DNA of 36,316 nucleotides, taken from the NCBI GenBank assembly GCA_003222635.1, contig QHWQ01000024.1:1-36316 (forward strand), in the 5' to 3' direction. Shown piece by piece: positions 1 through 36,316 of this stretch. How positions within the stretch are numbered: the stretch's first letter is position 1; every line of letters begins with the position of its first letter. Under the pieces are notes generated by a model. That model was not told where the DNA came from. It saw only the letters and a list, made by a program, of their open reading frames with translations, and searched no databases. The DNA is from Acidobacteriota bacterium (GTDB lineage: Bacteria; Acidobacteriota; Vicinamibacteria; Vicinamibacterales; UBA2999). The translations under genes were made by a program, and so were the position numbers.

Positions 1-198
1 CACCACGAACAAGGTACATGCACGACTAACCACAGTTGACATGTCGGACCTCTGAGAAAACGGAATAGCGTTGGTCATCTTCACATTTGAGCGGCCAACG
101 GTAGCAAGTCGACCGACTGGGAGGCTGTTCCACAGTGCACACGCACTTTCTCTGGCACCACGAGGACGATAGGAACAATTAGAACCCCCTCAGCTTCA

Positions 199-1506
199 TC
201 ATCTGCCGTTTTTGCGCACCGTTGCGAAGAACGCGCGGATGTCGTCCATCCACAGTTTTGGCTGCTCGAAGGCTGGAAAATGTCCGCCACGAGGCATCGT
301 CGTGAAGTGCACCACGTTATATCGGGCCTCGGCAACTTTACGGGCTTCCGCGCTGGTCGTATCGACAGGCAGATCACGCCGGTCGTATTGCAGAGGAAAC
401 GAACCGCACCCGGTCGGCGCGCTCACGCGTCCTTCGGGCCTCGGAAACGGGGTGGGAGCCAGACCGCCGAGCATGTGCCGGCTCTCGTAATAGATCCGCG
501 CAGACGAGGTGCCGCTGTTCGTCACCCAATAGATCATGATGTTCGTCAGCAGTTCGTCTTTCGTGAAGACTTTCTCGAGATCTCCGTCATGGTCGGCCCA
601 CCCGTACCATTTTTCGATGATCCAGGAGGCGAGACCGACAGGAGAATCGCTCAACGCCTGACCGAGCGTCTGCGGCTTCGTTGTCTGAATTTCCTGGTAA
701 CCGAGATTATGGGCCGCATCGACCGCACTGTTGGGGAGTCGCGCACGCGGCTGATTCCCGGTGTCTGCCGCCGGCGCAGCAGGCGCAGCCCCACAACCGG
801 CGATGTGGATCGCCACCACATGCGCGGGATCGTCCAGCGCCACGCGAGTCGCAATCCCGTTCCCCCAGTCACTGCCATGCGCGGAGTACCGCGTGTAGCC
901 AAGACGCGCCATCAGCTGGATCCACATCCGTGCGATTCGTTCCGGGTTGTAGCCTCGTTCGCGCGGCTTGCCCGAGAAACCGAAACCCGGCATCGACGGG
1001 ATCACCACGTCAAAGCTATCTTCGGCGCGTCCACCGTACGCAACCGGATCGGTGAGCGGGCCAATCACTTTTTCGTACTCGACGATCGAGCTGGGCCACC
1101 CATTGAGCAGCAAGAGCGGCATCGCGTTCGGGTGTTTCGACTTCTGATGGATGAAGTGAACGTCGACGCCGTCGATGTTCGTCTTGAACTGATCGAACGC
1201 GTTCAGGCGCTTCTCCTGAGCCCGCCAGTCGTATGTGTCCCGCCAATAGGCGACGAGGCTCTTGAGGTAGGCGAGGTTCGTGCCGTAGTCCCATCCTGCA
1301 TCGGGGAACTCGTCGGCAAAACGGCTCTGTGCCAGCCGCCGTTTCAAATCGGTCAAGACGGTATCCGGAACGTGAATCTTAAAGGGGACGATCGCCGGAC
1401 TCGAGGCGGTCGCAGGCCCAGCGGGGCGCTGTGCGTATGCGACCCCACCTGGCGCGAGAACGGCAATCATGCTTACGGCGGCCGCAGCAAATCGCGTGAG
1501 CTTCAT
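199..1506 (-). CDS. Secreted epoxide hydrolase-like alpha/beta hydrolase (EHN N-terminal domain)
   Basis: FKIHVPDTVLTDLKRRLAQSRFADEF N-terminal EHN-like region, LLLLNGWPSSIVEY oxyanion region, HGSDWG nucleophile elbow, signal peptide MKLTRFAAAAVSMIAVLAPGGVAYAQ. ATG at 1506 preferred over the upstream GTG at 1521. Confidence 0.88.
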   Translation of the reverse strand: MKLTRFAAAAVSMIAVLAPGGVAYAQRPAGPATASSPAIVPFKIHVPDTVLTDLKRRLAQSRFADEFPDAGWDYGTNLAYLKSLVAYWRDTYDWRAQEKRLNAFDQFKTNIDGVDVHFIHQKSKHPNAMPLLLLNGWPSSIVEYEKVIGPLTDPVAYGGRAEDSFDVVIPSMPGFGFSGKPRERGYNPERIARMWIQLMARLGYTRYSAHGSDWGNGIATRVALDDPAHVVAIHIAGCGAAPAAPAADTGNQPRARLPNSAVDAAHNLGYQEIQTTKPQTLGQALSDSPVGLASWIIEKWYGWADHDGDLEKVFTKDELLTNIMIYWVTNSGTSSARIYYESRHMLGGLAPTPFPRPEGRVSAPTGCGSFPLQYDRRDLPVDTTSAEARKVAEARYNVVHFTTMPRGGHFPAFEQPKLWMDDIRAFFATVRKNGR

Positions 1507-1517
1507 GTGAGACACCC

Positions 1518-1670
1518 TCACGACAGCGTCGCGCGCTGGTCGGCGTCGACGATCTCGCTGCCGGTCGCGAACCAGACCTTCTCCCGCTGCTTCATGCGGG
1601 CGAGTGTGCGTTCGAGATATTTGATCCGCAGCGGCTGACCCGTGATGAACGAATCGTGGTAGCGATCCGC
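1518..1670 (-). pseudogene. C-terminal remnant of a polysaccharide deacetylase-like protein
   Basis: RYHDSFITGQPLRIKYLERTLARMKQREKVWFATGSEIVD resembles the C-terminal tail of polysaccharide deacetylases; no catalytic domain upstream in any frame. Confidence 0.55.
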
Positions 1671-1699
1671 TCGCCGCACGGCGCGGCCTTGCGTCTCCA

Positions 1700-1728
1700 C
1701 CCCACCGCGCACACTCCGCGCGGTGGGG
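1700..1728. terminator. Strong stem-loop downstream of the minus-strand regulator gene (terminator-like, no U-tract)
   Basis: CCCCACCGCG (1700-1709) and exact reverse complement CGCGGTGGGG (1719-1728), 9-nt loop, about 30 nt after the stop of the 1759-5064 gene. Confidence 0.5.
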
Positions 1729-1758
1729 GCCCCGGTCTGGGCGGCCGATCGCGATTCC

Positions 1759-4700
1759 TCATATCACTGCTCCCGGCCTTGGTCGGCCTCGAACCGTCTC
1801 GATCTCCTCGCGCGTCCTCGCGCGTTCGAATGCCGCGCCGATTCGATCGAAGGTGTCGCACGCCTGTCGAAAGGCCGACAGCGCATCCGCTGTCGCACCA
1901 CGATCCCGTGCGATGCGGCCCGCGATTCGATAGCTGAGCGCCACGGCATACCAGTAGCCGGCGCGGATCGCGATTCTGCGGCCGGACTGGACCGCGGCGT
2001 CGGCATCGTCGAGGCGGTCGAGCAGCCGCCAGCTCTCTCCGAGCAGCGTCGCGGCGAACGCTTGCCACTGCAGGAACCCGAAGCTCTCGAACTCGGCGAC
2101 GAGCGATGCGAGCCGTTCGCGCGCCTGTGCATGTTCTCCTTGCTCGAGGTCCGCATAGGCGACGAACAGCGAGGCGTATGCGCGGCTCACCCGATCCGGC
2201 GCCAGCTCCAGACTTCGCCGGCAGCGTCCGATGGCGGCATCGAGGTTGCCGCGCAGAATTTCAATCCAGCCCGCGCCGAATCCGGCGTAGGTCTGCAGGC
2301 GCGGATCGCCGATGTCCGCGCCGACGGCGTCGGCACGCGCGGCCTCGGCGAGCGCACTCTCGAAGTCGCCGAGCACGAGATGGTTGAGCGCGAGATAGAA
2401 ATGCGCCATGCCCAGCCACCAGCGTTGATCCGGCTGCGTCTCGAGCAGCGCCACGGCGCGCAGACCATGCGCGATGCCCTCGGCCGGTGTGCCGGCCCAG
2501 TGACTGTCGAGCGCCAGCACGCCATGGGCCTTTCCACGCGTGGCATCGTCGCCTGCGGATGTGGCCGCCTCAATCGCGCGCCACGCGCACTCGGCCGCGC
2601 GGCGCTGATCGCCGAGGCGCGTGTACATGTGCGCCAGCCAGAACGCGAAGGCGGCCGTGAGTGCGACATCGTTCAATCGCGCGACGCGCGCCTCGTGTGG
2701 CAGCAGCACGTCGACGCTTTCGCGCCATCTGCCCAGAAAGTAGAACGAGTGCGCCTGCTGCAGCGCGACCTGCACCATCCATCGATCGCGATCCGTCCCT
2801 TCCGGCAGCCGCTGCAGCCGGCGCGCGGCCAAATCCAGATGCAGGATGGCTTCCGCGTTCGCATACACGCGCGCGGCACGTTCGGCGGCGCGCGTGAGCC
2901 ATGTCACGGACTCCTGTACCAGATCGGTGCGCGTGTAGTGATAGGCAAGCGTCGCCGCCAGTTCGTTCACTCGATCGCCATGCAGCGCTTCGAGGGCTCG
3001 CGCCGCCCGAAGATGGAGGTCGCGGCGGCTGCGGGCCAGCAGACTGTCGTAGGCGACGTCCTGAGTCAACGCGTGCTTGAACACGTACGACGGCTCGTCG
3101 CCGCCGGGACGTTCGAAGAGAAACTCGAGGCGACACAGCTCGGCGAGCTCGGCATCGACGCTCGCGGATTCGGTCCAGGCGGCGCGCAGAAGCGCGGACG
3201 GCACTTCGCGCCCGAGCACCGATGCCGTCTGCAGCACCTGCTTCGCGATGCCCGGCAGACGATCGATCCGCGCCATGATGACGCCGTGCACCGTCTCGGG
3301 AATCGCGTGCGCGCCGGGTCCGTGCTCGGCGACGGTTCGCGCGAGCTCCTCGAGAAAGAACGGATTCCCTTCGCCTCGGCTCAGAATCGCGTGCGCGGCC
3401 TCTGCATCGACGCATTGCTGAGGCGTGACCGACCGTACCAGCTGCGCGCTGTCGGCGGCGCCGAGCGGTGACAGGCTGATCTGGGTCGCATACGAACGAT
3501 CGAACCAGGGGATGCGATAGCCGGGCCGGTGCGTCGCAATCAGCATGAGCCGCGACGCGACGAGCCGTCCGGCCAGCGACGTCAGAAACTCCTCCGACGT
3601 CCTGTCGATCCAGTGCACGTCCTCGACGACGATGACGAGCGGCCGGCGCGCCGCCACCTTCAGCAGGAGCAGCCGCAGAACCTCGAACGTCCGGGCTTTG
3701 ACCGCTTCCGGGCTCAGCGTGTCGAGTGCCGTCGCATCGTCGACGACGCCAATCAGGCGCAGCAGGCAGCCGACGGCGTCGGCAGCAAGCGCATGGTCAC
3801 GTACGGTTCGCCCGACGGCGTCGCGCGTCGCCTCCCGCGAATCCGCGTCGCTCACGCCGCAGTGCGCGCGCACGATATCGCGAAGCGGCAGATACGGAAC
3901 GAGGCTGCCGAACGAAACGCATCGCCCTTCGAGGACGGCGGGCGGTTCCGTGCCGTCGAGGAGTCCTCGAGCGAATTCGTAGACGAGCCGCGACTTGCCC
4001 ATGCCCGGCTCGCCGACGATGCCGACCACTTGTCCCTGGCCGGCCAGCGCCGAGGCGACCAGCCTCTCCAGCAACGCGACCTCCTGGTGCCGGCCGACGA
4101 ACGAGGCGAGCGCGCGCGCCATTCGCGGCGAGGTGACGGCGCGCCCGAGAGGCGCGACGACGCGGTAGGCCGCCGCACCGGTCGAAGACGGAATGACGAC
4201 GGCTTCGAGCGCGACGAACTTCTCGACGACGCGACGAGTCGTCTCGCTGACGAGCACGTCGCCGGGCGATGCGAACTGCTGCAGCAGATCGGCGCCGCGC
4301 ATCGTCTCGCCGACGGCGGTGTACTCGATGCGGCGATCGCTGGCGATGCGGCCGATCACGAGGGGTCCCGTGTGGATGCCGATCTGCAGGTCGCATCTGT
4401 CGTCGGACGCTGACCCCGCGAACAGCGCGCGCGATCGATCGCGAATGCCGAGCGCGGCGAGCACCGCCCGACGGCCGTCGTCTTCGTGGACGGCTGGCGC
4501 GCCGAACACCGCGACCAGTCCATCGGCGTGCCGCTGGGTGATGACGCCCTCATAGCGGTCGATCTCGCTTGCAGCGATGTCGAGCAGGCGCGCCATGACC
4601 TGGCAGAGCCCTGCCGGGCCGAGTCGCTCGACCACCGCTTCGGCGTTCGAGAGCGTGCAATGGAGCACCGTCGCACGTTTTCGCTCGGCGTCCGCGATCG

Positions 4701-5064
4701 CCGGAGCGGCGGTCGTCGCGTCCGACGCCACGGCGGACGTCACAGCCGACGTCACGGCGCCGGTCAGCCGGTAGCCCCGGCGCGCCACGGTCTCGATGTA
4801 GGGCCGCCCGTCGGATTGTTCGCCGAGCGCTTTGCGCAGCGTGTAGACATGCTGCGTCAGATTCGCATCGTCGACGAACGTGTTCGGCCAGAGTGCCTCG
4901 ATCAGCTCGCTCTTCCCGATGATGCGATCGGGGCTGCGCGCCAGCAGTACGAGCAAGTCGAACGCCTTGGGAGGGAGCGGAATCGCGGCGCCGGCGCGCT
5001 CCAGGCGGCTCAGCGCGACGTCGAGGCGGTACGGCCCGAACTCGTGCACCTGTTTCTCAGGCAT
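1759..5064 (-). CDS. Multidomain regulator: OmpR/CadC-type winged helix, class III cyclase-like domain, AAA ATPase, TPR-like C-terminus
   Basis: FGPYRLDVALSRLERAG...LPPKAFDLLVLLARSPDRIIGKSELIEALWPNTFVDDANLTQHVYTLRKALG wHTH; ITQRHADGLVAVFGAPAVHEDDGRRAV cyclase-like; GIVGEPGMGKSRL Walker A; Ala-rich TPR-like repeats. Confidence 0.88.
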   Translation of the reverse strand: MPEKQVHEFGPYRLDVALSRLERAGAAIPLPPKAFDLLVLLARSPDRIIGKSELIEALWPNTFVDDANLTQHVYTLRKALGEQSDGRPYIETVARRGYRLTGAVTSAVTSAVASDATTAAPAIADAERKRATVLHCTLSNAEAVVERLGPAGLCQVMARLLDIAASEIDRYEGVITQRHADGLVAVFGAPAVHEDDGRRAVLAALGIRDRSRALFAGSASDDRCDLQIGIHTGPLVIGRIASDRRIEYTAVGETMRGADLLQQFASPGDVLVSETTRRVVEKFVALEAVVIPSSTGAAAYRVVAPLGRAVTSPRMARALASFVGRHQEVALLERLVASALAGQGQVVGIVGEPGMGKSRLVYEFARGLLDGTEPPAVLEGRCVSFGSLVPYLPLRDIVRAHCGVSDADSREATRDAVGRTVRDHALAADAVGCLLRLIGVVDDATALDTLSPEAVKARTFEVLRLLLLKVAARRPLVIVVEDVHWIDRTSEEFLTSLAGRLVASRLMLIATHRPGYRIPWFDRSYATQISLSPLGAADSAQLVRSVTPQQCVDAEAAHAILSRGEGNPFFLEELARTVAEHGPGAHAIPETVHGVIMARIDRLPGIAKQVLQTASVLGREVPSALLRAAWTESASVDAELAELCRLEFLFERPGGDEPSYVFKHALTQDVAYDSLLARSRRDLHLRAARALEALHGDRVNELAATLAYHYTRTDLVQESVTWLTRAAERAARVYANAEAILHLDLAARRLQRLPEGTDRDRWMVQVALQQAHSFYFLGRWRESVDVLLPHEARVARLNDVALTAAFAFWLAHMYTRLGDQRRAAECAWRAIEAATSAGDDATRGKAHGVLALDSHWAGTPAEGIAHGLRAVALLETQPDQRWWLGMAHFYLALNHLVLGDFESALAEAARADAVGADIGDPRLQTYAGFGAGWIEILRGNLDAAIGRCRRSLELAPDRVSRAYASLFVAYADLEQGEHAQARERLASLVAEFESFGFLQWQAFAATLLGESWRLLDRLDDADAAVQSGRRIAIRAGYWYAVALSYRIAGRIARDRGATADALSAFRQACDTFDRIGAAFERARTREEIETVRGRPRPGAVI

Positions 5065-5181
5065 GGTCCCCTGACCGTTGAGAGTTTATTGAGCCGCGAT
5101 TGATGCCGGCTTGAAGACTCCCGGCGCGCGCGGGGGCACCATACCGCCGACAACGCGCCGATTGTAGTCGAAGGAGGAACC

Positions 5182-6000
5182 ATGACGATCACAGCCAGAT
5201 ATGCGCTCGTTACCGGCGGCTCGCGTGGCATCGGCCGCGGCATCGCGCTGAAGCTTGCGGAGCAGGGGGTTCATGTCGCCATCAACTACCTGAAGGACGA
5301 AGCGTCGGCGAAGTCGACGCTCGAGCAGGTCCGGGCGGCCGGCGCGGACGGATTCGTCGTTCAGGCCGACGTCGCGCAGCCGGCCCAGGTCGAACGCCTC
5401 TTCCGCCGCGTGCGCGACGAGTTCGGCAGCCTCGACGTGTTCGTCGCCAACGCGCGCACGGACATCGGCACGTTCTACGAGCCGGCGATGGCGATCAGCC
5501 TCGACAAGTGGGATACGGCGATGGATTCGCAGGCGAAGGCTTTTCTGGTTGGCGTGCGCGAGGCGTCGGCCATCATGCCGGACGGCGGCCGCATCATCGC
5601 CATCACCTATGCGCCCGGCGGACGGTACGGCGGTTGGCAGTCGCGGGTCGGCATGGGCGCCGCGAAGTCGGCCCTCGAGGTGCTGGCCCGGTATTTCGCC
5701 GTGGCGCTGGCGCCGCGCGGCATCACCGTCAATTCGGTGAGCCCTGGCTGGGTCGAAGACAGCGTGATGAACGCGCTGCCCGCGCCGGTCGTGCAGATGA
5801 TTCGCGATCATCACAAGAACGGGTGGACGCCGATGCGCCGCCTCGGCACCCCCGCGGACATCGGGAATGCCGTGGCGCTGCTCTGTTCGAAGGAGGCGGG
5901 ATTCATCACCGGTCAACTCATCGCAGTCGATGGCGGCGCCGGATTGATGGATCCCGCGGTGCCGCTGCCGATTCAGCAGCCGGAGCTCCAACCGGCCTGA
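5182..6000 (+). CDS. SDR family oxidoreductase (atypical; canonical catalytic Tyr not present)
   Basis: ALVTGGSRGIGRGIAL Rossmann motif, NSVSPGWV, GQLIAVDGGAGL; RBS GAAGGAGG before ATG. Confidence 0.9.
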   Translation: MTITARYALVTGGSRGIGRGIALKLAEQGVHVAINYLKDEASAKSTLEQVRAAGADGFVVQADVAQPAQVERLFRRVRDEFGSLDVFVANARTDIGTFYEPAMAISLDKWDTAMDSQAKAFLVGVREASAIMPDGGRIIAITYAPGGRYGGWQSRVGMGAAKSALEVLARYFAVALAPRGITVNSVSPGWVEDSVMNALPAPVVQMIRDHHKNGWTPMRRLGTPADIGNAVALLCSKEAGFITGQLIAVDGGAGLMDPAVPLPIQQPELQPA

Positions 6001-6037
6001 AGGAGGTGGTATCTTGCTCCACGCACGCTGAGGCACG

Positions 6038-7315
6038 ATGCGCGTCACCACCCTGCTGGCGCTCCTGTTCCTCCTCGCCGCCGCATCACAGGCCGCGGCC
6101 GCGACGAAGGTCATCAGGTTCGGCAAGTTGATCGACGGCACGGGCCGCGTCATCACGAACGCGGTCGTCATCGTCGAAGACGACCGCGTGCAGCGCGTGG
6201 CAAGCGGCAACGTCCCGATACCGCCCGGTGCCGAGGTCATCGACCTGTCGCCATATACCGGCATTCCGGGACTGATCGATGCCCACACGCACATCACCTA
6301 CTACTGGGACGGCGTGACCACGCCTCGCAGCGAGCCTGCTCGCCATCCGGCGGTCGTCGCCGTTCTCGCGCAGGAGAACGGTCTCAAGGCGCTCGAGGCG
6401 GGTGTGACCACGATTCGAGACCTCAATGCGGCGAACGGTGTCGACCTCGCGATGCGCGATCTCATCAACATGGGAAAGATGACCGGTCCCCGAATGTTCG
6501 TCTCGGGTCCCGCGCTCATGATTACCCGCAGCACCGCTCCGCCGGCGCCGATCGGCCTGCTCGTTGACGGCGTCGACGAGGTCTTGCGCGGAGTACGACA
6601 GGTCATCGCGTCCGGAGCGGACTGGGTGAAGATGCGCGGATCGACCGGCGGCTTCGACGACGTGACACAGTTTCAGACGTTTACGTTCGAGGAGATCAAA
6701 GCGGCGGTGGATGCCACGCACGCCCTCGGCAAGAAGATCGCGATCCATTCGTACGGACCGGCGGCCGCCAGAGATGCCGTTCGCGCCGGCGTCGATTCGC
6801 TGGAGCATGGCGCGGACATCGAGGACGACACGATCGCCGAAATGGTCAGGCGCAACACCTACTACGCGCCGACCATCGATCACAATCAGTACTACCTGGA
6901 GAACGCCGATACCGTCTATCACTTCCCCGCCGGCAGCAAGGAACGGCTTCGCGACTATATCCGCCGCAACGTCGACACGGCGCAGAAGGCGTTCCGCGCC
7001 GGCGTCCGCATCATCATGGGGTCTGACGCCGTGTACAACGGCTGGGGGCTGAATGCGCGAGAGCTCGACTGGTTCGTGAAGATCGGTATGACCCCCGAGC
7101 AGGCGCTGAAAACGGCGACGACGACACCGGCAACGATGCTGGGGATGGAGAAGAGTCTCGGCGCCGTGGCACCGGGCTACCTCGCGGATATCGTCGCCGT
7201 CGAGGGCGACCCGCTGGCCGACATCACCGCGATCTCGAGGCGCGAGCATGTCCGCTGGGTGATGAAGGCCGGGCAGACGGTCGTCGACACGACGAATGGC
7301 CGCGGCGCCCGTTAG
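6038..7315 (+). CDS. Secreted amidohydrolase family protein (imidazolonepropionase-like)
   Basis: Signal peptide, GLIDAHTHITYYWDG metal motif, AIHSYGPAAARDAVRAGVDSLEHG, MGSDAVYNG, GYLADIVAVEGDPL. Confidence 0.92.
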   Translation: MRVTTLLALLFLLAAASQAAAATKVIRFGKLIDGTGRVITNAVVIVEDDRVQRVASGNVPIPPGAEVIDLSPYTGIPGLIDAHTHITYYWDGVTTPRSEPARHPAVVAVLAQENGLKALEAGVTTIRDLNAANGVDLAMRDLINMGKMTGPRMFVSGPALMITRSTAPPAPIGLLVDGVDEVLRGVRQVIASGADWVKMRGSTGGFDDVTQFQTFTFEEIKAAVDATHALGKKIAIHSYGPAAARDAVRAGVDSLEHGADIEDDTIAEMVRRNTYYAPTIDHNQYYLENADTVYHFPAGSKERLRDYIRRNVDTAQKAFRAGVRIIMGSDAVYNGWGLNARELDWFVKIGMTPEQALKTATTTPATMLGMEKSLGAVAPGYLADIVAVEGDPLADITAISRREHVRWVMKAGQTVVDTTNGRGAR

Positions 7316-7446
7316 CGCCGGCGCGTCACCGCGGAAATGTCGCGGTGTTCGAAGCGCGCCAGCAACGCCTCGGCAACCGCTTCGTCGAGCAAGTCCGATC
7401 GCTGCGCATCGGATGGCGCACCGGCAGGATCTCCACCGCCGTAGGG

Positions 7447-8541
7447 TCAGTGCTGCGTCCGATCGTCGATGCGGCCGACCGCAAGATACGCCTTCGCTTG
7501 CGGATTCTGGTCAGGTTGGAAGACCAACTTGACGTGGCTGATCGTTCGTAAGAAGAGCGGCGCTGTTGCCGCATCGCCGCCATCCGGGTTGAGACGGAAG
7601 CCGCCTACCCATGACAGCAGGCCATCGCGCTTCTCAGGAAGGCACATGTCGTGCTCGACGAGATAGTCGAAGAAGCGTGTGTCCTCTGGATCGTCCACAC
7701 GTAACGAGGCCGAGCCTTCCCCGAAGTTGACTTCGATCCCGATCTTTGCCGCGACCTCGCTTCCAACGTCGAGATGAAGCGCACCCCTGTCGCCGAACTG
7801 CAGGAGGTCTCGCCAACGCGACTCGTACGCGTCCTGGGGCCCCGACCACCGCAGTGCGCGGACGACGGCGCGGATGTCGCGAAGCTTCAGGCCTGGAGCG
7901 CAGATGCGGAAGGTGTTGACGGGTCGAGCCAACCAGACGCCAAGCTGCAGGAATGGCACCCTGGGCAACAGTACCCGAAAACACTGCTCCAGCTGGTGCC
8001 GGGCGTCGGCCATGTCGGCGCCCACCGCTTCGAGCACGGCCCGAACGACCCTGCTGCACGCATCGACGGCCGTCCCGTCCGCCGGGCCGGAACGATAAGG
8101 CCCGAACCGCATCGAGAAGAACATCGATGGGGCCGCGACACGAGGAGGTCGCAGACTGTGAACGTCGAATTCCAATGACACTGCGGGGATCGCCCGCGCA
8201 ATGACGGTCTGCCGTTCCGACCACGCCTGCGCAAAACGGCGAAGCCGCTGCCAGGCGTCACTCTCCGGTGAATCGGGAGTCTGCCGGGCCAGGAGCGCTT
8301 CATCGATCGAGATTCCGTGCGTCCGTCGGAGATGGACGCCAAAGTCGGCGCGCGGTGCCGGGTCGCCAAGGCGACATTCGAAGCCTGCGCACTGCCACGT
8401 AGGGAGCACACGGGCGATAGAGAGGATACTCTCCACGTTGTCGCGGCAGACGAGTGCCGGGTCGAGGCGCGGCGCAACCGTCTCGATCATCGTGGCAAGC
8501 TGACATGGTGTCGACATTGTTCCGACTCCGTTCTGCATCAT
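7447..8541 (-). CDS. Uncharacterised protein encoded directly downstream of lanM (lanthipeptide cluster partner)
   Basis: Long ORF; ATG at 8541-8539 overlaps the lanM stop TGA (8540-8538) as ATGA, alternative ATG at about 8518 preceded by GGAG. Features such as GFECRLGD, LQLGVWLARPVNTFRICAPGL and ISHVKLVFQPDQNPQAKAYLAV; family not identified. Confidence 0.75.
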   Translation of the reverse strand: MMQNGVGTMSTPCQLATMIETVAPRLDPALVCRDNVESILSIARVLPTWQCAGFECRLGDPAPRADFGVHLRRTHGISIDEALLARQTPDSPESDAWQRLRRFAQAWSERQTVIARAIPAVSLEFDVHSLRPPRVAAPSMFFSMRFGPYRSGPADGTAVDACSRVVRAVLEAVGADMADARHQLEQCFRVLLPRVPFLQLGVWLARPVNTFRICAPGLKLRDIRAVVRALRWSGPQDAYESRWRDLLQFGDRGALHLDVGSEVAAKIGIEVNFGEGSASLRVDDPEDTRFFDYLVEHDMCLPEKRDGLLSWVGGFRLNPDGGDAATAPLFLRTISHVKLVFQPDQNPQAKAYLAVGRIDDRTQH

Positions 8542-11500
8542 TCCGACGAGGGAGGTTCCAGCACGAGAACGGATGGCACGCGCTCCGGGTGTGCAAGGCG
8601 CAGCAAACCGTAGCCGATACCCGCGAGCCCGGTCATGAGGCCAGGCGTCTCGACGCCCGAAGGAGACCCGCACGAGTACCCGTGGCTGTCGATGTCATGA
8701 AGAATGGCCGCGACGACTTCGCCGATAAGCGTTTCCCAGCGATCGTCATCAATCGTTCGACCGACCTGCAACAGCAGCTCGAGATTGCCGAGATCGCCGT
8801 GACACAGACAGTGGCTGCCGCCCAGCCCGTGAATGACGGTGGTCTCGATCGCAACGTCGATCTCCGCCCGGATCTCCAGGTCGTCGAGTTCCCCTCGCAT
8901 CTGCGTACGCGCCAACCCGATTCCCGCCGCGCCATGACACCACGCGGTCATGGACGGTGTGAGTCCCTTCGCTTTCGCTTCAGCGGCGGCGGAACGCGGC
9001 CGTAGATCGGCCCAGTTGCGCGCCTCCGGCGAAAACAGGCTCCGCTCGTAGGCGATTGCCTCCAATGCCGTGGTCCGAAACCGGTTCTCACCGGTCGTCG
9101 CCGCCAGCCTCAGAAGCGCCCACGCCACGCCCGCAGCGCCGTGTGCGAACCCGGCCAGAGGCGTGGTCACCTTGTCCGGCATCCAACCCACGCCCCGCGA
9201 CATCGGCCGGGCACACCTCACAAGACGCTCACCGCACCGGGTGGCCACCTCCAGCGTCCGCGCGCGCGGCGCGCACGCGTGCAGCGCAAGCAGGCTCCCG
9301 ATGCATCCGGCGGCCCCCTCCACGATATCGAACGCCCTGTCGCCCTCGATCAATGGAGGAAGGATGTCGACGATTCTCTCGGCTTCGGTGAGGAGGTCCG
9401 GCCGGTTCCACAGCGTCCCGAGCTGACACAGCACGTAGATCAATCCGCCCCAGCCGGTGAACGCGCCAACTGCCTGCATCTGCGGCGTATCGATGTTGAC
9501 GCGACGCAGCACCGTGGACAGACCCGTTCGGGCGAGCGCTGTGTAGCGGTCGTCCTCCGTTATGTGTCCGAGGTAGGCGAGGAACAACGCGACGCCTGGC
9601 AATCCTCCGTAGAGGTCCGTGTCGAGCGGCGCGACGGACCAGCGATGTTCGCTGCGTGGGGTCAGCCCGATCCACGAGATGCTCTCGTCACTCCGCAGGG
9701 CAGCCTCGTCAAGCCGTTCTCCGATCACACGGGCAGCTGCCACCGCGGTTTCACGGTCACAGCCCGGCTTCGATCGCCAACAGCGGCCGCGTGCGCGCTC
9801 CGCATGATAGCGTCCGGTGGACAGTGTCGAGAGCGACGCTCTGACGAACCAGCGCTGCGTCTCGAGGTCGTGCGGCGAGAGCGCTTCCACGCGGCGGCGA
9901 ACGCTGGCGAGTGCTGATTCGGGCAGGACATCGGAGATTCGTTCGTGGCGACTGGTCCACAAGTGGCGTGAACCTGGACGCGTCGTGAAGAGCGGAACGT
10001 CGATGTTGTTCAGATCCTCGCGCTCTGCGCGGATGGTGTGTGCGAGGTGGGGCGCATCGCCGATACCGACCCATAAGCGATCGAAGAAACGTTCACGGTC
10101 GATCGCGTCGCGCAACAAGTCGGGGTGGAAGCTGTCCTCGAGCACCTTGGCGTAGATTCGTGTCGGCCGGATGATGACGCGCACTTCGTCGTCGGCGAAT
10201 CGTGCGAGGGGCCCGTCATCCGCCAGGAACTCGGCTCGATTTTCGAGAAGAAGGTCGTAGGTACTCGTGAACCCCGACGCGATCGCCTCGGCGTACTCCA
10301 GGGCGTCGACCTCGACACCGTTCAGGAGTGGCCGATTGACGCCGCCGGGGATCACCACCCGCTTGCGTGTGAACCGCATGGTGTCGGTGCCTGCGTTCTC
10401 CCACTGCGGGACAGCATCCGGCGAGAGCTGCCCGCCAACGGCGCCAATGCCACTGATGTCGATGCCGTCCTGCGTCTCGTCGGACCACACACGCTCGGGA
10501 AGCAGCCCGATCCGCATGACCGAGCGCGACAACGCGTCGTTCGCTGACAGTGCGGTGCTGCCGGCAGCGGTGGAATCGACCCGCGGATGAAAGAGTGCCT
10601 CCAGGTCGAGCAGCATCGGGTGCTCGCCTGCAGCAATCAGGTTTTCGTGATGAAAGTCGGTTGCTTCGAGCGCATACAGCACCGCGATGAAGCTGCCGTG
10701 CCGTTGGAAGAAACGCCGGACTTCGTCCGGCGACGAGCAGCTCGTCCGTCGAACGAACCGAACCCATCCATGGGTGCCTCGATCCAGGATGGGCAGCGTC
10801 TGAAAGGAGGGGTGAGCCCCACGGTCATTGAGCCAGACCAGGAGCTGCTGAAAATGGACATCGACCGCCAGGGATCTGGGCTTGTAGATCACCTCGCAAC
10901 CCGATGCGAATTTCGCGCGCAAGACGGCTCGGCCGCCTCGATGCCGGTCTCCCAGGTTTCCCTCTACTGCCTCGAGAGGGCCTGGATCGGAATCGAGGGC
11001 CAACGCCGTCCGAATGTCTTGCCAATCCGCGCAGAGGTACTGCAGGAATTCCAGGCTGGACGTGACCCAGTTCTCAATGCACACGGTCACCTGGCGTGCG
11101 AGCACCGGATAACTTAGCAGCAGACCAAGTGCTCTTTCGGGGCGGCCAAGGTCGCCGACAAAGCTCTCGAATCGTTCTTCGGGGGTACGTCCGGTCAACG
11201 CACCATTCACGCGAGCCGAATTGAGCTCGAGCACGAGGGTGCGGCTCAAGATCCGAAGGAGCGCGCCTGACAGGCAACCAGCCAGCGACGCTTCGATCGT
11301 GCGTGGGTCGAACGCGCGCCGCGAACGGTTCGCAACCAGCGGCTGCATCCGGCAACGCAAGCGCTCGCAACCCATCCTGATCAGCGGCGCCACGGCGTTC
11401 AGGAAACCGGCCAGCTTCGAATGTTGCAGCGCCTTTGGAAGTGAAGCGGCCAGGACGCCCGCAGCCGGCTGCGCATAGGCAGCAGCGATATCGGTCAGCC

Positions 11501-11801
11501 ACGTGGGTCTGAGCGCCTGCTGCCGGAGCGTGTCAGCAGACATCGCGAGCAGTCGGCGGAATTCGTCCTCTGTTACCCCGTCGGCGCGCAGGCGTTGTTC
11601 GAAGTGGTCGTCCGCGCTGAACGGAGCCTGACTGCGCCACAGTCGCATGTGTCGTTCGCCGAGCTCCTCGTTGCTGTCGATGCCCGCGTCGGAGCGGAGC
11701 AACTCGAGGCGTTCGGTCAGGCTGGTCGCCCGATACCATTCAGGACGCTGGAAATGCTGCACGAGCTCGTCCATCGGTTTGCGCGCAGCGCCCGGGGCCA
11801 A
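8538..11801 (-). CDS. lanM: Class II lanthipeptide synthetase LanM (dehydratase plus LanC-like cyclase)
   Basis: Dehydratase motifs SGCEVIYKPRSLAVDVHFQ, TDFHHENLIAAGEHPMLLDLEALFHP; LanC-like GGLPGVALFLAYLG, GFAHGAAGVAWALLRLA, AWCHGAAGIGLAR and CHGDLGN (Cys, Cys-His zinc ligands). Start ambiguous: TTG 11801 or ATG 11774. Confidence 0.95.
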   Translation of the reverse strand: MAPGAARKPMDELVQHFQRPEWYRATSLTERLELLRSDAGIDSNEELGERHMRLWRSQAPFSADDHFEQRLRADGVTEDEFRRLLAMSADTLRQQALRPTWLTDIAAAYAQPAAGVLAASLPKALQHSKLAGFLNAVAPLIRMGCERLRCRMQPLVANRSRRAFDPRTIEASLAGCLSGALLRILSRTLVLELNSARVNGALTGRTPEERFESFVGDLGRPERALGLLLSYPVLARQVTVCIENWVTSSLEFLQYLCADWQDIRTALALDSDPGPLEAVEGNLGDRHRGGRAVLRAKFASGCEVIYKPRSLAVDVHFQQLLVWLNDRGAHPSFQTLPILDRGTHGWVRFVRRTSCSSPDEVRRFFQRHGSFIAVLYALEATDFHHENLIAAGEHPMLLDLEALFHPRVDSTAAGSTALSANDALSRSVMRIGLLPERVWSDETQDGIDISGIGAVGGQLSPDAVPQWENAGTDTMRFTRKRVVIPGGVNRPLLNGVEVDALEYAEAIASGFTSTYDLLLENRAEFLADDGPLARFADDEVRVIIRPTRIYAKVLEDSFHPDLLRDAIDRERFFDRLWVGIGDAPHLAHTIRAEREDLNNIDVPLFTTRPGSRHLWTSRHERISDVLPESALASVRRRVEALSPHDLETQRWFVRASLSTLSTGRYHAERARGRCWRSKPGCDRETAVAAARVIGERLDEAALRSDESISWIGLTPRSEHRWSVAPLDTDLYGGLPGVALFLAYLGHITEDDRYTALARTGLSTVLRRVNIDTPQMQAVGAFTGWGGLIYVLCQLGTLWNRPDLLTEAERIVDILPPLIEGDRAFDIVEGAAGCIGSLLALHACAPRARTLEVATRCGERLVRCARPMSRGVGWMPDKVTTPLAGFAHGAAGVAWALLRLAATTGENRFRTTALEAIAYERSLFSPEARNWADLRPRSAAAEAKAKGLTPSMTAWCHGAAGIGLARTQMRGELDDLEIRAEIDVAIETTVIHGLGGSHCLCHGDLGNLELLLQVGRTIDDDRWETLIGEVVAAILHDIDSHGYSCGSPSGVETPGLMTGLAGIGYGLLRLAHPERVPSVLVLEPPSSE

Positions 11802-11818
11802 GGTCCGGACCCGGGCGC
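11788..11818 (-). promoter_or_regulatory. Stem-loop between lanA and lanM (candidate attenuator or processing hairpin)
   Basis: GCGCCCGGG (11788-11796) and CCCGGGCGC (11810-11818) are exact reverse complements, 13-nt loop, starting 7 nt after the lanA stop. Confidence 0.6.
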
Positions 11819-11825
11819 CTTGGTG

Positions 11826-12059
11826 TTAACAGACCTCGGGGTTATCGCACCAAGTCGTCGAAATCGATGCGTACTTCGAGCATATGGGAGCAGCATTCAA
11901 CGCTGCCTGCAATTCGGCGTCACTGAGCTCGATTGCGCCCGCGGGATTGCCGTCGGGCCACCGGCTGTCGTTCCGTGCCGGCACATCCGTGATCTCGAAC
12001 CTCGGGTGCGGGATCTGTCGCTCATAAGATTCGGTCAAGCCAGAGCGGTTTTCGATCAT
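11826..12059 (-). CDS. lanA: Lanthipeptide precursor peptide (LanA), mersacidin/lichenicidin-like leader
   Basis: 77 aa; leader segment NPAGAIELSDAELQAALNAA matches the NPAGxIELSDEEL-type class II leader; Cys/Ser/Thr-rich C-terminus ICSKYASISTTWCDNPEVC; GAGGA ribosome-binding site before ATG; immediately upstream of lanM on the same strand. Confidence 0.85.
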   Translation of the reverse strand: MIENRSGLTESYERQIPHPRFEITDVPARNDSRWPDGNPAGAIELSDAELQAALNAAPICSKYASISTTWCDNPEVC

Positions 12060-12164
12060 CGTTCCTCAACTTCCTACGGGCGTTCATCAGGCGATGACGA
12101 CCGTGTCTTGTTAACGCGTGGGAAGGACCCCACCGAACATGCCGTTCGCCCGAGTTCCGCGCCG

Positions 12165-12180
12165 CGTTATAGCTATAGCG
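12165..12180. promoter_or_regulatory. AT-rich palindrome CGTTATAGCTATAGCG in the divergent lanA/methyltransferase intergenic region
   Basis: Perfect inner palindrome TATAGCTATA (12168-12177) flanked by CG/CG, immediately upstream of the methyltransferase ATG (12184). Confidence 0.35.
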
Positions 12181-12183
12181 GTC

Positions 12184-12772
12184 ATGTCACAGAGCGGCCC
12201 CATCGACCTGGATGCGTTCTACTCGTCGCCCTCCCTCGATGTCTGGCGGCAGGTCCTTGGCGAGCGAATGCACTATCACCACGGCATCTGGGAGGCGGAC
12301 GAGGACTGGGATACGGCGCTCGATAATGGCGTTCTGAGCCTCGCCAGCCACGTCGAGCCCGGGGCGACGGTCGTCGATCTCGGATGCGGCTGGGTGGATG
12401 GAATCGTTGGAGCACCTGGAGCGCCCGGATCTGGCACTGGCCAGATTGCGTCCGCGCTGCAACGGGTTGGTGATGCGCGTGAATACGTGTGAAGCCGAGT
12501 CGCGGCGGCTGTTCGCCGGCTCGATGCCGATGCGACCGACCTGTTACTATCTCGACGCACTGAAGAGCGCGGGATGGAGGGTGACATACGTCGCGAATCG
12601 GAGATCCGCGTCTCTGCGCAGTCCATTCGAGTGGCTGGCCAGGCTCGAGGCGGCAGGCGTGGTGGGTTCCGACAATCCGCATCTGCGCGCGCTCTGGGAC
12701 TATTCGATGTTCTTCACGACCAAGCCTTTCATGTACGGCACGTTCCCGCTGATGGACATCGTCGCCGAGTAA
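12184..12772 (+). pseudogene. Class I SAM-dependent methyltransferase with internal deletion and frameshift
   Basis: N-part ends in motif I VVDLGCGW then shifts to VDGIVGAPGAP; the other frame starts MESLEHLERPDLALARLRPR...(typical late-core segment) and runs to a normal C-terminus. The core between the two halves is missing. Confidence 0.75.
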
Positions 12773-12785
12773 AGAGGCGTGAGCC

Positions 12786-13634
12786 CTACCGTGTCACCGG
12801 GGTCGGCGCCTCGGGCGCCAGTTTCTCCGTGACCTCGATATACGTTCCCCAGGGGTCGGTCAGAAACGCGATCTTCGTCCGCGTGTTCGGAACGGCTCGC
12901 GGCGGCGCCTCGAACTTGATGCCGAGCGCGGCGATCCTCTTTTCGAATTCGTCGAGGTTCTTCACGTCGAAGCCGAGATGATCGATGGCGCGCCCCTTCG
13001 TCGGCGCGAGCTTTCCCATCCCGGGTGAGAACGAGAAGTTGAAGCGATGGAAGTAGTCGACCTCGATGACACCAGGCCTGGCGACGCGCTGACGCTGGCC
13101 GGGGAAGCCACCGAACACCTTCGCGTACCACGCCTGCATCGGCTTGATGTCCGTCTCTGCCGCATAGAGATGCACGTGATCCATGCTGACGGGTCCGGGT
13201 AGTGATGGATCTCCAAAGACCTCGATACGAATCCCGCTGTCTGGCGCGAATACGTATCCCTGATTCGGGTTCACATCGCCAACGTCGTACTTGACGCCGG
13301 CAGACTTCCAGCGCGCGCGCGCCGCCTCGATGTCCTTGTACACCAGCCCGAAGTGATCGATGACGGATCCGGCAGGCGGTGCGGCGGCGTCGGCCTGCCG
13401 GAGCATCACGAAGATGCCGGGGAACTCGATCAATGCCAGCGGCCCGTTGGTTACGAGCTTTCCCCCGAGCATCGTCGTGAAGAACCGCGTGTTCGCCTCG
13501 ACGTCCTTGACAGCCAGATGCATGTGTCCGAGCGCCACGCCCATGTCGTTGGCAGGCGCGAGCTGCGCAAGAGCAGCGGTCGACCAGGCGAGAGTCAGCG
13601 AACACGCGACAGCAAGCACATGTCGTTTCTTCAT
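12786..13634 (-). CDS. Secreted VOC (glyoxalase/bleomycin resistance-like) family protein
   Basis: Signal peptide; duplicated beta-alpha-beta-beta-beta pattern: LGHMHLAVKDVEANTRFFTTMLGG, SMDHVHLYAAETDIKPMQAWYAKVFGG, FLTDPWGTYIEVTE. Confidence 0.88.
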   Translation of the reverse strand: MKKRHVLAVACSLTLAWSTAALAQLAPANDMGVALGHMHLAVKDVEANTRFFTTMLGGKLVTNGPLALIEFPGIFVMLRQADAAAPPAGSVIDHFGLVYKDIEAARARWKSAGVKYDVGDVNPNQGYVFAPDSGIRIEVFGDPSLPGPVSMDHVHLYAAETDIKPMQAWYAKVFGGFPGQRQRVARPGVIEVDYFHRFNFSFSPGMGKLAPTKGRAIDHLGFDVKNLDEFEKRIAALGIKFEAPPRAVPNTRTKIAFLTDPWGTYIEVTEKLAPEAPTPVTR

Positions 13635-13691
13635 GGCGCACAGTGTAGCCGAGTTGTACTATCCGCCCAGCCAAAACTCTGGAGGATCTCC

Positions 13692-14411
13692 ATGAGGCAT
13701 GTCGTTTCAGCATCGTTGTTCGTGCTCGCCTGCGCGCTGGCGCAGCCGGGGGCCGCTCAGAAGGTCGAGGACAAGCCGGTGCCCATGGACAAGGCGCCGT
13801 TCCACATCCCGGTTTTCTCCAACGACTACCTGATTCTCTTGAACGTCAACATTCCGCCCGGGCGCAATACGGGCTACCACATCCACTATGCCGACTCCGT
13901 GTCAGTGAACCTGACTCCGGCCTCGCAGACCAATCAGAATTACGGCTCGGTGGAAGTGAGCGCGCCGGGTACGGGCGGAGACGGTGAACCCGGCCGTGCG
14001 ACGTTTACGGATGTGACCAAGGATGGTCCGCGCACGCACAAGGCGACCAATGTCGGGCCGACGCCGTTCCACAACATCTCCTTCATCCTGAAGAATCGCG
14101 CACCGGCCGGAACCACAGTATCGGACCGTTCGGGTGTGAAGGGCTACACCCAGATCATGGATAACGCGCGGCTGAGGGCCTGGCGTGTCGCTCTGAAACC
14201 CGGAGAGGCGACGGGACAGATCACGCAAACCGCCCCGGGTCTCAGAGTCTACGTGCACGGCGGCGTGCTAGCGGAGATGATTCCTGGATCGGCCGATCGC
14301 GGCATGGCTCCGTACGAAGGCGATTTCATCTGGCAGGATGCCGGGCAGACGAGAGCCGTGAAGAACACGGGTACGACGCTCATCGAATTCGTCGAATTCG
14401 AACTGAAATAG
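13692..14411 (+). CDS. Secreted cupin-like protein of unknown function
   Basis: RBS GGAGGATCTCC before ATG; signal peptide MRHVVSASLFVLACALAQPGAAQ; NVNIPPGRNTGYHIHYADSVSV, duplicated beta-barrel-like pattern. Confidence 0.75.
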   Translation: MRHVVSASLFVLACALAQPGAAQKVEDKPVPMDKAPFHIPVFSNDYLILLNVNIPPGRNTGYHIHYADSVSVNLTPASQTNQNYGSVEVSAPGTGGDGEPGRATFTDVTKDGPRTHKATNVGPTPFHNISFILKNRAPAGTTVSDRSGVKGYTQIMDNARLRAWRVALKPGEATGQITQTAPGLRVYVHGGVLAEMIPGSADRGMAPYEGDFIWQDAGQTRAVKNTGTTLIEFVEFELK

Positions 14412-14492
14412 GGCCGGGCGCTGACGGGCTGGGCTGCCACCTGAGCAACCCAGCCGCCGAATAACGCATGCGGCGTCGTCCCTGCGGCACGT

Positions 14493-15014
14493 TCAGTCCC
14501 GCGGGGCGCTCCCGACGTGGATTGTTCCCTGAAAACACGTCGCGCCCAGCGGTGCGCCCGCACAGCCGGTCGTACCTGGGATCGTCTGAAATTCCACGTG
14601 CACCGGGGCTCCGACGCGCCACCCGAACAGAACGGTGCCGTCCAGCAGCGCCGCACCCGTGTCGCCGCTTGTCCCGCCTCGGATCAGCGCGGTGAACGAA
14701 TGGTCCCCGTTTTGGACCTCATAGAGCGCCTCGAGCCGAATGATGCGGCCGCAATTTGGCGCAGGCAGGTAACAGTTGTCTGCTTGCCGTTGGCTGACTT
14801 GTCGTTGAAAAACCTCGCCGACAAATTTGTTAGCGAGGTCGCCTCCCCAGAAGCCTTCCATGAGGGGAAACGTGGTCACCCATTTCGTGAAGGCGATTGC
14901 CACGGGCCTATTGTTGTCGTGGTGTTCTTCTGCCGTCGCGGGCGAGATCTGGATGAATAACGCCACCGCACCGACCAAGCAAGCGACGCGGCAGTGAACA
15001 CGATTGGTTCTCAT
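14493..15014 (-). CDS. Small secreted Cys-containing protein, unknown function
   Basis: Signal peptide MRTNRVHCRVACLVGAVALFIQISPATAEE; ATG overlaps the upstream gene's TGA (ATGA at 15014-15011). Confidence 0.65.
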   Translation of the reverse strand: MRTNRVHCRVACLVGAVALFIQISPATAEEHHDNNRPVAIAFTKWVTTFPLMEGFWGGDLANKFVGEVFQRQVSQRQADNCYLPAPNCGRIIRLEALYEVQNGDHSFTALIRGGTSGDTGAALLDGTVLFGWRVGAPVHVEFQTIPGTTGCAGAPLGATCFQGTIHVGSAPRD

Positions 15015-15607
15015 AAGTCTCCTTTCGTTGATGGTTGTGACCGCTGCTGGGATTTCGCGCGACGAATGAATGCGCGGACTTCGTCGCGAACCGCGTTGCC
15101 GGCAGCGACCGCGGCGGTGGTTTCGTATGAATGCGGATCCCGAGAATTCTGTTTGCCGATCCGCTCGTAGAGCGAGCGCATCGTGAGTAGCGACGTCACG
15201 AACCCGTTGTCGATCACTTCGATCGCGTGCTGCAGTTCGTGACCGATCGACCCCATCAGATCCCAATCGGCCGTGCGCGTGGCGACGTGAACGAAAATGA
15301 AGCGGAATCGTCCCCCCACCGTCACATTCACCAAACACGCGCGCTGGTCGGAGTCGCGACACTCGCCTTCGTCGACGTACACGTAGCTGTCGCTGGCATC
15401 GATTGTCTCGACCAGGCGGCGGAACGTCGTGGACCGGTCGCCCGCCTCCTGGATCACGGACGCGATGGAGGGGCTGAAGGAGCGCACGTGTGAGAGCGTC
15501 GCCAGGTTCGGGACTGTTTCTTCAGCGTGTGCGCTCACGCGCGGCCCAGGCAGGATTGCCCCCGCAACCCATGCCAGCGCAACCAGTCGTGCGGTGTTGT
15601 TCGCCAT
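15011..15607 (-). CDS. Secreted protein with HELQH (HExxH) putative zinc metalloprotease motif
   Basis: Signal peptide MANNTARLVALAWVAGAILPGPRVSAHA; WDLMGSIGHELQHAIEV. Start is approximate to within a few nt. Confidence 0.7.
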   Translation of the reverse strand: MANNTARLVALAWVAGAILPGPRVSAHAEETVPNLATLSHVRSFSPSIASVIQEAGDRSTTFRRLVETIDASDSYVYVDEGECRDSDQRACLVNVTVGGRFRFIFVHVATRTADWDLMGSIGHELQHAIEVIDNGFVTSLLTMRSLYERIGKQNSRDPHSYETTAAVAAGNAVRDEVRAFIRRAKSQQRSQPSTKGDL

Positions 15608-15727
15608 CTTGTCTCCGTGTTCTCCTCGCAGCGGTGCGGGATGCGCGCTCTGTATGGAGATCGCGCGAGCGGAGCCCATGGCGGGTCAAACGGTGATAAA
15701 GCCCCGTAATCCAGTCCTCCGGGTGCT

Positions 15728-16207
15728 ATGCTCTGCCTCCATTCACTAATTGATGGCATTGATGAACGGGCCGACCACACCTTGCAGCCGACGGCCCTTG
15801 TTCATGAGGTGTACGTGCGGCTCGTCGACCAACGGCAGGTCGATTGGCAGAATCGGGCGCATTTCTTTGGTGTCTCGGCGCAGGTCATGCGCCGGATCCT
15901 GGTCGATCACGCCCGTCGTCATGGCGCGAGCAAACGCGGCGACGGTGTGCGCTGTGTGTCAATCGACCAGGCAAAAGACGTAGCCGCGTCAAACGAGATA
16001 CCAATCCTCGCGTTGGATCACGCGCTCGATCGCCTCGAAAAGATTGACGCTGAACTGGCCGAGATCGTCGAGCTTCGTGCGTTTGGCGGACTCACGATCG
16101 AGGAAGCGGCACATGTGCTCAGAGTGTCACCCTCGACCGCCAAGCGCGACTGGCGCACCGCGAAAGCGTGGCTCAATCGTGAGCTTGGCTCCGAGGTTCG
16201 ACGGTGA
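15728..16207 (+). CDS. ECF-type RNA polymerase sigma factor (TIGR02999-like), apparently N-terminally truncated
   Basis: ADHTLQPTALVHEVYVRLVDQ...HFFGVSAQVMRRILVDHARRHGASKRG...RAFGGLTIEEAAHVLRVSPSTAKRDWRTAKAWLNREL; about 35-40 N-terminal residues typical of the family are absent. Confidence 0.82.
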   Translation: MLCLHSLIDGIDERADHTLQPTALVHEVYVRLVDQRQVDWQNRAHFFGVSAQVMRRILVDHARRHGASKRGDGVRCVSIDQAKDVAASNEIPILALDHALDRLEKIDAELAEIVELRAFGGLTIEEAAHVLRVSPSTAKRDWRTAKAWLNRELGSEVRR

Positions 16208-19161
16208 CGGACGAGCGATGGCCGCGCGTGAAGGCGCTGTTTCAGGCCGCGGTGGAACGGCCGCCCGCGGAGCGCGACGCCTTTCTGGTCGCGGCGACCG
16301 GTGACGACAACGCGTTGCGTCGAGAAGTCGCGTCGCTGTTGACGTCGGACACCTCGAACGTCAGCTTCCTCGATCGGCTGTCGTCCGCCCGTCAGCCCGG
16401 ACATGCCGATCTTCTCGCGGTCCTCCCGGCGTCGATAGACCACACGCTGCCTTGCCCAGTCCTCACCGCGGGCTGTCGCGTCGGTCCCTACGACATCGTG
16501 GCCCCCCTCGGTGCGGGCGCCATGGGCGAGGTGTACCGCGCGCACGACACGACGCTGAATCGCGACGTTGCCCTGAAGGTATTGCCCGAGCTGTTCGCCG
16601 TCGATGCGGATCGCCTGGCGCGGTTCACGCGCGAAGCGCAGATCCTCGCGTCCCTCAATCACCCGAACATCGCCGCGATCTACGGCCTTGAGGAGTCGAA
16701 CGGCACGCAGGCGCTGGTGTTGGAGCTGGTCGATGGGCCGACGCTCGCCGACCGAATCGCCCGCGGGCCGCTTGCGCTGGACGAGGCGTTGACCATCGCG
16801 CGTCAAATTGCCGACGCGCTGGAAGCGGCGCACGAGAAGGGAATTGTTCATCGCGACCTCAAGCCGGCGAATATCAAGATCGCCGGCAATGGGGTGGTGA
16901 AGGTGCTCGACTTCGGGCTGGCGAAGGTGTGGGACGGCGCCTCGCTGTTCGATCTCGCTGGGTCACCGAGATTAACCGCGACCGATAGCGGCGAGCGGTC
17001 CATCCTGGGCACCCCGGCCTACATGAGCCCGGAGCAGGCGCGCGGGAAGCCGCTCGACAAGCGAACGGATATCTGGTCGTTTGGCTGCGTGCTCTACGAA
17101 GTGCTCACGGGGCGACAGGCATTCGCCGGTGAGACGGTCTCCGACAGGATTGCGTCGATTCTGGAACGCGAACCAGAGTGGGAGGCGTTGCCCGACACCA
17201 CACCGATCACCGTGCGACGCCTGTTGCAGCGATGTTTCGAGAAAGATCCCCGACGCCGGGTGCGTGATATCGGCGATGCGCGGATCGAGTTGGACGATGC
17301 ACTTGCAGGCCGAGCCATCGGTACTCCAGTCGCACGGCGCGCTGGCCGCGAGCGCGTGGCGTGGATAGCATCGGCCCTTGTCACCGCGGTTGCGGTGCTC
17401 GCGGTCGGGAGTGTGCTCTCCCTCCGTCGCGCACCGGCGGACACGCGTGCCTATCGCAGCTCAATTTTGCCATCCCCCGGTGCGAGCCGTCCGGCTGGTC
17501 TTGTGCCGTCCTCACGCTTCGCTCTTTCACCCGATGGCCGACGACTGGCGTTCGTTGGAACGGACGCCGGTGGTGTGACCGCGCTATGGGTCCAGTCGCT
17601 CGATGAACTAGCTGGGCGGCCGCTGGCCGGCACCGAAGGCGCTCTAATGCCGTTTTGGTCGCCCGACAACCAGTTCATCGGGTTTCTCGCGGGCGGCAAA
17701 GTCAAAACAATCGCTGCGACCGGCGGTCCGCCTCTGATCCTGGCCGACACCACCGGTAACGCCGGCGCAACCTGGAACCGGGACGGGGTCATCCTTTTTA
17801 CTGGTGCTGGTAGTCCCATCCGCCGGGTGTCGGCGTCGGGCGGTCCGTCGTCCCCTGTCACGAAACTGAACGCCGACGCTGGGGAAAGTGTACATAGTTT
17901 TCCGTTCTTTCTTCCCGACGGCCGGCATTTCCTCTATCTCGCGGTCGGGAGCAAGACCGGTGGCCCCGTTAGCCCGAACGGCATCTACGTCACCGCCCTC
18001 GACTCGAACGAGCGGAAACTACTCGTGCCCGGAGGGTCCAACGCAAAGTATGCGGAGGGCTATCTCCTCTTTCTCCGCGAGCAGACGCTCATGGCGCAGG
18101 CTTTTGATGTCGAGCGCCTGGAACTCGCTAGCGAGGCGGTGCCGATTGCTGAGCACGTGACTATTGGCGGCATTATCGGGATGGCCGGCGGCTATGGCCT
18201 CTCGGAGACCGGCATCCTGGCGTATCAAACCGGCGTAGTGGAAGTGGGAGGGCCATCTGACACGTCAACACAACTCGTGTGGTTCGACCGGAGCGGGAAG
18301 CCGATCGGTGCGCTCGGGGACCAGGCGGGCTATGGGGACCTCGAGCTGGCTCCAGACGGCAAGCGTGCGACGGTGAGCCTCTTCGATCGAACGCGAAGGA
18401 CTCGTGACATCTGGCTCGTTGACATCGCGCGCGGTCTCAGGACGCGCTTCACTTTCGATTCATCAGAGAAACGCGGCTCAGTATGGTCTCCAGACGGGAA
18501 CCGCGTCGTGTTCAACACAGACCGCAAGGGACACTTCGACCTGTATCAGAAGACGTCGAGCGGCTCGGGCGCCGAGGAGGAGCTGCTGGTAGACGGTCGT
18601 GACAAGTTTCCAATTGACTGGTCGTCGGACGGACGGTTCATTCTGTTTGGGGTTGGTGAGACCGGGGCCACGGCCGATCTGTGGGTCTTGCCGCTTTTCG
18701 GCGATCGCAAGCCGTTTCCGTTCCTGCAAACGCCATTCGGCGAAGTCTCTGGTCGATTCTCCGCGGACGGCCGCTGGATTGTGTACGAGTCGGACGAATC
18801 CGGCAGAAGCGAAGTGTACGTTGCGCCGTTCTCAGCGCGGGGCGAGACTCCTGGCAGCAAATGGCAAATCTCCACTACCGGCGGCACCCAGCCTCGGTGG
18901 CGAAGCGATGGCAAGGAGATTTTCTACCTGGCTCCTGATAAGAGACTGATGGCTGCCGCGGTAAATGGCCGGAATTCCGCCTTTGAGGTGGGCGCCGTGC
19001 GCTCATTGTTCGACACGCGTGCGCCGTCGACGATAAATCCACGCTCGGCCTACGACGTCTCGCCCGACGGCCAGCGCTTCCTCGTGAACACGCTCGCGGA
19101 CGACGACGCGGCACCACCCATCACGCTCGTCGTCAACTGGCCCGCGCTGCTGAAGAAATGA
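16204..19161 (+). CDS. Serine/threonine protein kinase with C-terminal TolB/WD40-like beta-propeller
   Basis: LGAGAMGEVYRAHDTTLNRDVALKVLP, HRDLKPANIKI, DFGLAK, GTPAYMSPEQARG; repeated SPDG(R/N)-type propeller blades; GTGA overlap with the sigma factor stop. Confidence 0.95.
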   Translation: MTDERWPRVKALFQAAVERPPAERDAFLVAATGDDNALRREVASLLTSDTSNVSFLDRLSSARQPGHADLLAVLPASIDHTLPCPVLTAGCRVGPYDIVAPLGAGAMGEVYRAHDTTLNRDVALKVLPELFAVDADRLARFTREAQILASLNHPNIAAIYGLEESNGTQALVLELVDGPTLADRIARGPLALDEALTIARQIADALEAAHEKGIVHRDLKPANIKIAGNGVVKVLDFGLAKVWDGASLFDLAGSPRLTATDSGERSILGTPAYMSPEQARGKPLDKRTDIWSFGCVLYEVLTGRQAFAGETVSDRIASILEREPEWEALPDTTPITVRRLLQRCFEKDPRRRVRDIGDARIELDDALAGRAIGTPVARRAGRERVAWIASALVTAVAVLAVGSVLSLRRAPADTRAYRSSILPSPGASRPAGLVPSSRFALSPDGRRLAFVGTDAGGVTALWVQSLDELAGRPLAGTEGALMPFWSPDNQFIGFLAGGKVKTIAATGGPPLILADTTGNAGATWNRDGVILFTGAGSPIRRVSASGGPSSPVTKLNADAGESVHSFPFFLPDGRHFLYLAVGSKTGGPVSPNGIYVTALDSNERKLLVPGGSNAKYAEGYLLFLREQTLMAQAFDVERLELASEAVPIAEHVTIGGIIGMAGGYGLSETGILAYQTGVVEVGGPSDTSTQLVWFDRSGKPIGALGDQAGYGDLELAPDGKRATVSLFDRTRRTRDIWLVDIARGLRTRFTFDSSEKRGSVWSPDGNRVVFNTDRKGHFDLYQKTSSGSGAEEELLVDGRDKFPIDWSSDGRFILFGVGETGATADLWVLPLFGDRKPFPFLQTPFGEVSGRFSADGRWIVYESDESGRSEVYVAPFSARGETPGSKWQISTTGGTQPRWRSDGKEIFYLAPDKRLMAAAVNGRNSAFEVGAVRSLFDTRAPSTINPRSAYDVSPDGQRFLVNTLADDDAAPPITLVVNWPALLKK

Positions 19162-19171
19162 CGCACGCGGC

Positions 19172-19750
19172 TCAGAACCAACTGGGTTTCTTTTCCGGGG
19201 GATACACCGGCACCGCCGGAACGAAGCCATTACGGTTCGGCATCACGACCTTCGGCAGGGACTTCTCGTCCATGACGTCGTTCTCTTTGATGATGCCGTT
19301 CCAGTAGAACAGAAACGCGACCACGGCGTAGACGTCGTTCGGAGCGAGCGATCCCGGATTGCTGGGGGGCATCGCGCGGTTGATGTAGTCCCATGCAATC
19401 GTCGGATACGGGTAGTAGCTTGGCCCGTTCCTTTCGTCACCGTAGAAGGGGCCGCGATACGGCTTGCCGGGACTGCCGATCACGAGACTCCGGATGAGCC
19501 CGTTTTCCCCATTCCTCCCGTGGCAGATCTCGCACCGCCTGGCGAAGACGTCCGCGCCTTCCTTGACTGTTCCGTGGCCAGGAGGAAGTTCCTTTCCTTC
19601 CGGCCCAATCATCCGGTCGAAGCTCTGGATGTCGGCCTCGCTCAGAGGCGTGCCCACATTGGGATAGGCACGCGGTGGCGACTGCGCGAGCACCGCCAGG
19701 GGGATTGCCGCGATCATCGCTGGCAGAAGGAATTTAAGCGAACAGGACAT
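19172..19750 (-). CDS. Monohaem cytochrome c (probable sulfite dehydrogenase cytochrome subunit)
   Basis: Signal peptide MSCSLKFLLPAMIAAIPLAVLAQ; CEICHG haem motif; start overlaps the SoxC-like stop by 17 bp. Confidence 0.8.
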   Translation of the reverse strand: MSCSLKFLLPAMIAAIPLAVLAQSPPRAYPNVGTPLSEADIQSFDRMIGPEGKELPPGHGTVKEGADVFARRCEICHGRNGENGLIRSLVIGSPGKPYRGPFYGDERNGPSYYPYPTIAWDYINRAMPPSNPGSLAPNDVYAVVAFLFYWNGIIKENDVMDEKSLPKVVMPNRNGFVPAVPVYPPEKKPSWF

Positions 19751-20963
19751 CGGAGATGCTCCCATCGCGAGCGATTTTCCAGGGTTGAATCGCATTGAAA
19801 TGAATGGCGCGCGGAAGCGGATTCTTCTTCCAGTCCGCTGCATCCATGCCCCAGTGTTTCGTCAACTCCGCCAGCGACGGCTGAACCTCACCCGCTTCGT
19901 CTGTGCAGCGAGACTGGATCACCGCCTCTTGTCCGTCCCACGCCCAGTCGAACGTAAACCGGGTATGCGCCTTCGGAAGCACAGGCGCATGACGCTTCGC
20001 TTCCTTCCAACTCCGGCCGCCGTCCGTCGATACTTCCACCTTGGTGACCGTGCCCGCGCCGGACCACGCCAGTCCGGTAATCTGGACATATCCTCGGCCG
20101 GGGATGTTCAGTCCCGCTGAAGGTCGTGTAATCACGGACTTCGGACCGAACTGAAAATGGTACCAGCGCGCTTTGCCGCCAAGGTCGGGCCTCGAGACCG
20201 AATGATTCATGCTTTCATTCCAGGTCATGTAAGGCTGGTCCACGACCTTGATATGTTTCACATACTTCACGCTGGACGGAGCTTCCCAGCCTGGAACGAC
20301 GAGCCGAATCGGATACCCCTGCTCAACGCGCAACGGCTCGCCGTTCTGGCCGTAGGCCACGATCACGTCCTCCATGGCCTTCGCGAGCGGCAGCGTGTGA
20401 GTGAATTTGCCGGCGTCTCCCCCTTCCGAAACCAACCAGCTCGCCTTTGCTTGCACGCCAGCCTCGTTCAACAACACGGAAAGCAGCACGCCGCTCCATT
20501 CGCTGCAACTGGTCATCCCGTGGATGAACTGGACCGGCAACCCCAGGATCGGATCGTCGGAACCATGGATCGCGGGAGAGCTGTTTCCATGGCACTCCAG
20601 GAAATGAATCCGCGAAACGGAAGGCAGTTGCTTCAGATCCGCCATGGAGAAACTCAACGGACGATCCACCATGCCGTGGATCGTGAGGCGATGTTGCTGC
20701 GGATCGATCTCGGGAAACTCGGAGGAGTGCTGTTGCATGAAGTGGAGCGGCGCCGGCGTGATGATTCCCGCATAATCCTGAAGCGGGGTGTAGTGCGTCA
20801 TGTGATCGACGCGGTATCTGGCTCCGCGGCGCGGTGGCTCGCCGTGGACATGTTGCGCGTGAGCTGATTGGCCTTTCACGGCCCATCCTGCTCCTGCGGC
20901 CACACCAGCAAGTGCAGCAGTCTGTCTCAGGAACCCCCTCCGGTTGGATCGATTGGGATCCAT
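19734..20963 (-). CDS. SoxC-like molybdopterin sulfite dehydrogenase (Tat-exported)
   Basis: Tat motif SNRRGFLRQTAALAG; HFLECHGNSSP candidate Mo-ligand Cys region; YPIRLVVPGWEAPSSVKYVKHIKV; C-terminal Mo-co dimerisation-like domain ITGLAWSGAGTVTKVEVSTDGGRSW. Confidence 0.9.
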   Translation of the reverse strand: MDPNRSNRRGFLRQTAALAGVAAGAGWAVKGQSAHAQHVHGEPPRRGARYRVDHMTHYTPLQDYAGIITPAPLHFMQQHSSEFPEIDPQQHRLTIHGMVDRPLSFSMADLKQLPSVSRIHFLECHGNSSPAIHGSDDPILGLPVQFIHGMTSCSEWSGVLLSVLLNEAGVQAKASWLVSEGGDAGKFTHTLPLAKAMEDVIVAYGQNGEPLRVEQGYPIRLVVPGWEAPSSVKYVKHIKVVDQPYMTWNESMNHSVSRPDLGGKARWYHFQFGPKSVITRPSAGLNIPGRGYVQITGLAWSGAGTVTKVEVSTDGGRSWKEAKRHAPVLPKAHTRFTFDWAWDGQEAVIQSRCTDEAGEVQPSLAELTKHWGMDAADWKKNPLPRAIHFNAIQPWKIARDGSISDVLFA

Positions 20964-21001
20964 GATTGCTCCCTCCCGAATCTCCGATGATGAGAATTGC
21001 C

Positions 21002-21589
21002 TCAGAGGCCGGACAGGTAACGCGCCATCGCCTCCCGGTCGGCGGGCGACATCGCGCCCATCATCTTCGTCATGATGTCATTGTTCTTCCGCTCACCCTC
21101 GGCAAAGCGGCGCATCGCCTCGACCAGGTATTGGTAGCCCTGGCCGGCCAGCCGCGGCGCCGCCGTGCCATCGGCTTGCCTGGCGCCAACGAAGTCCATC
21201 GCATGACAAGCCTGGCATACGGCGACTCCGGGTGGCGGTGGCGTGGACGCGGCGGCAGCGGATCGCGCCGGCCATTTCTGTTTCGCGAAATACGCCGCTG
21301 CGACCCCGAGTTCCTGCGGCGTGAGGGTTTTTGCCATCCACGGCATGACCTCATCGTGTCGATCTCCGCGCTCGAAGTCATGCAGCTGTTTCACGAGGTA
21401 ATTTTCCGGCTGACCGCCGATGACCGGAATGGTTGCATTCTTGCGGACGCCGTTCGCGCCGTGGCATTCGTTGCAAACGGTCAACTTGGCGCTGAATTCT
21501 CGATCCGTGCTCGGATCTGGAACATCCTGAGCGGCATGTGCCGGCGCGGCCAGGACGACGAGAACGCCGAAAGCAATCTGTATACGCAA
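21002..21589 (-). CDS. Dihaem c4-type cytochrome c
   Basis: Two haem motifs CNECHG and CQACH; signal peptide; same strand as the SoxC-like gene. Confidence 0.88.
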   Translation of the reverse strand: MRIQIAFGVLVVLAAPAHAAQDVPDPSTDREFSAKLTVCNECHGANGVRKNATIPVIGGQPENYLVKQLHDFERGDRHDEVMPWMAKTLTPQELGVAAAYFAKQKWPARSAAAASTPPPPGVAVCQACHAMDFVGARQADGTAAPRLAGQGYQYLVEAMRRFAEGERKNNDIMTKMMGAMSPADREAMARYLSGL

Positions 21590-21795
21590 GAAGACCTCTC
21601 TCGCGTGAGTCTTGGCCGCGGATTATAACGCACAAGAGTCAGCGGGGCATTCCCAATTCCGTCGACTCTCCCCCTGCGCCCGGCATGCTGTGTGTTTCGC
21701 CGCCCGTTGTCGTTTCACCAGTAGGACGAGTTCGTAGCCGTCGCTTTCGCGGGAGGAGGTTCGTCATGGTCGTTTTGACCTGTCGCGCACGGGCC

Positions 21796-22164
21796 ATGAA
21801 GAGATCGTTCTTGATCTGCGGACTTCTGGCACTGGCCGCGATGCCGGTCGGTGCAGGGGGCCAGTTGAAAATGACGGTCTCGCCCGCCCACTCGTTTGCG
21901 CCTGCGGTGCTGAGAGTCCGAGTCAGCATCGAGCCGAACGCGGTGAACCGGTCGCTCGAAGTGATCGCCGACGGAGACCAGTTCTATCGAAGCAGCGAGA
22001 TTCAGCTGGACGGCGACCATTCGCCGGCGACGTTCAATCTCGAAATGCGAGATCTCCCGGCAGGCGACTATCGAGTCGTCGGAATCCTGAAGGACGGCGC
22101 GGGACACGAACGATCGCTCGTCTACCAGGATGTCAAAGTCCTCGGTTTCGAGATCGGCGGCTGA
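21796..22164 (+). CDS. Secreted protein of unknown function, immunoglobulin-like fold plausible
   Basis: Signal peptide MKRSFLICGLLALAAMPVGAGG; FAPAVLRVRVSIEPNAVNRSLEVIADGDQFYRSSEIQLDGDHSPATFNLEMRDLPAGDYRVV. Confidence 0.6.
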   Translation: MKRSFLICGLLALAAMPVGAGGQLKMTVSPAHSFAPAVLRVRVSIEPNAVNRSLEVIADGDQFYRSSEIQLDGDHSPATFNLEMRDLPAGDYRVVGILKDGAGHERSLVYQDVKVLGFEIGG

Positions 22165-22437
22165 CGGCGCATGCACGCCGGCGGCCGGTAGTCGAACCAG
22201 TCGTCCTCAGAGGCAAACCCAATCAAGACGCCTGCGTAAGCCTCGAACGCCGTTCGTCAAATTGCCGGCAACATGTCAAAAGACGTCACTTACAACGAGC
22301 GGGTCGAATACCCGACTCACTCACACTCAAACGCAGTAGACTGTGCGTCTCTCGCACTCACCTTCTGCTGCCGCCCTGGCCATCGGCCGGCGGGACGACA
22401 TCACCAACGTGAGCGTCCTCCGGAAGTAAGTGGCACG

Positions 22438-22800
22438 ATGGAAGCGAAGCCTCTTGTCCTGCTGATTCAACCCGTCAACGCAGTGCACGATCACACCGCG
22501 GCGCTGGCGCGTGCCGGTTTCCATGTCCAGGCCTCGTCAGACGATCGCATCAGCGAGCGGGACGTGCTCGCCGTCGCGCCAGATGTGATCGCCGTCGAAT
22601 TAGAACCCGCCCGCGGTGCCGACACGCTCGACCTTGCGCGGCCGCTGCGCGCCGACTCGCGAACACGATCGATTCCCGTCATTCTGTACTCGTGGCGGCC
22701 GTGCGCGGCGTGCTCGCGCGATCAACGAGTCAAGCCGACACGTCGAAGGGTTCAGAAAGGTAGACCCACATGGCCGACGGTGGCGTTGAAGCGCGGCTGA
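22438..22800 (+). CDS. Truncated response-regulator receiver-like protein (possible pseudogene)
   Basis: VLLIQPVNAVHDHTAALARAGFHV...APDVIAVELEP...TRSIPVILYS, then the receiver-like pattern is lost. Confidence 0.45.
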   Translation: MEAKPLVLLIQPVNAVHDHTAALARAGFHVQASSDDRISERDVLAVAPDVIAVELEPARGADTLDLARPLRADSRTRSIPVILYSWRPCAACSRDQRVKPTRRRVQKGRPTWPTVALKRG

Positions 22801-23027
22801 CGTGTCCTACGTGCCGATCGCGGATTGCGATCATCGAAACAGCGAGCGGAGGCAAGATGGTATCGATCGTCGGCTTGGGCGCGTCGGTGGAGAGCACCGC
22901 GAAAGCTCTGGAGCGATTCGTCGCTCCAGACGGAGGTGCGGACATCATCTGCCCGGCGTGTGATCGTCACATCGATCCGTCGGCTCAGTACCGGATGCAC
23001 GCGCGACCGATGACAAGGCGGCAGTAA
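22770..23027 (+). CDS. Small zinc-ribbon-like protein
   Basis: Two CxxC pairs: LTCPTCRSRI and IICPACDRHI in 85 aa. Confidence 0.5.
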   Translation: MADGGVEARLTCPTCRSRIAIIETASGGKMVSIVGLGASVESTAKALERFVAPDGGADIICPACDRHIDPSAQYRMHARPMTRRQ

Positions 23028-23326
23028 TTCCATTCGAGCAGCGCCGATCAGCACGATGGCCGACTATCTGATCGATCTGCGCTCGCAGTAGCGGTGCGCG
23101 ACGCGCTGGGCGATTGCATCGGCCGCCGTGTGGGTTCACGCCGGGGAGTACGTGGTTGCGGGCCCGAGCTTTCGAAGCGAAACGCTGGTTCAGCCGCCGA
23201 GAACCGTGGTCGTTGGGCTGCGATTCTCAATGTAGCTGCCGCCGTCCGATTCCGCCCGGCGCGCCGGTTCGCGCGTGTGCAGTCGACCGGCATACAATCG
23301 TGACGATTCCCTGAATCCCGAGACGC

Positions 23327-23848
23327 ATGGAAGCCGAGGAACTGGTCGATCTGCCCGAGAAGACACACAAGCCGCTCGAGAGGCGGATTGGCGTGTCGAT
23401 GGCCGTGTTCGCGGCGCTGCTCGCGATCTCGACGCTGATGGGCCACCGGCTGCACACCGAAGAAGTGGTGTTACAGACGAAGACCGCCGACGGGTGGGCG
23501 TACTACCAGGCAAAGGTGATCCGCTCGCAGATGTACACCGCTGATGCCGGGCTGGCGATGCTGCAAGGCGACAACGGCGTCTCGCTTGCCGGCGACTGGG
23601 CGACCAAGGCGGGCCAGGAACGGAAGGACGCAGACGGCATCCAGCACGACACGCAGCAGCTCGAGCGCGAAACAGAGGCCGCGGCGCAGCGCGCGACGCT
23701 GTTTGACGCCTCTGAAGTGTTCCTGGAGATAGCGATCGTACTTTGCTCGATCGCGCTGATGACCGGGTCGGCACGTTTCTGGGCGATCTCGTTCGTCAGC
23801 GCGGCGATCGGTGCGGTGGCGTCGATCGCCGCCTTCCTCCCGCGTTAA
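23327..23848 (+). CDS. DUF4337-like membrane protein
   Basis: RIGVSMAVFAALLAISTLMGHRLHTEEVVLQTKTADGWAYYQAKVIRSQMY plus two C-terminal TM segments. Confidence 0.78.
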   Translation: MEAEELVDLPEKTHKPLERRIGVSMAVFAALLAISTLMGHRLHTEEVVLQTKTADGWAYYQAKVIRSQMYTADAGLAMLQGDNGVSLAGDWATKAGQERKDADGIQHDTQQLERETEAAAQRATLFDASEVFLEIAIVLCSIALMTGSARFWAISFVSAAIGAVASIAAFLPR

Positions 23849-24111
23849 ATTAGGATCTGAATCTCCTGTACTTCACAATCGGGACACGATCGCGCATCGA
23901 TGGCGCTGCGCGTCCCGATGCACGCACGCTGAGCTGACCGCCTGCCCAGTCTCGTCAGCTTCAAACCAATGCACGCCGTGTCTGAATTGAAGTCGTGCTG
24001 TGTGATTTTCCCCTTCATTCACGCCGTTCGCCGCGGCACAGCAAATGCTCACGGCCCTCGCGTCTTGTCGCCCCGCAGCGGAATATCACACTCACATCGA
24101 GGAGGGTCTCA

Positions 24112-24723
24112 ATGAAGCGGTACTCGAGTTCAAACGTGGCGGTCTGTCTTGTCGTTGGCCTGGCGTTGAGCCCGTTGACTGTGCTCGCTCAGGGCACGAC
24201 GACGTACAGCGGTCAAGCAACGGCGTTGAAGGCAACCGCGCTGGGAATCTCGATCACGTTGGCAGACACCGGTCCGTTGCCGTCAACCGGCGGTAGCATC
24301 ACCAGGGACCTGCCGAGCATCAGCGTCGCCGGATTGATCACCGCGACTGCGCTCCATAGCGCAACCTCCGGCAGTGGTAACAGCAGTCAATCGAGTACAC
24401 ACCTGGCCAGTCTCAACATCGCCGGTCTGGTCAAAGCCACCGGCGTCAGCACGTCGACCACGGCAACTTGCAACGGTTCAACAGCATCGACGAGTGGCGA
24501 TACTCAGTTCGTGTCGCTAACCGTAGCGGGACAGCAGATCGTGAACGCGAATCCGAACACGGCCATTTCCCTCCCGGGCGGCATCGCGGTGATTATCAAC
24601 GAACAGACGAGTTCGGGTAACGGCGGGAACACCGCGCAGACAACCGTGAATGCTGTGCACATCACCGCGCCAGGCGCGGACCTCGTCGTCGGATCATCGC
24701 ATTCCGATATTACGTGCCCGTAA
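24112..24723 (+). CDS. Choice-of-anchor P-like secreted protein
   Basis: RBS GAGGAGGG before ATG; signal peptide; YSGQATALKATALGISITLADTGPLPSTGGSITRDLP and LTVAGQQIVNANPNTAISLPGGIAVIINEQ. Confidence 0.72.
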   Translation: MKRYSSSNVAVCLVVGLALSPLTVLAQGTTTYSGQATALKATALGISITLADTGPLPSTGGSITRDLPSISVAGLITATALHSATSGSGNSSQSSTHLASLNIAGLVKATGVSTSTTATCNGSTASTSGDTQFVSLTVAGQQIVNANPNTAISLPGGIAVIINEQTSSGNGGNTAQTTVNAVHITAPGADLVVGSSHSDITCP

Positions 24724-24817
24724 AAACGGCCTTGTATGTCAGAGCGACCACTGATTGCCGGCGGCAGCTGCCACGTGCCGCTGGCAGTCACTCGTCGCTT
24801 AACGATGAGATTCGCCG

Positions 24818-25072
24818 ATGACGGCGAAGAAGCTGAGTGCAATTGGCGCCGCAATCGTCGCGCTGGCAGGTTCGCCGGCTCACGCCGAAGTCACACGCGT
24901 CGACATCGTCAAGCCGACATCGCTGGATCGAGCTACGAGAAGCTCGCAGGTACGGTCCACTCCGCCATCGATCCGACGAGGCCACGCAATCAAATCGTGG
25001 TGAACCTCGGCAAGGCTCCGCGAAATGCTCAGATTGCTTGCGTTTACGAAGTCGATCCGTTCGTGAGTTCAG
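24818..25072 (+). pseudogene. Frameshifted N-terminal remnant of an alpha/beta-hydrolase-domain (Abhydrolase_10-like) secreted protein
   Basis: MTAKKLSAIGAAIVALAGSPAHAEVTRVDIVK continues after a frame change near 24915 as RQADIAGSSYEKLAGTVHSAIDPTRPRNQIVVNLGKAPRNAQ; homology-like sequence then ends. Confidence 0.55.
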
Positions 25073-25113
25073 TGATGCAATATGCGTGCGTACCGCCGTG
25101 GCTCAGCGGCGTG

Positions 25114-25245
25114 TCGCTCCGATAAGAGCAATCGACCAAGGGAGCGCGCAGGGCGGGTCAAGGGCGCGACAAATCGACGACCGCGGAGCGGCGAAGCGAA
25201 CCCTTGACGCGCCGAGCGGTCCCGCAGAATATTCAGCCGGAGCGA
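25114..25245 (+). repeat. Nested-palindrome MITE/REP-like element, copy A
   Basis: TCGCTCCG (25114-25121)...GGGAGCGC...GGTCAAGGG...CCCTTGAC...GCGGTCCC...CGGAGCGA (25238-25245), three nested arms. Confidence 0.6.
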
Positions 25246-25249
25246 TGGC

Positions 25250-25525
25250 CTACGACCACTGCTGCGCGCCGTGCAGAACGCGGACGACGAAGACGAGATC
25301 GCCCCGGACCGTGCACACCACGATGTACGGCAAAGGGGCGAGGACAAGTTCCCGCGTACCTCCTCGCTTTCCGGAACGGCCGCGGTTCGGAAATCTGAGA
25401 AGCGTGGTGGGTGCGTCGTAAACGCGCCGTACCAGCTCTTGCGCCCTATCGGGCGCGTGTATCAGAAGGTAGTCGGCAATGCGTTCGAGATCGTTTGCAG
25501 CTTCTTCGGTTCAGCGAAGCTGCAT
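25250..25525 (-). pseudogene. RelE/ParE-family toxin with in-frame TGA at codon 5
   Basis: Translation MQLR*TEEAANDLERIADYLLIHAPDRAQELVRRVYDAPTTLLRFPNRGRSGKRGGTRELVLAPLPYIVVCTVRGDLVFVVRVLHGAQQWS; ATG overlaps the antitoxin stop (TGATG). TGA at 25511-25513 (minus strand). Confidence 0.82.
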
Positions 25526-25764
25526 CAGGAACGGGGCTGTTTGCCTGCCAGATGTTTGCTGAGGCGCGCGCCGACTTCTTCGTGGCTCAGAGTTTCGCCC
25601 CGCTCGATCTGCGCCAAGCCCTTTTCGACCTCGCGCACGAACCAATCGTCATAGTCGACTAGGCGTTCGATCGCTTCTCGAGCCAACTCCTGAGGGTTCG
25701 TCCCGCGCTCCTGCGCAATGCGCGCGAGTTTGGCCTGAAGTTCAGCCGACAGCGTGACTTCCAT
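25525..25764 (-). CDS. ParD/CopG-like antitoxin
   Basis: MEVTLSAELQAKLARIAQERGTNPQELAREAIERLVDYDDWFVREVEKGLAQIERGETLSHEEVGARLSKHL, paired with the ParE-like reading frame. Confidence 0.85.
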   Translation of the reverse strand: MEVTLSAELQAKLARIAQERGTNPQELAREAIERLVDYDDWFVREVEKGLAQIERGETLSHEEVGARLSKHLAGKQPRS

Positions 25765-25782
25765 AGGGCGAGTTTACCGGAA

Positions 25783-25790
25783 AGATATCT
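25783..25790. promoter_or_regulatory. Candidate antitoxin operator palindrome AGATATCT
   Basis: Perfect 8-bp palindrome in AT-rich context 19-26 bp upstream of the antitoxin ATG. Confidence 0.3.
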
Positions 25791-25801
25791 CCACTGGGGA
25801 G

Positions 25802-25924
25802 GGCGCTCCGGACCGCAATTCTACGGGAGCATCGGCACGCGTCAAGGCTTCCCGACGTACGTCGGCGCTTCGCGGCCTTGACCCGCGCCTTCCGCTCCCG
25901 TTCGCAAGCCAATATCGGAGCGCC
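25802..25924 (-). repeat. Nested-palindrome MITE/REP-like element, copy B (inverted relative to copy A)
   Basis: GGCGCTCCG (25802-25810)/CGGAGCGCC (25916-25924); GGGAGC (25825-25830)/GCTCCC (25894-25899); GTCAAGGC (25841-25848)/GCCTTGAC (25875-25882); central CGACGTACGTCG (25853-25864). Confidence 0.7.
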
Positions 25925-25944
25925 GAATCAATCCGCAATCCGCT

Positions 25945-27213
25945 CTAGACAAGACTCAAATCGGCCGCGATTGTCTGCGGGAACACGCGCTCGAGCCGCG
26001 AGTTGTCGAGCGAATACATGCGCTTGAAGATCCCGCTGAGCAGGCCGCGGTATTCGGTCAGGACAGGGAAGTCGCGATTCTGATTCAGCGTCTGCGGCGT
26101 CACCGCGACCTGCTCGCCCGCGAAGCGTCCGCCGTCGATGGCGCCGCCGAGGACCCAGTGCACGCTGCCGTGGCCGTGATCGGTACCGTGCGTGCCGTTC
26201 TCGCCGAACGTGCGGCCGAACTCCGACAGCACGACAACGACGGTGCGGTTCCACGCGGATCCCATCTGCTCGGCAAAGCCGGCGAGCCCTTGACCAAGAC
26301 TCGTGAGCAGCGTGGCGAGCTGGCCCTGCGCATTCCCCTCGTTGACGTGCGTATCCCAGCCGCCGACGTCGATGAAGCCGACGTTGAACTTGTCGGCCAT
26401 CAGACCAGCCATGCGCCGCGCCTCGAGCTCGAATCCCTTCGCGGTAAGCGCGTTGCGATTCGCTGCCTGCATCTCGCCGGTGAGGCCGCCGTGCGCCATC
26501 ATCTCCGCCTGGTCGGCGACCGTCTTGCGAAGGTCAAAGCCTTCGGTGATGAGCGGCTCGAGCCGCGTGCCGGCGTACATGCCGGCGAGCAGTCCCATCT
26601 GCCGATCATCGAACGGCGCGCGACCGGTTCCCTTCAGCGACACGTTCGGGACAACGACGTCGCCGGTCATCACCATCGGCAGGCCGTCGGTGAATGAAAC
26701 GGGCGCGGCCGTGTTGCCGAGCGCTGCCGCGAGCCGGTTGAGGAATCCCGATCCGTACGAATGCGGAGCCGCGCCGGGCGCGGCGATCGGCATCCCGCTT
26801 TCCATACTGTCCTGCGTCTCGAAGTGACTGCGCGTCAGATCGTCAGTTCCCGCAAACGGCACGAACGCGAGCTGACGTTTCTGCCACAAGGGCAGCATCG
26901 TTTCCTTGAGCGCGGGATGCAGTCCCCACATGACCGCGTCGTTGCCGCGTGCCAGCGAGATCGCCGCCGCGGGGTTGACGGGATCCGGCTTCGGCAGCGC
27001 GATCGTTGGCCGTGCCTCGTAGTAGAAGTCGCTGCCGACCGGCACGATCACGTTGGCCGCGTCGTAGCCGCCGCGAAGAAAGACGAGCAGGAACTTCGCA
27101 TCGGCGGCGCCGGGGGCGGCCAATGCCTGCGCGACGATGCCGCGGCACGGCAGGAGCGGATGCACGGCGCCGGCGAGCGCCAGTTTGAGCACGTCGCGAC
27201 GAGTGAGCGTCAT
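25945..27213 (-). CDS. DUF1501 domain-containing protein
   Basis: Tat-like TRRDVLKLALAG; LVFLRGGYDAANVIVP, GGWDTHVNEGNAQGQLATLLTSLGQGLAGFAEQMG, VVVLSEFGRTFGENGTHGTDHGHGSVHWVLGG. Confidence 0.93.
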   Translation of the reverse strand: MTLTRRDVLKLALAGAVHPLLPCRGIVAQALAAPGAADAKFLLVFLRGGYDAANVIVPVGSDFYYEARPTIALPKPDPVNPAAAISLARGNDAVMWGLHPALKETMLPLWQKRQLAFVPFAGTDDLTRSHFETQDSMESGMPIAAPGAAPHSYGSGFLNRLAAALGNTAAPVSFTDGLPMVMTGDVVVPNVSLKGTGRAPFDDRQMGLLAGMYAGTRLEPLITEGFDLRKTVADQAEMMAHGGLTGEMQAANRNALTAKGFELEARRMAGLMADKFNVGFIDVGGWDTHVNEGNAQGQLATLLTSLGQGLAGFAEQMGSAWNRTVVVVLSEFGRTFGENGTHGTDHGHGSVHWVLGGAIDGGRFAGEQVAVTPQTLNQNRDFPVLTEYRGLLSGIFKRMYSLDNSRLERVFPQTIAADLSLV

Positions 27214-27229
27214 ACCAGGATCCTTGTCC

Positions 27230-28783
27230 TTAGCGCTGCATCCAGTCGGGGGACGAGAGCAGGATCAGGTTCCACTCCTGCTGCGACGAGGCGCGGCCGA
27301 GCGTGTCGCGCGTGCGCGCGGTGAGTCCGGGCTCGATCGCGTCGTAAAACACTCGCGAGCTGAGCATCGGGAAGCCGGTCGCGGGGCGCGGCTGGTTGTC
27401 GTCGGTGTTGAAGAGGCCCGCGTTGCCGCCGCCGATTGCGCGCGCGATCTCGAAGCGGAGGACCATCTGGCCCGAACTCGTCCACGCCGCTTCTGTCAAC
27501 GGATAGCCATCCGGGGTGACGCGGCCATAGAGCGGCTCGCCGAGCCGCTGCAGCCAGTTCACCGCCGGGTGATAGTTCGTAATCATCTTCCCGTCGTAGG
27601 CGAGGCGCATCGACGACACGACGTACTGCATCGGGTCCCGGAACTTCTCGAGCGTAACCGTCGGAGCATTGAGCGCATTGATGAAGTCACGATCGAGGAA
27701 CATCGCACGGAGCACGGCCCCGATCGAGCCGTCCGTGCCCTGGAATGTGCGCGCCATTCGTGCGACGAGCGCCGGCGGCGGTTCGTCGGCGACGAAGTAG
27801 GTCGCAAGCTTCGTGCTGATGAAGCGCGCGGTCGCCGGCTGTCGACAGAGGAAATCGACGGCGTCCTGGATTTCCTCGAAACCCTTGCCGTCAATGGTGT
27901 GGCCGAGCAGCGTCTTCTGTCCGAAGTCGTGCCGCGCGGGGTTGAACTCGAAGAGGCCGCGGCGGATGTAGAGCGGCTGCATCTTCGGGCCGAGCCGCGG
28001 TGAGCTGTCAGTGAGATTGATGCCGGCGCCGGTCAGCACGCGCGCCAACTCCTGCACGTCCTGCTGCGTGTAGTTCGATCCGCTCGGGCCGCCGCTGACG
28101 CCGAGCGTGTGAAGTTCCATCAGTTCGCGCGCGTAGTTCTCGTTGATCTTGCCGACGGCGCTCTGCGCGTTGTCCAGGTACTCGAGCATCGTCGGCGACG
28201 TCAGCGTGGCCATCACGAGATCGCCGAACGTGCCGAGCGCGTGCGCGCGGACAGCCTGATCTTCGTACTCGGCGACGGTCCACCGCACGTTGGCCTTCCC
28301 GGAGAACACGCTGAAATGGTTCATCCAGAACCACGTCATCTGCTCGCGAAGCTGCGAGGGCGACAGCAGCGTGCGCATCAGGTGGCGCTTCGTTGTCTCG
28401 TAAATCGCCTGGTTGCCTGCCTGGTTCAGCGCCATCCGCGCCCGCTGCTTCTCGTCGTCGGTGGGAAGCGCGTTGATACGACGCTGCTCGGCGACGAACG
28501 CCTTCACCCGTTGTTCGGCCGTCTGCTGGGTCACGGGAACGGCGGCGACGGCGCGCGCGAGCTCCGGCGGGTCGGCGGCGGGCGGATGCAGCTGCTCGTC
28601 GAGGAACCTCTCACGGCCGAGCTGGCGGAAGCGTGCGACAGAGGTGCTGTCGAGACCGAAGGTCACCCGCGCCAGCCAGCGAAGGTCGCCGCGTGTCAGC
28701 GGCTTCGGTGTGAACGCGGCCGGCCTGCCCCCGGCGGCGAGCGCCGCGAGGCAGACGGCCGCAACTCCGAGACGGATACGCAT
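27230..28783 (-). CDS. DUF1800 domain-containing protein
   Basis: RWLARVTFGLDSTSVARFRQLGRERFLDEQLHPP, MTWFWMNHFSVFSGK, NENYARELMELHTLGVSGG, YTQQDVQELARVLTG. Confidence 0.93.
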   Translation of the reverse strand: MRIRLGVAAVCLAALAAGGRPAAFTPKPLTRGDLRWLARVTFGLDSTSVARFRQLGRERFLDEQLHPPAADPPELARAVAAVPVTQQTAEQRVKAFVAEQRRINALPTDDEKQRARMALNQAGNQAIYETTKRHLMRTLLSPSQLREQMTWFWMNHFSVFSGKANVRWTVAEYEDQAVRAHALGTFGDLVMATLTSPTMLEYLDNAQSAVGKINENYARELMELHTLGVSGGPSGSNYTQQDVQELARVLTGAGINLTDSSPRLGPKMQPLYIRRGLFEFNPARHDFGQKTLLGHTIDGKGFEEIQDAVDFLCRQPATARFISTKLATYFVADEPPPALVARMARTFQGTDGSIGAVLRAMFLDRDFINALNAPTVTLEKFRDPMQYVVSSMRLAYDGKMITNYHPAVNWLQRLGEPLYGRVTPDGYPLTEAAWTSSGQMVLRFEIARAIGGGNAGLFNTDDNQPRPATGFPMLSSRVFYDAIEPGLTARTRDTLGRASSQQEWNLILLSSPDWMQR

Positions 28784-28802
28784 GGGGCCCCGCGAGGAAG
28801 CA

Positions 28803-31800
28803 TTACTTCTCGCGTCCGCTGCCAGTGACGCTGCTCAGGCGGCGGAAGTACTCGGCGGCGGCATCCTCATATCCAGTCGGCGCAGTCAGCGGATCGCTGC
28901 TGCGAACCTGCCCGGAGGACTTGTCGTCGAGCTGACGACGCAGCTGGAGCTCCAGCGTGTCGACGCCGCTCAACAGCCGCTGATGGAGTTCCTCCACCAT
29001 CGCCGGATTGCCAGGGAAGCGGCGGAGATCGAGGTGCTCCATATCAGTGATCAACTGCTGGATCTGCCGATCGAGCGCCGGATCGTTTGACACCTGGCTG
29101 CGCAGGTGATTCAGCTCGTTCACGCCCTGCTGAATCATCTGCTGTGGATCGGCATTCGGCGTCGCCTGCGGCGGCGCCGCGGTCGGCGATCCGGGTCGCG
29201 CGTTGTTGCCAGTATCGAAGCCGTATTGATACCCGCCGCCGCCACCGAATCCTCCGCCAGGCTGAATGTTGCCGGCCTGGCCGCCACGCCCATCGCCGCC
29301 GCGTTGTCCGCCCTGGCCAGATTGCGCGCCCTGCCCGCCCTGCTGTCCCGCCTGACCTGGTTGACCTGGTTGACCGTCGCGACTGAGCGCTCCCGCCTGA
29401 TACGAGGACGACGCCTGATTCTGCCCTTGTCCCGGCTGACCCTGCCCGCGTTGTCCGGTACTCTGATCCCGTAGCGCTTCGAGCTGGCGGCGCAGCTGCT
29501 CGATCTGGTTGAGAGCCGCCTCGGCACGGTCGCCGCCCTGCTGTTGACCGCCGGCGTTGAGCGCCTGCTGTGCGTCGCGCGTCTGATCGCGAAGGCGCTG
29601 AAGCCCAGACGCGACCTGCGCCTCCGTGCCGTTGGAGTTCGGATCGGTTCCGGTGCGCAGCCAGTCGGCCGTGCGCTGTGGCGATCGGTGGCCAACTGCG
29701 GAAGTTGTGCGCGATCGGTCGAGCCTTGCCGTAATTTCGCGAGGCGGTCGGCCTGCTCCTTCTCCTGGGCGGCGAGGCGGTCGGCTTCGCGCGCAATCGC
29801 CGCGAGCCGTTGCGCTGCTTCCTGCGACTGGACTCCACCGAGCAGACTGGTGGCCTCGCGCAGACGCTCCGCCGCAAGACGCGCATCCGCGGCGCTCTGT
29901 CCCTCTGTCGCGCGTCGCATGTCCTCCTGTGCCTGCTTCAGGCGATCGAGCGCCTGCTGCGCGGCGCGCTGACGCGCGTCCGCTGCGGACTGCTGCGAGC
30001 CAGATTGGCCACCCTGACCTGATTGCGCCTGACCTGATGCGGACGATTGCCCGGATCCGCCCTGCGCACCGCCAGAGGCGGCCTGCTGACCCTGTTGACC
30101 CTGCTGACCGCCTTGTTGTTGCGACTTCGTCAACTGCTCGATCTGCCGTTGCAGCTGCTCCGCTTCGCGCTGCAGCATCTCCTGCTGCCAGCGCTGCTCG
30201 AAGCTCTGCGCGCTGTTGTTGCGCTGCTGCTGCGCGAGAGCTTCCTGCCGCCGCGCCAGCGCATCCAGTTTCTGCAGCGCATCGTCGATGTCTTGCGCGC
30301 GCTGGTCGGCGGAGGACGCCGACTGCTGCGTTTCGTACTGGTTCTTCTGCGTATCGAGCTCGAGATCGAACAGGCTCGCGAGGTCACGTCCGGCGCCGCC
30401 ACCACCACCGCCACCGCCGCCGCCTCGCGCCCCGAACGCGACTTCGATCTGGCGGAACGTCGCCTCGGCGCGCAGGAGGTGCTGCAGCGCATTCTGCTCG
30501 TCCGGGATCGAGTCCTGCCACTTCTGCTGCTGCAGTTTGGAAGCGGCTGGCCCCATCGACTCCGCGGCCGCGTTCATCTCCTGCTGGAACGTGCTGAACT
30601 CGCCGTTTTCGCGCGTCAGCTCGCGTGCCTCCAGCCGGCCGGCAAGCGACAGCGACTGATTGCGCAGCGCGGTCTGGACGTCGGAGAGGAACTTCGCGCT
30701 CTCCGCCGCCTGCTTGGCGGCAGCCTTCGCGTCGTTCTGCTGTTTGAAGGTCTGGCTGATGATTTCCTTCTCCCGCTGCGAGATCTGGCTTGGGTCGAAC
30801 TGGTTACCTCCGCCGCCACCACCACCGCCGCCACCACCGGCCTGCTGCGACTGCGAGAACTCACGCTCGAATGGATCGACCTGGATGAACGCCATGTCGG
30901 TGTGCCCTTCCGAGCGCGCGTCGCTGTCCGTGGCATAGAGGCTCACCATATGGCCAGGCACCAGCTTGAAATCGTCGAGCGCCAGCATCGTCGAAGCTGT
31001 CGCGTCCTTGTCGATCTGGATGGCGCCGCGGTACCGGTTGTTCTCGCCGCCGGCCAGCTGAATCCGGCGGCCGTCGTCGAGCGCGAGGAGACCATCCTTC
31101 AGCGGACGATCGGTGACGACCTCGAGATCGGCCTTCGTCCCCTCGAGCGCGCGCAGATCGCCGCCGCGTTCCTCGACCGTGTCCTTCAATCCGGTCCAGC
31201 CCGGATAGTGGTACGTCACCTTGATCTGCTGCACCGTCGGCTGGTCGACGACGCGGATCGTGAAATGCTGCGATCGCTTGGCACCGGCCTCGACGTAGTA
31301 CTCGACGTTTTCAGGAAGCGCCGTGAACACGAACTGATAGCCGGGCGCCCCCGAACGCGGCTGCATGCTCACCTGCTCCCACTTCGAGCCGCTCGCGTAG
31401 TGGGCGTAGAGCGACACCTGCGGGCTCAACATTCCGCCGGGCAGCGCGGTGATCACCTGATCGGCATGCCGGCGAACGGTCGCATCGCCGGGCGTGACCT
31501 GCAGCTCGTAGAGCGGCGCCGCGCCGCGGCTCGACCGCGTCCACAGAAGATGTGCACCATAGCCCAGGAATCCGGGTGCGGCGGCAATCATCCAGAGCAG
31601 CGCCACCAGCGACGCCGCGGCCGTGCCGAACCACGCGAGAAGCCTTCCCGTGGTGGCGGCCGCCGCCGGCTCCACGCCGCGTGCGATGTCGAGCGTATCG
31701 GCCGCCAGCAGCTCGACGAACGGATCGGCCTGATCCTTGTCGGCGAACGTCATGAGGCGCTGCTTGAACTGCGGGAACTTCTGTTCGACCAGCGCGACGG

Positions 31801-32056
31801 CGCTCCGTCGCGTCAGCTGCCGCAGTGGAATCGCCAGACCGAAACCGGTCGCGCACAGGAGGATGCAGACGAGCGCGAATCGCGCCGCGGTGATGCTGCC
31901 GCCGGAGAAGGCGAACGCGTTCGCGATGAACACGAGGAGGAGCGTGGCACCGAGGGCGGCACCCGCGACGACCGCCGCGCCGCGCGACAACGCCGCGATG
32001 CGGAGACGCCGCTGCAGCCGATCGATATACGCCTGGAGTTCCTGTGGAGCGCTCAT
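28803..32056 (-). pseudogene. Large membrane-anchored, Gln/Gly-rich coiled-coil protein (DUF4175-like) with frameshift near 29676-29680
   Basis: Frame 29135-32056 is coding-like until RLAKLRQGSTDRAQLPQLATDRHSA; thereafter the coherent frame is ...RTADWLRTGTDPNSNGTEAQVASGLQRLRDQTRDAQQALNAGGQQQGGDRAEAALNQIEQLRRQLEALRDQ...GQPGQPGQAGQQGGQG... continuing into 28803-29138 (MIQQGVNELNHLRSQ...SVTGSGREK). Confidence 0.8.
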
Positions 32057-32069
32057 GGTGCCTCTCGTT

Positions 32070-33987
32070 TCACGACTCCTCGTGCGGCGTGCCGAGGTAG
32101 CGGCTCGCCAGCCAGGACTCCGATAGGGCCGCCAGCAACGCGAAAGCCATTATGTACCACCACAACGGGTACGGCTGCGTTCCTTCTGACGCCGGTACTG
32201 CCGCCGCCGCGGAAGGCTGCGCGCGCGGCCCCTTCCCTTGCCACAGCGCCAGCACGTCGGCCGGTATGACATCAAGATTCGATTCGCGCCTGTCCGCATT
32301 GACGCCGACGACATCCTGCCGGCCGCTCGCCAGGCGCACTTGATAGAAACCTGCTTCGCTCAGTCGGAACGATTGCACGGTCGCTGCCTCCCGCAGCGAC
32401 AAGGGGCGGCGGCCTTCCGGATCGACGATCTCGACGCCCGACGTCGATGCCGCGGGTTCCTGCGCCGTGCGCAAGTCCAGATACGAGTCGACCTGACGGG
32501 CGATACTCCGCCGTTCGGTGCCGGCCAGATAGCGCGCCGCCTGGTCGATGAAGGCGACGAACGCGGGATGGAGCGGAAAGTCATTGGCGAGATTGTCGAA
32601 TCCTGACGTAAACAACAGCGCGCGGCCTTCCCCGATCTTCCGATCGAGCAAGACGGGCGTGCGGTCGGTGAGGCGTGCGATCACGCGACCGTCCGCGTCA
32701 TCCACCTGCGCCGCGTAGTAGAACTTCACGCCGGCCCAGTTCTCCCGCTTGCCCATCTCCGATTCCGACGGATCGTTTTCGCCGATCGTCGCGAACCGCT
32801 CGCCGCCCGATTGTTCGCGGCTGTAATCGTGAACCTGCCGGATGGCGTCGCCGAGGACCGGCACGCGGCTTCGGCCCGCGGCCGCCGTCCCGATCGCCAT
32901 CAGGACGCCTCCGCCACCGCGAGCGTACGACAGCACATCGTTCTCGAGGGATGCCGGCAGCGCCGGCAGGTTCGACAGGACGACGAAGGCGTACTTGCGA
33001 AGAGGGAGACCGGCTGCCTGATCGATCGACACGCTCTGTACTGTGAACGCCGATCCGGCCGCCGACGCCAGCGCACTCTCGAAATACAGCGGCGACCGGG
33101 CGTCGGTCGCCGCGTGGACGAAGAGCAGACGCACGGCCGCCGGCGGGCACGTGGGCGGCTTGTGTCGCAACCGTCTTCCCGTTGACGACAAGCGAGACGG
33201 TGCGGTCGGCGGCAGGCGTGGCATACCCGGCGACGACCGCCTGCACGCGCGTCGGCTTCGCGCCCTTCGCAGTGCCCCACAACTGTCCCGGCGCCGTCAC
33301 GCTCTCGACCGTCCAGTTCGGGACCGCGGCCGTGACGACTGGATGGAGCACGAGCGTCACGGTATCCGGCAGCACCATCTCCGAGAAGCTCGGCGTCATG
33401 TTCGACCGCTGCATGTCGCTGAACAGATGCAGTTCGATCGGCGTGTGCGCGGTATCCGCCACCTGCCGCACGGCGGTGGCCAGCTCGCCGAGGCTGCCGC
33501 GGGAATCGTCCGGCGTAATGCCCGCCACGGCCGCCCGCAATGCGCCTGTGTCCTCCGTCGGCTGCGTCAGCACGTGCAGCTCGGAGCTGAACGCCATGAC
33601 CTGTGTGCGCTGCGACGCGCGGCGGCCGGCGAGCACGGCCAGCGCCTCGCGCTTCGCGTCGTTCATGCGCGTCCCCGCATGCATGCTGAACGACCGATCA
33701 ATCACGAGCAGGACGAGCTTCTGCGCCGGCACGCTTGCCGCCGGCCGGGAGATGAAGGGATCGGCAAACGCGACCGCGATCGCCACCAGCAGCAGGAGCC
33801 GAAGCGATAGCAGCAGAAGATAACGAAGACGACGATGACGAATCGAGCTTTGCGTGCGCGGCTCGAAGAACATCAGCGAGCTGAACGGCTTCGGGGTCGT
33901 GCTGTGGCGCCGGAGCAGGTGGAGATAGATCGGGATGCCGATCGCTGCCAGGCCACCGAGAAACAATGGAGCAATCAGACCCATCAC
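32070..33987 (-). pseudogene. BatA/vWA-type membrane protein with internal deletion and frameshift near 33150
   Basis: N-part MMGLIAPLFLGGLAAIGIPIYLHLLRRHSTTPKPFSSLMFFEPRTQSSIRHRRLRYLLLLSLRLLLL...LVLLVIDRSFSMHAG; coherent sequence jumps frame from VNGKTVATQAAHVPAGG to AAVRLLFVHAATDARSPLYFESAL and ends in the 32070-33224 frame. Confidence 0.82.
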
Positions 33988-33997
33988 AGCACCCCGG

Positions 33998-34846
33998 TCA
34001 GTTCCTGCCCTGGCGGATCGTCAGGTGGAAGTAATCCAGCCGGGCATCGCGGCAGCGCTCGCGCAGCGCCGCGAGGTGCGCGGCCATCTTGTCGCGGTAT
34101 TCGTGCTTCGCGTAGTCGGGCGTCACTTCCATCCGCTGGGTGGTTTCCACGTCGATGAGCACGGCCGACTCGCTGAACTCCGGCTTGATTTCCTGCCGAT
34201 CGAGAATGTGAAAGAGCACGACCTCGTTGCCGTGGAAGCGCAGCGGCTCGATCGTCCGCACGATCACATCCGGTGACTCGTAGAAGTCCGACACGATCAC
34301 CACGAGCCCGCGGCGTCGAAGAAACTCCTGAAAGTGCTCCATCGGCTTGGCGAAATTCGTCCGCGCGCGCGGCTCGGCGAGCTCGAGGCCGCTCAGCAGC
34401 CGCTGCAGCTGGCCGTGGCGTGTGGACGGCCGGATGTAGTTCCGCACCTCGTCGTCGAAGACGATGAGGCCTGCCGCGTCGCGCTGGCTGTGAATCGCGA
34501 GATAGAACAGCGACGCCGCGAGGTAGCGCGCGTAATCGATCTTCGTCACGCCGTGCGATCCGTACTCCATGGACTGGCTGGCATCGAGGAGCACGGTGAG
34601 CAGGCTGTTCGTCTCGCCGCGATACCGCTTGAGATACGCGCGCTCCGTGCGGGCGAACACGTTCCAGTCCACGTGGCGGAGATCGTCGCCGGGCGTGTAC
34701 GCCCGGTACTCGGCGAACTCCTGGCTGAAGCCGAAGTCGGGCGACCGATGGAGGCCCGCCACGAAGCCGTCCACGACCGTTCTGGCGATCAGATCCAGAC
34801 CGGAGATGCCGGCCAGCACGTCTGGATTGAGGAATCGCTGCGACAT
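33998..34846 (-). CDS. DUF58 domain-containing protein
   Basis: GLHRSPDFGFSQEFAEYRAYTPGDDLRHVDWNVFARTERAYLKRYRGETNSLLTVLLDASQSM. Confidence 0.93.
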   Translation of the reverse strand: MSQRFLNPDVLAGISGLDLIARTVVDGFVAGLHRSPDFGFSQEFAEYRAYTPGDDLRHVDWNVFARTERAYLKRYRGETNSLLTVLLDASQSMEYGSHGVTKIDYARYLAASLFYLAIHSQRDAAGLIVFDDEVRNYIRPSTRHGQLQRLLSGLELAEPRARTNFAKPMEHFQEFLRRRGLVVIVSDFYESPDVIVRTIEPLRFHGNEVVLFHILDRQEIKPEFSESAVLIDVETTQRMEVTPDYAKHEYRDKMAAHLAALRERCRDARLDYFHLTIRQGRN

Positions 34847-34858
34847 GCGGTCCGATCG

Positions 34859-35886
<1,028 letters not shown>

Positions 35887-35890
<4 letters not shown>

Positions 35891-36316
35891 TTATGGGCAT
35901 CCTCGATCTGCAATAAGAGGTTCTGAGCGGGCCGGTAGTTGGGGGCGGCCTCGAGCGCGGCCAGCACCTGCTCTTCGGCCTTGTCGATCTGGCGCGCCGC
36001 GAAATACGCGGCGGCGAGCTTGTAGAGCGCGCCCGCCTTGTCGAGAGGGTGCAGGGACACGAGCGCGGTGTATTCGCGGATCGCATCCGGCTCGTTGTGC
36101 AGCGTCAGCAAGAGATCGCCAAGGCGCCGGTGCAGATCCTCGTCCAGGGGATAGATGTCGTTGATGCCGTCCAGCGTCGCCGCCGCGTCCTGCGGATGTC
36201 CAGCCTCCTCCTGCAGCGACGCGAGCTTCTCGAGCACGTCGGGATTCTCGCCGCCGAACTTCTTGTAGTCGGTCAGCACCGCAATCGCGGCGTTCCGGTC
36301 GCCCTTTGCCGTATAG
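35887..36316 (-). CDS. TPR-repeat protein, C-terminal part (runs off window edge)
   Basis: TPR-like LHRRLGDLLLTLHNEPDAIREYTALVSLHPLDKAGALYKLAAAYFAARQIDKAEEQVLAALEAAP; frame open to the window edge (YTAKGDRNAAIAV upstream); ATGA-type overlap with moxR. Confidence 0.8.

Follow-up and report, generated by a model that had tools for sequence, protein, structure and literature searches.

A predicted prenylated class II lanthipeptide locus with an ABBA-type prenyltransferase gene in an Acidobacteriota genome

Sequence comparisons support a class II lanthipeptide reading of the locus described here, whose LanM is intact and whose precursor has a leader of a conserved type. It probably makes a prenylated lanthipeptide: LanM would cyclise the precursor and an ABBA-type prenyltransferase would lipidate its core, most likely at Trp70. 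The locus lies in a stretch of 36,316 nucleotides, called the window below, from a genome assembly of 5.63 Mb in 428 contigs that is 88% complete. A previous sequence-only reading of the window had described three genes on one strand (a 77-aa peptide, a LanM and a gene of unknown function) as a class II lanthipeptide locus. All three open reading frames were found where it had placed them (Table 1), and the class, the synthetase and the precursor stand; a fourth, divergent and broken gene for a methyltransferase had been overlooked.

Table 1. Features of the locus in the window
Feature	Coordinates	Strand	Basis
lanA	11826..12059	-	77-aa precursor ORF
GC-rich hairpin, lanA stop to likely lanM start	11787..11819	-	fold
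lanM	8538..11801 (likely start ATG 11774)	-	TIGR03897, PF13575, PF05147
ABBA-type peptide prenyltransferase (predicted), MppC family, 364 aa	7447..8541 (alternative start 8517)	-	model, fold search, homology, context
SAM-dependent methyltransferase remnant	12184..12772; N-half 12184-12393, C-half 12398-12772	+	tblastn

Precursor and synthetase

The C-terminal region of LanA, ICSKYASISTTWCDNPEVC, carries Cys, Ser, Thr and Trp, with cysteines at positions 60, 71 and 77; Trp70 adjoins Cys71 (in the context STTWC), and the core also holds Tyr63. The leader is of the NPAG/mersacidin-like kind and has an L(X)4L motif at L45-L50 (LSDAEL). Small open reading frames upstream of orthologous lanM genes have leaders of the common form DIIRAWKDEEYRNSLSEEQRAQLPENPAGLIELTDAE..GG, and the "NPAG-IELSD" segment is kept upstream of LanM orthologues in cyanobacteria, Acidobacteriota, Chloroflexota and actinomycetes. 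LanA retains the C-terminal part of this leader (NPAGAIELSDAELQA), including the NPAG-x-IELSD segment; the N-terminal half is unlike that of the orthologues, and their GG motif is NAAP in LanA (which reads ELQAALNAAP). No Gly-Gly or Gly-Ala cleavage motif was found in the LanA sequence.

A profile built from 37 leaders of orthologous loci, with the window peptide left out, scored LanA at 18.3 bits (E=3e-5); the next of the 444 open reading frames in the window reached 6.8 bits, and the best in 40 shuffled windows 10.7 bits. The mersacidin/lichenicidin family model TIGR03898 gave 17.7 bits (E=0.0025), and since this lies below its cut-off of 23.5 bits, LanA is termed mersacidin-like only and is not filed as a member. 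Together the profile score and the weak TIGR03898 match bear out the choice of this Cys/Ser/Thr-rich peptide as the precursor. Conservation of the open reading frame upstream of orthologous lanM genes, on which the sequence-only reading had made its proposal depend, was found for the NPAG leader, so the proposal stands. Two further candidates for relatives of LanA were rejected: tblastn matches on plasmids were at chance level (the Burkholderia one was inspected and is unrelated), and a 13-aa core-like match in Streptomyces (locus L101) was dropped, as it sits within an unrelated frame.

LanM matches TIGR03897 at 964.9 bits (E=3.6e-290; cut-off 304) and consists of a DUF4135 dehydratase domain (PF13575) fused to a LANC_like cyclase domain (PF05147). 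The motifs that had been called intact from the letters do align with those of CylM and LicM2: K307 (YKPR), D382/H384/N387 (DFHHEN) and D399 (LLDLE), together with the zinc ligands C955, C1000 and H1001. R541 and T547 align as well. Homologues align from the ATG given in Table 1 rather than from the listed TTG at 11801. By its sequence LanM is an intact, complete class II lanthipeptide synthetase, and it is the sole LANC_like gene in its assembly. Scanning contigs with LanM gave 69 loci; many are 43-53% identical and most cyanobacterial, with others in Pyrinomonadaceae, Chloroflexota and actinomycetes. In the LanM tree the window protein branches with LanMs that have NPAG-leader precursors, and not with the NHLP-linked, prenyltransferase-carrying LanMs of its own order. 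Another family of the order has, near a C39-type ABC transporter, a C-terminal LanM fragment (L040, genome G160, contig 17, 34978-35493) whose identity to the LanM of the window is 53-55%; it looks like the remnant of a related cluster.

The stem-loop reported between lanA and lanM was confirmed: the hairpin is 33 nt long and GC-rich, and a 55-nt stretch folds at -27.7 kcal/mol. A role as terminator is unsupported (the hairpin is without a T run and absent from the terminator-like hits); it is possible that it acts as an attenuator or an RNA-stability element.

The third gene and its family

The gene that had been left as unknown very probably encodes an ABBA-type peptide prenyltransferase of the MppC family, a prediction that draws on fold and homology and extends to its activity; given this identity, the product of the locus is predicted to be lipidated. 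Searches of the protein against Pfam, NCBIfam and PDB sequences gave no match, and short matches to mitotic-spindle organizing protein 1 in a PDB profile search were set aside as chance on a helical segment. An AlphaFold2 model made from five sequences (pLDDT 73.8, pTM 0.77) has repeated alpha-beta-beta-alpha units forming an ABBA barrel. Foldseek found 92 matches to this model in the PDB at E<=0.001, and the best 50 of the 92 are all ABBA prenyltransferases. The top match is the tryptophan prenyltransferase IptA (7w8y, E=8.9e-8), and among these best 50 of 92 the tryptophan prenyltransferases IptA, PriB and CymD are joined further down by the peptide prenyltransferases PatF, PagF and LimF. 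TM-scores are moderate, at 0.40-0.54 by query length. Residues near-invariant in 46 homologues are present in the window protein: E55, E124, D126, R212, H336, K338, K350 and Y352. The ATGA overlap with lanM, described earlier as coupling the two genes, is present; since translation could also begin at ATG 8517, which has a GGAG box 8 nt ahead of it, the coupling itself is plausible, not certain.

Homologues are about 20-32% identical and occur in RiPP settings, in Pseudanabaena, Nostoc, Acaryochloris, Azospirillum and members of the same family and order, with a second copy in the window's own genome; a scan of viral contigs found no relatives. The majority adjoin LanM, rSAM or C39 genes. The Pseudanabaena homologue, for example, occurs with a LanM and a Nif11 precursor and is fused to a 2OG-Fe(II) oxygenase. 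Two others (L116 and L117) adjoin squalene-hopene-cyclase-like proteins, which fits the RiPPs with polycyclic isoprenoids of a report that is cited in PMC12715784 and seen here through that citation. In the prenyltransferase tree the window branch is long and its placement is not settled.

Several related clusters have features of their own. The second RiPP cluster of the window's genome (L014, contig 25, about 50.5-65.8 kb) encodes precursors of the NHLP type whose cores contain Trp (QWGD, HRWGD, MTWF). With them are three radical-SAM proteins, one or more of which are B12-binding, a JmjC oxygenase, a prenyltransferase homologue and a C39 transporter. In Microseira wollei (L116, 17361-20436) the homologue is apparently split by a transposase-like open reading frame on the opposite strand and immediately precedes a squalene-cyclase-like gene. 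At L007 (12013-13806) a 2OG-Fe(II) oxygenase follows the prenyltransferase domain as a C-terminal fusion, which suggests that prenylation is coupled to oxidation. A conserved protein of about 600 aa, with no Pfam match, adjoins the prenyltransferase at several loci (L007, 13793-15589; L010, 10226-12019; L197, 3766-5706). Precursors near family members at L010, L142, L146 and L147 end in Trp (KW, GGW, SHW, ETW) and have few or no Cys, so the family seems also to serve RiPPs other than lanthipeptides.

The link to the mpp cluster of Moorena producens comes through locus L190, from a genome of the family that contains a Coleofasciculus MAG. Its Nif11-like precursor of 84 aa ends in ACWRWSG, equals published MppE in its core and in a leader length of 77, and has L66, L71, C79, W80, W82 and S83 at the published MppE positions (PMC11791876). 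Its neighbours are a LanM, UPF0489 proteins, an amine-oxidase/squalene-cyclase-like protein and a prenyltransferase homologue. The window prenyltransferase and this Moorena mpp-type protein are 27% identical over 379 columns (full length, E=3e-32), and the family profile recovers the L190 protein at E=8.6e-94. MppC geranylates MppE Trp82 in vitro, after cyclisation and in a leader-dependent manner (PMC12715784), and its Phe340 is a reported contact to the Nif11 leader nucleus. The L190 protein has Phe at 340 and no Trp at 336, which could make it a strain variant and not MppC proper.

The window prenyltransferase is without the WP...F segment that carries Phe340 in the L190 protein and that MppC-like enzymes of Nif11 clusters possess. 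This segment is also absent from three other RiPP-linked homologues (L014, L116 and L117), and its loss is thus not specific to NPAG leaders; since the Phe340 contact is reported for MppC alone, it is treated as a trait of that member and not of the whole family. We tentatively propose, at less than even odds, that the enzyme shifted from RiPPs with Nif11 or NHLP leaders to an NPAG leader, where, lacking the segment that holds the Nif11 nucleus, it would recognise the precursor by its short L(X)4L helix. If so, the product would be a multi-ring lanthipeptide with a prenylated Trp beside or within a thioether ring.

Proposed maturation and the prenyl acceptor

We infer the order of steps, the acceptor residue, the prenyl donor and the activity of the product. 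LanM would bind the NPAG/L(X)4L leader of the precursor and dehydrate Ser and Thr in the C-terminal region SKYASISTT; some of the dehydrated residues would be joined to Cys60, Cys71 and Cys77 as (methyl)lanthionines. The ABBA-barrel prenyltransferase would then add an isoprenoid to the cyclised core. Leader removal and export would be supplied from elsewhere in the genome, or be absent.

Trp70 is the favoured acceptor, with a reasonable margin of doubt. With a single leader pattern used to call precursors near prenyltransferase family members, Trp was present in 34 of 38 cores (13 of 15 loci), against 18 of 54 cores (14 of 39 loci) at LanM loci without the prenyltransferase gene; about 8.5 of the 38 would be expected to bear Trp at a Trp frequency of 1.3%. 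The enrichment is significant by Fisher's test (p=5e-8 by peptide, 0.0018 by locus), with related peptides not being independent and with the comparison partly confounded, since leader types differ between the gene-positive and gene-negative sets. The same lanthipeptide could be prenylated elsewhere (at Tyr63, Ser/Thr, Lys62 or Cys), or the enzyme could act on another peptide, for example one from the second prenyltransferase cluster of the genome. Cyanobactin ABBA prenyltransferases do modify Ser, Thr, Tyr, His, Arg and Trp (PMC12715784), Nostoc precursors near a family member (L008) have Tyr and no Trp, and the window core has a Tyr to offer. Set against these points are the prevalence of Trp in the 38 cores and the experimentally shown acceptor of MppC, and the second cluster (L014) owns a prenyltransferase homologue itself; we regard prenylation away from Trp70 as rather unlikely.

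Whether the locus still yields a mature product bears on the same proposal. The methyltransferase remnant is divergent from lanA, its halves are in different frames, and about 51 central residues are gone, including part of the cofactor-binding domain. It is 46% and 30% identical to two methyltransferases that lie beside a prenyltransferase homologue in Anderseniella (L107), which find it by tblastn at E=6e-16 (N-half) and 2e-9 (C-half), and no other match at E<=1e-10 turned up in 161 genomes of the order. The break can be read equally well from the sequence as a real deletion or as an assembly error; a methylation step may once have been present, its gene now being broken. No exporter or leader peptidase was found near the locus. 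The window was said to have no LanT or C39 peptidase, and this was confirmed: the genome has two C39 peptidases in all, neither on the contig of the window. The first belongs to the second prenyltransferase cluster (contig 25), the other lies on contig 183, and as the LanA leader has no GG, processing by them is doubtful.

Given the missing cleavage site, the lack of an exporter or peptidase nearby and the broken methyltransferase, the cluster may be decaying, with genes that look intact and no mature product made. The locus is also missing from the two other genomes of the same genus that were examined, and in an empty-site comparison the genes flanking it belong to paralogous families without close orthologues in the genus. 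However, the reading frames of LanM (1087 aa) and of the prenyltransferase (364 aa) are uninterrupted, none of their conserved residues is missing, their codon-position GC is normal, and a methyltransferase is not needed for lanthipeptide maturation. Decay appears rather unlikely on balance, and the cluster is somewhat more likely than not to be still functional. A third alternative, that the third gene has the ABBA fold and a role other than prenylation (leader binding or scaffolding), could appeal to the lack of a sequence-family annotation, the modest TM-scores and pLDDT of its model and the missing leader-contact segment, but is very unlikely in view of the near-invariant positions (Glu, Asp, Arg, Lys, His and Tyr), all of which are kept across 46 homologues, the Moorena mpp-type protein included.

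Comparison with known systems

A prenyltransferase family missed by Pfam and NCBIfam now has a name, and its members stand beside RiPP genes in cyanobacteria, the window's own lineage, Pseudomonadota, Bacteroidota and actinomycetes. Prenylation of Trp becomes a specific prediction for dozens of cryptic clusters, and the enzyme, should a short NPAG leader suffice for it, could offer portable lipidation of lantibiotic-type peptides.

The nearest known system in chemistry is the mpp cluster (MppE, MppM and MppC; PMC11791876, PMC12715784), which has in common with the window locus a class II LanM, a homologous ABBA prenyltransferase, a Trp-containing core and an L(X)4L leader motif. The two differ in that the mpp precursor has a Nif11 leader whereas the window precursor has an NPAG/mersacidin-like one, the LanMs belong to separate clades, the core has one Cys in mpp and three in the window, and the halogenase, arginase and terpene cyclase of mpp have no counterpart in the window locus. 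PatF, PagF and LimF, like IptA, PriB and CymD, have the ABBA fold in common with the third gene by Foldseek, but no sequence similarity to them was detected (Pfam, NCBIfam and PDB profile search).

On the lanthipeptide side, the leader of lichenicidin carries HPAG. The class II lantibiotics of the lichenicidin/mersacidin family (TIGR03898) resemble LanA in an HPAG/NPAG-type leader, and LicM2 (PDB 6ST5) is the nearest solved LanM to that of the window; unlike that family, the window locus has NAAP in place of double-Gly, no LanT protease-transporter and an added prenyltransferase. The NPAG-leader LanM loci of cyanobacteria and Pyrinomonadaceae (L073-L126) have the leader motif in common with the window and LanMs 43-53% identical to its own, and no prenyltransferase was found in those close NPAG-clade loci that were searched. 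A more distant Amycolatopsis vastitatis locus (L100) has a LanM that adjoins a prenyltransferase; no precursor was found on its truncated contig, and it probably lies beyond the contig end. Among the loci searched, an NPAG leader and this prenyltransferase family occur together in the window only. Both chemistries are known, and what looks unusual is the new combination of an NPAG leader, an MppC-family prenyltransferase, this LanM clade and this lineage.
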